Below, piece by piece: positions 1 through 64,000 of a DNA stretch of 64,000 bases. The stretch is from Salinimonas profundi (GTDB taxonomy: Bacteria > Pseudomonadota > Gammaproteobacteria > Enterobacterales > Alteromonadaceae): assembly GCF_014750655.1 (NCBI RefSeq), contig NZ_JABBXD010000003.1, forward strand, positions 62,001 to 126,000. Reading direction: 5' to 3'. Position 1 is the first letter of the stretch, and every line of letters begins with the position of its first letter. Under the pieces are notes generated by a model. It was not told the origin of the DNA. It worked only from the letters and a program-made list of their open reading frames with translations, and did no database searches. The translations under genes and the position numbers were made by a program.

Positions 1-133
1 CAAAGTCATTCACTTCTAACGTGGACATGCCCAAGTCAATTATCTTGTCTAACTCAGTAAAAACACGCGCCAGTAGTTGCCCCGATTCGCGCATCAATTG
101 AATTTCGTGCGCCGATTTCACCAAGCTATTCAC
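1..133 (-). CDS. map: Methionine aminopeptidase type I, N-terminal part (runs off the window)
   Basis: Only the first 44 codons are inside the window. The translation begins MNSLVKSAHEIQLMRESGQL and continues with a segment ending STLEVNDF. This matches the N-terminus of type I methionine aminopeptidases, where the pattern 'EI..MR.AG.L...V' is followed by 'G.ST.E.N'. The family removes the initiator methionine from new proteins in the cytoplasm using two metal ions; the metal ligands lie outside the window. The start is a GTG at 131-133, which overlaps the end of the upstream ParD-like gene by 8 bases, so the two are probably translated together. It may be a second, accessory map copy, which cannot be decided here. 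Confidence 0.72.
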   Translation of the reverse strand, partial: MNSLVKSAHEIQLMRESGQLLARVFTELDKIIDLGMSTLEVNDF

Positions 134-332
134 TGATCAACCTAACCGACTTCACGTTTTGAGAACGCATTTCACGTTCAATAATTTGCTCATAGGTTAA
201 CGTTGGATTCTGCTCGGCAATCCGACCTACTTTCATCCAAAATTCTGCTTGAGAATTTATTGAACGCTCCATTACCGCACTGGTTTTGCGAACCTCTTCA
301 TGAAGAGTATCTGAAATTTTTACTATACCCAT
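126..332 (-). CDS. ParD-like antitoxin-family small protein
   Basis: A 68-residue protein starting MGIVKISDTLHEEVRKTSAV. It looks like the ParD-like family: a short ribbon-helix-helix-like start ('VKISDTLHEEVR') followed by 'RSINSQAEFWMKVGRIAEQNPTL'. The family is annotated as antitoxin-like, but no RelE/ParE toxin follows. Instead the next gene, overlapping by 8 bases, is a methionine aminopeptidase. I infer that the pair forms one transcriptional unit and that the small protein may regulate it or act on the aminopeptidase. Function is not proven. The family call is fairly sure, the role is not. Confidence 0.65.
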   Translation of the reverse strand: MGIVKISDTLHEEVRKTSAVMERSINSQAEFWMKVGRIAEQNPTLTYEQIIEREMRSQNVKSVRLISE

Positions 333-691
333 AACGATTACACTTTAACTATGAATTGTAGCATTATGTATCACAATGGATGCTTATTGCAAATTAGAAA
401 AGCGTGCCAGGAGTAGAACAAATAAAGCCGATATCACCCCAGCTAAAAAATGATCCGCTAACCTTTCATTCATCAAACGAAGGCGGCAGTCTGCTCTTGT
501 TTTTTTCTGCCACTACGTTAATTATCCGAGGCAACATAGTAAGTAAACCGCACCATGATGTAATTACTATCAGCGTCCGATTGCAGTATGCTAGATTCCT
601 TCTTAACCCGAAATCAATTCAGTTTAAAAGCTATTCATAAGTTCAGTATAAAGTCTCACGAGATTTAAATAGTCTGGATTGCTCTTGCTAA
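333..691. other. Non-coding or decayed stretch
   Basis: About 360 bases without a gene I can support. A 78-codon open frame at 404-640 (plus) has no recognisable domain, no ribosome binding site and an unnatural composition, so I do not call it. The stretch is AT-rich and ends against a glycine-rich coding remnant, which suggests decay after rearrangement. Confidence 0.5.
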
Positions 692-862
692 AGTGGACAC
701 AGCCCTGAGGCTGTTGGTGGCGGTATTGCTAGTGGAGTTATTGGTGGTGTCGCAGATTTTGCGGGCGGTTTTGGTTTCGGCGTTGGTGCTGGCATCACGG
801 GCAGTAGCGGTTTAGGCACAGCGATTGGCACAATTAGTGGCGCTTGTTTTTGTTACTTATAA
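692..862 (+). pseudogene. Glycine-rich coding remnant (C-terminal tail of a lost gene)
   Basis: The frame is open from a stop at 689-691 to TAA at 860-862 and has no start codon. From 704 it reads PEAVGGGIASGVIGGVADFA, then a run of Gly/Phe/Ala/Ser/Thr ending GTIS-GACFCYL. Such low-complexity glycine-alanine hydrophobic stretches occur in RHS-like, colicin-like or other large secreted proteins, often before a variable C-terminal domain. Nothing upstream codes for the rest, so I read it as a leftover of a larger gene. The parent family is a guess. The next small membrane protein begins just after it. Confidence 0.35.
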
Positions 863-899
863 TCAAAAGAAGCATCGGTCACTCTTTCTGGTAAGAAAA

Positions 900-1274
900 A
901 TGACTGTACTCTTTTTATTAAATTACACCACGACATTATTTCTTGTATTTATATTTGCGGGAGCGCTTGCACCTGAGAACCAATCTGTACGCATTGCTTT
1001 TTATACAACGGTTGTTTTAATGGTGACACTTGTTTGCTGGATATGGGGCAGACATTCGATAATCAGGCGTGGCAAATATGTTTATATCCAAACATTCCCA
1101 ACCGTCACCAAAATTCACGAAGAAGAAATTGAGAATCTTACAATTATTGAAAAGCACGTATTGGTTAATAAAAAAGATAGAAGTCAGAAGAAACATCATT
1201 TTATGTTTGGCCCGACCGAGGGTATTCATGACTCTGTAACCCCTTTAATCAATAATCAGATTAAACGGTTATAA
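900..1274 (+). CDS. Small two-TM membrane protein, unknown function
   Basis: About 124 residues if it starts at the ATG at 900; the same frame is open to 825. Two hydrophobic helices (about residues 3-23 and 32-52) are followed by a charged cytoplasm-like region with a GRHSIIRRGKYVYIQTF segment. That tail resembles the β-strand region of small bacterial PH-like membrane proteins, but I do not recognise a family. It lies directly downstream of a glycine-rich remnant that could be the tail of a secreted toxin, so an orphan immunity protein is one possibility (speculative). No clear ribosome binding site is visible, so its status as a real gene is moderate. Confidence 0.4.
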   Translation: MTVLFLLNYTTTLFLVFIFAGALAPENQSVRIAFYTTVVLMVTLVCWIWGRHSIIRRGKYVYIQTFPTVTKIHEEEIENLTIIEKHVLVNKKDRSQKKHHFMFGPTEGIHDSVTPLINNQIKRL

Positions 1275-1544
1275 TCAATGCATCCACAACATCACTACGA
1301 AGTTAAAAACGGCTAAATCCTAAATGCAGGTTATTGAATGGTAGAGGCCGGGGCTCGGTGTCAGTTAAAAAGCGTAACCTTAGTCTCAGAACGAGTAGAC
1401 AACAGTTTCATGACCAACCTATCTTAAACACTTATCTCAAAAGCGCTAAATACCACTCAAAGACACCTTTCACAGCGAGTAATATATAACGTTACTACTT
1501 TATACTCCGGCAATAAGCCCCAGTTGTTAACCGGGGCATCAGGA
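1275..1544. other. Intergenic stretch, no gene seen
   Basis: I see no supported gene in these 270 bases. Near the right end is an imperfect hairpin (1517-1537), listed separately as a possible weak terminator of the metallophosphoesterase gene that ends at 1545 on the minus strand. Confidence 0.5.
1513..1537 (-). terminator. Weak hairpin after the metallophosphoesterase gene
   Basis: GCCCC (1517-1521) pairs with GGGGC (1533-1537) and GTT (1523-1525) with AAC (1529-1531). Read on the minus strand, the hairpin is followed by TTATTG rather than a clean T run, so termination efficiency may be low. Confidence 0.4.
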
Positions 1545-2540
1545 CTACTTCTTGCTCTTATCCAAATCATAATGATAGAGCGCTTTACCCTTGTCATCGA
1601 TGAATTCAAGAGTAAACGTGTGATGATTGACTTTTACGACAGCAAAACCGGCTGATGATTTGGCAAAAGCGGTAAATTCCCGCTGTGCCACCGGGCGGAT
1701 CTCTGAGCCACCACCAGAAACAAAGTGTTCGACACTACTACCGGCAGGCTTGTTGTGTTGCAAATCATGTTCATGACCGGCGATGTAGGCATCTACCTCA
1801 TACTTTTCCAACAACGGTTCTATTACACCGCGTACTGCGCCGGTTTCGCCGTAGCGTTTACCGCTGGAATAAAGCGGATGATGACCAATCACAATGGTCC
1901 AGTCGGCATTTTCATTGTCTTTCAGCGTTTGTTCAAACCAAGCCAGTTGCGCTTTGCCGTCCTGCCGCTGGGTCTCTTGATACTTGGGTTCGTGCTGATA
2001 ATCTGGATTAAGTGGGTTAGTATCTAAAAAGACCAGATGTACCGTCCCTCCTTCTTCAAGTTTGATCATCTTCTCAAAATACTGGGCGGGCATATTCCAG
2101 CGACGACTAATATCAGAATAATCGATTTGGGCCTGCCAATTGCCCCGATAATCATGATTACCTAGCACCACGTACCAATCCACAAAGAGGCTCGGACCAT
2201 CATAAATGGCTTCGTAGGAACTCTGCCAGTAGGGATCATTGACCGACGCAACACCGTTCTCATAAAAGTTGTCACCGGTTGAAATGATCATGTCTGCATC
2301 AAACTGATACGACGCAACATCCATCCATTTAGCGACGCTGCGCTGAGCAAAGTGGCCATTTCGGCCCCAATCACCGACGACCAAAAAGGTGTAGCCGTCA
2401 TCCATATCAGTTATTGAAGACTTTATTTGGTGTGTTTGATAGTAGTGCTCATCGAAGACTTCGTCTTGCTGGTGTTCGGCAGCATAGGTGAGCGACGAAC
2501 TGACTAATGTGGCCAGAACTAAACGTTGTATAAATTTCAT
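1545..2540 (-). CDS. Exported metallophosphoesterase, purple-acid-phosphatase-like
   Basis: 331 residues with a signal peptide (about 1-21, cut near TYA-AE). The calcineurin-like metal-binding motifs occur in order: GDWG (56-59), GDNFYENG (89-96), GNHDY (127-131), GHHP (219-222) and GHEHDLQ (255-261). Their spacing and the 'GDNFY' form match small tartrate-resistant/purple acid phosphatases, which release phosphate from monoesters with a two-metal centre, here in the periplasm or outside the cell. It is the last of three same-strand genes (phosphatase, TonB receptor, this gene) and starts 52 bases after the receptor stop, with a TGAGG ribosome site. I infer a role in organophosphate scavenging; the substrate is unknown. 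Confidence 0.85.
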   Translation of the reverse strand: MKFIQRLVLATLVSSSLTYAAEHQQDEVFDEHYYQTHQIKSSITDMDDGYTFLVVGDWGRNGHFAQRSVAKWMDVASYQFDADMIISTGDNFYENGVASVNDPYWQSSYEAIYDGPSLFVDWYVVLGNHDYRGNWQAQIDYSDISRRWNMPAQYFEKMIKLEEGGTVHLVFLDTNPLNPDYQHEPKYQETQRQDGKAQLAWFEQTLKDNENADWTIVIGHHPLYSSGKRYGETGAVRGVIEPLLEKYEVDAYIAGHEHDLQHNKPAGSSVEHFVSGGGSEIRPVAQREFTAFAKSSAGFAVVKVNHHTFTLEFIDDKGKALYHYDLDKSKK

Positions 2541-2592
2541 TAAAACCTCAGAGTTCTGGCGGACCGGGGCCCGCCTTTTTTATCAATTTTGA

Positions 2593-5286
2593 TTAAAGTT
2601 GCCAGTTAAAACCAATTTCGAAAGTACGGCCATACTCTTCGTACTGGGCATTCTGGTCACGTCGGTCGAAGTAGTGATAGTACGGTTCATCATTAATATT
2701 GATGGCATTAAAATAGACCGTAAGATCCTGGTTGATGTAATATTTGCCCATGAAATCTAACTGTTGATGAGCATCTTCCATTCGCAACATGTCACCGTCG
2801 ATTTCGTCCAGGTTTTTACTTTTGTAATTCATAGCCAGACGCAGGCTCCAGTCGTTGTCTTCGTACCCTACAGTAAGATTACCAACGGTATCCGACTGGT
2901 TAGGCAGGCTGGTTTTATATTCCTCGCCGTCTAATAAGGTGGTGGCATCAGAAGATGAGAAGGTACCGTTTGCGGATAGAAGCAGACCGTTATCAAAAAC
3001 TTTAACCCACGACAGCTCAACACCCGATAGATCAGCGTCTTCACCATTGCGCGGCTGAATGACTTCGTCAAAGCCTTCCCAGCCCTGCATGCCTGCTACA
3101 TCAGCGTAGACCACAAAATTATCGATTTGCTTGTAAAACAAACCGGCAGATAGCACACCAATCTGGCCCGGGTAGTATTCAACCGACAGGTCGAAGTTAT
3201 CTGACTCATAAGGTTGCAATTGCGGGTTACCCACTTCTGCTTCACGCTCGGTAACAAAAGCGCCATCATCCTCTTCGGTTTTGCTCTCAATAATCTGAAA
3301 AGCGGCTGATTCCTCAAAGCCCGGGCGCGCGATTGTTTGTGTATAGGCACCGCGAAAAATCAGCTTGTCTGAAATAGTGTACTTAACGTTAATGCTGGGC
3401 AGAAAGTGATTATAATTTCGCTCAGACTGCCATACCGTATTAGCCACTTCTTCTGTATCATTTTGTTCATCTTCAATCAGCTCGACACGCATCCCGGTGG
3501 TATCAAAGTCGGTTTTTTCATAACGAACACCGGCCACTATGTGCAAGTCGTTAATATCAAATGTACTCATCAGATAAGCTGCGAAGATATCTTCGTTGGT
3601 TTGGTAAGACGCGCCATTGGACTCCAGTTCAGAATCAAGGTCAGCCAACTCTAACGCACCACGATTCTGGTCAAAATAAGAACGCATCTCGCCGCGGTTA
3701 AGGCCCGGGCCGAAGTTACCCAGCCCCCAGTCTACGTCACCGGCCGCAAAGCGCGTGGGATCCGTATTATCGAAGTCCCCGTCGTAATTGTAGATGTTGC
3801 TGTCGACAGTTTTAGTGCGGGTACGGTACTTAATCCCGGTTTTGATTTCGGTGAGATACGTGTTTTGGGCAAAGGCTTTGCTCAGGTTCGCTTTAATACT
3901 TTTTTCTGTATCCTCGGCATAGTTATCCTCAAAGCTGATTTCGTCAACCTCGTAGTTATTGAAATCATTGACCGACTCCGGGTAAACAATGCTGGGGATG
4001 ACCTGTTGCATATCACTCTCGATACTGTCGTTTTCGATGATAAAGTTGTAATAAAGTGCATCCGGCTCATCTTCGTCAGACTTGGCATAACCCAGTTGAT
4101 AGTCAAAAGTCCATTCGTCACGAACATGCTCGCCCCCGACAGCGATAGTCAGAATAGATTGTTCTTCATAACGGTCTTTGGATTGACGTTCAACTTCGGA
4201 GTCTTCGTCGTCAAATACAAAGGTATTGCGCTGGCGATATTCTTCATCAGAAAATTCGCTGTACAGGGTGCGAAGATAGTAAGAATTATTGAAGTCAGGA
4301 CGATAGTCAAAGTTGACCGCAGCCCCTAAACGCTCACGGGTAATCGTGTAATGACGCTGTTCAATTTCGTCGTCAGCATTTGACTCGATATTGTCTGAAC
4401 CAAAATCGCGTTTGAGATATGACAAGGCTGCGGCCACACCAAACGTGTCTTTCCAGAGGTTGGTATAAGTGCCGGAAACCTTAGGGCTCACCTCATCGCG
4501 CAACTCGTTCTGACTTAGTTGCCCCGATACACTGGCAGTCTGGCCTTTACGGTCAAAGGCGCTTACCGATTTAACAGCAATCGAACCACCAATCGCGTCA
4601 CCGTCCATATCCGATGTCACAGACTTAGAGACTTCCAGGGTCTGAATTAACTCAGAGGGAATAACGTCCAGAGTAACTGACCGAACTCCACCTTCCGGAG
4701 AAGGCACATTTAAACCGTTGATGGTAACGTTATTCAGATTAGGGTCGATACCACGAATAGATACAAAGCGGCCTTCCCCCTGATCGCGTTCGATAGACAA
4801 ACCAGGCAGGCGTTGCAATGATTCGGCTGCGTTTTGGTCTGGAAACTGCCCGATAGCATCGGCAGAAACTATGGATTTGATATTATCAGCCATGCGCTGC
4901 TGATTAATTGCACTGGCCTGACCGCCACGCTGACCTCGAACCATCACCTCTTCAAGAGTATCGCTGGCGCTTTCCAGCGTAATCACTGGCGTTATATTTT
5001 TGCCCTCGGTCAGCGTAATCTTGCGAGAAACGGGCTCTGCCCCCAAATATGTCACTACCAGTGTAAACTGACCGGCTGGCAGATTATTAAACCGAAATGT
5101 GCCGTCGCGGGCAGAGAAAGTTTCCTTACCTAATTCAGTAATTTCAATCTTCGCTCCGGCAAAAACCCGGTCTTGACTATTATTGGTTAGCTGGCCAATC
5201 AAGCCAGCGTTATCCGCTGCGACTGAAGCAAACGAATAGCAAGCAGTACTGACAGCCAGAGTCAGGCTTGAGATACGATTTTTCAT
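2593..5286 (-). CDS. TonB-dependent outer-membrane receptor
   Basis: 897 residues. A signal peptide (about 1-24, ending SVAA-DN) is followed by a carboxypeptidase-regulatory-like β-domain (about 26-105), then a plug domain with the pattern IGQFPDQNAAESLQRLPGLS and 'SIRGIDPNLNNVTINGL' (about 145-195). A 22-strand-barrel-like C-terminal region ends in aromatic FEIGFNWQL, the usual outer-membrane insertion signal. This architecture is typical of the large Alteromonadales/Caulobacter receptors that import oligosaccharides, phosphate esters or peptides with TonB energy. Its position between two exported phosphatases suggests uptake of a phosphorylated compound such as an inositol phosphate (inference). 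Confidence 0.92.
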   Translation of the reverse strand: MKNRISSLTLAVSTACYSFASVAADNAGLIGQLTNNSQDRVFAGAKIEITELGKETFSARDGTFRFNNLPAGQFTLVVTYLGAEPVSRKITLTEGKNITPVITLESASDTLEEVMVRGQRGGQASAINQQRMADNIKSIVSADAIGQFPDQNAAESLQRLPGLSIERDQGEGRFVSIRGIDPNLNNVTINGLNVPSPEGGVRSVTLDVIPSELIQTLEVSKSVTSDMDGDAIGGSIAVKSVSAFDRKGQTASVSGQLSQNELRDEVSPKVSGTYTNLWKDTFGVAAALSYLKRDFGSDNIESNADDEIEQRHYTITRERLGAAVNFDYRPDFNNSYYLRTLYSEFSDEEYRQRNTFVFDDEDSEVERQSKDRYEEQSILTIAVGGEHVRDEWTFDYQLGYAKSDEDEPDALYYNFIIENDSIESDMQQVIPSIVYPESVNDFNNYEVDEISFEDNYAEDTEKSIKANLSKAFAQNTYLTEIKTGIKYRTRTKTVDSNIYNYDGDFDNTDPTRFAAGDVDWGLGNFGPGLNRGEMRSYFDQNRGALELADLDSELESNGASYQTNEDIFAAYLMSTFDINDLHIVAGVRYEKTDFDTTGMRVELIEDEQNDTEEVANTVWQSERNYNHFLPSINVKYTISDKLIFRGAYTQTIARPGFEESAAFQIIESKTEEDDGAFVTEREAEVGNPQLQPYESDNFDLSVEYYPGQIGVLSAGLFYKQIDNFVVYADVAGMQGWEGFDEVIQPRNGEDADLSGVELSWVKVFDNGLLLSANGTFSSSDATTLLDGEEYKTSLPNQSDTVGNLTVGYEDNDWSLRLAMNYKSKNLDEIDGDMLRMEDAHQQLDFMGKYYINQDLTVYFNAININDEPYYHYFDRRDQNAQYEEYGRTFEIGFNWQL

Positions 5287-5396
5287 GTGTGTTCTCTTAA
5301 ATGTTGTGTGTTGGCGGCTACGGTATAAAGCAAAAGTGACACGTTGATGATCGCTGAAACCTTATTGTGATATTTTTTCAGCAATGCTAAAGGCTA

Positions 5397-6749
5397 TTAA
5401 AGCTCGCCATGAAGCGCGTTTAGGCAAGCTTTAACTTCTTTAAATTCATAGAAGTAAGTAGTACCTTCGAGCGGTTTACACATTGCTGGGAAAGTCACTT
5501 CTTTTTCGTTATGAAGCATTCTCACCACAATATTCTGCTCGTTGTTCTGATACACTTCCCACTGCACATTTGCCGCCATAGGGGCGATATCAGCAGAGCG
5601 CCATGGATTGGTTTCATACGTATAGATTTCACCCTCGTCCACAGTGACTTCGGTGCCATCAAACTGTAGCCAGGTTGCTACCGGCATCAGCACCTGCGCG
5701 TGGGTAAACCGGAAACTGGCCAGCGGTGCATCTTCCGTGTCATCAATAAGCGAGTCGATTTGTAAAAGCATTTCACTGAACAGTGCATCCGCCGCCCGGT
5801 AAGTGATATCATCACCGGTGAAACCTGGGCCACGGCCATAAAACGAGTCAGCATCGTCCATATAGGCTAGCCAGGCTGCGTTCTCGTCGCTAATGAAAGG
5901 CGTCATATCGAGATCATCACTGTCTTTGGCAAGATCGGGGATCACCGCATACATACCATACAATGCCGAGACTGCATCCATACCATTGTCCAGTGTGTCC
6001 TCACCGTTATTGGCTTCAAAGTGCAATTTTCCTTGCTTCAGCTTGTCGATAAACGGCTGCGTGAACAGGCCTGACAATATACTTTCGCTGACGTCTGCCG
6101 ATTTTTCGCTGTTTTCAATCTGCGCCATCGCATTTTTGATACGCGGGTCGCTGTCTTTATATTCCTTGTAATCATGCGGGCCCTCGGCCTTGTGGAAATA
6201 AAGTGTCGCTTTGCTCACATAAGGAACTTGAAATTGGTCTGCCAGCACCGGTGCCGATTTGAGCAGACCCTGTCTGAATGCCTCGCCACTTTGTGCAGCC
6301 CGTGACCGCCCGGAGTTAGAAAACAACACCTGTCGTTCGGTTTCAGCTGTAAAAAAATCAGGATGGCGAGCGACCAGCCGCTGCGCCATATCATAATGCT
6401 CCTGCTTACCAATAGTACTTAGCTTGCCGTAACCTATTTTTTCCTGGACTTGCGTAAGCTTTGCCACTTGGGTAATTAACTTCTCGCCTAAAGGTGTCAG
6501 CGCATTGTCCGCTTTAGCCGCGAGCAGAAGGTCCATCATCAGTACATCATCATCGGCACTGGAAAGCCCCCGAGATCCATGTCGGGCTACATGTTGAATC
6601 ATTGCCAATTGATAGCCCTGCGGTACCTGACTATAGGACTGGTAATCCTGCTTAGGTTGATAAGGTGTTTTACTAGTTAGAAAATTCTGTCCGTTGGCGA
6701 CAGCTGATACCGTCACAAGTGATGCTGTGAACAATGTCAGTGTTCTCAT
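5397..6749 (-). CDS. Histidine acid phosphatase (phytase/MINPP-like), exported
   Basis: About 450 residues from the ATG at 6749, preceded by GGGAG five bases upstream; the frame also opens at a TTG 15 bases earlier. A signal peptide (start MRTLTLFTASLVTVSAVA) precedes the catalytic RHGSRG motif with its nucleophilic histidine, about 56 residues into the protein. The proton-donor region appears as THAQ near residue 345, closer to the HAE form of multiple inositol polyphosphate phosphatases than to the HD form of classical phytases. The family hydrolyses phosphomonoesters such as phytate in the periplasm or outside. A TonB receptor gene follows 110 bases downstream on the same strand, suggesting a shared regulon. 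Confidence 0.85.
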   Translation of the reverse strand: MRTLTLFTASLVTVSAVANGQNFLTSKTPYQPKQDYQSYSQVPQGYQLAMIQHVARHGSRGLSSADDDVLMMDLLLAAKADNALTPLGEKLITQVAKLTQVQEKIGYGKLSTIGKQEHYDMAQRLVARHPDFFTAETERQVLFSNSGRSRAAQSGEAFRQGLLKSAPVLADQFQVPYVSKATLYFHKAEGPHDYKEYKDSDPRIKNAMAQIENSEKSADVSESILSGLFTQPFIDKLKQGKLHFEANNGEDTLDNGMDAVSALYGMYAVIPDLAKDSDDLDMTPFISDENAAWLAYMDDADSFYGRGPGFTGDDITYRAADALFSEMLLQIDSLIDDTEDAPLASFRFTHAQVLMPVATWLQFDGTEVTVDEGEIYTYETNPWRSADIAPMAANVQWEVYQNNEQNIVVRMLHNEKEVTFPAMCKPLEGTTYFYEFKEVKACLNALHGEL

Positions 6750-6872
6750 AGAGGCTCCCGTCAAAAGTAATATGATCCGCTTATTGTTAAGCAGGGCTTA
6801 ACGTTGATTAAGAGAAACATAAGCAACTGTTATATCGAATAAATTTGATGGCACACATCCTATTTTCCCAAT

Positions 6873-6890
6873 ATGACAGTCTGATTACTT
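6873..6890 (-). promoter_or_regulatory. Weak candidate Pho box upstream of the histidine phosphatase
   Basis: Read on the minus strand this is AAGTAAT-CAGA-CTGTCAT. The second half-site matches the PhoB consensus CTGTCAT exactly; the first matches 4 of 7. It sits about 125 bases before the phosphatase start. Phosphate-starvation control would fit the gene, but one good half-site can arise by chance. Confidence 0.2.
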
Positions 6891-7400
6891 TACTGTTACC
6901 AAGCTATAAGTCGCGTAGTTTTCAGTATCAATGACATCTACGGCTGATTGAAATGTGCTTAAAGCGTTTGCACGCCTGCTGTGCTCAACCTGATAATCGA
7001 TTTGTTAATAAAACTGCTTTGCTGGTAATACCGAACAATACTTAAGGTGTGAGTAGCTAAATTGCGTAACGTAATTTTTTCGTTAGCATAGTCGAGGATT
7101 ACCGATATTAAATGGTAGGAAACTGTTTATATTTAGAGCTAATGAGAGATGTTATCGAGCAAATAAAGCCACTTTTATATCCTCCGTGAAACAGATATCT
7201 CATAGCTTAAAAAACCACGGTTAAAAATATTGTTATTTAGTCAGATAAGCCATTTGTGAACGTTCAGACCTGATGGTCTGCTTCTTGCGCTCAGCATACC
7301 ATCTCCCTTTCAGCGGTAATTGGGAAAGATTGGACAAAGCGGGATGAAGCTTATAGTAGACAGCAATTTGAAATTTTGGACACAATGACGTGTCCTCAAA

Positions 7401-7428
7401 ACAAAAAAGGCCACCTAATGGTGGCCTC
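7401..7428 (-). terminator. Rho-independent terminator of glmS
   Basis: AGGCCACC (7408-7415) pairs perfectly with GGTGGCCT (7420-7427) around a TAAT loop. On the minus strand it is followed by a run of six T, about 20 bases after the glmS stop. Confidence 0.9.
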
Positions 7429-7447
7429 TTTTATAGAGAATGACTTC

Positions 7448-9280
7448 TTATTCTACCGTTACCGATTTAGCCAGGTTACGGGGCTGGTCTACGTCAGTGC
7501 CTTTAATCAGTGCCACATAATAGGACAACAACTGAAGCGGTAGCGTATAGATGATTGGTGCGATAGCGGGTTCGCAGTGCGGCACGTTGATAACGCGCAT
7601 GGTGTCATCACTGGTAAATTTGGCATCTTTATCAGCAAACACATACATGATACCGCCGCGAGCGCGTACTTCTTCAACGTTAGATTTAAGCTTTTCAAGC
7701 AGTTCGTTATTCGGCGCAACCACGATAACCGGCATTTCTTCATCAATCAGAGCCAGTGGGCCGTGCTTCAGCTCGCCTGATGCGTAGGCTTCCGCATGGA
7801 TATATGAAATCTCTTTGAGCTTCAGTGCGCCTTCCATTGCAATCGGATACTGATCGCCACGTCCCAGGAACAGGCTGTGGTTCTTATCAGCAAACTCCTC
7901 GGCCAGATCTTCAATGCCTTCGCTGATGGTCAGCGTTTCTTCCAGCTTAGCGGGCAAGCTGTGCAAGCCGCGCACGATTTGTGCTTTATCGTCGCTGGTC
8001 AGGCCGTTGTGCTCACCAATTGCCAGGGTCAGCATTAAAAATGCGGTTAGCTGCGTGGTAAACGCTTTAGTAGAGGCTACCCCGATTTCGGCACCGGCTT
8101 TGGTCATAAACGCCATATCCGACTCACGCACCAGTGAAGAACCAGGTACGTTACAAATGGTCAGGCTGGACATATAACCTAAGTCTTTGGCCAGACGCAG
8201 GGCGGCCAGTGTATCGGCGGTTTCGCCCGACTGCGAAATAGTAACCAGTAAGCTGTTCTCGTGCACTACTGATTTGCGATATCTGAATTCTGAAGCGATC
8301 TCGATACCGCAAGACACATTCGCATACTGCTCCAGCCAGTAACGTGCTGTCATGCCCGCGTGATAGCTGGTACCGCATGCAATAATCTGCACGTGTTTTA
8401 CTTTGGCCAGAATCTCCACCGCCTGCTCGCCAAAAATATTGGTCATCAGGCCATGTTCGTCCAGACGATCTTTTAGGGTATTACGCACAACGGTAGGTTG
8501 TTCGTGAATTTCCTTAAGCATGTAGTGGCGGTAGCCTGCTTTATCGCCCGCGTCGTGCTCAACTTTCGAGTCAACAATTTCACGCTCTACCGGCTCACCG
8601 TTTTTATCAAAAATCAGCACTTCACGGCGAGTCACCTGAGCCACATCGCCCTCTTCTAAGAAGATGAAGCGGCGTGTCACTGGCAATAACGCCATCTGAT
8701 CAGACGCAATGAAGTTCTCGCCCAGACCCAGGCCGATAACCAGCGGGCTGCCAGAACGTGCGACAACCACCTTTGAAGGGTCTTCACGATCCATAATTAC
8801 GGTGCCGTATGCACCATGAAACTGGGCAACAGAATTCTGTACGGCTTTAAGCAGGTCGGCCCCTTTTTCCATCTCTGCATGCACGGTGTGAGCAATGGTT
8901 TCGGTGTCGGTGTCGCTGGTAAACCGGTAACCGGCAGCGCTGAGCTTTTCACGCAGGTCGATATAGTTTTCGATAATACCATTGTGAACAACGGCAATTC
9001 GCTCGTTGGAGGTGTGCGGGTGGGCGTTACTTTCTGTTACGCCGCCGTGGGTGGCCCATCGAGTATGCGCGATACCCGTCGTACCCGGCGCACCGTGCTG
9101 GGCAACAGCATCTACCAGCTCCTGTACTTTACCGGTACGGCGAAGGCGGTTAATACCACCGTCATTATCAAGCAGCGCAACACCGGCTGAATCATAACCA
9201 CGGTACTCAAGACGTTTAAGTCCTTCCAGAAGGATCTCAACAACATTACGTTCGGCGACAGCGCCTACAATTCCACACAT
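7448..9280 (-). CDS. glmS: Glutamine-fructose-6-phosphate aminotransferase (isomerizing)
   Basis: 610 residues, the normal family length. It begins MCGIVGAV, where Cys2 becomes the N-terminal nucleophile of the glutaminase domain (about 1-240) after Met removal. Two SIS sugar-isomerase domains follow (about 285-610) with the '[10 protein letters not shown]' and 'SQSGETADT' phosphosugar motifs, and the protein ends [11 protein letters not shown] as usual. It makes glucosamine-6-phosphate from fructose-6-phosphate and glutamine, the entry step to peptidoglycan and LPS amino sugars. It starts 3 bases after the DeoR-type regulator, so the two are co-transcribed. A perfect terminator hairpin follows. 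Confidence 0.98.
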
Positions 9281-9283
9281 ATC

Positions 9284-10084
9284 CTACTCTCCATCCGGCG
9301 CTGCGGTAATCACCGTTACACCTTGCTCTTCAATTGTTTGTTTCGTTTGTAAGTCGATATCATTGTCAGTGACCAGATAAGCAATACTGTGCCACGGTAA
9401 CTCAAGATTCGGCATTTTATGTAAAAACTTGCCGGACTCGGCCATGATAACGACATCTTTCGCGGCGCTGGCCATGGTCTGGGTCAGCCCGGTTAATTCG
9501 TTAAAAGTGGTTGTTCCTCTGGTCACATCTAAGCCTGATGCACCAATAAAGGCCAGGTCGAAACTATACGCCTGGGTCATTTGTTCTGCCATGTGGCCTT
9601 GGAATGACTGCGACTGCGCATCCCAGGTGCCGCCAGTCATCAATACCGTTGGCTCGCTGTCGAAATTGGTCAGCGTTGAGGCCACATGCAACGAGTTAGT
9701 CATAACGACTAGCCGTGAATGTATATCAAGGTGCGGTAACATGCAGGCGGTCGTGCTGCCGCTGTCGATGATAATGCGACTATTATTTTTCACCAGACTA
9801 GCAGCCGCTAAGCCAATGGCTTTTTTGGTATCGGAAGCTTGGTTTTGCCCGTTTATCTCGCCGGTTCGATTGTTCATTAATGTATTGGCTGATACCGGCA
9901 TCGGCGCGGCTCCGCCAAATTGCCGGACCAGAAGTTTCTGCGCCGCTAATGTCGTCAAATCTTTGCGGATAGTGACTTCAGACGTACCAAACTCGGCAGC
10001 CAGCGACTCAACCTGGACCTGCCCTTCCCGGTTAACCCACTCTACGATCGCCTCACGGCGTGCCTCGGTATTGCGTCGCTGCAT
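9284..10084 (-). CDS. DeoR-family transcriptional regulator of the glm locus
   Basis: About 266 residues from ATG 10084 (MQRRNTEARREAIVEWVN); a TTG four codons upstream is a less likely start. An N-terminal DeoR helix-turn-helix ('VESLAAEFGTSEVTIRKDL', about 22-42) is followed by the phosphosugar-sensing domain with 'IIIDSGSTTACMLPHL' and 'FIGASGLD' motifs (about 95-245). DeoR proteins of this kind bind sugar phosphates. It lies 3 bases upstream of glmS, as in several other gammaproteobacteria, so control of amino-sugar synthesis is likely (inference). No strong ribosome site is visible. Confidence 0.85.
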   Translation of the reverse strand: MQRRNTEARREAIVEWVNREGQVQVESLAAEFGTSEVTIRKDLTTLAAQKLLVRQFGGAAPMPVSANTLMNNRTGEINGQNQASDTKKAIGLAAASLVKNNSRIIIDSGSTTACMLPHLDIHSRLVVMTNSLHVASTLTNFDSEPTVLMTGGTWDAQSQSFQGHMAEQMTQAYSFDLAFIGASGLDVTRGTTTFNELTGLTQTMASAAKDVVIMAESGKFLHKMPNLELPWHSIAYLVTDNDIDLQTKQTIEEQGVTVITAAPDGE

Positions 10085-10156
10085 AATGAAACTCAATAAT
10101 TACAAAACGAAAGTTATTAAATCGGAAATAATTACGACACGCAACTTAATTTGGTT

Positions 10157-11185
10157 TTATTTTTTTAAAGATATTTGCTTTTTTTCAGTGCTGCTTTCAA
10201 TTGCCAGCTCCATCAGTCTTATCACCGGTATCACCGAGCGGCCGCTGCATGGCGACTCCGCGCCATTTGACACACTTTCTGACAACTGTTGATAAAACTT
10301 CCGATAATCACCCTGACAGGTTTCAAAAACCTCACAAACACTTTCGTTACATAACTTACCATGTTCATCTGGTGCTGTTTTACCCCAGTCGCTGTCATCA
10401 AGACGGTTGTTATCTCTGAGTGCCTGTTCCTGCGGATCCAGTCCAAATTTACGATAACTCCCCTTTTCACCCTGAACATCAAAGCGTAACGTGGTGCCAG
10501 CCTGAAACGCACTGCTACCCAGTTTGACATGAAGTTGCGGGTAGAAGAGGCTGATATCAAAGCAGTCATCGCTTTGCCCGCCATCGCGCAGGGTATCAAT
10601 ATTCGCCTGCACGGCATCAGGCAGGCCGAACAACTGAACGGCCTGGTCCAGCAGGTGCGGACCAAGATCCCAGAAAATGCCCGCGCCGGGGCCCGCATTT
10701 TCGCGCCAACGGTCTCTTGGCAACGGACGAAAGCGGTCGAAACGACTTTCCATTCGCCGTACGTTGCCCAGCCGCTGTGTGTCTATCAGCTTTTTAACCG
10801 TGAGAAAGTCGCCGTCAAAACGCCGGTTTTGATAAACGTGCACTGACCGGTTAACCAACGCGGCCTGCGCTACCAGCGACTCTGCATCAGCCGCTGACAA
10901 TACAAAGGGCTTTTCCACCAGCACATGGGTTTTTGCCGTCAAACACTGCCGTGCCTGGTCAAAGTGCAGATGATTGGGCGTCGTAATAATGCACAAATCC
11001 GGTGAAACTGTCTTCAGTGCCTGCGCCAGCGTTTCAAAAACTTCAGCATCCGGTAGCACTGCCTTTACATCGTCGGGCCGTGACGACACCACCGCCGTTA
11101 TCGTGAAGGCATCATTATGCAATAAAAAAGGCAAATGAAAGGTTTTAGCAGAAAAGCCAAAGCCCACAAGCAAGGTGCTGATCAT
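10157..11185 (-). CDS. Gfo/Idh/MocA-family NAD(P)-dependent oxidoreductase
   Basis: 342 residues from the ATG at 11185, chosen because CAGGAG lies seven bases upstream; an upstream in-frame start nine codons earlier lacks this. The N-terminal Rossmann fold has a 'LLVGFGFSAKTFHLPFL' nucleotide-binding loop, and the family EKP motif is present ('HVLVEKPFVLSA'). The C-terminal domain has a 'DLGPHLLDQAVQLFG' segment holding the usual active-site histidine. The family oxidises or reduces sugars and polyols; YdgJ-like members are closest in appearance. It lies between glmU and the regulator/glmS pair on the same strand. Substrate unknown. Confidence 0.85.
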   Translation of the reverse strand: MISTLLVGFGFSAKTFHLPFLLHNDAFTITAVVSSRPDDVKAVLPDAEVFETLAQALKTVSPDLCIITTPNHLHFDQARQCLTAKTHVLVEKPFVLSAADAESLVAQAALVNRSVHVYQNRRFDGDFLTVKKLIDTQRLGNVRRMESRFDRFRPLPRDRWRENAGPGAGIFWDLGPHLLDQAVQLFGLPDAVQANIDTLRDGGQSDDCFDISLFYPQLHVKLGSSAFQAGTTLRFDVQGEKGSYRKFGLDPQEQALRDNNRLDDSDWGKTAPDEHGKLCNESVCEVFETCQGDYRKFYQQLSESVSNGAESPCSGRSVIPVIRLMELAIESSTEKKQISLKK

Positions 11186-11301
11186 ATCGGTCTCCTGAGA
11201 GGCTGGTGACAAGGCGTTGGTAAGCAGGGTAACTATAGTCAGAGCGTGAGAAAGGGCAAAGTCGGGGCATCATGCGTTCAGCATCACGATGCCCGCTATC
11301 G

Positions 11302-12663
11302 TTATTTTTTGGTCGGGCGCGGCCAGTTAGCAATATTGCGCTGTTTACCCCGGGCCACGGCAAGGGCATCGTTATCTACCGCTGAGGTGATTGTGCTGCC
11401 TGCTCCCACCGTGGCGTTATCACCAATTTCAACCGGTGCCACCAGCGATGAGTTAGAGCCGATAAAGGCATTCGCCCCGATAACGGTTTTGGATTTATTC
11501 ACGCCATCATAATTGCAGGTAATGGTACCGGCACCGATATTGGCTTTAGGGCCAATAGTCGCGTCACCCAGATAGGTCAGATGGTTGGCTTTGGCGCCTT
11601 CACCCAGCACCGATTTTTTCATTTCAACAAAGTTACCCACTTTGGCACCTTTGTGCATGATTGCGCCGGGACGAAGCCGTGCGAACGGGCCCACGTTACA
11701 ATGACTATCAACCTGTGCCTGTTCGATAATGCTATTGGCCTCAATAGTGACATCGTCGCCAATTTCACAATCTTTCAGCACACAGTTAGGGCCAATCACC
11801 ACATTATTGCCCAACACCACCTCACCTTCAAAGACAGCGTTAACATCGATGAAAACATCCTGACCGGTGGTCACGTTGCCGCGAATATCAACCCGGGCAG
11901 GATCTGCCAGCGTGGCGCCGTTATGCATTAATGCTTTTGCCTGCCACTTTTGCAGCGCGCGTTCCAGTTTTGCCAGATGCTCACGGTTATTAACGCCTTC
12001 TACCTCAATCACCTCATCAGGCTGTGCAGCCTGAATGGTCTTACCTTCTGACGCTGCCATAGCAATTACGTCAGTCAGATAGTATTCGCCCTGAGCATTA
12101 TCGTTACTCAGATTGTCCAGCCAGCGCTTCAAATCGCTACCGTTCATCATCATCATGCCGGTGTTAATCTCAGTGATTTCACGTTGCGCATCACTGGCAT
12201 CCTTATGCTCGACAATCGCTTCAATATTGCCATTATCGCCACGCACAATGCGGCCCATTCCCGTTGGGTCGTCCAGGTTCACGGTTAAAAGGGCCAGGTC
12301 GCAACTGGCTTTTACATCTACCAGGCGTTGCAGCGTCTGCTCAGTGATAAGGGGGGCATCACCCACCAGAATCAGCACATCCTCGTCGTCTTTTACATGT
12401 CCGGCAGCCTGCTGGACTGCATGCCCGGTTCCAAGCTGCTCAGCCTGCAGGCACCAGTTGAGTGTTTTGCCGCTTACTGTGCTTTGAAGCTGGTTGCCGC
12501 CGTGTCCGTACACCAGGTGAACAGCGCTGGCCTGCATCCGCTCTACAGTATTGATGATCCGCTGAACCATAGGCACGCCACCTACCTTATGCAGTACCTT
12601 GGGCAGACTCGACTTCATTCGGGTTCCTTTACCCGCGGCAAGTATAACAACTGAAAACGCCAT
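11302..12663 (-). CDS. glmU: Bifunctional UDP-GlcNAc pyrophosphorylase / GlcN-1-P acetyltransferase
   Basis: 453 residues, the family length. The N-terminal uridyltransferase domain starts with 'VVILAAGKGTRMKSSLPKVL' (residues 4-23), the nucleotide-binding loop with its catalytic Arg and Lys. From about residue 250 to the end is a left-handed β-helix of hexapeptide repeats, the acetyltransferase domain, with the conserved 'NYDGVNKSKT' segment. It acetylates glucosamine-1-phosphate and then makes UDP-GlcNAc in the cytoplasm, two steps after GlmS. Confidence 0.98.
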   Translation of the reverse strand: MAFSVVILAAGKGTRMKSSLPKVLHKVGGVPMVQRIINTVERMQASAVHLVYGHGGNQLQSTVSGKTLNWCLQAEQLGTGHAVQQAAGHVKDDEDVLILVGDAPLITEQTLQRLVDVKASCDLALLTVNLDDPTGMGRIVRGDNGNIEAIVEHKDASDAQREITEINTGMMMMNGSDLKRWLDNLSNDNAQGEYYLTDVIAMAASEGKTIQAAQPDEVIEVEGVNNREHLAKLERALQKWQAKALMHNGATLADPARVDIRGNVTTGQDVFIDVNAVFEGEVVLGNNVVIGPNCVLKDCEIGDDVTIEANSIIEQAQVDSHCNVGPFARLRPGAIMHKGAKVGNFVEMKKSVLGEGAKANHLTYLGDATIGPKANIGAGTITCNYDGVNKSKTVIGANAFIGSNSSLVAPVEIGDNATVGAGSTITSAVDNDALAVARGKQRNIANWPRPTKK

Positions 12664-12857
12664 GCAAATTCCTTAAACTTCTTAGCAATAAAGTATTTTG
12701 GCTTAGTGTAACCAAGCAAAAAGTAATAGTCAGCGATTCATTACGCGCAAAAAGGGTTTTCGTTTAATCGGTGGTATGGCTAGTCGTACACCCAATGTGT
12801 GGGTATACTCAAAATCACTTATATTTTATATAATTAGCAAAGGAGTTTGCGTTAGCT

Positions 12858-14279
12858 GTGAAAGCCTTCAGAACACTGCATCGCAGTATCTTGCTGCTGT
12901 TTCTGGTTGTGACTGTCGCTATCGTCACTCTGGTGCATTTCAGTATTACCCAGATTGTGGCCGAGCAAAGCCGGGCGCAACAGCAATCTCTCTCCCCCGC
13001 GTTTGCACTGATTACCAGTGAGCTGATGAAACCACTGCATACCGCCCAGGCGCTAGGTCAGTCCAAAGAGCTGATGGAGCTGATGGACAAACCAAAGCTG
13101 GATAAAGAAAAAACGGTAGCGATGCTTGACAGGCTAGAACAGGAGTTCAACCTGACATTCTTTGTCGCCAGCGAGAACGAGCGGATTCAGTACATGTCGG
13201 ACGGCCAGGTAGTAGAGCTAATTGAAGGCGACGTGAACTGGTACTTCAAATACAAGGATATGCCGCAAAATGCCGTGGCCGATATAGGCAAATGGGAAGA
13301 CGCCCATTTTTATATCGACATTAAAATCTTCAATGAACAGGACAAATTCCTGGGCTTTTTTGGTGTGGGTAAAAGCCTTAAAAGCTTTTTGCAGATTTTC
13401 AGCACTTATAAGCAGCAATACGGGTACGACTTTATCTTTGCCGATGAAAAAGGCGACATCATGCTTTCTTCAGATGCCCGTCTGATGGCGAGATACTCAC
13501 AATTTACCAATATGAGCGAGCTGTCGTGGTATGCCAGCTTACCGGAAAAAATACAAAACTCGCAGGCGCTTAATAACCGGCTTGTGACTATCGACCAGCA
13601 GGAACACCTGATTGCTGAGGTTAATCTGAATCAGTTTGGCTGGACGGTTTACTTACTCAGCCCCCTGGACAAACGACAAACTGAAATCTCCCAGGGATTT
13701 ATCGCCAGTGTCATCACGCTGCTGGTCATTATCTTTGCCCTGTTTCTCACCGTTTATCACCTGCTGGCATACTTTCGAAAAGACATGCACAAAGATGTGG
13801 TGCTGCCCCATCAAAGCCGCCTTCCCGATCGTAGTCAGGTCAACGATGATTATAATAACCTGCTTCGGGCTTATCATTCATTGAGCGTTGTTCTGGTCGA
13901 TATCGACCATTTTTCTGTGATTAATGACACCTACGGTCGCAGTATTGGCGATGAGGTTTACCATCATATCGTCAGCTATTTGCAGGATAATCTGCGCAGT
14001 AAAGATATTATCGGCCGATGGAGCAGCGAAGAGTTTATCCTGTTATTACCTGAGATCGGCCCTCATGAGGCCTTTGAGGTTGCTGAGTCATTGCGCGAAG
14101 GAATCAGCAATTTGCGGCCAGTGGAAAGGGCGTTACAGATAAAGCTGACCGCTTCGTTTGGTATCTCCTATACTGCCACGCCCCGCACCATCTCTGAGGT
14201 CACCAGCCATGCTGAAGATGCCCTTTATCAGGCGCGCCGGGATGGCTGTAATCTGGTAAGAATGCAGCTTATCAATTAG
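12858..14279 (+). CDS. Membrane sensor with degenerate GGDEF domain
   Basis: 473 residues from a GTG start at 12858, with AGGAG about 13 bases upstream. TM helices at about 9-31 and 280-302 flank a periplasmic sensory region of double-Cache type; the GGDEF domain covers about 330-470. The signature is SSEEF (389-393) instead of GGDEF, and the usual DHFK reads DHFS ('VDIDHFSVINDTYG'). Both glycines of the GTP-binding turn are therefore serines. The enzyme may be inactive and act as a nucleotide sensor, or have altered activity. It stands alone, convergent with the EamA transporter. Confidence 0.88.
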   Translation: MKAFRTLHRSILLLFLVVTVAIVTLVHFSITQIVAEQSRAQQQSLSPAFALITSELMKPLHTAQALGQSKELMELMDKPKLDKEKTVAMLDRLEQEFNLTFFVASENERIQYMSDGQVVELIEGDVNWYFKYKDMPQNAVADIGKWEDAHFYIDIKIFNEQDKFLGFFGVGKSLKSFLQIFSTYKQQYGYDFIFADEKGDIMLSSDARLMARYSQFTNMSELSWYASLPEKIQNSQALNNRLVTIDQQEHLIAEVNLNQFGWTVYLLSPLDKRQTEISQGFIASVITLLVIIFALFLTVYHLLAYFRKDMHKDVVLPHQSRLPDRSQVNDDYNNLLRAYHSLSVVLVDIDHFSVINDTYGRSIGDEVYHHIVSYLQDNLRSKDIIGRWSSEEFILLLPEIGPHEAFEVAESLREGISNLRPVERALQIKLTASFGISYTATPRTISEVTSHAEDALYQARRDGCNLVRMQLIN

Positions 14280-14295
14280 TCCTTTCTTCCCAGCG

Positions 14296-15186
14296 CTATT
14301 TTGCCGGTGCGAATCCGCGCCGGCTGAATAATCGGGTGATTCCGGTGGTCATCGCAACGCCACCAAGGATACATGCGCCACCAATCAGGGTTTGCACAGA
14401 CATGGCTTCCTGCAGAAAGACCAGGCCCCACACAATGGCAAATAACGGCACCAGATACGCCACCGTAATCGCCTTTGACGGACCTACCGCGCTGATAAGG
14501 TGAAAATAGAGAATATAAGCGATCCCGGTGCCGGCTACGGCCAGCGCCACAGCATTTGTCCAGGCATTCACCGAGGGCGTGGCATCCGGCCATTGCATAA
14601 AGGCCAGCGGGAACAGTAATACGGATGCGACAGCCTGACTACCGGTGGCGACGGCCAGTGGCTGTGCGCCGGTCAGCCAGCGTTTCATCATACACGCGGC
14701 AATGCCATAGCAACATGTGGCCAGGCACGCCGCCACAATCGGCACAGCACTTAACTGGCCGCCACTGACCTTTTGCTCACTGATGACAAAAACACCCATA
14801 AACCCCAGCCCCAAACCAGTTATCGCAACTTTGGACAGCCGCTCCCGCAGCCATACAAACGCGACCATTGCGCCGAACATGGGCGCGGTCGCGTTTAAAA
14901 TGGCGTTAACCCCGGCCTCAAGATGCAGGCTGGCGTAATTGAACAGGGCAAAAGGAATAGCAGTGTTAATGGCACCGATAGCAAAGATTGGCCAGAAAAA
15001 CCGACGCATATCGCTGTGCTGCTTTTTGAGTAAAACAACCGGTAACAGAACCAGCGTAGCCAGCACTGTGCGCACTTCTACCAATGCAAAAATGCCAAAT
15101 TCGGGCGCGGCTACCCGCATGAACATAAATGACGCGCCCCAGATAGCGCCCAGTAAAACCAGCGCAAGCACTTCTCTTATTGGCAT
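14296..15186 (-). CDS. EamA/DMT-family inner-membrane transporter
   Basis: 296 residues from the ATG at 15186; a longer frame of 15 more codons would run further into the upstream gene. About ten hydrophobic helices form two EamA repeats, the first beginning 'VLALVLLGAIWGASFMFMRV' and the second near 'AACLATCCYGIAACMMKRW'. The family exports or takes up small metabolites; the substrate cannot be predicted. Its start overlaps the end of ogt by 10 bases, making it the third gene of a coupled alkA-ogt-eamA unit. Confidence 0.88.
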   Translation of the reverse strand: MPIREVLALVLLGAIWGASFMFMRVAAPEFGIFALVEVRTVLATLVLLPVVLLKKQHSDMRRFFWPIFAIGAINTAIPFALFNYASLHLEAGVNAILNATAPMFGAMVAFVWLRERLSKVAITGLGLGFMGVFVISEQKVSGGQLSAVPIVAACLATCCYGIAACMMKRWLTGAQPLAVATGSQAVASVLLFPLAFMQWPDATPSVNAWTNAVALAVAGTGIAYILYFHLISAVGPSKAITVAYLVPLFAIVWGLVFLQEAMSVQTLIGGACILGGVAMTTGITRLFSRRGFAPAK

Positions 15187-15638
15187 AGGTCGTTTATTCC
15201 TTCCAGTTCCAGTAAAAATTGTTTTCGCCAAAGCCCGCCAGCATACCCGGTTAACTTTTTATTCGCACCGATAATACGATGACAGGGGACGATAATTGCG
15301 ACAGGGTTTTTACCATTGGCCGCACCCACCGCGCGCACCGCTTTTGGGTTATTGAGCATGGTAGCAATACCCCCATAGGTGCGGGTCTGCCCATGAGGCA
15401 CTGCAGTCAGTGCCTGCCACACCCGCTGCTGAAACGGGGTGCCAGTCACTTCCAGGGGCACGGTAAACTGAACCGGCTCTCCGGCTAAATACTGGCTAAG
15501 CTCACGACAAGCCTGCCGGGTAAGTTCACCCGGATGATCGTCGTGTTCAGGTTCGGCGAACGTTACCGACGTGATTCCTCTGTTCCCCGCACTTATGATA
15601 AGTGGCCCACAGGGCGTTGTTAGCGTTTGCTGAAACAT
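15177..15638 (-). CDS. ogt: Methylated-DNA--protein-cysteine methyltransferase
   Basis: 153 residues from the ATG at 15638, which shares a base with the stop of the upstream gene (TGATG). The active-site motif PCHRII, with the acceptor cysteine, is near residue 121, preceded by 'AVGAANGKNPVAII'; the helix-turn-helix region includes 'GQTRTYGGIA'. It transfers the methyl group of O6-methylguanine to itself and repairs DNA directly. The one-base overlap implies translational coupling to the Ada-AlkA fusion. The two genes together provide the activities that E. coli splits between Ada, AlkA and Ogt. Confidence 0.95.
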   Translation of the reverse strand: MFQQTLTTPCGPLIISAGNRGITSVTFAEPEHDDHPGELTRQACRELSQYLAGEPVQFTVPLEVTGTPFQQRVWQALTAVPHGQTRTYGGIATMLNNPKAVRAVGAANGKNPVAIIVPCHRIIGANKKLTGYAGGLWRKQFLLELEGINDLCQ

Positions 15639-17077
15639 CACACCGTCTCCTGCTTTTTCTGCTTTTGCTTTGCTGACTGCGCCCGCTCTTCCAGCGCAAT
15701 ATGCCATAACTGAAGGGTAAGATAGCTACGCCAAGGGGCCGCATTATCCGGGGTTACCGACAACGCTTTTGCCATGTTGCGCACAATCAGATCACCATTT
15801 AAATAGATGTCGCAGGCATTGTAACCGCGAAGCTCTATATACTCGCATGTCCAGGGCCCGATACCTTTAACCGCAAGCAGTGTTCTGGTATCCGGTACCG
15901 CATTCTCCTGTATACAGACATCCGCAAACGCCATCAGGGTGCGCTGTCGCGATGCCGGCATTTTGAGAAAATCCTGCGACTGGTTTACGACATCCCGCGC
16001 GGTGGGAAACACAGCGCCAAACTGATTATGTTTATCAATATAGTTATCGAGGCGGTTAATATAACTGGTGGCGGCCTTAAACGATATTTGCTGCCCTACG
16101 ATGGCCCGGCACCCTGCTTCAAACGCATCCCAGGTGCCCGGAAATCGCAGGCCTTCGGTAAGATACTGCTCGCTGATACCGGCGGCCGACAACGCCTCAT
16201 GGATCACGGCAGGTTGCGCATTGGTATCGAGCATACGAGCCAGATTGGCCATGACTGGCTGAATATATTGCAGGTCTGTCAAATGGAGTGTGACCTCAAA
16301 GCCGCAGCGCCGGGCATCAAAAACGGCGTGTATATAGCCCTCACTTTCTTGCCAGTCAAAGGCGCGGGCATAGTGGTTGTCACCAACATCTTCCACACGC
16401 TCAAGACAGTGCGCAACAAGAAAGTCCCGCACCTGCGGCCAGTTGTAAGGCGTCTGGCAGGGTAAGAACAGCGAAATACCGGCTGAATGATGCGAAGGAG
16501 GTTGGTTGTCTCGTAGCATGGTCGGTGTTTTATCCCAGTATTTTTTCATTAAATCCTGCAGACGTCGGGCTGACTGCAAGCCACAGGCGGCGGCAATATC
16601 GGTTACCGTTAAGCGGGTTTGCAACAGTAATTTGCGGGCGAACCATAGCTGACTATAAATTTGCACCTGCTTGGGAGTCAGCCCAAGATGATGACGTATC
16701 AGACTGTGCAAATAGCGTTCGCTGATCCCCAGACGTTGCGCGACGTGTGAAACGGGCTGTGCCGGCAGTTCGCTGAGCAAACGCTGCGCACGATCAGTGG
16801 TGGTTGCCACGCCTCGCCATGCCGGTGAGTCCGGCGCACTGTCAGGACGACATCGCAGACACGGCCTGAATCCATCCTGCAGCGCCTGCGCCGCCACCGC
16901 GTAATATCGCACATTTTTTTCCATCGGCAGGCGTGCCGGACAAATCGGTCGGCAAAATATTCCCGTACTGATAACAGCAACAAAAAAGATACCGTCAAAA
17001 CGCGGGTCCCGACTCAGCCGGGCCTGGCGATAAGCACGCTGTAAATCGTGTGAACCGGTATCCTGTAGTGAAGTCAT
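15638..17077 (-). CDS. alkA: Ada-type regulator fused to AlkA 3-methyladenine DNA glycosylase
   Basis: 479 residues in three parts. The Ada zinc domain has Cys42, Cys46, Cys73 and Cys76 in the Ada spacing, so Cys42 should be the methylphosphotriester acceptor. An AraC-type helix-turn-helix follows (about 90-190, 'SHVAQRLGISERYLHSLI'). The AlkA glycosylase domain (about 200-475) has the HhH 'AVKGIGPWTCEYIELRG' and the catalytic Asp in 'YLNGDLIV'. The protein probably senses methylated phosphate backbone, activates its own operon and removes alkylated bases. The E. coli Ada methyltransferase domain is absent and replaced by the coupled ogt gene downstream. Confidence 0.95.
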   Translation of the reverse strand: MTSLQDTGSHDLQRAYRQARLSRDPRFDGIFFVAVISTGIFCRPICPARLPMEKNVRYYAVAAQALQDGFRPCLRCRPDSAPDSPAWRGVATTTDRAQRLLSELPAQPVSHVAQRLGISERYLHSLIRHHLGLTPKQVQIYSQLWFARKLLLQTRLTVTDIAAACGLQSARRLQDLMKKYWDKTPTMLRDNQPPSHHSAGISLFLPCQTPYNWPQVRDFLVAHCLERVEDVGDNHYARAFDWQESEGYIHAVFDARRCGFEVTLHLTDLQYIQPVMANLARMLDTNAQPAVIHEALSAAGISEQYLTEGLRFPGTWDAFEAGCRAIVGQQISFKAATSYINRLDNYIDKHNQFGAVFPTARDVVNQSQDFLKMPASRQRTLMAFADVCIQENAVPDTRTLLAVKGIGPWTCEYIELRGYNACDIYLNGDLIVRNMAKALSVTPDNAAPWRSYLTLQLWHIALEERAQSAKQKQKKQETV

Positions 17078-17261
17078 AACATGTATCTCATCGTTAACTG
17101 CCTACAGTGTAACCCGAGAAAATCCTCAGGTGCGATGAAATCGGAAGTGACTGCAATTTATACGGTGGTTGATTCTGCGATAACCGATACGCATAATACC
17201 TCGCCATAAACATAAGAAGCAGCCTTAGAACGCTGCAATTAATGAATTTTCGGAGCTTTTT

Positions 17262-18404
17262 TTGCAGATATTGCGTGGTGGCCTGATTCGTATCAGCGGG
17301 CTGGTCCTGTGGGCTTTGCTGGCGTTGATCAGCATGAATGTGCAAGCCACAGAACGTTGGGTTGATGATTACGCCCGGTATGTGCGTCAGCAAGCCGACA
17401 AATTCAATATTCCCGGCTATGCCTTTGTATATTATGAACAAGGTAAACCACCACAAATTTATACCTACGGCAAAACCTGGCGCAGCGGACTGCCGGTGGA
17501 TCAGAATACCGTATTTCGGTTAGCGTCTGTATCCAAGTCTTTTACGGGCTTGCTGCTGGCCAAACTTGTCGAGCGCGATATGATGCGCTGGGACATGGGT
17601 ATCAATGAACTGGTCAGCGATATTCCCTTTGACAAACAAGGCATGAATCAGCTGAAACTGGCTCATATCAGCGGGCAATCTTCGGGGTTTATGCCCAATG
17701 CCTATGACAATCTTATTGAAGCCGATTATCCGCTTAACAAAGTGCTCAGCTATTTGGCCAAGCTTGAACCGATTTGTGCGCCCGGCGAATGTTACACCTA
17801 TCAAAATGCCTTGTTCGGTGCCATTGAATACTATCTGGTATCACAAAACACGTCCTATCATCGCCAGATTCAGGAACAGCTTTTCAGCCCGCTGGGCATG
17901 AAAACTGCCAGCGCCGGAAAAGGTGCGTTACTTAGCGCCGAGCGCTGGGCGCAGCCGCATATTGCTATTGCCCGTAACAAATGGCGTAAGGGTGTAATTG
18001 AAAGTAACTATTACCGTTTCACGCCAGCTGCCGGAGTTAATGCCAGTATCAGCGATATGACCATTTATTTGCAGGCGCTGTTAGGCGAGTTTCCCACCGT
18101 GGTACCGCCGGAACTGGTGGAGTACATTACAACACCGCGCGTGCGTACGACGCGTGAAATATATCGACGTGGCTGGCGCGGTTATCTGAAAGATGCCCAT
18201 TACGGGTTAGGCTGGCGGGTGTATGACTTTGATGGACATACGCTGAACTATCACGGCGGATGGGTAAAAGGTTATCGCGCTGATGTTTCGTTTGATCCGG
18301 ATGCTAAGGCGGGCTATGTAATGCTGATGAACGCGGAATCAAACCTTATCAACTCCACCACCGCAGAATTCTGGAAACGCTTTTATGAGCAGGCTGACGA
18401 TTAA
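17262..18404 (+). CDS. Exported serine hydrolase of the beta-lactamase/PBP4 fold
   Basis: 380 residues from a TTG start at 17262, with CGGAG six bases upstream. A signal peptide (about 1-29, ending NVQA-TE) precedes a class-C-like penicillin-recognition fold. The three active-site elements are SVSK (S-x-x-K, about residue 90), YQN (Y-x-N, about 183) and HGG near 333. The family includes esterases, D-amino peptidases and class C β-lactamases; no substrate can be read from the sequence. It is convergent with speA, with 21 bases between stops. A second member of the fold lies at 59297. Confidence 0.85.
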   Translation: MQILRGGLIRISGLVLWALLALISMNVQATERWVDDYARYVRQQADKFNIPGYAFVYYEQGKPPQIYTYGKTWRSGLPVDQNTVFRLASVSKSFTGLLLAKLVERDMMRWDMGINELVSDIPFDKQGMNQLKLAHISGQSSGFMPNAYDNLIEADYPLNKVLSYLAKLEPICAPGECYTYQNALFGAIEYYLVSQNTSYHRQIQEQLFSPLGMKTASAGKGALLSAERWAQPHIAIARNKWRKGVIESNYYRFTPAAGVNASISDMTIYLQALLGEFPTVVPPELVEYITTPRVRTTREIYRRGWRGYLKDAHYGLGWRVYDFDGHTLNYHGGWVKGYRADVSFDPDAKAGYVMLMNAESNLINSTTAEFWKRFYEQADD

Positions 18405-18425
18405 CCGCCAGCCTGTTTGCCTTCG

Positions 18426-20342
18426 TTATCTACCGGTTTTAAGGTAGGTATACCCGGCAAGACAATTTTCGTAAAAGTCGGTCCAGCGCACCCCTTCTCT
18501 GGGACGGATGTTACCGGCAGAGACCTGCTTATCAATCAGCTTTTTGACGTCATACGCCATGGCCCGCGGGTTGTACTGCATTATGTTCAGCACATCCTGT
18601 ACTGACGAGCCCTTAACAACTTCCTCAATGTAGAAGTCTTGCGGATCATCATCATGGCTGTAGATATGCACTTCATTGAGTCGCCCGAACAAATTATGCA
18701 TATCACCCATTACATCCTGATAGGCGCCTGTCAGAAACAGGCCTGCGTAATAATTTTCACCTTTTTTAAGCGGGTGCATCGGCAGAATGTCCGTGATCTC
18801 ACGGCCAACAGTAAACTGGTCAAGTTTGCCGTCACTGTCACAGGTGATATCCACCAGCGTACAATTAACTGTTGGCTTTTCGTTCATACGCGTCAGTGGC
18901 ACTACCGGCAACAGCTGGTCAATAGCCCAGGTGTCCGCGGCAGACTGAAACACTGAGAAGTTACACAGATACTGCGAAGACAGGCTGTAATCCAGCTCCT
19001 GCAACTCATCTGGCACATACTCTTCATTGGCATACCAAGTACGAAGACGAGACATAATACGCCAGTAGATGGTTTCAATTTTGCCCAGTTCTTCTAAGCT
19101 CAAAACCCTGAGCTTGAACGCATCCAGCGCCTGCTCTTTGTATTGCGAGGCATCGTTGAATACTTCCTGCATTGATGATTGTTCATCAAAATAATCTTCC
19201 AGCTCGCGGATGTTTTTAACGAACACATGTTCGCTTTCAGCCGGGCTGGTATCAATTTCCGCGCTGTTAGAGCGGATTTCTCCGACTATTTCGGTAATAA
19301 CACAACTATGATGCGCTGTGATTGCCCGACCGCTCTCACTGACCAGATTCGGGTGCGGAACCTTTTCCAGATCGCAGACCTCTTTCATGCCATACACCAC
19401 ATCAGCAACGTACTCGTGCAGGGTATAGTTTCTGGAAGATTCATTGGTCGATGCACTGCCATCATAGTCAATGCCCAGACCGCCGCCGACATCCACATAA
19501 TCAAGTTCGAAACCCATCTTATATAAATCGGCATAGATGCGGGCACCTTCGCTGATGGCTTCTTTTACCGCGCGGATATCGGTTAACTGGCTGCCAATAT
19601 GAAAATGCAGCATCTTCAGACAATGGCCCATTCCCTGCTCTTCGAGATAGCGCGCGGTTTTGATGATTTCCGAAATGGTCAGACCGAACTTAGCCCGCTC
19701 GCCACCCGAGCCTTCCCATTTACCACGCCCTTTCACTGTCATCTTCGATCGCACACCGATAATAGGATCGATATTCAGCTCTTTCGCGATTTTGACCAGC
19801 AATAGCAGTTCGGTGTATTTTTCAACCACCACCACCATCTTGCGCCCGAGCTTGCGACCCAACAGCGCCAGACGCATACACTCTTCGTCTTTGTAGCCAT
19901 TGAGAATAGTCAGAGAGTTTTCATTATTATTAAGCGCCAGCGCAGTAATTAACTCCGCCTTAGAGCCCGCTTCCAGACCGTAGTTAAAGGGCGCTCCGGC
20001 ATCAACAATCTCTTCAACCACTTCACGCATCTGATTAACTTTCACCGGATAAACGCCCTGATATTTACCGGTATATTCAGCCTCAGTGATAACATCTCTG
20101 AATGTGGTATTCAGGCTGGCCACCTGCGATCGCAAAACATCGTGAAACCGCACAACGACCGGGAACTGAACTCCCTCGTCGCGTATTTCGTCAATTAAAG
20201 CCTGAAAATCAATACGAATACTTTTATCCGACGGAACCGGTGTCACATGCACGTTTCCGTTGTCGCCAACTTCAAAATATCCACCACCCCAGCGTGATAC
20301 GCCGTAAAGTTTTTCAGCTTCTTCGATGCTCCACTCAGACAA
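18426..20342 (-). CDS. speA: Biosynthetic arginine decarboxylase
   Basis: 638 residues, typical of the PLP-dependent SpeA family. It has the PLP-lysine segment 'YQGVYPVKVNQMREVV' (about 94-109), 'HFHIGSQLTD', the glycine-rich 'YVDVGGGLGIDYDG' and the C-terminal 'CNFSVFQSAADTWAIDQ'. It converts arginine to agmatine, the first step of one polyamine route. No agmatinase gene is adjacent. The start appears to be TTG at 20342, preceded by GGAGAAGG; there is no better ATG. Confidence 0.97.
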   Translation of the reverse strand: MSEWSIEEAEKLYGVSRWGGGYFEVGDNGNVHVTPVPSDKSIRIDFQALIDEIRDEGVQFPVVVRFHDVLRSQVASLNTTFRDVITEAEYTGKYQGVYPVKVNQMREVVEEIVDAGAPFNYGLEAGSKAELITALALNNNENSLTILNGYKDEECMRLALLGRKLGRKMVVVVEKYTELLLLVKIAKELNIDPIIGVRSKMTVKGRGKWEGSGGERAKFGLTISEIIKTARYLEEQGMGHCLKMLHFHIGSQLTDIRAVKEAISEGARIYADLYKMGFELDYVDVGGGLGIDYDGSASTNESSRNYTLHEYVADVVYGMKEVCDLEKVPHPNLVSESGRAITAHHSCVITEIVGEIRSNSAEIDTSPAESEHVFVKNIRELEDYFDEQSSMQEVFNDASQYKEQALDAFKLRVLSLEELGKIETIYWRIMSRLRTWYANEEYVPDELQELDYSLSSQYLCNFSVFQSAADTWAIDQLLPVVPLTRMNEKPTVNCTLVDITCDSDGKLDQFTVGREITDILPMHPLKKGENYYAGLFLTGAYQDVMGDMHNLFGRLNEVHIYSHDDDPQDFYIEEVVKGSSVQDVLNIMQYNPRAMAYDVKKLIDKQVSAGNIRPREGVRWTDFYENCLAGYTYLKTGR

Positions 20343-20645
20343 TGTTGCCTTCTCCGTAAAATAGTGCGCCGTTACAAGTCGGACGCATGTGTCAGTAAAA
20401 TTTTGCGTATTATAATCAAGCTTACTGTCTACGCTATGAAATTTCTGTTATTCGTGCAAATTCTTCGTTTCATACAGCACCACAGTAACTCTGCGGCGTT
20501 TCATTTCTACCCGAACAGCGCGATACAGTTCACTTAGCATCCTGTCTCGTTGTTTAAAGGTAAACCATAACCCTATCACCCCGTATATGAAGGTATCACT
20601 TTTTATGTGCATTCCTGCACGTCTCAAAGCCCAAGGACCACTTCT
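20343..20645. other. Divergent promoter region, speA / aldehyde oxidoreductase
   Basis: About 300 bases with no gene. A minus-strand TATAAT near 20410 could be the speA -10 box, but I see no matching -35. Nothing else I can name. Confidence 0.4.
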
Positions 20646-21146
20646 ATGGCGGCACTAACCATAAACGGTCAGGAGTATGCATTACCTGATGATCCACGAA
20701 CAACATTGCTGGACTTTCTGCACCAGCATGTAAAACTTTTTGGCGCTAAGAAAGGCTGCGATCACGGCCAATGCGGGGCGTGCACGGTGCTGGTCGAAGG
20801 TGAACGCATGAATGCGTGCCTGCTGCTGGCTTTTCAGCTTGAAGGTAAAGCAATCACGACCATTGAAGGCATTGCCACCGATGATGGATTGCATCCGCTG
20901 CAACAGGCATTTGTGAAATGTGATGCGTTTCAGTGCGGCTATTGCACCAGCGGGCAGATATGTTCTGGCGTCGCGCTGATGAGCGAGCTGGAACAAAACA
21001 CGCCCAGTACCGTGTGGTTCGAATCAGACTACAGCGATAACGAAGATATCAAAGAGCGGATGAGCGGCAATCTTTGTCGCTGTGGCGCCTACAGCAATAT
21101 TATTGATGCTGTGAATATTGCCCGCGATAATAAGGGGGTCTCGTGA
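20646..21146 (+). CDS. Molybdenum aldehyde/xanthine oxidoreductase, 2Fe-2S subunit (PaoA/YagT-like)
   Basis: 166 residues from ATG 20646, with AAGGA about ten bases upstream; a longer frame begins at 20607. Two iron-sulfur clusters are encoded: a plant-type motif (CDHGQCGACTVL, with a further Cys downstream) and the C-terminal cysteine set (FQCGYCTSGQ and NLCRCGAY). This is the electron-transfer subunit of a three-part enzyme encoded by this gene and the next two, which overlap each other. E. coli PaoABC oxidises aromatic aldehydes. Unlike PaoA, no twin-arginine leader is evident at the chosen start, so a cytoplasmic enzyme is possible. Confidence 0.9.
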   Translation: MAALTINGQEYALPDDPRTTLLDFLHQHVKLFGAKKGCDHGQCGACTVLVEGERMNACLLLAFQLEGKAITTIEGIATDDGLHPLQQAFVKCDAFQCGYCTSGQICSGVALMSELEQNTPSTVWFESDYSDNEDIKERMSGNLCRCGAYSNIIDAVNIARDNKGVS

Positions 21147-22165
21147 GACCATTTACTGTAAATCGTCTGACTGATACCCAGCATCTCAACGACGTAGATA
21201 GCTTTGAAAACAGTCGCTTTCTGGCGGGCGGTACCAACCTTGTCGATTTGATGAAGCACCAAATCGAAACGCCGGATACCCTGGTGGATCTCAGTGGTTG
21301 GGAAAGCGCTGATACTATTGAAGAGACCGACGAGACTTATCAGATTGGCGCCATGGTCAGCAACACCGACCTGGCCAACTTTGCTTATCGTAAAGAGGAT
21401 CTGAGCCTGCTAAGTCAGGCGCTTTTATCAGGCGCCACTGTACAATTACGAAACCGCGCGACCACCGGTGGTAATCTGTTGCAACGCACACGCTGCTACT
21501 ATTTTTACGATACCAATCAGCCCTGTAACAAACGCCAGCCTGGCTCGGGATGCGCCGCGCTGGATGGTTTCAACCGTATTCACGCGGTACTGGGCACCTC
21601 GGAACATTGCATTGCCTCGCACCCGTCTGATATGGCAGTGGCGATGGCTGCACTGGATGCAAAGGTTAAAACTATCAACCCTGCCGGTAATTCACGACAT
21701 ATTCCCGTCCGTGAACTGTATCGGCTACCTGGCGACACTCCGCACATTGAAACAGTGTTGGGTGGGGATGAACTTATTGTCAGTGTAGATATTCCTAAAC
21801 GCCCCCGTGGTACACAAATTTACCGAAAGGTCCGGGATCGTTCATCCTATGCATTTGCGCTGGTTTCAGTAGCCTGCGATGTCACTCTCAAAGATGGTGT
21901 AATAGACGATGTATCACTTGCTTTTGGTGGTGTAGGCACGATGCCCTGGCATGCCAAAAGTGCCGAGGATTTCTTACGGGGCAAAACCGCCACCAGCGAC
22001 CTGTATGCCCAAGCTTGTGACATTGAGCTGAGTGCCGCCCGAGGCGCTGGCAGCAATGACTTTAAGATTCCGTTAATTAAGCGTACCGCCGCCTTTGTTC
22101 TGGAACAGGCGGTGGGACAGCAGATGGCGCACCCTGGCCATCAAGGAGCCATTCATGCCCGCTAG
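21143..22165 (+). CDS. Molybdenum oxidoreductase, FAD-binding subunit (PaoB/YagS-like)
   Basis: 340 residues from a GTG start at 21143 that overlaps the previous stop by four bases (GTGA). The FAD-binding domain is recognised by 'FLAGGTNLVDLMK', 'LLSGATVQLRNRATTGGNLLQRTRC' read as two short motifs, and 'CYYFYDTNQPCNKRQPGSGC', whose cysteines suggest an extra 4Fe-4S cluster as in PaoB. It passes electrons from the 2Fe-2S subunit to an acceptor. Its end overlaps the large subunit by 11 bases. Confidence 0.9.
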   Translation: MRPFTVNRLTDTQHLNDVDSFENSRFLAGGTNLVDLMKHQIETPDTLVDLSGWESADTIEETDETYQIGAMVSNTDLANFAYRKEDLSLLSQALLSGATVQLRNRATTGGNLLQRTRCYYFYDTNQPCNKRQPGSGCAALDGFNRIHAVLGTSEHCIASHPSDMAVAMAALDAKVKTINPAGNSRHIPVRELYRLPGDTPHIETVLGGDELIVSVDIPKRPRGTQIYRKVRDRSSYAFALVSVACDVTLKDGVIDDVSLAFGGVGTMPWHAKSAEDFLRGKTATSDLYAQACDIELSAARGAGSNDFKIPLIKRTAAFVLEQAVGQQMAHPGHQGAIHAR

Positions 22166-24371
22166 TAAGCACCAATCAGTGACAAAAATCGGAGAAGCCG
22201 TAGATCGTATAGACGGGCCGCTAAAGGTACAGGGAAAAGCCACCTATGCCGGTGAGTTTGAATTTGATCAGCCTACCCTGGTCGGAGTGTATGTTGGCGC
22301 GTCCCGCTCCGGCGGTACACTGACTCACGTCGATACTGCCGACGCTGAGTCTCAGCCCGGCGTGAAGGCTGTGCTGACCTATCACAATGCACCAGACCAA
22401 CGGCCATTTTCCGAGCCCGGTGATGAAGGGCGATTTGGCCAAAGCCGGGCTGTATTGAACGATACGACCATTCGCTATGCCGGTTTTCCGGTTGCGCTGG
22501 TTGTTGCCGAAACCCTCGAACAGGCGCGCTACGCAGCCAGTCTGATAACCCACGACGTTGCCACTGACGGGCCGGATTTTCTGGACGATGTAAAAGAAGC
22601 GCAAACCACTCCGGAATCACTTGATGGCGGTTTTGAGCCCGATGTGTCTTGCGGCGATATTGATCATGCGTTAAACAGTTCCATGCGGCTGGATATGACT
22701 TACCGCACGCCCAGCCAAATCTCAGCGGCCATGGAGCCACATACCACAATTGCCTATTATGATGGTGATATCCTGCACGTGCACACCAGTGTCCAGATAC
22801 TGGCGAGTGCTGTAACTTGCCTGGCCAATACGCTGAACATGCCTGAAGAAAAAATTCATGTTCAAAGCCCGTTTGTCGGTGGAGGGTTCGGTTCAAAGCT
22901 TGGGCTGCATAATGATGCGATTTTAGCGTGTCTGGGTGCCATCCATCTGCAGCAGCCGGTGAAAGTAGCATTACATCGTCGCCAGGTGTTTCATAGCGCG
23001 CCACATCGTGGTTTCAGTATTCAAAAAATCGCGTTAAGTGCTGATAATAGCGGCCACATTAACGGTATATCTCACCATAGTGCCATGCCGATGGCGCAGG
23101 ACTACGCCTTTGCTGAAGCCACCGGCGCGGTAGCGCGTATAACCTATAAAGCCGACGCTATTGAGAGTGTACACCGGGTTAAGGTGGTCGATAGCCCGAT
23201 GATTGACTCGTGTCGTGCGCCAGGCGACTCCATCGGCTCGCTGGCCTTTGAGTCGGCGATTGATGAGCTGGCGCTGGCCAGTGAAACCGACCCGGTCACG
23301 TTTCGTCTAAACAATATCGCGCCTGCACATCCGATAACCGGCAAACCTTTTTCGACCCACCATCTGGAAGCGTGTTTAAAGCAGGGCGCAGAAGAGTTCG
23401 GCTGGGATAAACGATCGAAAAGCGAAGACAACAACACGGTGAAAAAAGGCTACGGTGTAGCTCTTGCCATGCGCATGAACATGATTGTGCCCAGTGAAGC
23501 AAAAATAGTGTTAGAAAATGATGGTAAAATCACCGTGTTTACCGATATGACGGACATTGGCACCGGTACCTATACCATCTTAAGTCAGATCGTCTCCGAC
23601 TTTTTCGATATGCCGGCCAGTAACATTACCATTAATCTGGGTGACAGCCGTTCCCCCGCGTCCTGCGGCTCAGGAGGTTCTTTTGGTGCCTCCAGTAGTG
23701 CAACATCGGTGCGCAATGCCTGTGAGAAACTCTCCGCTCAGTTATGTCAGATGATGGGGCTGGCTCAGGGCACTCACACTGTTGCGCTGCATGATAACCA
23801 GGTTATAGCCGGAGAAGGCAATACCCAGCAATCCCGTTCCCTTGCAGATTTACTTAAAGAGACCGAGGGTCAGCAACTTGAAGCGAAGGGTGAGGTTGAG
23901 CCTGGGGAAAGCCACGATGACTACGAGCAGTACTCCTGTGGTGCGCACTTTGCCGAAGTAACGGTAGATACTGTTACCGGAGAAGTGCGTATTAAGCGTC
24001 AACACGGCGTGTTTTCTGCCGGTCAGATTCTGAATAAAAAAACCGCCACCTCACAGTTACAGGGTGGCATGGTGTGGGGCGCAAGTTACGCGCTGTTTGA
24101 AGATTTGCAGCGCGACAGACGCCACGGCGGCTTCGTAAACTGCGACTTAGCTGAATATCATTTTGCGGTGAATCGCGATATTGGTGATATTAGTGTCAGC
24201 TTTATTGAGGAGCCTGATTATAAAGCCTGTAAACTGGGCAGTAAGGGAATTGGCGAGCTGGGCATTACCGGGGCCGGCGCAGCCATCGCAAATGCGGTGT
24301 GTGATGCAACCGGCGCCCGGGTTCGCGACTTCCCGATAACCCCCGATAAAGTTATTGCCGCACTAGGCTAA
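22155..24371 (+). CDS. Molybdopterin-binding large subunit (PaoC/YagR-like)
   Basis: 738 residues from ATG 22155 (AAGGAG just upstream). This is the xanthine-oxidase-family catalytic subunit. It has 'SPFVGGGFGSKLG' (molybdopterin contact, about 255), 'SCRAPGD' with the substrate-channel arginine (about 355), 'GSGGSFGASSSATSV' and the C-terminal 'GSKGIGELGITGAG', whose glutamate is the general base. It hydroxylates an aldehyde or a purine at the Mo centre. No XdhC/PaoD-type maturation gene follows; a terminator does. Confidence 0.92.
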   Translation: MPASKHQSVTKIGEAVDRIDGPLKVQGKATYAGEFEFDQPTLVGVYVGASRSGGTLTHVDTADAESQPGVKAVLTYHNAPDQRPFSEPGDEGRFGQSRAVLNDTTIRYAGFPVALVVAETLEQARYAASLITHDVATDGPDFLDDVKEAQTTPESLDGGFEPDVSCGDIDHALNSSMRLDMTYRTPSQISAAMEPHTTIAYYDGDILHVHTSVQILASAVTCLANTLNMPEEKIHVQSPFVGGGFGSKLGLHNDAILACLGAIHLQQPVKVALHRRQVFHSAPHRGFSIQKIALSADNSGHINGISHHSAMPMAQDYAFAEATGAVARITYKADAIESVHRVKVVDSPMIDSCRAPGDSIGSLAFESAIDELALASETDPVTFRLNNIAPAHPITGKPFSTHHLEACLKQGAEEFGWDKRSKSEDNNTVKKGYGVALAMRMNMIVPSEAKIVLENDGKITVFTDMTDIGTGTYTILSQIVSDFFDMPASNITINLGDSRSPASCGSGGSFGASSSATSVRNACEKLSAQLCQMMGLAQGTHTVALHDNQVIAGEGNTQQSRSLADLLKETEGQQLEAKGEVEPGESHDDYEQYSCGAHFAEVTVDTVTGEVRIKRQHGVFSAGQILNKKTATSQLQGGMVWGASYALFEDLQRDRRHGGFVNCDLAEYHFAVNRDIGDISVSFIEEPDYKACKLGSKGIGELGITGAGAAIANAVCDATGARVRDFPITPDKVIAALG

Positions 24372-24384
24372 AGCGACAACTTAG

Positions 24385-24421
24385 AAAGCCCGCCTGCCAC
24401 GAGTGCAGAGCGGGCTTTTTT
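24385..24421 (+). terminator. Terminator of the aldehyde oxidoreductase operon
   Basis: AAGCCCGC (24386-24393) pairs with GCGGGCTT (24410-24417) and is followed by T residues. It lies 14 bases after the large-subunit stop, between convergent genes, and may serve both. Confidence 0.85.
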
Positions 24422-24435
24422 GTAGATTGAGTGTC

Positions 24436-24924
24436 TCAGGCTGTCACCGCACCCGCTGGTTTTTTACCGCCGGACGCGCTTTTTGATGCTGACAGCTTGC
24501 GATAAATCGTTGCATCAGCAGAAAACGCACCAGCGCCCTGTACAGTCAGCGCTGCGGTAGCCGCCAGCAGGCTCAACGCAAACTCATAGCCATTGTTGCT
24601 CATAAATAAACCGTTTTGAATATGTACGGAAAATATCGCAATAATCATGGTAAATGCCGACACCAGCGCAGCGGGACGCGTCAGTAAGCCAAGAATCAGC
24701 GCCAGCCCACCAAAAAATTCTGCACTGCCCGCCAGTAGCGCCATTAAAAAACCGGGCGCCAGGCCGATACTTTCCATCCACTGTCCGGTGCCCTGAAGGC
24801 CGTAACCGCCAAACCAGCCAAATAACTTTTGCGCCCCGTGTGCCATCAGAATTATCCCTACCGGTACACGCAGAAGCAGTTGACCAATACCTTGTGTTTT
24901 AAAAATCATTGTCGCGTAATTCAT
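24436..24924 (-). CDS. DoxX-family membrane protein
   Basis: 162 residues from ATG 24924, spaced six bases from AGGGTG; a GTG three codons earlier overlaps that site. Four hydrophobic helices are seen, with the DoxX signature 'LLRVPVGIILMAHGAQKLFG' and 'AGSAEFFGGLALILGLLTRP'. DoxX-like proteins are small inner-membrane proteins often tied to thiol or redox stress; the exact role is unknown. It is divergent from a LysR regulator, with 123 bases between starts, and that regulator probably controls it. Confidence 0.88.
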   Translation of the reverse strand: MNYATMIFKTQGIGQLLLRVPVGIILMAHGAQKLFGWFGGYGLQGTGQWMESIGLAPGFLMALLAGSAEFFGGLALILGLLTRPAALVSAFTMIIAIFSVHIQNGLFMSNNGYEFALSLLAATAALTVQGAGAFSADATIYRKLSASKSASGGKKPAGAVTA

Positions 24925-25047
24925 AATCTTCACCCTGTCGTTGTCGGGTTGAGCCCGTTGCTCAACAATGATTAAACTTTATTCTATTAACATGAAATGA
25001 TAAATACAGCTATTATTGAATGATTAGCAATAAAATGTTGATAGTCT

Positions 25048-25935
25048 ATGGATAAACTCACGCAAATGCGCACCTTCGTTACCGTGGTGCAGACCGGCAG
25101 TTTTACTCAGGCTGCGTTGTCGCTGTCAATATCATCCCAGCTGGCCAGTAAGTATGTCAGTGCGCTTGAAACAGCATTAGGTGTCAGACTTCTGGCCCGC
25201 ACTACCCGCCGGGTTCATCTTACAGAAGCCGGTGAGCGTTACCTGCCAAAGGCCAGACATATTCTGGACGAGCTGACCGCGCTGGAAGATGAGCTTAGTG
25301 GGTTGCAAACACACGCCCGCGGTACGCTGCGTATCAGTGCGCCGGTTTCCTTCGCCGTCTCACAAATGGGTAAGCTGATTACCGATTTTCAGGCCCAGCA
25401 TCCGGCGATTTCTGTTGATTTGCAATTAAATGACCGTAAAGTGAATATTGTTGAGGAAGGGTTTGATGTTGCATTACGGGTAGGCACGCTGGAAGACTCA
25501 TCCCTGATCGCCAGAAAAATCACGCCGATAACCATGGTAATTTGCGCGTCACCAGACTACCTGTCCAGGTATGGAGAGCCTATGGAGTGGGATGAGCTGA
25601 AACAGCATCGTGTGTTACGCTATTCCTATACCACTACCGAACCCAGACTGATAGCCGACAACGATGGGGCGCTAGTCTGTAATAACGGGGATTTTCTGAC
25701 CCAGAGTGCTGTTGCTGGCGCAGGTATTGTTATTCAGCCATCATTTATTGTAGAAGGCGCCATAAGATGCAATGCGCTGAAGGCTATCCTGACACACTGT
25801 GCACCGCCACCATTGGGCTTATATGCCCTTTATGCGCATCGAACGCTGATGACCAGTAAGTTGCGGGCGTTTATTGATTTTATCAGCGATTACTACGGCG
25901 ATCCGCCTTACTGGGAGCAAGGCCTGTATAAATAG
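25048..25935 (+). CDS. LysR-family regulator divergent from doxX
   Basis: 295 residues. The N-terminal winged HTH ('GSFTQAALSLSISSQLASKYV', about 17-37) is followed by an effector-binding domain with 'RGTLRISAPVSFAVSQMG' and 'FDVALRVGTLEDSSLIARKI'. This form belongs to the group that controls neighbouring divergent genes, here doxX. Ligand unknown. Its stop is only nine bases from the truncated ppiC copy that follows. Confidence 0.9.
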   Translation: MDKLTQMRTFVTVVQTGSFTQAALSLSISSQLASKYVSALETALGVRLLARTTRRVHLTEAGERYLPKARHILDELTALEDELSGLQTHARGTLRISAPVSFAVSQMGKLITDFQAQHPAISVDLQLNDRKVNIVEEGFDVALRVGTLEDSSLIARKITPITMVICASPDYLSRYGEPMEWDELKQHRVLRYSYTTTEPRLIADNDGALVCNNGDFLTQSAVAGAGIVIQPSFIVEGAIRCNALKAILTHCAPPPLGLYALYAHRTLMTSKLRAFIDFISDYYGDPPYWEQGLYK

Positions 25936-25943
25936 ACTGGCAA

Positions 25944-26090
25944 CTAACTGCGATACAGTGTTTTTATCAGATGGTAGCCAAATTTCGTCTTCACCGGCCC
26001 ATGCACCTGCAGCAGTGGCTTTTTAAAAACGACGTCGTCAAATTGCTTTACCATCTGACCACGACGAAACTCACCCAGGTCCCCGCAGCG
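25944..26090 (-). pseudogene. ppiC: Truncated second copy of the ppiC 3' end
   Basis: Read on the minus strand, codons from about 26088 to TAG at 25944-25946 encode the last 47 or so residues of a PpiC parvulin ([20 protein letters not shown] ... [12 protein letters not shown]). The intact ppiC at 30316-30591 has nearly the same residues, with FGFHL instead of FGYHL. By hand alignment about 148 bases match with about 14 differences, nearly all synonymous. The 5' half of the gene is missing, so this copy cannot be functional. Together with the intact copy it brackets the 26.1-30.3 kb locus in direct orientation. Confidence 0.88.
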
Positions 26091-26313
26091 CTCGACTGAC
26101 AGAAAGCTTGAATACTTCTGCGAAAGATAGAAGATTTTCCCTTTTTTTAAGGCTACTCGAGAGTAGACAAGGGTTCGTTTTCAGTTTACTAAGATATTAA
26201 CCACGGATGCAGTCAGACGTTACTCGATACATATTTTCTTGCATCATAGCGAACAGGAATGCGAAAAGGCACCAACTGTGTTGATGATGCCTTGCCTCGT
26301 TGTGTACTTTGAC
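26091..26313. other. Junction between ppiC remnant and lipoprotein gene
   Basis: About 220 bases without a gene. Homology to ppiC stops abruptly near 26090. The right end carries a hairpin that probably terminates the lipoprotein gene. Confidence 0.5.
26264..26293 (-). terminator. Possible terminator of the FG-GAP lipoprotein gene
   Basis: AAGGCA (26266-26271) pairs with TGCCTT (26288-26293), with further inner pairing of CAAC and GTTG. On the minus strand it ends in TTTT. It lies about 20 bases beyond the lipoprotein stop. Confidence 0.55.
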
Positions 26314-29300
26314 TCAGTGGATCCAGTACATACCCATGGAGGTACCAAACAAAATTTCCAGTGTGCCATCGGCTTTTTCATTTGCCTTTAGCGAAGCCGC
26401 GTCGGCACTGCCGACGAGTTCCGGGCTGGACCAGATGACATGGCCATCGGCGGTAACACTATGGATCCTTGAGCTAGTGGCCCCCCAATGCTGACCGTTA
26501 CTTGATGCAACAATAAAACGTGTTGCATCGCTGGGATCTAAAACAATATCTCCCACATTGATATCTAAAGAGACGTGGTCGAGATTACTCAACTCTCCAT
26601 CCTGCAACGTCATCGTGCGCCAGTAATTATTGTCGTAAGCACCCCAACATACCAAGCTACGGGACTCACCTTCACCATAGATTAACACGTTGCTACATTC
26701 GGTATTCTCTATAGCACCGTGTGCTGAGAACGAACTTTCTCCCATTGTCAGCACCTGTAACAGGTCGTACTGAGAAACCACAACGGTGAGCGTGCCATCG
26801 ATCATAGCAATATCAAGGTCAACTATATTGTCGCCGAAACTGTAACTGGCCAATTGAATCTGGTTCTGCACATCCAGTACTTTAATCTTGCTGCCATCAA
26901 CAACAATGGCATCATCATAGCCATCGCTATTCACATCCATCGCTTTAATTTGGCGGATCTCAGTATTGTGATCGCCAGTTACTGTCCACTGTGCAGTCAT
27001 ATCACTTAAACGATAAACACCGAAACCGTCCGTAAAAGGTCCCGCGGTGGGCAGAAAAATATCACCCATGCCATCGTTGTTGTAATCTGTCGTGGCACTA
27101 TAACGGCCGTTGCGCCAACCCGATGACAGGTCGCTGTTGACGGTCATCTCTCCGGTATCAGTAAGAGTAACGACCGCTAAACCATCGTAGCTACTTCCAG
27201 TGGTAGGCACCATAAACACACCACGCCTGTCACCTGGAAAAATATCAGACCAGCCTGACGCGGTGAAACTATCCAGCTGTACATCTGATGTTTCAGACTT
27301 AAGTGAAGCAGAGTTACTCGTGATATCTGCAGTCACTAATACATTTGCGCCAGAGCTGCTGACACCACTTCCCCACAGTACTTCATTCACGCCATCGTTA
27401 TCGATATCGCCCACGGTCAGCGATGTCGAGCCGTGATCCCGCAAATCTACAGCCCAAAGTACTTCTAGCTGATTATTGCTATCCAGGGTATAAGCGGTTG
27501 CATTACCCCACTGGCAGTCACTGATAATTAGCTCATCGGTGGTGTCTTTGTACAGATTAAACGCCTGAACATCACAGGTATCTTCCACAGCCTGAGAAGC
27601 CAGTTGAGATTTAGTGACCGCGTCAAAGACGTACATGTTGCTCCAGTTGTCGACACCCACAATTTCATCAATGCCATCACCGTTCAGATCACCTGCGGTC
27701 ACAAAAGAATTACCAAACCCGGTGCCCAAATACCATTCGTTTGCACCGGAAGTGAGGTCATAAACCAAACCGTTGTTCAGCACCAGCTCCAGATTGCTAT
27801 CGTCGTCGACATCACCTACAGCCATATCGTCAATCTCATCCGTCTGAAACATATGGATTTCTGAAAATTCGTCATCCAGTTCGGCTACAACGATGGTATT
27901 AGCGTCTGATGTATATTCATTAGGCGCGTAACGATAGATGATTTCTTCAGCGCCATCATCGTCCATATCAGCCAGTAAAGCGCTACGTAAATATTCTTCA
28001 GTCTCGAAAATCTTACGTGCGGGCCGATTCAGATCCTCAATCAGCCACATATTATGCTCGCTGAGGACCAGGATCTCAGGCGTGCCGTTCTGATCCATAT
28101 CCACCGGCAGCACCTGAACAATACGCTGTTCCGGACTTATGGCATAAGGATAAGCCCATTTTTGTTGATACTTTCCGTTTTCCAACGCCAACAGGAAGAT
28201 ACGCGCATAGTTATCTGTACTCAGCAGTTCATTGCGCCCGTCATTGTCGAAATCTGCCACCCACTGAGATTTGTTCGTTGTCGGCACTTCGATTCCTGTT
28301 CGGAAAAGCGGCATACCCTTATCACTGCTGACAGATAGGTTAAAACTCTCTTCAATATGATTGTTCGGATCTAATTTATTGCTGAAACCAAACGTATATT
28401 CCTGGTGGCTGAACAACAGGTTGTCTGGTACTTGCCAGGTTACCGTACCGTCGTCTGACATGGTGGCGCCTTCCGGTGCTGCTGTTAATGCAGCGAGGTT
28501 GCCGTCTCCACCGATGTCTGCATTAGTAAGCACAACAGAAAAGGTGACGACATCACCCTGCGAAATCTCTTCAGGCACATCGCTTACAGTAAGTTCTGAT
28601 CGCGACTCTTCAAAATTTATGAATTCTTCCCAGGATTCTGTGGTGTAGGTGCCGTCAGAGACTAACATCGTGACATAAACATAATCACTGGTTCTGGCTG
28701 AGTACGCTGGCAGCGTGTCACCATGAATGTCATCCAGTAACACGCCATTAATGTACCAGTTGTAGGATATGTCTAGCTTTTCCTTTGGCGTTTCGTAATC
28801 GAAATAGTATCCGGGTGCCACTACTATGTCGGATGAAGCAACTACGCGCTCTGTCACAACATTCAGACCTTCAGCTCCTGGCGGACTGGAAAGCTCATCC
28901 AGCGGTAATAAAGTCAATTCGCTGATTGGTGACTCAAGAAAGTTGTATATATCTTCAATGCGTCCGGCGTCTTTTTCACCATCATCATCGGTATCGGCGA
29001 TGTAGACCACTGCGTCGTTGACAAAATTAAGAAAGGCTTCATCATCGTTCAGATAAAAAGCGGAATTATAAAGATATGGAAGATTTAGTCCGTCAGCCGA
29101 TAGGGAAAAATCGACATATCCTCTGGAGCCAATACTCATTCGCCCATCAACAGACGTAACATTAGACCGGTCGGTCTGGCTAATTTTCTTATCAGAATCA
29201 ATGAGGTAAGTTTCGCCTTCAATTCTTGCCGTCAGATACTGACTTCTTGAACTGTAATAATTGCCAGTTTCTAAATCATAGTCTTCATTGAAAGACATCA

Positions 29301-29953
29301 TGCCGGACAATGATATCGCTTTGTCCTGCTTCCAGTTTAAGGCATCGAAGTATATGGAATAACGCGCGCCAAATACGTCCTTATTATCATAAGAAATACC
29401 CGCCACACCTGATATAGCAAATTCATTGCTGTATAAAAGACAGTTATCAAACACCATAGTCATTCTGCCAGTGCCGTTTGCTTCGAACTGCCCACTGTAA
29501 ATAACGCTGCCGCCAAGATCACAGTCGAATTCAGCATCAATTAGACCGCTCTCGTTGAGAACGCTATCCGTAATATCACCATGCAGGGACAGTTCAGGTA
29601 CCACGAATAGATTATCGTCAAACATAATACGATAAACTTGCTGCGCCAGCGCAATATCCAGAACTGCTTTCTCAGTACTGCCGCTATACGCGTTTTCGGC
29701 CAGTGAATGGCCTGCGGTTTTCCATTGCTCGGTAGAGTAGGACTTTGCATCGGCTATAATTTGCGAAGGCGTAGCTTCGACACCCTGCTCGGTATCTTCT
29801 GGTGGGGGAGGACTATTTTCTGGCGGCGTATTATCTTCGGGGGGGGGGGATACTTCCCTCTGATGGGGGTGAACTATCACCGGAACCACCGCCACAGGCA
29901 ACCAACATCATGCTGGCCAAAACAACCAATAATGCATATTTTAAGAATTTCAT
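26314..29953 (-). CDS. FG-GAP/VCBS-repeat surface lipoprotein, out of frame at a C11 tract
   Basis: From ATG 29953 (AGGG six bases upstream) the frame reads MKFLKYALLVVLASMMLVAC, a lipoprotein signal with lipobox LVAC and acceptor Cys20. It then runs through a Pro/Ser/Gly linker into eleven C (29839-29849 on the plus strand as G) and stops at 29831. One base fewer in the tract joins it to the long frame that runs to 26314. That frame holds a Pro/Glu linker, a unique domain (about 40-330), a calcium-loop-like 'DTDDDGEKDAG', PKD/cadherin-like β domains and about eight FG-GAP/VCBS repeats with Asp-rich loops ('GDLNGDGIDEIVG', 'GDIDNDGVNEVLW'). These resemble integrin-α β-propellers and adhesion or carbohydrate-binding surface proteins. 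As read, the exported protein is OFF. Confidence 0.82.
29839..29849 (-). repeat. Homopolymer G11/C11 tract in the lipoprotein 5' coding region
   Basis: Eleven G on the plus strand (C on the coding strand). In the signal-peptide frame the tract must hold 10 or 13 bases (1+3n) to join the downstream frame; 11 gives a stop nine bases later. Such tracts change length by slippage and are classic contingency loci. They are also error-prone in sequencing. Confidence 0.9.
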
Positions 29954-30315
29954 TTTCATCCCTGATACTTACAACGACACCCTTATCGCATATAAATAGT
30001 ACATCAAATAAAGTTGTGAAATCGAGTTGTAAATGATGTTTATGAGTAAAAAATGAAGCAGCGAGAGCCTCTGTCGTTGGTATCTTGAGGCTTACTTGGC
30101 TGGGACATGCTATTTGTAGGGAAAGTGCTGGAAAGAAGTCGGTATAACGCAAAGCATGCATAAACACCGGTTATGATTGAAACATGACTAGCAAAATATA
30201 CATAAGGGCAGCCAGCGATGATTGCGAGGTAAAATTACCAATTTTTAGCTCTTCAATTGGTAATTTCGCGATTGAGATTCACCGAATCCTGGCTGAAATG
30301 CTGAATATACCAGAA
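29954..30315. other. Upstream region of the lipoprotein gene
   Basis: About 360 bases. It must hold the lipoprotein promoter. A 66-codon plus-strand frame (30184-30384) runs into ppiC antisense and matches nothing I know. A perfect 12-bp inverted repeat lies at 30232-30266. Confidence 0.5.
30232..30266. repeat. Perfect 12-bp inverted repeat
   Basis: AAATTACCAATT (30232-30243) and AATTGGTAATTT (30255-30266) are exact complements separated by 11 bases. There is no T run on either side, so it is not a standard terminator. It lies about 50 bases beyond the ppiC stop and about 300 bases upstream of the lipoprotein start, in the locus bracketed by ppiC ends. Confidence 0.75.
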
Positions 30316-30591
30316 CTAACTGCGATACAGCGTTTTTATCAGATGAAAGCCAAATTTGGTTTTTACCGGGCCGTGCACCTGTAGCAACGGCTTTTTAAAA
30401 ACGACGTCATCAAACTGCTTTACCATCTGACCACGACGAAACTCACCCAGGTCCCCGCCGCGTTTACCAGAAGGACAAACAGAGTGGCGCTTCGCTAGCG
30501 CAGCAAAGTTTTTGCCTTTCTTCAGCTGTTGAAGGATGGCAAGCGCTTCTTTTTCTGTTTTGACCAGTATGTGTAGTGCTGCAGCTTTCAT
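30316..30591 (-). CDS. ppiC: Peptidyl-prolyl cis-trans isomerase C (parvulin)
   Basis: 91 residues, a single free-standing parvulin domain close in length to E. coli PpiC (93). Motifs: '[13 protein letters not shown]' at the start, '[20 protein letters not shown]' (about 35-54) and a C-terminal '[12 protein letters not shown]'. It speeds proline isomerisation in cytoplasmic protein folding. The 3' half is duplicated in diverged form at 25944-26090. The usual Tyr in 'GYHLI' is Phe here but Tyr in the remnant, so the intact copy may be the acquired one. Confidence 0.93.
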
Positions 30592-30650
30592 ATCATCAAC
30601 CAGTAGTTCAAAGCCGCATTATAACCTACACCAGCCGCTTCCACAGTAAT

Positions 30651-30673
30651 CAAAAAGCGCCTGACGGCGCTTT
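30651..30673 (-). terminator. Terminator after the S41 peptidase gene
   Basis: AAAGCGCC (30654-30661) pairs perfectly with GGCGCTTT (30666-30673), loop TGAC, followed on the minus strand by five T. It lies 11 bases after the peptidase stop and before ppiC. Confidence 0.88.
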
Positions 30674-30683
30674 CCATTAACGA

Positions 30684-31682
30684 TCACTGGTTCAGGGAAA
30701 GCGCGATAGCAACATCCAGTGCATCGACACGTTCTGTAGCAACATCGGGGGTAAGCCCGGATTTCTCCCAGTTTGTGTTGGTCACCGCCAATATTGGTTT
30801 TGACAATGAGATACGAAAAATCAGCTTTTCAGTAATCTTTCTCGCGCCCACGTAGAATCCGGCTCCGGCAGTCTGTTCACCTACCAGCACCGCCTTACCC
30901 TGCGCCTGCATCACTCCGGCAAAAAGCTCTGAGGCACTGGCAGTCTGCTGGCTGGTCAGGATCCACACCGGGTAGTCAGATTGAAAGCGAGTATGGTCTG
31001 AAGATGTCAATGCCACCGAACGCTGGCTTACCGACTGGTCACGACCAACCACTGACCATAAGGGGGTATCAGGAGCAATAAAGTAGCTTAACATAAGCTG
31101 AGCAAGGTAAGGCGAACCGCCTACCGTATCGCGCATGTCAATAATCAAACCGTCACTGTTTTGCAAAAATGTGAATGCAGCATCTGCGACATCCCAGGCG
31201 TCATCAGCGGAATAAAACTTGTTGAATTTCAGATAACCTGTATTGCCATGCAGATAGCTGACAGTCTCAAATGCCCTGTTGTACGTCAGTTTGCCTTGTT
31301 GCTCGGACAAAATATGTGTGACCGGCTCGTCTGCGCGTTTGACGCTCAAACTTAGATGCAGATCGTCGGCGAACAATTTAAAGTCGTTGCCGATGACTTC
31401 CGCAAAGTCATTGAGCGTTGATACAGACCGGTACCTTCCACGCTCGTGCTGCTGTCGAATCAGCGTTGTTACCCGGTCGATAGCGCCGGTATCAATATAA
31501 TTTTCTTCAAACACCGTCAGCGTTTTATCAATCAGTGTCGATTTTTCACTTCGGCTCAACGGCTCGCTGGACTCATTGATAACCGGTTGGGCATTGTCGG
31601 TATATTCAGTCACTGAGGACATGGAATTATTGGATAAAACTAAAAGCAGCGCACTCAGTGCGCATTTCAGATAACTATTCAT
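30684..31682 (-). CDS. Exported S41-family (tail-specific-like) peptidase
   Basis: 332 residues with a signal peptide (about 1-22, ending SMSS-VT). The peptidase S41 core (about 140-320) has 'GYLKFNKF', 'GLIIDMRDTVGGSPYLAQLM' and the nucleophile region 'TSQQTASASELFAGVMQ', where the serine of SASE is the likely catalytic residue; 'VLVGEQTAGAG' follows. This is the IRBP/tricorn-like form without a PDZ domain. It is the last gene of a three-gene minus-strand unit (cupin, unknown, this) and starts 18 bases after the unknown gene. Its periplasmic substrate is unknown. Confidence 0.85.
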   Translation of the reverse strand: MNSYLKCALSALLLVLSNNSMSSVTEYTDNAQPVINESSEPLSRSEKSTLIDKTLTVFEENYIDTGAIDRVTTLIRQQHERGRYRSVSTLNDFAEVIGNDFKLFADDLHLSLSVKRADEPVTHILSEQQGKLTYNRAFETVSYLHGNTGYLKFNKFYSADDAWDVADAAFTFLQNSDGLIIDMRDTVGGSPYLAQLMLSYFIAPDTPLWSVVGRDQSVSQRSVALTSSDHTRFQSDYPVWILTSQQTASASELFAGVMQAQGKAVLVGEQTAGAGFYVGARKITEKLIFRISLSKPILAVTNTNWEKSGLTPDVATERVDALDVAIALSLNQ

Positions 31683-31700
31683 ATTTGCTCTTTTTCTGAT

Positions 31701-32111
31701 TTAAAGGATGGATGTTTTAATGGAAAAAGAGCGTTCATCGGCTATAGAAAGCTGCTGATATAGAAGGTTGGTACTCTTCAACAACGCCGAACGCGTGGCA
31801 AAAGGAGGACTGAATTGTAGCCAGGGGGTGCGTTGATCACTGAAAACCGCCGCTACGATTTCAACAGAATCCGGAATGAGTATCCGTACATCGACCAAAG
31901 ACCATTGAGCACGCTGGCGAATATCGGAAAAAACACTTGTTTTGGTGCAGTTAACGCCCGCAATGATGTCTGACAGGTTGTTGTCATCGTGTTCTACGAA
32001 TACATATTGCGCGGCAGTACTGCCTGCCTGAGATGTCTCACTGAGAGTGGGTAGTGCTACCAGTATAAAGGACAATAAAAGTAGTAATCTGAGTAATCCG
32101 TTTCGCAGCAT
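31701..32111 (-). CDS. Exported protein of unknown function
   Basis: 136 residues. A long signal peptide (LRLLLLLSFILVALPTLS, cut near residue 24) is followed by about 110 residues of mixed α/β composition, with one cysteine ('GVNCTKTSVFSD') and the segment 'RAQWSLVDVRILIPDSVEIV'. I recognise no domain. The position between an exported cupin (70 bases upstream) and an S41 peptidase (18 bases downstream) suggests joint expression and a role outside the inner membrane. Confidence 0.65.
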   Translation of the reverse strand: MLRNGLLRLLLLLSFILVALPTLSETSQAGSTAAQYVFVEHDDNNLSDIIAGVNCTKTSVFSDIRQRAQWSLVDVRILIPDSVEIVAAVFSDQRTPWLQFSPPFATRSALLKSTNLLYQQLSIADERSFSIKTSIL

Positions 32112-32181
32112 GTTTGTTATTCCCTGTTCACAATAGTACGTGGTGACATCCTGCGAAAACTCAAGAAAGCCCTGCGAATTA

Positions 32182-32730
32182 TTACTTCATCAGCTTTTTT
32201 GCCGCCTCGGGCATGTGTTGTGGTAACACAGTCACCTCATATTTTTTGGCTTCCTGTGCAATGATGCGACCAACATCGACATTGCCGCTTTGCGACTCTA
32301 GCGACATAACGACTGCATCAAAGAACGAGGCAAATTCCCCCGGTGACACAATTAATAGCAACCGGGCAGAGTTATCCGAATCATTGTAAAATCCATGCAC
32401 ATTATTTCTGGGCAGCGTAATCATCTGCCCTTTTGTCAGCACTTTGCTGGCCTCTTTATCAAAAAACGACACCTCACCGTCCAGGACATAAAAGAATTCA
32501 TCTTCATTGGCATGGGTGTGCGGTGGGGCGCCCATTGACTTCGCAGGCACCTCGAGCTCCAGAATGGCAGTTTTCGCTTCAGTGGCTTGTGCATCAGCCA
32601 GCAGATATGAAGTATGGCCGGGAAAGTGAATAGCAGCTCCCTCATCTGCTTCACTTACGGTGTGAGCATATGACGGTGAGAAAAGTAGTAATGTTGATAG
32701 AATAGTAAGCAATAATAGAGGGCAATTCAT
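32182..32730 (-). CDS. Exported cupin-domain protein
   Basis: 182 residues. A signal peptide (about 1-22, ending SYA-HT) precedes one cupin barrel (about 50-140). The metal-binding motif 1 is 'PPHTHANEDEFFYVLDGEVSF' read as H-x-H-x4-E, and motif 2 is 'LPRNNVHGFYNDSD' with its histidine. The C-terminal helix-rich 40 residues are typical of cupin_2 proteins related to quercetin dioxygenase-like enzymes. Enzyme activity cannot be predicted. First gene of the cupin-unknown-peptidase unit. Confidence 0.85.
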   Translation of the reverse strand: MNCPLLLLTILSTLLLFSPSYAHTVSEADEGAAIHFPGHTSYLLADAQATEAKTAILELEVPAKSMGAPPHTHANEDEFFYVLDGEVSFFDKEASKVLTKGQMITLPRNNVHGFYNDSDNSARLLLIVSPGEFASFFDAVVMSLESQSGNVDVGRIIAQEAKKYEVTVLPQHMPEAAKKLMK

Positions 32731-32802
32731 AAGCTTGGCTCAGTGAAACAACATTAACTATAGTGCATATAAAGATATTGACTATTATTTTCATTCACAT
32801 AC

Positions 32803-32829
32803 AAAAAAGGCGCTCCGAAGAGCGCCTTT
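32803..32829 (-). terminator. groESL terminator
   Basis: AAAGGCGCT (32806-32814) pairs with AGCGCCTTT (32821-32829) around CCGAAG; a T-rich run follows on the minus strand. About 28 bases after the groL stop. Confidence 0.92.
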
Positions 32830-32856
32830 CATTTAAGCATTGAGCTTATGGGTGGC

Positions 32857-34515
<1,659 letters not shown>

Positions 34516-34537
34516 CTAAATACGGTTGAAACGGTTA

Positions 34538-34828
34538 TTACTCTACGATTGCCAGAATGTCGCTTTCGCTCATGATCAGTACTTCCTGATCGTCCAGCTT
34601 CTCAGTTTTAACGCCGTAACCGTCGCTGAAAATAACGGTGTCGCCAACTTTAACATCCAGAGCTTTTACTTCGCCGTTTTCTAGGATGCGACCATTACCT
34701 ACTGCGATTACTTCACCGCGTGTAGATTTTTCAGCTGCAGAGCCAGTCAGAACGATTCCGCCTGCTGATTTTGATTCTTGCTCTGAGCGCTTAACAATAA
34801 CGCGGTCGTGTAAAGGACGAATTGCCAT
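34538..34828 (-). CDS. groS: Co-chaperonin GroES (10 kDa)
   Basis: 96 residues from ATG 34828, preceded by AGGAGAC; the frame extends eight codons upstream without need. It begins [14 protein letters not shown] and has the mobile-loop region '[20 protein letters not shown]' (about 17-36) that docks on GroEL. It caps the folding chamber. The 120-base leader between promoter and start carries two hairpins (see findings). Confidence 0.99.
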
Positions 34829-34875
34829 TTTCAAGTCTCCTGAAAATTCCAACTATACAAATGTTAGATATTGGA

Positions 34876-34932
34876 AGACGTTCACACCCCGTGAACGTCT
34901 CTACATAAAAGAGGCCGCCTGCTGGCCGCCTC
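34876..34932 (-). promoter_or_regulatory. Two hairpins in the groESL 5' leader
   Basis: Reading on the minus strand from the promoter: first a 9-bp stem with one mismatch, GAGGCGGCC / GGCGGCCTC (34932-34911, loop AGCA), followed by TTTT, which looks like a terminator. Then a perfect 10-bp stem, AGACGTTCAC / GTGAACGTCT (34900-34876, 5-base loop). Both lie downstream of the heat-shock promoter and upstream of groS. The first may end fxsA read-through or act as an attenuator. Confidence 0.6.
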
Positions 34933-34952
34933 AAACTCGATACTGCGAGGAT

Positions 34953-34981
34953 AAATGGGGGAGTCGCGAAACAAACTCAAG
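34953..34981 (-). promoter_or_regulatory. Heat-shock (sigma-32) promoter of groESL
   Basis: On the minus strand CTTGAG (34981-34976) and CCCCATTT (34960-34953) are 15 bases apart. Compared with the σ32 consensus CTTGAA-N13-17-CCCCATNT there is one mismatch in the -35 and none in the -10. It lies about 125 bases before groS. Confidence 0.85.
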
Positions 34982-35064
34982 GGCAGAAACCGAAAAAAAT
35001 TTAAATTTTTTTACTATCGCGCTGTTTGTTTGCTAAGCAGTGATAACAAAAAAGGATTTTTGCT

Positions 35065-35571
35065 TTACCGCAGGCGATTCGTCTCGTCATTCTCCGATTT
35101 GTCGGTGTATTCACCTTCGATAATATCGCCGTTTTCATCTTTAGCGGGGCCTTTGAAGGGATCGCCGTGCTGTGAAAACGGGCTTTGTCCGGATGTGAAT
35201 GTGGACGATGTGACAACACGCGCTTTCATATGTTTGCTGATGTTGCGGGCAAGGTATTGGCGCGATCCCGGCATGACAAACAGCAGGCCCAGAATATCCG
35301 TCACGAACCCGGGTGTAACCAGCAGCACGCCGGCAATAACCAGCATCAGCCCCTGAACGATCTCGTTGCCAGGTATTTCATTGCGCTGCATTTTTGCCTG
35401 TGCGGTCTGCAGTGTTGCCAGCCCTTCGCGACGCACCATATAAGAACCGATAAGTGCAGTCAGGATCACCAGCGCAATGGTATTCCACCCACCAATAATT
35501 CCACCGACCTGCACCAGCAGGGCAATCTCGATAATTGGCATGATGGCAAATAATAAAAATAAGACTCGCAA
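35065..35571 (-). CDS. fxsA: FxsA-family inner-membrane protein
   Basis: 168 residues. Two or three hydrophobic helices ('LFLLFAIMPIIEIALLVQVG', 'IALVILTALIGSYMVRREG', 'GLMLVIAGVLLVTPGFVTDI') match the conserved FxsA core, followed by a charged cytoplasmic tail. In E. coli the protein relieves exclusion of phage T7 by the F plasmid; its housekeeping role is unclear. It lies upstream of groESL on the same strand, the common gammaproteobacterial order, and diverges from cutA. Confidence 0.93.
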   Translation of the reverse strand: MRVLFLLFAIMPIIEIALLVQVGGIIGGWNTIALVILTALIGSYMVRREGLATLQTAQAKMQRNEIPGNEIVQGLMLVIAGVLLVTPGFVTDILGLLFVMPGSRQYLARNISKHMKARVVTSSTFTSGQSPFSQHGDPFKGPAKDENGDIIEGEYTDKSENDETNRLR

Positions 35572-35754
35572 ATCGCTTCCTCGTAATTAATAACCTACGC
35601 AAAGTAAGTTTGGGTGATGGGGTATTAACTCAAGCACTATCTTGCCAGATAACTGTCCACAAACGCTAAATAACCGTATTTTTTGACGATTTGTTCGCTT
35701 CTGCGCATTATATTTTGTAAGAATACGCTATCAGATCCGGTCAACAGGGAGAAC

Positions 35755-36090
35755 ATGATGTCACTTTGTCTTGTATTTACTACGACGCCCGACGCCCAGA
35801 CTGCGCAAAAAATCGCATCGGCGTTGGTGGAAAAGCAACTGGCAGCCTGTGTAAAGCAGTTTCCCGGTGTTACTGCTACCTATGCGTGGAAAGGCAAGGT
35901 GGAGGTGGATAATGAGTGTCAGTTACTGATTAAAACAGCACGCCACGTTGTGGATGAGGCTTTTGCCTGTGTCAGTGAAATACACCCATACGATGTTCCC
36001 GAATGGGTAGTGATCAATGATGTCACTGCCAGTGAAGAGTACGGCAGCTGGGTCGCTGAGCAAACCGGCCTGAATAAAATTATGGAGTAG
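35755..36090 (+). CDS. cutA: Divalent-cation tolerance protein CutA
   Basis: 111 residues from ATG 35755 (a second ATG follows at 35758, better spaced from AGGGAGA). The CutA ferredoxin-like fold is recognised by 'VFTTTPDAQTAQKIASALV', 'LAACVKQFPGVTATYAWKGK' and 'IHPYDVPEWVVI'. CutA trimers are linked to copper tolerance in E. coli, though the mechanism is debated. dsbD follows four bases after the stop, as in E. coli. Confidence 0.96.
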   Translation: MMSLCLVFTTTPDAQTAQKIASALVEKQLAACVKQFPGVTATYAWKGKVEVDNECQLLIKTARHVVDEAFACVSEIHPYDVPEWVVINDVTASEEYGSWVAEQTGLNKIME

Positions 36091-36094
36091 ATGT

Positions 36095-37864
36095 ATGAAT
36101 GCAGCGCGCGCAGTCAGCGTGATAATGCTGTGCTTTTTTGCCTTGCTTTTTAGCAATGCGCAGGCACAAATTCCCGATCAGTCATTCTCTGATCCGTTCA
36201 GCGATGAGCCTGAGTTTCTGCCGGTAGAGCAAGCCTTTCAGTTCGATTTCAGGCAGCAGGATGATGTGTTACAGATCACCTTTGCTATTGAGCCAGGTTA
36301 CTACCTTTATAAGCATCAGTTCTCCGTTACTTCCTCGCAGGCGCAATTGGGCGAACCTGAACTACCCGATGGTAAAGACAAGCAAGATGAGTTCTTCGGC
36401 CTTACGCAGGTGTACTACGATGAAGTGACACTGCGTGTCCCTATCCAACGCGCCCCGTCAGATGCTGCAGTGAAACTGAGATTTCAGGGCTGTGCCGACG
36501 CCGGTTTTTGTTATCCGCCGCAAATAAAAACCTTATATCTGGAGGCCGTCGGTGAAACCACTTCACCTGCAAACTCGCAATCCTCACGGGCATCCTCACA
36601 GTTTGATCTGGCTGACCGATTAGCCGATGATGATAACCTGTGGCTGACGCTAGGTATCTTTCTGGTGCTGGGAATTGGTCTGGCGTTTACGCCCTGTGTG
36701 TTTCCCATGTATCCGATCCTGTCTGGCATTATTGTCGGACAAGGCAAGCAGGCGACGCTGGGCAACAGTTTGTGGCTGAGTCTGGTGTATATTCAGGGTA
36801 TGGCATTGACCTACTCACTGCTGGGCATTGTCGTGGCATTAGCGGGCGTCCAGTTTCAGGCAGCTCTTCAGCACCCTGTCATCTTGTGGCTGTTTATCGG
36901 TATATTTGTGTTTCTGGCATTGGCGATGTTCGGCGCTATTAATCTGCAGCTGCCCTCCAGTTGGCAAACCCGTCTTAATTCCCTAAGCACTCGCCAACGC
37001 GGTGGCACCCTTGCCGGCGTGTTTATCATGGGCGCTCTTTCAGGCTTAATTGCCTCGCCCTGCACCACCGCACCGTTAACAGGCATCCTGCTGTTTATTG
37101 CGCAAAGCGGCGACGTGTTTTTAGGCTTTATTTCGCTGTATGTTTTAAGCCTGGGTATGGGTATACCCCTTATTGCTTTTGGTGTAACAGGTGGCAAACT
37201 TCTGCCTAAAGCAGGTAACTGGATGAATGTGGTCAAGGTGACGTTCGGCTTTATGATGCTGGCGGTCGCCATTGTATTTATTGAACGTCTGTGGTCCTCA
37301 ACGCTGTCAGTATTGTTGTGGGCGGTACTTGGGTTATCCCTATTCAGTTATTTCTGGGTCATCAACGCTACCACCCGTGCCAGCTTTGGCAAAGGCGTGC
37401 GTACCTTCATTATTTTCGCCGGCCTGTTCAGTAGTGCGATGCTCGTTTATCACACGTTTTTCAGCACCACCACGGCACTGGAATCGCACCCTGAGTTTGT
37501 GCAGGTCACCAATGTACAGGAACTGGAATCTCAGGTGGCGCAGGCCAGCAAACAGGGTAAGTCGGTCATGGTGGATCTGTATGCTGACTGGTGTGTCGCC
37601 TGTAAAGAGTTTGAAAGATATACCTTTCCTCATCCAGAGGTGGTTGACGCCCTGTCAAATACTGTCATGGTGCAAATCGATCTGACCGCACAAAACGCCG
37701 AGGATATCGCTTTTATGCGTCGGTACGAGGTATTAGGGCTGCCGACCATTTTGTTTTTTGATACCTCGGGTAATGAACTGACGCAGGCGCGCGTTGCAGG
37801 ATTCATGAGCGGCGAGACATTCGCAGAACATGTCAGACAAACACTCGGAGAGCCTGACGTGTGA
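36095..37864 (+). CDS. dsbD: Thiol:disulfide interchange protein DsbD
   Basis: 589 residues. A signal peptide (about 1-25, ending AQA-QI) precedes a periplasmic N-domain with the redox pair in 'GCADAGFCYPP' (about 133-139). Eight hydrophobic helices follow (about 180-450), with 'FTPCVFPMYPIL' and 'ASPCTTAPLTG' holding the membrane cysteines. The C-terminal thioredoxin domain has WCVACK (about 500). DsbD carries electrons from cytoplasmic thioredoxin to periplasmic DsbC and cytochrome-maturation proteins. It is coupled to the next gene by a four-base overlap. Confidence 0.98.
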   Translation: MNAARAVSVIMLCFFALLFSNAQAQIPDQSFSDPFSDEPEFLPVEQAFQFDFRQQDDVLQITFAIEPGYYLYKHQFSVTSSQAQLGEPELPDGKDKQDEFFGLTQVYYDEVTLRVPIQRAPSDAAVKLRFQGCADAGFCYPPQIKTLYLEAVGETTSPANSQSSRASSQFDLADRLADDDNLWLTLGIFLVLGIGLAFTPCVFPMYPILSGIIVGQGKQATLGNSLWLSLVYIQGMALTYSLLGIVVALAGVQFQAALQHPVILWLFIGIFVFLALAMFGAINLQLPSSWQTRLNSLSTRQRGGTLAGVFIMGALSGLIASPCTTAPLTGILLFIAQSGDVFLGFISLYVLSLGMGIPLIAFGVTGGKLLPKAGNWMNVVKVTFGFMMLAVAIVFIERLWSSTLSVLLWAVLGLSLFSYFWVINATTRASFGKGVRTFIIFAGLFSSAMLVYHTFFSTTTALESHPEFVQVTNVQELESQVAQASKQGKSVMVDLYADWCVACKEFERYTFPHPEVVDALSNTVMVQIDLTAQNAEDIAFMRRYEVLGLPTILFFDTSGNELTQARVAGFMSGETFAEHVRQTLGEPDV

Positions 37865-38643
37865 AGACAGTAAACAGGCTGGTAATTGCACTGTTAAGCG
37901 CACTGTGCTCGCTCTCATTTACAGCACACGCCGCCACACCGGCCTGTTTTGCAAACTGGTTTTGTTTTACCGTTGATGAAGACAGCGCAGAGGTCTCAGT
38001 GCAGCGCACCCGTCCTCACCCAGTGGTGGTCACACTGACCCGGGGTGTTACTGCAAGCCCGGTTACGGTGGCGCTGACACAGGATGAACCTGTCATCATT
38101 GGTACCACTTCGGGAGTCGGTCATTTCTGGCACAGTATGCGGGTATTGTGGACACCGGGCACGTTGAATGCGCAACATGATGATACGGTGCGCTATCAGT
38201 TCCCCCTCAAACCGGCAGAAGACTTCACTATTGTTCAGGGTTTTGGCGGTGCGTTTTCACACACGGGCGCCTCCAGATATGCCGTAGATATTGCGGCGCC
38301 TGTGGGCACCCCCGTTCATGCAGCACGCGGCGGACAGGTTATTGATATTAAAGCCAGCAGTGAGACGGGTGGGCCGGATGAGTCATTTGCAGATGACGCT
38401 AACTTTATTGCCATCCTGCATGCTGATAATACGGTCGGGGAATATTACCACCTGAAAAAGCACGGTGTTGCAACCTCACTGGGGAAAACCGTCAAGGCGG
38501 GTGATGTAATCGGTTATTCCGGCAACACTGGCTTTTCGACCACGCCTCACCTGCATTTCGCGGTGTACCATATAACCGCGAAAGGCCGCCATCAAACGAT
38601 TCCCTTTACCTTTGCCTCAAGTGATAAAAATTTGCCCAACTAA
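37861..38643 (+). CDS. Exported M23-family metallopeptidase
   Basis: 260 residues from a GTG start that overlaps the dsbD stop (GTGA). A signal peptide (about 1-24) is followed by a β-rich domain of about 100 residues and a LytM/M23 peptidase domain (about 125-250). The zinc ligands are in 'SHTGASRYAVDIAAPVGTPV' (His and Asp) and 'HLHFAVYH'. It probably cuts peptidoglycan cross-bridges or other peptides in the periplasm. Coupling to dsbD is notable because its two early cysteines ('ACFANWFCF') may form a disulfide. Confidence 0.9.
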   Translation: MKTVNRLVIALLSALCSLSFTAHAATPACFANWFCFTVDEDSAEVSVQRTRPHPVVVTLTRGVTASPVTVALTQDEPVIIGTTSGVGHFWHSMRVLWTPGTLNAQHDDTVRYQFPLKPAEDFTIVQGFGGAFSHTGASRYAVDIAAPVGTPVHAARGGQVIDIKASSETGGPDESFADDANFIAILHADNTVGEYYHLKKHGVATSLGKTVKAGDVIGYSGNTGFSTTPHLHFAVYHITAKGRHQTIPFTFASSDKNLPN

Positions 38644-38839
38644 GTTTATCGGACGAGCAAACTTGTCAGCAAGTTACCTGATTAGACCAGTATTTTGCTG
38701 CGAAACACACAACATTCTCTATAATCAGCCATAAGTAAATAAGAGCATACCTAAAACTGGCTTTTTTTCGTGCAACCCTTTGCAAATTCTGCTTATATGG
38801 GTTTTATCAGGTTAGTTTTGGAAAGATAGCAGCATTTTA

Positions 38840-39271
38840 ATGGATATTTTGTTATTGAACGGCCCCAACCTGAATATGTTGGGAAAACGTGAACCAGACA
38901 AATATGGCCAGCAAACGCTGGAACAGATTGTAGAGGCACTGCAGTCAGATGCAGCGGCGTTGTCTGTATCGTTATCGCATTTTCAGTCGAACGCTGAGCA
39001 TGCGCTGATTGACCGTATCCATGACGCGATGGGTAATACTGACGCGATTATTTTTAATCCCGGGGCATTTACGCACACCAGCATTGCGCTTCGTGACGCT
39101 CTGTTGAGTGTCAGCATTCCGTTTATCGAAGTGCATCTTTCCAATATTCATGCACGCGAGCCGTTTCGGCAGCACTCTTATTTTTCAGACATTGCGCAAG
39201 GTGTGATTGCCGGCCTGGGCGCGCAGGGGTATCACCTGGCGCTTACCGCATTGCACCAATCTCACACTTAA
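38840..39271 (+). CDS. aroQ: 3-dehydroquinate dehydratase, type II
   Basis: 143 residues. Type II signatures: '[20 protein letters not shown]' (residues 4-23, with the catalytic Arg and Tyr), '[16 protein letters not shown]', '[19 protein letters not shown]' and '[20 protein letters not shown]' with the catalytic His. It removes water from 3-dehydroquinate in the shikimate pathway. It precedes accB by 24 bases, the usual gammaproteobacterial order. Confidence 0.98.
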
Positions 39272-39295
39272 AGATTATTAAAACAGAGACAGAAC

Positions 39296-39763
39296 ATGGA
39301 TATTAGAAAAATCAAAAAGCTCATTGAGCTTGTCGAAGAATCTGGCATCGCTGAACTTGAAATTACTGAAGGTGAAGAGTCCGTACGTATTCACCGCGGA
39401 CCCAGCGCCAACGCAGCGCCGTTAAGCTACACATTACCAGCTGCACCGGCTCCGCAACAAGCGCCGGCAAGTGCGCCACCTGCTGCGCCTGCCGCTCCTG
39501 CTCAGGACGCCGCAGATGATGTTCTGCCCGGTCATCAGGTGAAATCGCCGATGGTTGGTACTTTCTATCGCGCGTCTTCGCCAACCGCAAAACCTTTTGC
39601 AGAGGTCGGTCAGACCGTTAACGTCGGTGATACGCTGTGTATTATTGAGGCCATGAAAATGATGAACCAGATTGAAGCTGATAAAGCCGGTGTGGTGAAG
39701 GCCATTCTGGTAGAGAATCAGGAGCCGGTTGAGTACGAGCAACCTCTGTTCATCATCGAATAA
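39296..39763 (+). CDS. accB: Biotin carboxyl carrier protein of acetyl-CoA carboxylase
   Basis: 155 residues. An N-terminal helical part is joined by an Ala/Pro-rich linker (about 40-75) to the biotinyl domain with EAMKMMN, where Lys121 carries biotin, and the 'thumb' segment before it ('[17 protein letters not shown]'). It carries CO2 from AccC to the carboxyltransferase in fatty-acid synthesis. accC starts 13 bases after its stop. Confidence 0.98.
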
Positions 39764-39776
39764 GCAGGCCAGCCAA

Positions 39777-41120
39777 ATGTTAGATAAAGTATTAATCGCA
39801 AATCGCGGTGAAATCGCGCTTCGGATTTTGCGTGCCTGTAAAGAACTGGGCATCAAAACGGTCGCGGTGCACTCCACCGCAGACAAAAATTTAAAACACG
39901 TGTTACTCGCCGATGAGTCGATTTGTATCGGTGGCGCATCTGCAACGGAAAGTTATCTGAATATTCCCCGCATTATCGCGGCGGCAGAGGTCACAAACTC
40001 AATAGCGATTCACCCGGGTTATGGGTTTTTAGCTGAAAATGCCGAATTCGCCGAAGCGGTAGAAAAAAGCGGATTTATCTTTGTCGGTCCTACAGCCGAG
40101 ACGATCAATCTAATGGGCGATAAAGTTTCTGCTATTAATGCCATGAGAAAAGCCGGCGTTCCTTGTGTACCCGGCTCTGACGGTCCGCTGACCGATGACG
40201 AAGACAAAAATAAGAGTATTGCCAAGCGTATTGGCTACCCGATCATCGTTAAAGCTGCCGGCGGCGGTGGTGGTCGTGGTATGCGCGTGGTAAGAAAAGA
40301 GTCTGAGCTGATTTCTGCCATCGAGACGACTCAGGCTGAAGCGGGTGCTGCCTTCGGTAATGCGACAGTATACATGGAAAAATTCCTGGAAAACCCTCGC
40401 CATGTCGAAATTCAGGTACTGGCTGATGGCCAGGGCAACGCTATTCACCTGGGTGAGCGCGACTGCTCAATGCAGCGTCGTCACCAGAAAGTGGTTGAGG
40501 AAGCGCCGGCTCCGGGTATTTCTGAGCAAATGCGCAGCAAAATTGGTGACCGTTGTCGTCGCGCCTGTGTCGAGATCAACTACCGCGGGGCTGGTACATT
40601 TGAGTTTTTGTATGAAAACGGCGAGTTCTACTTCATTGAAATGAACACCCGTATTCAGGTTGAGCACCCGGTTTCAGAAATGATCACCGGAGTGGATTTA
40701 ATCAAGGAGCAGTTGCGTATCGCCGCCGGTCAGCCACTGTCGATAGACCAGTCCCAGATTCAAATCCGCGGACATGCTATTGAATGTCGAATTAACGCTG
40801 AAGATCCGCAAACGTTTATCCCCAGCCCCGGAAACATCAACATGTTTCATTCACCGGGCGGTTTGGGCGTACGCTGGGAATCACATATATATGCCGGTTA
40901 CTCAGTCCCGCCATTTTATGACTCAATGATTGGCAAACTCATTACCTATGGCGAGAGCCGGGACGAGGCCATTGCCCGTATGCGTCATGCACTGGACGAG
41001 CTGGTAATCGATGGCATAAAAACCAATATTCCGTTGCAGCGTTCAATCATGGCGGATGAAAACTTTTTCGCAGGTGGTACTAATATCCACTATCTGGAAA
41101 AGAAACTGGGTATATCCTGA
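39777..41120 (+). CDS. accC: Biotin carboxylase of acetyl-CoA carboxylase
   Basis: 447 residues from ATG 39777 ([18 protein letters not shown]). The ATP-grasp fold shows the glycine-rich loop '[14 protein letters not shown]' (about 160-173), '[18 protein letters not shown]' and '[20 protein letters not shown]' with the catalytic glutamates and arginine. It carboxylates biotin on AccB using bicarbonate and ATP. A terminator follows immediately, ending the aroQ-accB-accC unit. Confidence 0.99.
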
Positions 41121-41136
41121 ATCATGCTACCTTCTA

Positions 41137-41167
41137 AAAAGCCCGCTTGTGAAAGCGGGCTCTTTTT
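41137..41167 (+). terminator. Terminator of aroQ-accBC
   Basis: AGCCCGCT (41141-41148) pairs perfectly with AGCGGGCT (41155-41162), flanked by A and T runs. Twenty bases after the accC stop. Confidence 0.92.
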
Positions 41168-41395
41168 ATATTTTTACCAACATGCTACCAACGACAAAAA
41201 AGCGCACTTCTTTTTTTAAGTGATACACTTATAGTGAGAACGGTGTTTGTCTGTGTTCACACATTTTTGAGCAGATTAGGACACCCTTATGACATACCGT
41301 TTCAGCAGCATTTTCTACCCCGGTTCGCTGCGGCTGGCTGACTCTTTTCTCAACGTCTCACCCTGTATATACCGTATTGTTTGCTGAGCCCGCCA

Positions 41396-42196
41396 ATGAA
41401 CAGATTCCAGCAACTTACTGATTCACTGACTATTATTGCTATCTTTATTGTTATCACACTCATTGCGCTGCTGGTGTTTGAATTGGGATATCGCTACGGC
41501 AGATGGTGGCAGGAGCGCACCCCGGAGGAAAAAGAGGGGCCGACAGGCATGATAGTAGGCTCTTTGCTGTCGCTGATGGCGTTTTTGCTGGCAATTACGA
41601 TGGGTATGGCATCTGATCGATTTCATAAGCGTCATGCGCTGGTTTTAGAAGAAGCCAACTCCATCGGCACAACCTATTTGCGCGCCGGATACCTGCCAGA
41701 AAAAGAAGCTCTGCTTTCACGTAAGTTTATCGAAGAGTACGTTTTACTGCGTACAGGTTCAGGCGACACCGATGAGGTGAGCAGCAGAATTGCACAATCT
41801 GTTGTGCTGCATGAAGAGCTTTGGCGTACCGCAGAGCAGCTTGCCAAAAATAACCCACACTCGCCGGTTCTCGCCTTATATATTGAATCGCTAAACGACA
41901 CTATTGATTTACACGAAACACGCATTGCTGCCGGTATTTACTCACGCGTACCGGCGACCATCGTTATTTTGCTGCTGTTAGGCTCCATGCTGACAATGGG
42001 CATGGTGGGCTATAATGCCGGATTGACCCGACGACGTAGTCCAGTGACCGCAATTGTTCTTATTGGCGTACTTGCAGCCGTAATCACACTGATTATTGAC
42101 CTTGACCGTCCGCAGGGCGGCTTTTTAAAAGTCAGTCAGCAACCTCTGATCGACTTGCAGCAACAAATTTCACCCTCAACGTCATCTTCACAGTAA
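41396..42196 (+). CDS. Membrane protein of the DUF4239 (bestrophin-like) type
   Basis: 266 residues from ATG 41396; a TTG five codons earlier is also in frame. There are four hydrophobic helices, two near the N-terminus (about 13-35 and 52-72, 'GSLLSLMAFLLAITMGMASDRF') and two near the C-terminus (about 187-207 and 216-236). A cytoplasmic helical region with 'RHALVLEEANSIGTTYLRAGYLP' lies between. That segment is the clearest DUF4239 mark. The family is often called bestrophin-like but its transport activity is unproven. It stands alone on the plus strand after the accC terminator. Confidence 0.75.
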   Translation: MNRFQQLTDSLTIIAIFIVITLIALLVFELGYRYGRWWQERTPEEKEGPTGMIVGSLLSLMAFLLAITMGMASDRFHKRHALVLEEANSIGTTYLRAGYLPEKEALLSRKFIEEYVLLRTGSGDTDEVSSRIAQSVVLHEELWRTAEQLAKNNPHSPVLALYIESLNDTIDLHETRIAAGIYSRVPATIVILLLLGSMLTMGMVGYNAGLTRRRSPVTAIVLIGVLAAVITLIIDLDRPQGGFLKVSQQPLIDLQQQISPSTSSSQ

Positions 42197-42487
42197 TCGT
42201 TTTTATTCATCGACTTTTACTGCAAGACTGCTGGCAAGACACGATTTTATATACTGATCTTGTTGAGTATTTCGAGCGTTTACTATTTCAAATGCCGACA
42301 GATATAAGAAAAAGGCTAAAAAAAAGGCCCGCCAAGATGACGGGCCAAGTAGCAAGAACGCGTACACACTATTACAGTGCATCATTAGTTACGGGGCGCC
42401 TTTGACAGGAGTTCATGACGTCCGGTTACGTTTTTTTAATTTTGATGTACGTTGTCGCAGACAACTGTCCAGTGTGAAACAAAAAAT
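42197..42487. other. Intergenic region with an orphan minus-strand terminator
   Basis: About 290 bases. No convincing gene; a 60-codon minus-strand frame (42203-42385) overlaps the hairpin and is not supported. A strong Rho-independent terminator faces the minus strand although no minus-strand gene ends here. Confidence 0.6.
42318..42346 (-). terminator. Orphan minus-strand Rho-independent terminator
   Basis: GGCCCG (42326-42331) pairs with CGGGCC (42341-42346). On the minus strand the stem is followed by eight T (A run at 42318-42325). The nearest minus-strand gene ends at 42943 and a plus-strand gene lies between, so this may end a small RNA. Confidence 0.75.
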
Positions 42488-42940
42488 ATGACAAACACTG
42501 TCAGCCAGCTAAAACAACAACTGCCCATTGAGCGGCTTTCGCTTGATGTGCTTTTCGCACTCCGGCTTCTCTTTGATAAAAAACAAGATATCAGTAACCT
42601 TGAGCAAGATATTGCGGATTTGCAGCACTTTCCTGAGCGGATTTCAGACAGTTACCGCGCCGAGTGGGAGGCCTATGTCCGACGAGAGATTATTGGCTAC
42701 CTGCGTCAAAACAGCCATACCGCAGCTTCTGACCTACTTGATAAAATTCTTAGCGACGTCGACTACATTACACAAAATGATTGCCGTTATCGGACTATGC
42801 TGGACATTATTGAGCAAACTCAACGTATCATGGCAAGCCAAAAGACACGTATCTTTCCCACGCCCTGGCGTCAGCAAATTACTTCCCTGATGTTACCCGC
42901 CATTGTGGACAACCGTAACCGTTTCCCTAAAGATAAGTAA
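42488..42940 (+). CDS. Conserved-looking cytoplasmic protein of unknown function
   Basis: 150 residues from ATG 42488 (MTNTVSQLKQQLPIERLSLD); a TTG start 12 codons earlier is possible. The sequence is mostly helical, rich in Asp, Leu, Arg and Gln, and has no signal peptide or membrane helix. A segment 'YRAEWEAYVRREIIGYLRQ' and a C-terminal 'IFPTPWRQQI' stand out. I recognise no family. It is convergent with the DUF2805 gene, with two bases between stops. Confidence 0.6.
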   Translation: MTNTVSQLKQQLPIERLSLDVLFALRLLFDKKQDISNLEQDIADLQHFPERISDSYRAEWEAYVRREIIGYLRQNSHTAASDLLDKILSDVDYITQNDCRYRTMLDIIEQTQRIMASQKTRIFPTPWRQQITSLMLPAIVDNRNRFPKDK

Positions 42941-42942
42941 AC

Positions 42943-43209
42943 CTACCCCGCGCCCTGCGGCTTATACTGTGAGCGACAATACCCCCGGGTGATCTTGTCG
43001 GAACGCAGTGCAGCGTGCTTGGTTTTTCTGCCAGATACCCGTGCACGCCAGTTTTCAAACGCGCGACGATTTAAGGAACGACGCATTAAGCGGATGACGT
43101 CTTTTTCACTGTATCCAAAGCGACTTTCGATAATATCAAAGGGTGTTCTGTCTTCCCACGCCATCTCAATAATGCGAGAGCGCATGACGTCGTCAAGCGT
43201 ATCATTCAT
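42943..43209 (-). CDS. DUF2805 / TIGR03643-family small protein
   Basis: 88 residues. The core 'RIIEMAWEDRTPFDIIESRFG' and 'SEKDVIRLMRRSLNRRAFENWRARVSGRKTKH' match the TIGR03643/DUF2805 family: a short helix-turn-helix-like protein of unknown function, common in marine bacteria. It is basic and could bind nucleic acid (inference). It lies 33 bases downstream of the FAN1-DnaQ fusion gene on the same strand, so the two may share a transcript and SOS control. Confidence 0.85.
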   Translation of the reverse strand: MNDTLDDVMRSRIIEMAWEDRTPFDIIESRFGYSEKDVIRLMRRSLNRRAFENWRARVSGRKTKHAALRSDKITRGYCRSQYKPQGAG

Positions 43210-43242
43210 ACCGCAACTCCATTCAAAACAAGCCGTTGTAGT

Positions 43243-45381
43243 TTACTTGTTTTGCGAGGCGAAAGTGCGTTCATGGATAAGATTTAACAGTTCTGCTGCT
43301 GCGCGCGCATCTGACATCGCCCGGTGATGCTGTGCCATCGAAATACCGAAGTGATGAGTCAGTGAAGCCAGCGAGTAGGATGGCAGACCAGGATAGGTTC
43401 GGCGCATTTGTACCACTGTACACAGCTTCGGACGTTTAAAGTCGCGCTCTAAGCGCGCAAATTCCTGCTTAATGAAGCCGTAATCGAAATTCACGTTGTG
43501 CGCCACAAAGACACAATCTTCCGTGAACGTATCAACCTCATCGGCGATGTCACTAAACAGCGGGGCCTCGGCCACCATCTCGTTGGAAATGCCGGTAAGC
43601 CGGGTGATTGATGAGGGAATATGCCGTTGTGGCTGAAGTAGCGACTGCCAGCTATCCACTATTTCCCCGCCGACCATTTTCACCATGCCGATTTCAGTGA
43701 TGCGATGATAGCCGTTATTGCCGCCGGTGGTTTCTATATCCACCACCACATAAGGCTGTTGAGGATCAGAAAACCAGTCTACCTGCGTGATATGAACAGT
43801 GAAACCAGCGCGCTGCAAACGCTGAACAGACACCAGCTGATTACGACGCAATACATCCCCGGGGGCTTTGATCTCTTCAAACCGAAGCTGATCATTCTCA
43901 AGCACCATAATATCGGGAAAACCATCAGATAGGCCGGCATAATCCTGTGCCATCATTTTCAGCAGCTTTTTAACTGACTCAAACGGACCATGCTCAAGCA
44001 ACGCTTTTACGGTATCCAGCTGATTGGCCCGCCACATAAATACACTGTTGACCTTACCATAGTGGGTAGCGGCCTGTTTGGTTACATGCTGAAGCAACGC
44101 ATCAGGCGTTTTAAGGCTATCCAGCAGCCTGTCTATAGACTCAGAAAAGGTGTCGTAAAAACGGTTATACCTGAGACTCTGCGGTCTTCGATCAAATTCG
44201 GTGACCAATTGGTCCTGCTCAAACAATTGTGTCCAGAACGTCAGACCAAACAATGTTCGCCATAACCGGTTTTCTGTTCGCCACGCCGTAACATTATGGC
44301 GCTTGTACCAGGCAATGACGCCTCGCTCCACATGCTGATTTTGGCTGATATCAAGTTGAAGTATTTTGCTCGAGTTTCGCAGCATATCAGTGAGCGCGCC
44401 GGTGCGTTTTTTATGAAACTTCCGGGCGTAAAAATCTTCAGCAAAAGCCAGTTGAGAGTCAGAAGATGGATTGTCTATTACTGCTTCAAGCGCTGATTTA
44501 GCCAGTGTTTTATCTTCTTTGAATATCTCTCGTATCCATTTTTCACGTGCAGCATCCCCTGGCGCCAGCTTCAATACCTTCAAGGCCAGGTGTCGATCGG
44601 CAGGCAGCAAGCGAGAGCCCAATTTAAAGAGGTATTTTTCAGCGTACGTTTCACTGGCAACCGAGCTTGTTTCAGGCCAGTCATCGTTCGCCATCTGTAC
44701 CAGTTTTTCACCCTGCCAGTAAGGCATTTCATCCAACGCACTGGCAAAATAAAACGCCGCCTGGGCATCCTCAAGCGTGGCAAATCGCGCCTGCGTGCTT
44801 GTCGCGTCCGAGCGAGTGCGCATCACACCCAGGTCACGCATGGAAAATTGATTGAGGCGGCCCTTTGTGTTGCCAAAATACAGAAACAGCAAATAACGCA
44901 GACTGGGCTCGAAGGTTTTAAGCAAATAGTCAGTCTGAGGCAGTGTCTGTGGCCAGCCATACTGATTAATCTGCGCAAACAATAAGGTAACCAGCTCTGC
45001 TTTTTTCAAATGATTAAGCCGCTGAGATACCGGATAGGCGGCCAGATAGGCCAGCAAATCATTTTTTGTTACCACACCAGCAAAATCCTGAACCGAGACA
45101 TTTTCCGCTGGCGCAAACCAGCCGTCCTCTTCCAGTTCTGTCAATTGCTGCTGCGGCTGAAAAATCTCTTCATAATTAAAGTGCGTCCGGTTTATCAGTG
45201 CATATTTGCGATTGGCAGCTCTGGCGACGATACATTGCTTGTTGTCATCCAGTTCTCTGAATGCGTTGATGAACGCACGGCTCGACTCACATAGTAAGCC
45301 GGCGCTTTCTCCATCAAAAAAACGCAAAAATTCATGAAAGTGGTCAAGGTAATAGCGCTCAGGAAGGGTTTTTCGCATCAT
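43243..45381 (-). CDS. FAN1-like VRR-NUC nuclease fused to a DnaQ-type 3'-5' exonuclease
   Basis: About 712 residues from ATG 45381; the frame opens at a GTG seven codons earlier, and no strong ribosome site separates them. The N-terminal about 480 residues are helical and FAN1-like ('YYLDHFHEFLRFFD', 'LLFLYFGN'). The VRR-NUC domain follows at about 487-540 with GFPDIMV and EEIK as the PD-(D/E)xK core. From about 543 to the end is a DEDDh exonuclease: VVVDIETTGG (Asp548, Glu550), HNVNFDYGF (Asp633) and HHRAMSDARAA (His686, Asp691). FAN1 cuts DNA near interstrand cross-links; the second domain would trim 3' ends. A LexA-like box lies just upstream. Confidence 0.85.
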   Translation of the reverse strand: MMRKTLPERYYLDHFHEFLRFFDGESAGLLCESSRAFINAFRELDDNKQCIVARAANRKYALINRTHFNYEEIFQPQQQLTELEEDGWFAPAENVSVQDFAGVVTKNDLLAYLAAYPVSQRLNHLKKAELVTLLFAQINQYGWPQTLPQTDYLLKTFEPSLRYLLFLYFGNTKGRLNQFSMRDLGVMRTRSDATSTQARFATLEDAQAAFYFASALDEMPYWQGEKLVQMANDDWPETSSVASETYAEKYLFKLGSRLLPADRHLALKVLKLAPGDAAREKWIREIFKEDKTLAKSALEAVIDNPSSDSQLAFAEDFYARKFHKKRTGALTDMLRNSSKILQLDISQNQHVERGVIAWYKRHNVTAWRTENRLWRTLFGLTFWTQLFEQDQLVTEFDRRPQSLRYNRFYDTFSESIDRLLDSLKTPDALLQHVTKQAATHYGKVNSVFMWRANQLDTVKALLEHGPFESVKKLLKMMAQDYAGLSDGFPDIMVLENDQLRFEEIKAPGDVLRRNQLVSVQRLQRAGFTVHITQVDWFSDPQQPYVVVDIETTGGNNGYHRITEIGMVKMVGGEIVDSWQSLLQPQRHIPSSITRLTGISNEMVAEAPLFSDIADEVDTFTEDCVFVAHNVNFDYGFIKQEFARLERDFKRPKLCTVVQMRRTYPGLPSYSLASLTHHFGISMAQHHRAMSDARAAAELLNLIHERTFASQNK

Positions 45382-45409
45382 CACAACACAGCATTTGGAC
45401 ACGCTGACA

Positions 45410-45425
45410 GTGTATATTTATACAG
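45410..45425 (-). promoter_or_regulatory. LexA (SOS) box-like operator in front of the FAN1-DnaQ gene
   Basis: Minus strand CTGTATAAATATACAC, compared with the SOS consensus CTGT-N8-ACAG: seven of the eight defined bases match and the centre is AT-rich as in strong boxes. It overlaps a plausible -10 region (TATAAA/TATACA) and sits 29-44 bases before the chosen start, between the HNH gene stop and the nuclease gene. Confidence 0.6.
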
Positions 45426-45458
45426 ATACTTTCTCAATCAATGCAGTCAAAATTAACG

Positions 45459-45752
45459 CTAAAGTTGTATGGTCTGCTTAGCGACCCACTCGAAGTGTCG
45501 CGCCAGCTTTTCATCCTCCTTTAACCGGGTGAGAGTATTTAATTCCTTTGCCAGCTCCATCTCTGAATAAAAGCGGTGGATCCCGTCATGGCACTTGCGG
45601 CAAACAGCAATTCCGTTATTTAGCTCTGCCTTTGAGAAGTGCTTTTTGAAATAGTTTCTGCGATGCATTTTTTTAGGAATTAGATGGTGAAAAGTTAGCC
45701 GTGTGTAGCGATGGCACAGCGGGCAGTAGCCAGTTGCCAGTCGTTTACTCAT
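45459..45752 (-). CDS. Small HNH-endonuclease-fold protein
   Basis: 97 residues. The HNH motif is clear: 'CPLCHRYTRLTFHHLIPKK' (zinc Cys pair and first His pair), then 'LNNGIAVCRKCHDGIHRF' with the second Cys pair and final His. Such small HNH proteins are widespread in gammaproteobacteria. Some are nucleases and some act in tRNA- or DNA-related repair, but the role of this one is not known. It is 57 bases upstream of the FAN1-DnaQ gene on the same strand and divergent from the CPXCG gene, across a region with nested palindromes. Confidence 0.88.
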   Translation of the reverse strand: MSKRLATGYCPLCHRYTRLTFHHLIPKKMHRRNYFKKHFSKAELNNGIAVCRKCHDGIHRFYSEMELAKELNTLTRLKEDEKLARHFEWVAKQTIQL

Positions 45753-45761
45753 ACCGTCTCC

Positions 45762-45806
45762 CGTTTACGGTCCCCTGGTATGTATACCAATCCATCGCCG
45801 TAAACG
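45762..45806. promoter_or_regulatory. Nested inverted repeats between the HNH and CPXCG genes
   Basis: CGTTTACGG (45762-45770) and CCGTAAACG (45798-45806) are exact complements. Inside them lies TGGTATGTATACCA (45776-45789), itself a 6+6 palindrome. The 98-base gap between two divergent genes is thus mostly dyad symmetry, as in an operator or a cruciform-forming site. Confidence 0.6.
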
Positions 45807-45851
45807 ATCCGTATTTAACAAGCCCGATAACCGGCATCGCAAAGGATAATT

Positions 45852-46043
45852 ATGAGTTTAGCTACACCCGCCACATTTCACTGTCCGTACTGTATGGAAC
45901 CCAATGAGGTTGAAATTGATGAGATCAATGACTCCGGCCATATGCAGGTTGTTGATTGCCAGGTCTGTTGTCAGCCTATTGAGATGACAGTACATGGACA
46001 GGGCGACACACTGTCCGTTGAGGTTCAGCGCGAAAATGACTGA
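45852..46043 (+). CDS. CPXCG-type cysteine-rich small protein
   Basis: 63 residues. Two CxxC pairs ('FHCPYCMEPNEVEID' and 'QVVDCQVCCQPIEM') form a zinc-ribbon-like fold of the CPXCG family, widespread in gammaproteobacteria and of unknown function. The next gene, a flavin reductase, begins inside it with an eight-base overlap, so they are co-translated. Confidence 0.88.
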   Translation: MSLATPATFHCPYCMEPNEVEIDEINDSGHMQVVDCQVCCQPIEMTVHGQGDTLSVEVQREND

Positions 46044-46656
46044 ACGTTGCATCACCGGCAAAGATATTGAGCAGATGGAGAAGCGTTTTCGCGCTGCCTT
46101 CATCAATAGTTTGTCCGGTGTGAAAAGCGCGAATCTGATTGGTACCTGCAAGCGCCGTGGATATTTGGAAAACCTCGCTATCGTGTCATCGGTGGTGCAC
46201 ATAGGCGCACATCCGCCGCTGTTGGGAATGATTATGCGCCCCCACACCGTTACCAGAGATACGCTGGAAAATATTCAGCATACCGGTATCTATACGATCA
46301 ATCATGTCGGCGCACATCAGACCCAGGCAGCGCACCAGACTTCCGCCCGCTATCCTTCTGAAGTCAGTGAGTTTGAAGCCGCTGGGTTTCCCCCTTGGTA
46401 CGCCGATGATTTTGACGCTCCGTTTGTTCAAAGTAGTCCGGTGAAATTGGCTATGAAGCTGGCCGAGATTGTTCCCATCAAGCTGAATGATACGCAACTG
46501 GTGATAGGTGAAATTACCGCCGTCTGGATTGACCAAAGCGCGATTACGTCGGCGGGTCAGGTAGATTTAGATACATTAAACGTAGCAGCAGTAACGGGGT
46601 TGGATACTTACCATGCTATCCGGAAAATCGAACGCTATCCGTACGCTAAACCCTAG
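46036..46656 (+). CDS. Flavin reductase-like FMN-binding protein
   Basis: 206 residues from ATG 46036; the frame extends 14 codons upstream into the CPXCG gene. The flavin-reductase-like split barrel shows 'FINSLSGVKSANLIGT', 'NLAIVSSVVHIGAHPPLLGMIM' and 'HTGIYTINHVG', typical of FMN-binding proteins that transfer electrons from NAD(P)H to flavin. The partner is unknown. Overlap with the CPXCG gene implies coupling. Confidence 0.85.
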   Translation: MTERCITGKDIEQMEKRFRAAFINSLSGVKSANLIGTCKRRGYLENLAIVSSVVHIGAHPPLLGMIMRPHTVTRDTLENIQHTGIYTINHVGAHQTQAAHQTSARYPSEVSEFEAAGFPPWYADDFDAPFVQSSPVKLAMKLAEIVPIKLNDTQLVIGEITAVWIDQSAITSAGQVDLDTLNVAAVTGLDTYHAIRKIERYPYAKP

Positions 46657-46798
46657 GCATTGAGTCGTTTTTAAGCGGTAAACCCCAAGCTTAATAAAAA
46701 CACCTGCATTTTTATTAAAATGGGCGTACACTGATTATGAAACTAATGACGGCGTTATTGCACAGGTATTGGTCCTTGCGCAAGTGACGCACACTGAA

Positions 46799-46825
46799 AA
46801 CCTGCCCTTAGGGGCAGGTTTTTGT
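46799..46825 (+). terminator. Terminator after the CPXCG-flavin reductase unit
   Basis: CCTGCCC (46801-46807) pairs with GGGCAGG (46812-46818), extended by AA/TT, followed by T5. It is 142 bases after the flavin reductase stop; the long gap leaves room for a small RNA, but no promoter is convincing. Confidence 0.85.
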
Positions 46826-46844
46826 GTTTATCGCATAAGATAAA

Positions 46845-46867
46845 AACGAATCATTTTCATTTTCGTT
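46845..46867. promoter_or_regulatory. Inverted repeat with Fur-box resemblance before the HiPIP gene
   Basis: AACGAA (46845-46850) and TTCGTT (46862-46867) flank TCATTTTCATT. The minus-strand reading GAAAATGAAAATGATT matches the first two Fur hexamers GATAAT-GATAAT in 10 of 12 bases. It lies 16 bases before the HiPIP start. Weak on its own. Confidence 0.3.
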
Positions 46868-46882
46868 AACCGGAGTAACCAG

Positions 46883-47176
46883 ATGAAAAGTGTTAATCGT
46901 CGTGACTTTTTACGCATGGCAGGCACCTCGCTGATTGGTATGACGTTGGGCGGCATAGCGCTTAGGGCAAATGCTCAGGAGCTGCTGAAAAAAGACGACC
47001 CCACGGCCAAGGCGTTGAACTATACGCCGAAATCTTCGGTTGATGGGTCAATGTGTGGAAACTGCATGTACATTCAGGGAGATGAGGGAAAAAGTGAACG
47101 CCCCTGTGCCATCTTCCCCGGTAAACTGGTTAATGTAGATGGTTGGTGCAGCGCGTGGGTCAAGCGTCCCGGCTAA
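46883..47176 (+). CDS. High-potential iron-sulfur protein (HiPIP), Tat-exported
   Basis: 97 residues. A twin-arginine signal, NRRDFLRMAGTSLIGMTLGG (about 5-24, cut near residue 32), precedes a short HiPIP domain with four cysteines in 'MCGNCMYIQ', 'RPCAIFPG' and 'GWCSAW'. They bind one 4Fe-4S cluster used for periplasmic electron transfer to respiratory or photosynthetic partners. The protein is folded before export, as Tat use implies. The next gene is on the opposite strand. Confidence 0.92.
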   Translation: MKSVNRRDFLRMAGTSLIGMTLGGIALRANAQELLKKDDPTAKALNYTPKSSVDGSMCGNCMYIQGDEGKSERPCAIFPGKLVNVDGWCSAWVKRPG

Positions 47177-47193
47177 TCTTTCAGCCAGCTGCT

Positions 47194-48030
47194 TCAGTTT
47201 GACCGTTGTTGTCTGATGAGCATGTTTGCAGAAACCGGCTCATCGTCACCTTCTGCTGTCCCCGGAAATAGTGAGCTGGCTTTATGACTGTAATCTCCGG
47301 AAGCTGGCGTGATCGCTAAACGATACTTGTCAGCCAGCGCCTGATACTGCCCTTCTTTCATCATCGCTTTAAGTTCTCTGTTAAAGCCTTCTCTGAGCGT
47401 TTTGTCTGCTATGGCAGCCCGATAAGCGGTGTGTTTAAATAAGTTGTGGATACGCACATCTTTTTGCTGAGCCGGCGGTAACTGACTACGCAACCAGGAA
47501 AAAATATTCCGGTCCATCACTGCCACATCCACACTGCCCAGTAACAGCATTCTGACTTGCCGCCCCTGATCAGCAATTTCCAGGTAACCACGATGCTCCC
47601 CCGTCGCTTTAGCAAAATCGGCCCCTAACACGCGGCGCGCCGTTTGAAAGGCCAGTATTGTATAATCTTTCAAATCGTTAACTGAGCGTAACTCGAGTTG
47701 TCTTGATGCCAATGAGATTGCCGAGTTTTGATAGGTCACATATTCATCTGTGAGATATTCAGCACTTATTTCATGAGAAATATTCACCGTTAAAACAATA
47801 TCAGCTCGCCCGTTTTTAAGCTGACGAAGCGTTCTGCCAAAAGGCACATAAACCGGATTGAGCGTATGCCCCAGGCGCGCGAGGATTTTCCTGGTAAGCT
47901 CTATTTCAAACCCTGAATTATCGCTGGTTACAATATAGGGAGGCTTGTTCCAACCCGCCACCACATCGATCTGGCGAGCCTGAAGTGGGACGCTGATGAG
48001 CAGAAGCATTAAAAGCAGAAACCTGAACAT
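47194..48030 (-). CDS. Exported solute-binding protein, family 3-like
   Basis: 278 residues with a signal peptide (about 1-18, ending LQA-RQ). The periplasmic binding fold is recognised by 'VVAGWNKPPYIVTSDNSGFEIELTRKIL' read as two short segments, 'VPFGRTLRQLKNGRADIVLTV' and 'LLLGSVDVAVMDRNIF'. Proteins of this type without an ABC transporter nearby often serve as ligand sensors or have lost transport. No permease or ATPase gene is adjacent. It is convergent with the HiPIP gene. Confidence 0.82.
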   Translation of the reverse strand: MFRFLLLMLLLISVPLQARQIDVVAGWNKPPYIVTSDNSGFEIELTRKILARLGHTLNPVYVPFGRTLRQLKNGRADIVLTVNISHEISAEYLTDEYVTYQNSAISLASRQLELRSVNDLKDYTILAFQTARRVLGADFAKATGEHRGYLEIADQGRQVRMLLLGSVDVAVMDRNIFSWLRSQLPPAQQKDVRIHNLFKHTAYRAAIADKTLREGFNRELKAMMKEGQYQALADKYRLAITPASGDYSHKASSLFPGTAEGDDEPVSANMLIRQQRSN

Positions 48031-48191
48031 AATAATGCTGATAAGACCTTTTGAGGCGGCGTAAAAATATACGTTGTATCAGGGTTGCAGCAATTAATAA
48101 AGCCCTGTCCCCATACTCAGGTAAATTGATTTGCTTAGCGGGGGCGCTGACCTGTTATTATACGCCCAAATACTGATCCACAGGAATAATT

Positions 48192-49073
48192 ATGGCCTGG
48201 TTACAGCTACGCATAGAAACCAGCGCAGATTATGCTGAGCAGGTTGGAACAATGCTGTCAGCAAATGGCGCACAAGCCGTTACTTTTTTAGATGCCAAAG
48301 ACACGCCCATGTATGAGCCCAAGCCGGGTGAAACGATGTTATGGCCGGACACCCAGGTCGTGGGCTTGTTTGATGCAACCCACGATATGAAAGGTGTGTT
48401 GAACAGGCTGGCAAAGTCCAAAATTCTCGGGCCTGACTTCACCTATAAGTTAGATCCACTTGAAGATAAGGACTGGGAAAGAGAATGGATGGATAACTTT
48501 CATCCCATGCAGTTTGGCGATCGTCTGTGGATTTGCCCTAGCTGGCGGGAAGTGCCGGATAAAGACGCTGTCAACGTTATGTTGGATCCGGGTCTTGCCT
48601 TCGGTACCGGCACGCATCCAACCACCGCCTTGTGTCTGCGCTGGCTGGACAGTCAGGACCTGAGCAACAAAACGGTTGTCGATTTTGGTTGTGGTTCCGG
48701 CATTCTGGCACTGGCAGCACTGAAGTTAGGCGCAAAACGTGTGATAGGCATTGATATCGACCCGCAGGCGTTACAGGCCAGCGAAGAAAATGCCAGACGC
48801 AACAATGTCTCAGACCGTCTGGAGGTATATTTACCGCACGAACAACCCTCGCTTGAAGCCGATTTTGTCACCGCAAACATACTTTCCGGTCCGCTCCTGG
48901 AACTGCAATCGGTGATTTCTGCCTTCTGTAAACCCGGTGGAAAGCTCGTCCTGTCAGGAATTCTGGCAGAGCAGGTGGAAAAAATTGAAAGCGCTTACCA
49001 GTCTGATTTTCGTCTTGAGGCCAGTCAAATTGACGGCGACTGGGCCAGAGTGAGCGGGACGAAGTACGCTTAA
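48192..49073 (+). CDS. prmA: Ribosomal protein L11 methyltransferase
   Basis: 293 residues. The N-terminal L11-binding domain (about 1-80) precedes the SAM-binding core with '[21 protein letters not shown]' (about 131-150), '[19 protein letters not shown]' and '[13 protein letters not shown]'. It trimethylates ribosomal protein L11. dusB follows at a distance of 220 bases, the usual order. Confidence 0.97.
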
Positions 49074-49292
49074 CTGCTTGGCCTGGTTAGAAAAAGCGTC
49101 GTGAGCAATCGCGGCGCAATCAGCACTTAACCCTTGCCAGTCAGGGGCTTCAACGCAAATCCGACGAAATCTGTCAAGCCCTCAGCGATAAATTTTGTGT
49201 GAATTTTAGCCTTTTCAAGGGTGGTCAAAATGCGTAAACTTAGCGCCCCGTTTTAGCCAAGTGTTCAAATTCCATTCAATTTTGGATTGTTA

Positions 49293-50294
49293 ATGATGCA
49301 GATTGGTCCTTATCAGTTGGATAACAATTTGATGTTAGCGCCGATGGCAGGCGTCACCGACAGGCCATTCCGACAGTTGTGTCGTCGAATGGGCGCAGGT
49401 CTGGTGGTTTCTGAAATGCTATCGAGCAATCCTAAAGTATGGAATACCGCTAAATCGATGCATCGCATGGATCATAGCGGTGAGGAAGGCATCCGGTCTG
49501 TTCAGATCGCCGGTGCCGACCCTGAACTCATGGCGCAGGCTGCCCGGTTTAATGTCGATAATGGCGCACAGATTGTTGACATCAATATGGGCTGTCCTGC
49601 AAAAAAAGTGAATAAAAAGCTGGCTGGCTCAGCGTTATTGCAATATCCCGATTTAGTGGAATCTATTGTAAAAGCAGTTGTGGCAGCGGTAGATGTCCCT
49701 GTCACGCTGAAAATTCGCACTGGCTGGAATACGGACAATCGCAATGGTGTAGATATTGCACAAATTGCAGAGCAAAACGGCATTCAGTCGCTGGCTGTTC
49801 ACGGCAGAACGCGCGCCTGTATGTACAAGGGCTATGCTGAGTATGACACGATCCGAAAGATAAAGGCGGCGATTTCTATTCCCGTCATTGCTAACGGAGA
49901 CATAACCAGCGCCCAAAAAGCACGGGACGTGCTGGACTACACCGGAGCAGATGGTGTGATGATAGGCCGTGGTGCACAGGGAAATCCCTGGATTTTTAAA
50001 CAAATCCAGCATTTTCTTGAAACTGGTGAAACACTGGAGGCACCACCGCTGTCTGAACAGCATCAGGTGTTGCATGAACATGTCGCCAATGTGCATGCTT
50101 TTTACGGCGATATTTCGGGCGTTCGTATAGCCCGAAAGCACGTTGGCTGGTATCTCGCGGAGCATGATAAGGAACGTCAGTTTCGTAAAACGTTCAACAG
50201 CATTGAGCAGGCTGATTTGCAGCTTGATGCCCTGGACGATTATTTTCAAGCGTTGCAGAAACGGGAAAACCGACAGATTTCCCCTGCAGCATAA
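49293..50294 (+). CDS. dusB: tRNA-dihydrouridine synthase B
   Basis: 333 residues from ATG 49293; another ATG follows at once, and a TTG six bases upstream is less likely. Dus signatures: 'LMLAPMAGVTDRPFRQLCRRMG', 'DINMGCPAKKVNKKLAGSALL' with the active-site Cys, 'VTLKIRTGW', 'LAVHGRTRACMYKG' and 'ADGVMIGRGAQGNPW'. FMN-dependent; it reduces uridines in the tRNA D-loop. fis follows 31 bases later, the well-known dusB-fis operon. Confidence 0.97.
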   Translation: MMQIGPYQLDNNLMLAPMAGVTDRPFRQLCRRMGAGLVVSEMLSSNPKVWNTAKSMHRMDHSGEEGIRSVQIAGADPELMAQAARFNVDNGAQIVDINMGCPAKKVNKKLAGSALLQYPDLVESIVKAVVAAVDVPVTLKIRTGWNTDNRNGVDIAQIAEQNGIQSLAVHGRTRACMYKGYAEYDTIRKIKAAISIPVIANGDITSAQKARDVLDYTGADGVMIGRGAQGNPWIFKQIQHFLETGETLEAPPLSEQHQVLHEHVANVHAFYGDISGVRIARKHVGWYLAEHDKERQFRKTFNSIEQADLQLDALDDYFQALQKRENRQISPAA

Positions 50295-50325
50295 TGATGA
50301 CTAACTTATAGAGCAAGAATGTATT

Positions 50326-50619
50326 ATGTTCGATCAAAACGTGACTTCACCTTTTACTACGACAGTAACAACACCTTCTCAAACTCAAGCTCAGAAGCCG
50401 CTGCGCGACTCGGTAAAGCAGGCTGTAAATAAGTATCTTAAGCAATTAGATAACGCGAACATCGATAATCTTTATGAACTGGTACTGGCAGAAGTTGAAG
50501 CGCCGTTACTGGAAGAAGTCATGACTTATACCCGCGGCAACCAAACCCGCGCGGCCATCATGATGGGCATTAACCGTGGCACACTTCGCAAGAAGCTGAA
50601 GCAATACGGCATGAACTAA
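50326..50619 (+). CDS. fis: DNA-binding protein Fis
   Basis: 97 residues, close to E. coli Fis (98). The N-terminal flexible part ends in the dimer helix region, and the C-terminal HTH '[35 protein letters not shown]' is read as consecutive short motifs, nearly identical to other Fis proteins. Fis bends DNA and regulates rRNA, recombination and many growth-phase genes. It is the second gene of dusB-fis and is followed by a terminator. Confidence 0.98.
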
Positions 50620-50641
50620 GAAAGACGGGCCTGGCCCACCG

Positions 50642-50670
50642 AAGAGCACCTCAAAACGGTGCTCTTTTTG
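50642..50670 (+). terminator. Terminator of dusB-fis
   Basis: AAGAGCACC (50642-50650) pairs with GGTGCTCTT (50658-50666), loop of seven, then T5. 23 bases after the fis stop, before purH. Confidence 0.93.
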
Positions 50671-50703
50671 TTTCAATGATTTAAAAGTAGCAAAGACACC
50701 ACT

Positions 50704-52302
50704 ATGCAAACACCCAAACCTATCAAGCGCGCGCTGTTAAGCGTTTCGGATAAAACCGGTATTGTTGAGTTCGCAGAGGCCCTGAGTCAGGCTGGCGTAG
50801 AACTGCTTTCCACAGGCGGCACAGCCAAACTGTTGATGCAGGCAGGCCTGCCGGTTAAAGAAGTCTCGGATCATACAGGGCATCCTGAGATTATGGATGG
50901 CCGGGTGAAAACACTACATCCAAAAATTCATGGCGGCATTCTGGGTCGACGTGGTCAGGATGAAAGCGTTATGGCACAAAATGAGATTGCGCCTATCGAT
51001 CTGGTAGTGGTAAACCTGTATCCGTTTGCGGCCACTGTTGCCAACGAAGATTGTACATTAGAGGATGCCATCGAAAATATCGATATCGGTGGACCAACTA
51101 TGGTGCGTGCAGCCGCGAAAAACCATAAAGATGTGACCATTGTCGTTAACGCCGACGATTACGGCCGTGTGTTAGAGCAGATGAATACAAACGACGGCTC
51201 GCTGACTTATGAAACGCGTTTCGACCTGGCGATAAAAGCATTCGAGCATACCGCCGAGTACGATGGCATGATTGCTAACTACTTTGGCGCACGCATAGAC
51301 CGCATGGAATGCGAAGATGATTGCGAGCACGAGCACAGTGAATTTCCGCGTACCTACAATATGCAGCTGACTAAAAAGCAGGATTTGCGTTACGGTGAAA
51401 ACAGTCATCAGGAAGCGGCTTTCTACGTTGAAAACACTATTCAGGAAGCCTCGGTGGCAACCGCCCGTCAGCTACAGGGTAAAGCGCTATCCTTTAACAA
51501 TATCGCTGATACCGATGCAGCGCTGGAGTGCGTAAAAGAGTTTGAAGAACCCGCCTGCGTCATCGTTAAGCATGCCAATCCATGCGGCGTTGCCATCGGG
51601 GAAAATATAGAAGCAGCTTATGACCGCGCCTTCAAGACTGATCCTACGTCAGCATTTGGTGGCATCATTGCCTTTAACCGCACCCTGGATGCAGCGACGG
51701 CCAAAGCTATTATTGACCGCCAGTTTGTTGAGGTAATTATCGCCCCAGAGGTAGACGATGCGGCGCTGGAAATCGTGGCTGCCAAGAAAAACGTGCGTCT
51801 GCTTGCCTGCGGTGACTGGCATGGCACGCTGACCGAAGGGTATGATTTTAAGCGTGTGAATGGTGGCCTGTTAGTCCAGGAGCGCGACTTTGGTATGGTG
51901 GAGATGGACGATTTGACCGTTGTTACCAAACGCCAACCTACACAAGATGAGTTACGCGACCTGTTATTCTGCTGGAAAGTGGCAAAATACGTAAAATCCA
52001 ATGCTATCGTTTATTGCAAGGATGGTATGACAATTGGTGTTGGCGCCGGTCAGATGAGCCGCGTGTACTCTGCCAAGATCGCCGGCATAAAAGCCGCAGA
52101 TGAAAATCTGGAAGTTGCTGGCTCTGTAATGGCCTCAGATGCGTTCTTCCCGTTCAGAGACGGTATTGATGCGGCAGCCAGCGCAGGCATTAAGGCAGTC
52201 ATCCAGCCTGGCGGCTCAATGCGTGATGAGGAAGTCATCGCCGCCGCCGACGAGCATGATATTGCCATGGTGTTTACAGGCATGCGTCACTTTAAACACT
52301 AA
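50704..52302 (+). CDS. purH: Bifunctional AICAR formyltransferase / IMP cyclohydrolase
   Basis: 532 residues. The N-terminal IMP cyclohydrolase (MGS fold, about 1-200) has '[14 protein letters not shown]' and '[20 protein letters not shown]'. The C-terminal AICAR transformylase has '[17 protein letters not shown]', '[16 protein letters not shown]' (catalytic Lys-His) and the terminal 'FTGMRHFKH'. It performs the last two steps of IMP synthesis. A strong terminator follows, and then a methyltransferase-like gene separates it from purD. Confidence 0.98.
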
Positions 52303-52330
52303 CCTTTAAAACATTTTTGGTCTTGCACGC

Positions 52331-52363
52331 GTAGTGGGTTTAAGGCCCACTACTGTCTTTTTT
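52331..52363 (+). terminator. Terminator after purH
   Basis: GTAGTGGG (52331-52338) pairs perfectly with CCCACTAC (52346-52353) and is followed by TGTCTTTTTT. 28 bases after the purH stop. Confidence 0.92.
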
Positions 52364-52456
52364 CCGTTACCAGAGTAAGTTACTCTACCTAATGGTCCGC
52401 TACAGGCAGTAATTGCGGGCATGGCACCTAACCATAAATGTATTTAAGGAAAAACC

Positions 52457-53269
52457 ATGAAAACAACACTGCGACTCGTAGCCGCGTCTTTGCTCGCGCT
52501 CAGTACTCAGCCTGTTTTGGCAGACGAAATTACTGACGCAATTAAAGCTGACCATCGTACTGCTGACGCGACAGTGCGGGATGAATACCGTAACCCCCAG
52601 CAAACACTGCGCTTCTTTGGCATTGAGCCTGATATGACAGTGGTTGAGATCTGGCCAGGTGGCGGTTGGTATACCGATATTCTGACTGGTGTAGTGGGCG
52701 AGAACGGCAAACTGATTGCAGCACATTTTCATGTCGACGAAGATACCCGCGATTACTATAAAAAATCCCTTGAGAACTTCAAAAGTAAGATGAAAGATGG
52801 CGGTGTATACAGCGACGTTGAACTGACGGCGTTTCACCCCGGCAAATCCATGTATATCGCAGAAGCAGGCAGTGCCGATGCGGTTCTGACCTTTCGCAAC
52901 GTCCACAACTGGTACATGAACAGTGGTCAGGAAGGCGTTGAGCAGGCATTTAAAACCTTCTACAAAGCGCTTAAACCAGGTGGTGTGTTAGGTGTGGTTG
53001 ATCACAAAATGCCTGAATCTGCTGATGATGCCATGATGGAAAAAAGCGGCTATGTGAAGCAGTCTTTTGTGGTAGAGGCAGCAGAAGCGGCAGGTTTTGA
53101 ACTGGACGCAGAAAGTGACATTAATGCCAATCCAATGGACAATGCGCAGCATCCTAAAGGTGTGTGGACCTTACCTCCGACACTGGCGATGGGTGAAGAA
53201 GACCAACAGAAGTATCTGGCGATTGGCGAAAGCAATCGTATGACCCTCAAATTTGTTAAACCTAAATAA
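52457..53269 (+). CDS. Class I methyltransferase-like protein with a signal peptide
   Basis: 270 residues. A clear signal peptide (about 1-22, cut at VLA-DE) precedes a methyltransferase fold with the glycine-rich loop 'VVEIWPGGGWYTDILTGVVG' (about 62-81), 'SADAVLTFRNVHNWY' and 'FYKALKPGGVLGVVDHK'. The family appears in many proteobacteria as a predicted SAM-dependent enzyme. Export is puzzling because SAM is not known to be available in the periplasm, so the fold may have another role. It lies 16 bases upstream of purD and follows the purH terminator. Confidence 0.85.
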   Translation: MKTTLRLVAASLLALSTQPVLADEITDAIKADHRTADATVRDEYRNPQQTLRFFGIEPDMTVVEIWPGGGWYTDILTGVVGENGKLIAAHFHVDEDTRDYYKKSLENFKSKMKDGGVYSDVELTAFHPGKSMYIAEAGSADAVLTFRNVHNWYMNSGQEGVEQAFKTFYKALKPGGVLGVVDHKMPESADDAMMEKSGYVKQSFVVEAAEAAGFELDAESDINANPMDNAQHPKGVWTLPPTLAMGEEDQQKYLAIGESNRMTLKFVKPK

Positions 53270-53285
53270 ATAACGGAACGCTTTA

Positions 53286-54581
53286 ATGAACGTACTTGTT
53301 ATTGGCGGCGGTGGCCGCGAACATGCTCTGGCCTGGAAGGCTGCCCAATCATCAACCGTGGACACTGTGTTTGTCGCGCCTGGCAATGCCGGTACCGCAA
53401 CCGAGCCCAAGCTCAAAAATGTTGATATTGGTGTAACTGACACTGACGCACTGCTTAAATTTGCAGAGCAAAACAGTGTCGCGCTAACCATTGTAGGCCC
53501 CGAAGCGCCGCTGGTAGCAGGTGTTGTCGATGCGTTCGAAAAAGCTGGACAAAAGATCTTTGGACCTACTCAGGCTGCAGCGCAGCTTGAGGGTTCAAAG
53601 GCATTTACCAAAGATTTTCTGGCACGCCATGCCATTCCCACTGCCGATTATGCGAATTTCACAGAGATTGAGCCGGCAGTGGCATATGTGAAAGAAAAAG
53701 GCGCGCCAATTGTGGTTAAGGCCGATGGTCTGGCTGCGGGCAAGGGCGTAATTGTTGCTGAGACAGTTGAAGATGCTGAGGCCGCTATTCGTGACATGCT
53801 GGCAGGAAACGCATTTGGCGAGGCAGGCAGTCGTGTGGTGATTGAAGAGTTTCTTGATGGTGAAGAAGCCTCTTTTATCGTCATGGTAGATGGTAAGAAT
53901 ATCTTGCCTTTTGCTACCAGCCAGGACCATAAACGCGCTGCTGATGGCGATAAAGGGCCGAATACCGGTGGTATGGGCGCTTATTCTCCGGCGCCAGTGG
54001 TCACTCCGGACATCCACCAGCGTATTATGAATGAGGTGATTATCCCTACTGTTGAGGGTATGGCATCAGAAGGGCATCCTTACAAAGGCTTTTTGTACGC
54101 CGGATTAATGATTATGGCCGACGGTACGCCTAAGGTCATCGAGTACAATTGTCGTTTCGGTGATCCGGAAACCCAGCCTATCATGATGCGTTTGCAATCG
54201 GACCTGGTTTCCTTATGTATTGCGGCCTGTGATGAACAGCTATCCGGCCAGTCAATCAGCTTTGATGATCAGGCCGCGGTGGGCGTGGTTCTGGCAGCGG
54301 GCGGATACCCTGACAGCTATAATAAGGGCGATGTCATTGGCGGCCTGGATGATGCCGCAAAGCTCGACGGTAAAGTCTTTCATGCCGGCACTGCTTTAAA
54401 AGATGGCAATGCAGTGACCAGCGGCGGGCGGGTGCTGTGCGCCACGGCTTTAGGCAGTAACGTTACCGCGGCACAGCAAAATGCCTATAACCTGGTAAGC
54501 AAGATCAACTGGCAGGACATGTACTACCGGACAGATATTGCCCATCGCGCTATTTCACGTGAGAGCCAGCCAGAAAAATAA
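53286..54581 (+). CDS. purD: Phosphoribosylamine-glycine ligase (GAR synthetase)
   Basis: 431 residues. ATP-grasp enzyme with 'NVLVIGGGGREHALAWKAAQ' (residues 2-21), 'GPEAPLVAGVVDAFEKAG', 'PIVVKADGLAAGKGVIVA' and the signature 'RFGDPETQPIMMRLQSDL'. It joins phosphoribosylamine and glycine, the second step of purine synthesis. Its gene follows the methyltransferase-like gene by 16 bases and ends at a terminator. Confidence 0.98.
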   Translation: MNVLVIGGGGREHALAWKAAQSSTVDTVFVAPGNAGTATEPKLKNVDIGVTDTDALLKFAEQNSVALTIVGPEAPLVAGVVDAFEKAGQKIFGPTQAAAQLEGSKAFTKDFLARHAIPTADYANFTEIEPAVAYVKEKGAPIVVKADGLAAGKGVIVAETVEDAEAAIRDMLAGNAFGEAGSRVVIEEFLDGEEASFIVMVDGKNILPFATSQDHKRAADGDKGPNTGGMGAYSPAPVVTPDIHQRIMNEVIIPTVEGMASEGHPYKGFLYAGLMIMADGTPKVIEYNCRFGDPETQPIMMRLQSDLVSLCIAACDEQLSGQSISFDDQAAVGVVLAAGGYPDSYNKGDVIGGLDDAAKLDGKVFHAGTALKDGNAVTSGGRVLCATALGSNVTAAQQNAYNLVSKINWQDMYYRTDIAHRAISRESQPEK

Positions 54582-54593
54582 TAAATTTATGCC

Positions 54594-54617
54594 GCCGGCT
54601 ATTGTGGCCGGCCTTTT
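54594..54617 (+). terminator. Terminator after purD
   Basis: GCCGGC (54594-54599) pairs with GCCGGC (54607-54612), loop of seven, followed by CTTTT. 12 bases after the purD stop. Confidence 0.75.
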
Positions 54618-54763
54618 CTTCGCACCCGCTTTGCTGGCCTTTCATTGCGCATAATTTGCACGTCTTTTACTTATCGTATAAATACTTAGTTGCTCTGCCC
54701 CCTCTTGATTAATACGACTTGCCAGCTTATAACTAGAGTCCGGCTCTACGCAGAATCAACGTT

Positions 54764-55666
54764 ATGTCCGTCAAACACCCAATAATTGCTATCACCGGTT
54801 CATCTGGTGCAGGAACGACCACTACCACAAATGCCATCCGTCACATCTTCAGAAATCTGAAGGTGAATGCGGCTGTTGTAGGCGGTGACAGTTTTCACCG
54901 GTTTACCCGGCCAGAGATGGAAGTTGAGATCCGCAAAGCCCAGGAACAAGGCCGGCATATCAGCTACTTTGGCCCTAAAGCCAACGATTTTGATTTGCTT
55001 GAATCACTGTTTCATGAATATAGCCAGTCAGGTCAGGGACAATTCAGACAATACCTGCATACCTTTGATGATGCGGTGCCCTTTAACCAAATGCCCGGCA
55101 CATTTACGCCCTGGCAGGCGCTGCCAGAAAAAACAGATCTACTGTTTTACGAAGGGCTTCATGGCGGTGTAAAAACCGAAGAAAATGATGTTTCCCAGCA
55201 TGTGGACCTACTGGTTGGCATGGTGCCCATTGTGAACCTTGAATGGATCCAGAAGATTGTCAGGGACACGACCGATCGCGGTCACTCCCGTGAAGCGGTG
55301 ATGAGCAGTATCGTCAGAGGCCTCGACGATTATTTTCATTACATAACACCACAGTTTTCGCGCACCCATGTAAACTTTCAGCGCGTACCCACGGTGGATA
55401 CGTCCAACCCGTTCAGTGCCCGCGAAATTCCCTCTCAGGATGAAAGCTTTGTCGTGGTTCGCTTTCGCCGGGAGATGAAAAATGTCGACTTCCCTTATCT
55501 TCTGCAAATGATTGATGGTGCGTTTATGTCCCGCATCAATACGCTGGTTGTGCCCGGCGGAAAAATGGGACTGGCCATGGAATTGATCCTTACGCCACTG
55601 ATTGAAGATATTCTGGATAAAAAGCGCCGGGCCGGTCATCAGATGGACTGGATAAGTGACGACTGA
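54764..55666 (+). CDS. prkB: Phosphoribulokinase (PrkB type)
   Basis: 300 residues. The P-loop 'AITGSSGAGTTTTTNAIRHI' (residues 9-28) and 'VVGGDSFHRF' with 'KANDFDLLESLF' define class I phosphoribulokinases; the glycine-rich 'FYEGLHGGV' holds catalytic residues. In photosynthetic bacteria the enzyme phosphorylates ribulose-5-phosphate for RuBisCO, but heterotrophic gammaproteobacteria carry this form with no RuBisCO gene and its physiological role there is unclear. It stands alone between purD and nhaD. The symbol follows the E. coli homologue and is by resemblance. Confidence 0.92.
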   Translation: MSVKHPIIAITGSSGAGTTTTTNAIRHIFRNLKVNAAVVGGDSFHRFTRPEMEVEIRKAQEQGRHISYFGPKANDFDLLESLFHEYSQSGQGQFRQYLHTFDDAVPFNQMPGTFTPWQALPEKTDLLFYEGLHGGVKTEENDVSQHVDLLVGMVPIVNLEWIQKIVRDTTDRGHSREAVMSSIVRGLDDYFHYITPQFSRTHVNFQRVPTVDTSNPFSAREIPSQDESFVVVRFRREMKNVDFPYLLQMIDGAFMSRINTLVVPGGKMGLAMELILTPLIEDILDKKRRAGHQMDWISDD

Positions 55667-55712
55667 ACCACTCGGTATTTCAGATAAAAACTCACAGTTG
55701 ATTAACAAATTC

Positions 55713-55726
55713 TTGATGTAAATCAA
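55713..55726 (+). promoter_or_regulatory. Perfect FNR/Anr-type box upstream of nhaD
   Basis: TTGATGTAAATCAA matches the FNR consensus TTGAT-N4-ATCAA at all ten defined bases. A TAAATT hexamer (55749-55754) lies where a class II FNR promoter would have its -10 box. The nhaD start is 110 bases further on. Confidence 0.6.
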
Positions 55727-55835
55727 GGGCTAGCCCCGTTATAGCCTGTAAATTCCCGATTTAATCGCGCGCGAATAGTCTTTACCCGGTGTCGCGCGTA
55801 AACTGCATGCGTTCAACCTACCGGACCACCTATCT

Positions 55836-57077
55836 ATGTTCGATCTTCTTCTGATTGGTATTGCACTGCTTGCTCTGGCAGGTGTGGTGTTTGAAGAACT
55901 TATCCACGTCAATAAAGCAAAAACGACATTGTTTCTGGGCACGCTGGCCTGGATTTTATTATTTATTCAGACTCCGGCAGCACAGCGACATACCGTTCAT
56001 GAGGCACTGGAACATAATATTACCGAAATATCGACCTTGTGGTTATTTCTGGTGGCGGCCATGACGTTTGTGGCTTATCTGAATCGCAAAGGATTGATTG
56101 AGAATATGCTCAATCTGCTGATGCCGGCGAAAATCTCGCTTAAAAAGCTGCTTTTCAGCACTGCTCTGTTCAGTTTTTGCTTCTCATCGCTGGCCGACAA
56201 TATTACCGCAACCCTTGTCTCGGTTGCGTTGGTTCTCTCCTTAGGATTACCGCTTCATCAAACACTGCGCTTTGCGGTGCTGGTCGTGTTTGCGGTTAAC
56301 TCTGGTGGCGTCTCGCTGATCACCGGCGATGTCACCACGCTGATGATTTTTTTGCAGGGTAAAGTCACAATCACCGAGCTTCTGACATTAATCGCACCGT
56401 CTTTTGCGGCGGTGCTTCTGCTGGCATCGCTGCTGAGTATCGGCCTTAACGGCACGGTTAAAATCAAACAAACCCGACATGCATCGCGCCCCGTCGATTA
56501 TGTTATCGCGGGCATTTTCCTGTCGACCATTGTGCTAACGCTGCTGGGTAATGTTTTTTTTGGCATTCCGCCCATGCTGTCGTTTTTGGCGGGCATGGCA
56601 GTCATGTTTTTGGTGGCGACGTTTATGGGCGAGGAAAAATATGAGGACCCCATTCTTGATTACATTCGTCTGATCGAGTTTGATACGCTGCTGTTCTTTC
56701 TGGGCGTGTTACTGCTGGTTGGCATGCTTCAGCATATTGAAGCGCTGGATGCGCTGTTACTGGTTTATCAATGGTTCCCGCCTGCGCTTGCCAACATGCT
56801 GATGGGAATGGTATCGGCAGCCATTGATAACGTGCCGCTCACCGCCGCGCTGCTTAAAGCCGATATTGTTATGTCGACACCACAGTGGCTGGCACTGACC
56901 TACGCCGTGGGCGTAGGTGGCTCATTGTTGATCATCGGATCGGCAGCTGGCATTGTGACCATGAGCAAAGTGAAAGGCCTGACATTTGCAACCTATGGCA
57001 AATACAGCCTCCTTTTACTGCTGGCCTACTGCGCCGGCTATGGGATGGTTTTGTTAACATCACCATTGTTGTTATAG
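55836..57077 (+). CDS. nhaD: NhaD-family Na+/H+ antiporter
   Basis: 413 residues, with about 12 hydrophobic helices. NhaD marks include 'FSFCFSSLADNITATLVSVAL' and 'FAVNSGGVSLITGDVTTLMIF', plus 'MVSAAIDNVPLTAALLKADI' in the second half. Asp-Asn in 'ADNIT' and 'IDNVP' are the likely ion-binding pairs of two inverted repeats. NhaD exchanges internal Na+ for H+ and is common in marine and halophilic bacteria. A perfect FNR box lies upstream. The next gene is ompR, 105 bases downstream. Confidence 0.93.
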   Translation: MFDLLLIGIALLALAGVVFEELIHVNKAKTTLFLGTLAWILLFIQTPAAQRHTVHEALEHNITEISTLWLFLVAAMTFVAYLNRKGLIENMLNLLMPAKISLKKLLFSTALFSFCFSSLADNITATLVSVALVLSLGLPLHQTLRFAVLVVFAVNSGGVSLITGDVTTLMIFLQGKVTITELLTLIAPSFAAVLLLASLLSIGLNGTVKIKQTRHASRPVDYVIAGIFLSTIVLTLLGNVFFGIPPMLSFLAGMAVMFLVATFMGEEKYEDPILDYIRLIEFDTLLFFLGVLLLVGMLQHIEALDALLLVYQWFPPALANMLMGMVSAAIDNVPLTAALLKADIVMSTPQWLALTYAVGVGGSLLIIGSAAGIVTMSKVKGLTFATYGKYSLLLLLAYCAGYGMVLLTSPLLL

Positions 57078-57182
57078 ACCACTGAAAACATTTGTAACAT
57101 TCAAAATAGCAATCACGTGCTGGCAGGCATTTGTCCCGACTCTGTTTTTGGTTATAGTGAAGAAAAAATCAGGATAACGACA

Positions 57183-57905
57183 ATGGGTCAGGAAACATCA
57201 AAAATTCTTGTGGTGGATGATGATATGCGCTTGCGCGGATTGCTGGAGCGCTACCTCATTGAACAGGGTTTTCAGGTGCGCACCGCTGCGGATGCGGAAC
57301 AAATGAATCGCCTGCTGGAGCGCGAGAATTTTCATTTGATGGTGTTAGATCTGATGTTGCCCGGTGAAGACGGCTTATCAATATGCCGTCGTTTGCGCCA
57401 AAGCGAAAGTGACCTTCCCATTATTATGCTGACGGCCAAAGGCGATGAGGTAGACCGTATCATCGGCCTTGAGATGGGCGCCGATGATTATCTGCCCAAA
57501 CCATTCAATCCACGCGAACTGCTGGCGCGAGCGAAAGCGGTGTTACGTCGTAAAGTACAGGATGCGCCCGGCGCACCCTCGCGCGGTGAGCAGGTGATCG
57601 AATTCGCCAGCTACAAACTGAATCTGGCCACCCGGGAGATGACCGACAATGGCAAACCGCTGTCACTGACCAGCGGTGAATTTGCCGTACTTAAATCCCT
57701 TGTCACGCATCCCCGGGAACCGCTGTCACGGGATAAGCTGATGAACCTGGCCCGTGGCCGCGATTACAGTGCACTTGAACGAAGCATTGATGTGCAGGTG
57801 TCACGTTTACGCCGTATGCTGGAAACCGACCCGGCCAATCCGCGCTATATTCAGACCGTATGGGGGTTAGGCTATGTTTTTGTTCCCGATGGTGAGGCAC
57901 AGTAA
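57183..57905 (+). CDS. ompR: Response regulator OmpR
   Basis: 240 residues from ATG 57183 (AGGAT upstream); the frame extends 22 codons earlier. The receiver domain has the acidic 'VVDDDMRLRGLLERYL', phospho-Asp in 'MVLDLMLPGEDGL' and Lys in 'DYLPKPFNPRELL'. The C-terminal winged helix has 'SGEFAVLKSLVTHPREPLSRDKLM' and 'RSIDVQVSRLRRMLETDP'. It controls porins and osmotic response with EnvZ. envZ follows 18 bases later. Confidence 0.97.
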   Translation: MGQETSKILVVDDDMRLRGLLERYLIEQGFQVRTAADAEQMNRLLERENFHLMVLDLMLPGEDGLSICRRLRQSESDLPIIMLTAKGDEVDRIIGLEMGADDYLPKPFNPRELLARAKAVLRRKVQDAPGAPSRGEQVIEFASYKLNLATREMTDNGKPLSLTSGEFAVLKSLVTHPREPLSRDKLMNLARGRDYSALERSIDVQVSRLRRMLETDPANPRYIQTVWGLGYVFVPDGEAQ

Positions 57906-57923
57906 TCCAGCGGGTACCCATTA

Positions 57924-59234
57924 ATGCGGTTTTTACCTAAAAGTGCGTTTGGTCAGACAGTATTGCTGATTGGTATGCTGTTACTGATTAATCAGGTTGT
58001 CAGTTACCTGTCGGTGACCTACTACTTTATCCGGCCGACCTCTGCCCAAATCAACAGTCTGCTGGCCACGCAGGTCCAAAGCATGCTGGCGCAGGACATT
58101 CTTGATGCCAGTCGAAGTAAACAGATTGAATTCAGTCGTCAGACAGGAATTAAGATCCTTCCGACGAATGCCGCCGTCGAACAGGGTCTGGACGGCGCGA
58201 CCCCTTACCGCTTTATGTCTAATCAGGTGTCTGAACAGTTGCTGCAGCGTGCTGATGTGCGTATTAGTACACCTGCTGATGATGCGGCAGAAGGCGAGCC
58301 ATATCAGGTGTGGATTTCATTAAAAGCGCAGCCGGATACCTGGATCCTGATCCCGTTATCCGGCTGGGCAAATGCAGACATCTCACCACTGACGATATAT
58401 CTGATGGTAATAGGTATTTTAAGTGTGGTCGGCGGCTGGTTGTTTGTAAGGCGATTAAACCGGCCCTTGCATGCCTTGCAAAAAGCGGCATTGGAGGTGG
58501 GTAAAGGCCGCTTCCCGCCGCCCTTAGAAGAGCAGGGTAGCGCGGAAATTATCGAAGTGACCCGCGCTTTTAACCGTATGAATCAGGGCATTAAACAGCT
58601 GGAAAACGACCGCACCCTGATGACGGCAGGTATTTCTCATGATTTACGCACACCACTGACCCGGATTCGGCTGGCGACTGAAATGCTTTCGCAGGAAAAC
58701 GAATGGATCCGGGAGGGCATTGTCAATGATATCGAAGATATGAATGCCATCATTGACCAGTTTATTGATTATGCACGCGTAGACTCATCAGCACGTTACG
58801 AACCTACAGATTTAAACGATTTGATCAATGAACTGACCCAGGCCAGACATGTTGAAGAAACTCATCAGATCACACTCAAACTGGGTGAGTTACCCACCAG
58901 TACCTTAAGTCGTATCGGCATTAAACGGGTGCTCGATAATCTGATTGAGAATGCATTTCGCTACGGAAGCGACAAAATTACAATCACCAGCTATTTTGAT
59001 AAAAAGTCGCGCCGGATTTATTGTAAAGTCAGGGACTTCGGGCCGGGTATACCGGCGAAAAACCTAGCGAACGTGTTTTCACCTTTTATTCAGGGTGATA
59101 AAGCGCGGGGCAGCATTGGATCAGGGCTGGGACTGGCGATCTCCCGCCGGATTATTTCCGGGCACCATGGAGATATTGAGTTACGTAATCATCCCGAGCA
59201 GGGGCTTATTGCCGAATTCTGGTTGCCCGTCTAG
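57924..59234 (+). CDS. envZ: Osmosensor histidine kinase EnvZ
   Basis: 436 residues. TM helices at about 10-32 and 155-175 flank a periplasmic domain. A HAMP domain ('[23 protein letters not shown]', about 174-225) is followed by the phospho-acceptor '[21 protein letters not shown]' (His about 238) and the ATP-binding N, G1 and G2 boxes ('[10 protein letters not shown]', 'DFGPGIP', '[12 protein letters not shown]'). It phosphorylates OmpR in response to osmolarity. Confidence 0.97.
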
Positions 59235-59296
59235 CCAACGCTGATCACCAGCGCTATGGTATACTTATTCTGTATTCGCATTATTAGGATGTTTTT

Positions 59297-60784
59297 ATGA
59301 GACGGATTTTTCATGTCTTTATTTATCTCTTATGTCTTGGCGGTTTTATGCATACCGCCGCTGCAGAAGCGCCTCCTGAATGGGCCATCGAGCGCATTGA
59401 TAATCATTTGACGCGCAGTGTTGAAAACGGCTTTTCCGGCGCGGTACTCATTGCCGATGGTAATAAAATCATCCTGAAAAAAGGCTATGGTGACGCAGAT
59501 CGGCTGGCGGAAACGCCGATTACCACAGCCACCCTGTTCGATATTGGCTCAGTGACCAAACAGTTTACGGCTGCCGCCATCCTGTTGCTGGAAAAAGACG
59601 GCAAGCTGAGTGTGGATGATACGCTGGCGCGCTATTTTCCCACTGTGCCTGAAGATAAGCAGCGAATTACGGTGCACCAGCTACTCACACACTCTTCCGG
59701 ACTGCCGGGCGGAGTAGGCATCGATGATTTCACGCATATTGATACAGATAAATTTTTTACCCGTGTCATGAACATGGAGTTACTTAGTCAACCTGGTGAG
59801 ACGTATCACTATTCCAATGTTGGTTATAGTCTGCTGGCCCGTATTATTGAGTTAAGTACCAGCCAATCCTACGAAACATTTCTTCAGGAGCGCTTATTTC
59901 AGCCGGCGGACATGCAGCACACAGGTTACCTGCAAAGTAAAAGCAAAGATGGCGAGGCGGCACTGGGGTATCGCGCTGGTGTCGTTGAGGTACCCACTAC
60001 CCTGTCACGCTATCGAACTGATCAGAAAATTGCCTGGAGCCTGAAAGGTAATGGCGGCCTGATTTCTTCGTTGGACGATATGTATAACTGGTATCTGGCG
60101 CTGCGTAACCATGTCATTCTGGATAAAGAACAGGTCGGACGATTGACGACCGGCTATATCAGCCAGAATGTCGATAACAAAGACATCAAATATGGTTACG
60201 GCTGGAGCGTATTTGCCTCACCCAAAGACACCAAGATGGTCGGTCATAATGGTTCAAACGGCATTTACTATTTTGACCTGAGATGGTTACAGGAAGAAGA
60301 TCTGGCCATTATTTACGCCTCAAATGCGATGGTTCAGGGCACACCAAGCATTAGTGAAAATATTGAACTGATGCTGTTCGATAATGTGTTTAATCCGCCC
60401 TCGTTTGCTGCCGGTCCGGTCACCGAGATTCTGCGCTATGCGGTTTCCTTCACGGGCACGCCGGCCAGTCTAAAACAGCGGGTCAAGGCGCAGTTTGAGG
60501 CGCAGACACAGGAACGTTATGTTTTAAATCGCGCCGGTCTTGCTTTGCTGGAAGTCAACCAGCCGGCGCGGGCCATTGCATTGCTGTCGTTAAACGTTGA
60601 GTTGTTCGAGAATGATGGCAACCTGTGGGACAGTCTGGGTGAAGCCTACCTGGCAGCCAATCAGCTCGATGATGCAAAACGTTGCTTTGTCAACGCGTTG
60701 GTTATGGCGCCTGACACCCGGTGTTACTGGTGTGATAACTCCAAGGCAAAGTTAACGGCGATTAAAGATAAGCTCCGCCGCTAG
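59297..60784 (+). CDS. Exported serine hydrolase with C-terminal TPR-like region
   Basis: 495 residues. A signal peptide (about 1-23, ending AAA-EA) precedes a class-C/PBP fold with SVTK (S-x-x-K, about 84-87), YSN (Y-x-N, about 173) and HNG near 314. The extra part from about 380 to the end has TPR-like helices ('RYVLNRAGLALLEVNQPARAI', 'LWDSLGEAYLAANQLDDAKRCF'). Such hydrolase-TPR fusions are common in Alteromonadales, and the substrate is unknown. It lies just downstream of envZ (62 bases) and is convergent with a LysR gene. Confidence 0.88.
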   Translation: MRRIFHVFIYLLCLGGFMHTAAAEAPPEWAIERIDNHLTRSVENGFSGAVLIADGNKIILKKGYGDADRLAETPITTATLFDIGSVTKQFTAAAILLLEKDGKLSVDDTLARYFPTVPEDKQRITVHQLLTHSSGLPGGVGIDDFTHIDTDKFFTRVMNMELLSQPGETYHYSNVGYSLLARIIELSTSQSYETFLQERLFQPADMQHTGYLQSKSKDGEAALGYRAGVVEVPTTLSRYRTDQKIAWSLKGNGGLISSLDDMYNWYLALRNHVILDKEQVGRLTTGYISQNVDNKDIKYGYGWSVFASPKDTKMVGHNGSNGIYYFDLRWLQEEDLAIIYASNAMVQGTPSISENIELMLFDNVFNPPSFAAGPVTEILRYAVSFTGTPASLKQRVKAQFEAQTQERYVLNRAGLALLEVNQPARAIALLSLNVELFENDGNLWDSLGEAYLAANQLDDAKRCFVNALVMAPDTRCYWCDNSKAKLTAIKDKLRR

Positions 60785-60794
60785 CCCCTTACTA

Positions 60795-61733
60795 TTAGTC
60801 GGCAGCACGTGCGCAGGTTTGGGCATGTTCTGCCAGGATGGTACTTATTTCACTGCGTATCCATTTTCTTAATGGATCTTCATGGGTACGGGGATGCCAG
60901 ACCTGTTCAATACGGGCGGGTTGAATGTCGAGCGGCGCTGCGTGCATCTCAAAAGCCGGGTCGGCAGCACATATATGCACGGCAACTGGTTCCAGACAGG
61001 TCAGCAACATATCTGAGTCTTTAACAACATAGGGCAAGGTCAGAAAGCTTGAAGCACCGGCTACGACCTGCCGGCTCAGCCCCTGCTTTTCCAGCGCTTT
61101 GTCCATAACACCCAAAAGATCGCCGGTCAGCGTCGTCACCACATGTTTGCAACGCAAAAAATTGGTCAGTGTCCGGGCATGGCCCCAATACTGATTCTGA
61201 CGATCGCTAAGCACGACAAACCTGAATTGCGACAGTGCCTGTCTGAAAAGGTGGCTGGGCAGGTGCGTAAAGAAGCCGGCTATAGCGATATCACAATCGC
61301 CGTTTTCCAATGCTTTTGCCGGCAGCTCACCAGTGGTATTACGCACCACAATTCGTACCTTCGGCGCGACCTCCTGGACCCGCCTTATCAACCGTGGTAG
61401 TAGCATCAACTCCATGAAATCCGTGGAGTATAGCCGAATCGTGTCGGTGCGCGACGCAAAATCGTCTTCGCTGCTTCGTACATAAAAGCGCTCTAAAGAC
61501 TTCACCAGTCTGCATACATCTTCAGCCAGTATGTCCGCTTTGGGCGTAGGTGTCAGACCGCGCCCTGTTCTTACAAAGAGTGGATCATCAAACTCATTTC
61601 GCAGCTTCTTTAGCTTATGGCTTAACGCCGGCTGACTCAGATTCATCCGCACTGACGCTCGGCTCAGGCTCCGTTCCTCGTAAAGCACGGTAAACAACAT
61701 TAACAGATTAAAGTCTTTCGACGCGATATTCAT
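60795..61733 (-). CDS. LysR-family regulator divergent from the OYE oxidoreductase
   Basis: 312 residues. The HTH 'RSLSRASVRMNLSQPALSHKLKKL' (about 22-45) is followed by 'FDDPLFVRTGRGLTPTPKADIL', a form typical of NodD/NahR-like LysR proteins. The effector domain includes 'DTIRLYSTDFMELMLLPRLI' and 'CDIAIAGFFTHLPSHLFRQAL'. It probably controls the divergent flavin oxidoreductase 165 bases away; its ligand is unknown. Confidence 0.9.
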   Translation of the reverse strand: MNIASKDFNLLMLFTVLYEERSLSRASVRMNLSQPALSHKLKKLRNEFDDPLFVRTGRGLTPTPKADILAEDVCRLVKSLERFYVRSSEDDFASRTDTIRLYSTDFMELMLLPRLIRRVQEVAPKVRIVVRNTTGELPAKALENGDCDIAIAGFFTHLPSHLFRQALSQFRFVVLSDRQNQYWGHARTLTNFLRCKHVVTTLTGDLLGVMDKALEKQGLSRQVVAGASSFLTLPYVVKDSDMLLTCLEPVAVHICAADPAFEMHAAPLDIQPARIEQVWHPRTHEDPLRKWIRSEISTILAEHAQTCARAAD

Positions 61734-61898
61734 AATTTGGAATAGCTTTATTTAAAACATTCATTTTTTATATGAACAATCATCCTTATTTACAGTACGT
61801 ATCGCAAGTTATCTCTTGCCCCCTTAAATCACCGGGCTACAGCGCCAGTAATAACCGCGCTTAGTGCCTTCATTAATATAAAGAAGGAATACCTGTTT

Positions 61899-63005
61899 AT
61901 GTCAGCATTGTTCGACACATTTACGCTAAAAGATGTGACCCTGCGCAACCGTATCGCTGTTCCCCCCATGTGCCAGTACAGCGCAGAGGATGGATTTGTG
62001 AACCAGTGGCATGAAGCAAACTACCAGTCATTCGCCCGTGGTGGCGCAGGACTGGTAATTGTGGAGGCCACAGCCGTTTCACCCGAAGGCCGTATTTCTC
62101 CGGAAGATTTGGGTATCTGGAAAGATGAACATGTCGCCGGCCTGACCAACATCGCTCAGCGCATCAAAGACCAAGGCGCTGTCGCCGGGATTCAGATTGC
62201 TCATGCAGGCCGTAAAGCTTCTGCAAACAGCCCGTGGAATGGCGATGATCATCTGGCAGAAGACGATCCCAAAGGCTGGCCGATTATTGGTCCCTCAGCC
62301 GAGCCTTTTGGTGCTAACTTACCCCGTACCCCTGAAGCGATGACTAAAGCCGATATTGAGCGGGTAAAAGCAGATTTTGTCGCCGGGGCGAAACGCGCGC
62401 TGGACGCAGGGTTTGAGTGGCTGGAGCTGCACTTCGCCCACGGTTATCTGGCGCAAAGCTTTTTCTCCAGGCATGCCAATACCCGTACCGATGAGTACGG
62501 TGGCGATGCGCAAGGCCGTGGTCGTTTTCTGCTGGAAACCTTAGAGGCAGTGCGTGAGGTTTGGCCGGAAAATCTGCCGCTGACCATCCGCTTTGGTGTG
62601 ATTGAATATGATGGCGAGGATGAACGGACACAGGCGGAATCTATTGAGCTGGTTAAACAGTTTAAAGCCAGGGGCGCTGATTTTGTCAGTGTGAGTGTAG
62701 GTTTTAATACCCCAGATGCCAATATCCCGTGGGGGCCTGCTTTTCTCGCCCCTGTCGCTGAGCGGGTACGTCGCGAAGCAGAGATTCCGGTCGCCACTGC
62801 CTGGGGTGTGGACACACCGGAACTGGCCAATGAAACCGTTGAAAAAGAGCAGCTGGATTTGGTCATGGTAGGCCGGATGCATCTGACCAACCCACACTGG
62901 ACATACTTTGCGGCCAAAACACTTGGCGTTGAACAACCTTCATGGGTAATGCCTGCGCCTTATGCGCACTGGCTGCAACGCTATGCGCCATCTGATGAGC
63001 GCTAA
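61899..63005 (+). CDS. NADH:flavin oxidoreductase, Old Yellow Enzyme (NamA/YqjM-like)
   Basis: 368 residues. FMN-binding TIM barrel with 'FTLKDVTLRNRIAVPPMCQYS' (the Cys of PPMCQYS tunes the flavin in YqjM-type enzymes), 'GIQIAHAGRKAS' with substrate-binding His, and the 'FLELHFAHGYLAQSFFSRHAN' region, ending with 'VDTPELANETVEKEQLDLVMVGR' read as short motifs. It reduces activated alkenes with NAD(P)H. A terminator follows the stop. Transcription is divergent from a LysR gene. Confidence 0.94.
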   Translation: MSALFDTFTLKDVTLRNRIAVPPMCQYSAEDGFVNQWHEANYQSFARGGAGLVIVEATAVSPEGRISPEDLGIWKDEHVAGLTNIAQRIKDQGAVAGIQIAHAGRKASANSPWNGDDHLAEDDPKGWPIIGPSAEPFGANLPRTPEAMTKADIERVKADFVAGAKRALDAGFEWLELHFAHGYLAQSFFSRHANTRTDEYGGDAQGRGRFLLETLEAVREVWPENLPLTIRFGVIEYDGEDERTQAESIELVKQFKARGADFVSVSVGFNTPDANIPWGPAFLAPVAERVRREAEIPVATAWGVDTPELANETVEKEQLDLVMVGRMHLTNPHWTYFAAKTLGVEQPSWVMPAPYAHWLQRYAPSDER

Positions 63006-63060
63006 TCGACAGGTCACAGGCATGACACCCTGAACCGGTGATATAACAGAAAGTAAGCAC

Positions 63061-63087
63061 AACGCTACCTTCGGGTAGCGTTTTTTT
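63061..63087 (+). terminator. Terminator between the OYE gene and the last LysR gene
   Basis: AACGCTACC (63061-63069) pairs perfectly with GGTAGCGTT (63074-63082) around a TTCG loop, followed by T7. Lies between convergent genes. Confidence 0.94.
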
Positions 63088-63091
63088 GTGC

Positions 63092-63991
63092 CTACACGTT
63101 ACCCAGCTGCGCCTGTAGCACAGGAATAAGGGTGTGTATCCGGGCCGGTAAATCGCGGTCACTGCGGTAAACCAGATACAACGGCTCTTCAATGAGCGGA
63201 ATGTTTCCCATCACACTGAGTGCGGCGTTGTAAACGCTGGCATCCAACACGCTGCGCGGTAATACAGTAAAGCCCAGTCCCATTGATACCGGTAACAGAA
63301 TTTCATGAATCTGATTCACAAAACTCTGTGTGGGAATGTTATTGAATGGCACCGCTTGCAGATCATCCGACTCACTGTGCCTTAAATATAAATTGGTGTA
63401 ATAGTCGCTGTCGGGGTGGCGAACTATTCCCAGTTCAAACAAATAATCTGCCAGCGCCTGCGCACCCTGCGGTCGGCTTGCCGGTACAATAATAGCGATG
63501 GCTTCGCGGCCGATATTTCTGGCTTCAAAGCCTAATGTGTCCGGTTTTTCTGTCACGATTCCCAGATCAATCTGATTATCTTTAATAGCTGTAAGGATGC
63601 TTTGATAGGGTGCGGCCTGCAGATGAATACGCAGCCCCGGATACGTCTGTTGCTCCTCCAATAATCTGGCATATAAGCGAATAGCGCTGGAGCCGGAACA
63701 GGCGATTCGACAGGTGCCACTGTACGGATCATCTGCGCCAAGCTGCATCAACATTTGCTGCTCTCTATCTTCGATATCCTGAGCGTAGGTATACAGTTTC
63801 TCGCCCTGCATAGTCAGCGTAAAGGCTTTACCGTTGCGTTTTATCAACGGAAAACCACAGGCAGACTCGAGTTTTTGAATGTGCTGACTCACCCCGGGCT
63901 GAGTCATAAACAGCTTTTCAGCGGTACGGGTAAAGTGACCTGTTTCCACCAGCACACGAAATGTATGTAACCAGACCGGATTCATTTTCAT
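63092..63991 (-). CDS. LysR-family transcriptional regulator
   Basis: 299 residues. The HTH 'HFTRTAEKLFMTQPGVSQHIQKLE' (about 19-42) and the following 'FPLIKRNGKAFTLTMQGEKLY' are typical. The effector domain has 'CRIACSGSSAIRLYARLLEEQ', 'IDLGIVTEKPD' and 'SMGLGFTVLPRSV'. The ligand is unknown. Convergent with the OYE gene, so its target may lie to the right of the window. The gene is complete within it. Confidence 0.92.
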   Translation of the reverse strand: MKMNPVWLHTFRVLVETGHFTRTAEKLFMTQPGVSQHIQKLESACGFPLIKRNGKAFTLTMQGEKLYTYAQDIEDREQQMLMQLGADDPYSGTCRIACSGSSAIRLYARLLEEQQTYPGLRIHLQAAPYQSILTAIKDNQIDLGIVTEKPDTLGFEARNIGREAIAIIVPASRPQGAQALADYLFELGIVRHPDSDYYTNLYLRHSESDDLQAVPFNNIPTQSFVNQIHEILLPVSMGLGFTVLPRSVLDASVYNAALSVMGNIPLIEEPLYLVYRSDRDLPARIHTLIPVLQAQLGNV

Positions 63992-64000
63992 AATTTAAAT

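Follow-up and report, generated by a model that had tools for sequence, protein, structure and literature searches.

A C11 run between the lipoprotein signal and the FG-GAP body of a Salinimonas profundi gene, and its possible phase variation

In a 64-kb stretch of Salinimonas profundi DNA (the whole stretch analysed, hereafter the window), the lipoprotein signal of an FG-GAP gene runs into eleven consecutive C and soon meets a stop codon, and the body of the gene continues in another frame. This locus raises the question of whether the gene is phase-variable and whether its run is a contingency switch kept by selection, or whether the run has another origin, such as slippage in a variable linker, an artefact of sequencing or early gene loss.

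The frame break and the gene

The C11 homopolymer was read directly from the sequence, at positions 29849–29839 of the minus strand. The features of the gene are as follows.

29831–29953, minus strand: short frame with start codon, signal peptide, LVAC lipobox with Cys20, Pro-rich linker and premature TAA (from the sequence; start backed by homologues)
29839–29849, minus strand: C11 homopolymer (from the sequence)
29800–29890, minus strand: approximate extent of the Pro-rich linker, from the lipidated Cys to the first conserved segment, hypervariable and of low confidence (disordered) in the model (from homologues and the structure model)
26314–29838, minus strand: FG-GAP lipoprotein body, in another frame than the signal and open to its natural stop (from frames, Pfam and homologues)

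Translation from the ATG at 29953 gives the product MKFLKYALLVVLASMMLVACGGGSGDSSPPSEGSIPPPRR (40 aa), in which an LVAC lipobox with Cys at residue 20 was recognized by reading the sequence. Cys20 is followed by a Gly/Ser and Pro-rich linker, the C11 run and a premature TAA at 29833–29831, in that order. The original prediction had placed a lipoprotein signal at this ATG, and the reading frame and the starts of homologues confirm it; the entry of the frame into eleven C likewise holds, but the stop follows after 8 bases, its own three included, and not after nine. A second in-frame ATG lies at 29959, 6 bases upstream. We favour the start at 29953, because the homologue L013 has AAG at the position equivalent to 29959, and the called starts of the homologous proteins P0002, P0004 and P0006 agree with it.

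The FG-GAP body does not share the frame of the signal; about 1,170 codons are open from the C11 to the natural stop at 26314, and the C11 was the sole frame defect seen in the gene. Counted from its first TTG, the long frame (29901–26314) encodes 1195 aa and carries FG-GAP_3, with Pfam matches to PF13517 (67.3 bits, cut-off 26.9) and PF01839 (26 bits, cut-off 22.1). The corresponding scores of P0002 were 60.5 bits and 20.5 bits, the latter under the cut-off, and P0002 matched 0 families in NCBIfam. The called protein, P0001, begins at a GTG in the body frame, by which the lipoprotein signal is lost. A structure model of the long frame gave a mean pLDDT of 82.4 and a pTM of 0.65; the first 41 residues, which hold the linker, were mostly below 50 and the rest mostly above 70, and the linker is predicted to be disordered. 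A sequence search of solved structures with A2 (22 rows) returned 0 matches at E ≤ 0.01, and Rfam gave 0 matches within the 64-kb window. Scanning of 29700–30320 found no promoter, and one weak terminator-like site upstream of the gene (30071–30055).

Homologues and the state of the body

P0002 is the closest relative among the matches listed (84% identical; 8 member sequences, source ENA; protein only), the protein searches having scored the 7999 candidates that shared most words. It reads MKFLKY...LVACGGGSGDSSPPSEGSIPPPEDN in one frame, with linker residues nearly identical to those of the window gene. With codons drawn at the usage of the window, the chance of an all-C coding for the Ile-Pro-Pro-Pro of P0002 is about 0.3%; the other Pro pairs in the linker of the window gene have mixed codons.

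The frame was followed through the linker in 21 of the 24 genus loci outside the own genome, leaving out two inner pieces of the G027 homologue (L024, L032) and an end fragment (L031), and in 18 loci of other genera, three further other-genus matches being without a locus. A lipobox-like motif (by a simple pattern) with in-frame reading through the linker was present in all 39 loci (21 genus and 18 other-genus). In 20 of the 21 genus loci, the frame continues for over 400 aa, counted from the lipobox Cys; among them are L020, which has a late stop, and L030, a distant match of 25% identity; the 21st, the broken G027 homologue, reads for 169 aa. All 18 other-genus loci read through. The longest runs in the genus linkers were of 3–5 bases (2 in one locus). 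Preservation of the C tract in orthologues had been set beforehand as a test of the switch, and this expectation failed among the homologues with DNA read: a C/G run of at least 8 occurred in 0/24 genus loci, where the longest was 7, and an in-frame C/G run above 7 in 0/18 other-genus loci. Because the homologue linkers vary freely in length and make-up, the linker is a hypervariable spacer. When sister strains and the DNA of P0002 were sought in genome contigs, only loci of Alteromonas confluentis and A. indica matched, and a scan of viral contigs for the same gene gave no match.

The gene has matches in 23 of the 59 genus genomes, the own genome included (two of them weak and partial), with members in Alteromonas confluentis (G009), A. 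indica (G015) and Salinimonas lutimaris (G020); the other 36 had no match at E 0.001. By this distribution, the FG-GAP lipoprotein gene is accessory. The homologue of G027, another species, is in three pieces (L024, L032 and L033) with a wide gap and a frame change, and the gene has probably been lost there. Three neighbours in the window could be compared with those of the orthologues.

30316–30591, minus strand: PPIC-type peptidyl-prolyl isomerase (PPIase) beside the gene; a similar gene lies on the opposite side of the A. indica orthologue (from Pfam and neighbourhood comparison)
25048–25935, plus strand: LysR-type regulator; a comparable gene is found close to the orthologue in A. indica (from Pfam and neighbourhood comparison)
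32857–34503, minus strand: presumed groEL, found in the vicinity of the orthologue in A. indica as well (from neighbourhood comparison; named by eye)

In A. indica, the homologue has groEL on one side and, on the other, successive genes for PPIase, LysR, DoxX and an oxidase-like protein. The PPIase of the window lies towards groEL, with other genes in between, so that the neighbourhood is partly common; the A. confluentis homologue has different neighbours. The presumed groEL also contains, in the part encoding its Gly-Met-rich tail, a 9-base tandem repeat of 4.4 copies (32863–32902).

Relative-rate tests over the body gave 58 private changes for the window gene versus 54 for P0002 with P0003 as the outgroup (chi2 0.14), and 32 versus 40 with P0004 as the outgroup (chi2 0.89). 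Radical changes made up 12/58 versus 9/54 and 2/32 versus 6/40 of these, respectively. There was no sign in these comparisons of faster evolution of the window gene body than of P0002, and dN/dS was 0.08–0.19 in 8 chosen homologue pairs. Since there is no sign of gene decay, the out-of-frame state would be either recent or reversible, two conditions that the relative-rate test, being blind to very recent loss, does not separate.

C/G runs in the window, the genome and the genus

The C/G runs of at least 6 in the window were three of length 6 and the C11. Markov models of order 1–5, fitted on the window itself, predicted 0.0008–0.024 C/G runs of at least 11 per 64 kb. In a weaker test, the number of places matching C8 (4 in the window) was reached by 8/100 dinucleotide shuffles. 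Genome-wide, the expected number of runs of at least 11 was 1.1 for independent bases, 0.05–0.51 for orders 1–4 and 1.5 for order 5; a C11 is therefore not astonishing in a genome-wide search, and what is notable about this one is where it lies and what it does to the frame.

The own genome (4.07 Mb, 30 contigs) holds 55 bounded C/G runs of length 7, three of length 8, and one each of lengths 9, 10, 11 (the C11 of the window) and 13. Such a flat tail after a sharp drop would be expected from slippage growth, as far as so few runs can indicate. The repertoire was checked at runs of at least 8, the 55 runs of length 7 being counted only. Two runs of 8 fall within genes, gspH and cas1f, both in frame, and the remaining runs of 8, 9, 10 and 13 are all outside evident genes; apart from the FG-GAP gene, none was seen to be broken by a C/G run of at least 8. 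The run of 13 (L034, 3094–3106, contig C13), for which no role was seen, is longer than the C11.

A stretch of 76 G at the very end of contig C7 of the own genome (L035, 189966–190041) is a probable assembly artefact. Poly-G artefacts are typical of two-colour Illumina sequencing, and this contig end hints at such data.

Across the genus, long C/G runs were scanned with a pattern that catches lengths 11 and 12 and only part of length 10. It matched at least 21 places in 17 of the 59 genomes, two of them in the own genome; reading frames were examined in full for 9 of the 21 places, and the rest were checked for stop-to-stop frames. Four long genes read openly through runs of 10–11, encoding a sigma-54 regulator, a glycosyltransferase, a tmcA-like protein and an RND pump. 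In another species, a G11 (1502–1512 of L052, genome G055) seems to split a small membrane protein with no Pfam match, which suggests that frame-breaking runs may exist elsewhere in the genus. A G10 (1504–1513 of L037, genome G004) lies just before the ATG that starts a DPP-IV-like peptidase frame, and its length could affect the start or spacing of the peptidase. One run (L046) is at a contig end, and at the remaining places outside the own genome the stop-to-stop frames did not exceed about 175 codons. Taken as a whole, the genus runs look more like chance origin and slippage than like a genus-wide switching strategy.

Origin of the run and its meaning

In its excerpted text, a Neisseria survey (PMC1097732) sets a threshold of more than 6 for C/G runs inside coding regions, grades such a run as a strong phase-variation candidate when it is the sole source of a frameshift, and lists lgtG, with a C11, as known to be phase-variable. 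The present C11 exceeds that length, and the gene is otherwise intact, with no other cause of a frameshift seen in it. Two features that are usual, though not obligatory, for phase-variable genes were absent here: the run was not kept among the homologue DNA read, and several such genes were not seen in the genome at C/G runs of at least 8. On rates, excerpts describe an exponential climb of G:C run mutation with length in P. aeruginosa (PMC3837008) and, in C. jejuni, 1e-4 to 1.6e-3 per division, with a tendency of runs of G11 or longer to shrink (PMC8355987). C. jejuni is without functional mismatch repair according to the latter text, whereas Salinimonas profundi has mismatch repair genes: mutS matched over the whole profile, and mutL over 390 of 555 profile positions in an open frame of 592 aa. 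As these genes are present, slippage may be slow, and its rates in Salinimonas profundi are probably lower than those of C. jejuni. The C11 is likely to be slippery and reversible.

The explanation that we favour, with somewhat better than even confidence, is that the C11 is a recent, lineage-specific run grown by slippage in the hypervariable linker of an accessory FG-GAP lipoprotein, which makes the gene phase-variable physically, with selection unproven. In the proposed sequence of events, slippage inside the Pro-rich linker would have lengthened the C run recently and in one lineage, and the length reached in the sequenced clone would part the lipoprotein signal from the body. Because this length separates the two, the main product would be the 40-residue peptide and the gene essentially OFF. 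Given that a run of this length can slip and that no other defect was seen, cells that differ in run length and frame state should arise, and the gene would thus be phase-variable as a physical property, with nothing to indicate that selection built or keeps the run. We infer the slippage growth, the reversibility, the OFF phenotype and the lack of selection for the run from these data. The original prediction called the gene OFF as sequenced; it is out of frame as assembled, and the OFF phenotype would follow, perhaps with some leakiness.

That leakiness touches the least probable of the rival explanations, to which we give very little credence: decoding despite the break, in which a +1 ribosomal shift at CCC-CGA or transcript slippage on the C run would yield small amounts of the full lipoprotein. 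Read in the short frame, the C11 and the bases that follow it give CCC CCC CCC CGA; a +1 shift leads into the body frame, and CGA is a minority Arg codon in the window (10%). CCC-C is described in the excerpted text of PMC4519876 as +1-prone, with shifting of up to 1% when it stands as codon 2 of a reporter in E. coli, but the same source has the UGG proline tRNA favouring a +2 shift on CCC-CG and +1 shifting poorest on CCC-C among the four CCC-N. No stimulatory RNA structure was found near the C11 (z 0.59), and no run of this kind occurs in the homologues examined. A programmed +1 frameshift site was rejected on the absence of a stimulatory structure and of such a run in those homologues, and with neither structure nor conservation the site would be at most incidentally leaky. 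OFF may accordingly mean a low rather than a zero amount of full lipoprotein, the gene being perhaps slightly leaky.

A selected contingency locus, in which the C run is kept since ON/OFF expression of a surface lipoprotein is useful (towards phages, grazers or attachment), we consider rather unlikely. The length of the run, its site just past the lipobox and its status as sole defect match known phase-variable genes such as lgtG, the body is without decay, and P0002 has nearly the same linker in frame. Against it stand the lack of C/G runs of at least 8 in the genus homologue loci, the in-frame or extragenic position of the other long runs of the own genome, and the presence of mutS and mutL. 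An artefact of sequencing, PCR or culture, with a true or wild-type length that keeps the gene in frame, has a small chance of being right. The assembly does have the 76-G contig end, PCR alone may create length variation at C/G runs of at least 11 (excerpted text of PMC1097732), and 39/39 homologue loci examined are in frame; however, the poly-G sits at a contig end, away from the C11, and since both C8 runs inside genes of the own genome are in frame, no systematic run error is seen, on two cases only. We regard as improbable to a like degree an early pseudogene, that is, a single frameshift in a dispensable gene heading to loss, the reversal of which would be without consequence. Early gene loss and phase-OFF look alike in one genome, and the lack of a match in 36/59 genus genomes and the G027 homologue in pieces are what dispensability would give; with no second lesion and no rate acceleration, such a pseudogene would have to be recent.

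The sole frame defect, the normal-rate body and the reading through of P0002 speak for the phase-variation switch originally predicted, and the lack of a run in the homologues read and of a second broken gene weighs against it. Because of this lack, and because mismatch repair genes are present, the label of a classic contingency switch is unproven, and the C11 is neither demonstrated to be a contingency locus nor conserved as one in the homologues read. An ON/OFF homopolymer switch of this lipoprotein of about 1,200 residues, in a mismatch-repair-bearing marine bacterium and with a C run common with the P0002 lineage, seems unlikely to us.

The gene can be compared with several known systems. 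In Neisseria and Campylobacter, contingency genes that vary by slipped-strand mispairing at homopolymers (e.g. lgtG) likewise have a C/G run of phase-variable length near the coding start, as sole frameshift, in a gene for a probable envelope protein, but here there is no second locus at C/G runs of at least 8 and no run in homologues. Other FG-GAP lipoproteins of Alteromonas, Salinimonas and Pseudoalteromonas ('FG-GAP repeat domain-containing protein') have the same lipobox, low-complexity linker and FG-GAP body of about 1,150 residues, whereas only the window member, of those examined, has the C run and an out-of-frame signal. In Pseudoalteromonas atlantica, a related marine bacterium, phase variation of extracellular polysaccharide is controlled by IS492 (cited in excerpts of PMC2536512); there too an envelope trait is turned ON and OFF reversibly, but by movement of an insertion sequence, where the candidate here is a homopolymer. 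Frameshifting by +1 at Pro CCC-C, whether spontaneous or programmed, is alike in the in-frame codons and the direction of the shift, and differs from the present site in that structure and conservation are lacking here. The open-licence titles and abstract openings consulted, among which subscription papers are mostly missing, held no homopolymer phase variation in this marine genus group.

If the run does not vary, the locus would be a plain frameshift, with the caution that gene callers hide such cases, as the GTG start of P0001 illustrates. If the DNA of P0002 also has a C run, the run would date back further and would have been retained over a protein divergence of about 16%, favouring selection. 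If the length of the C11 varies in nature, this would be a phase-variable lipoprotein of the marine genus group and a natural test of whether contingency loci begin as neutral runs in low-complexity linkers. Should the switch be true, the range of such loci would reach beyond host-adapted pathogens and take in free-living marine bacteria, in which they might serve escape from phages or grazers.
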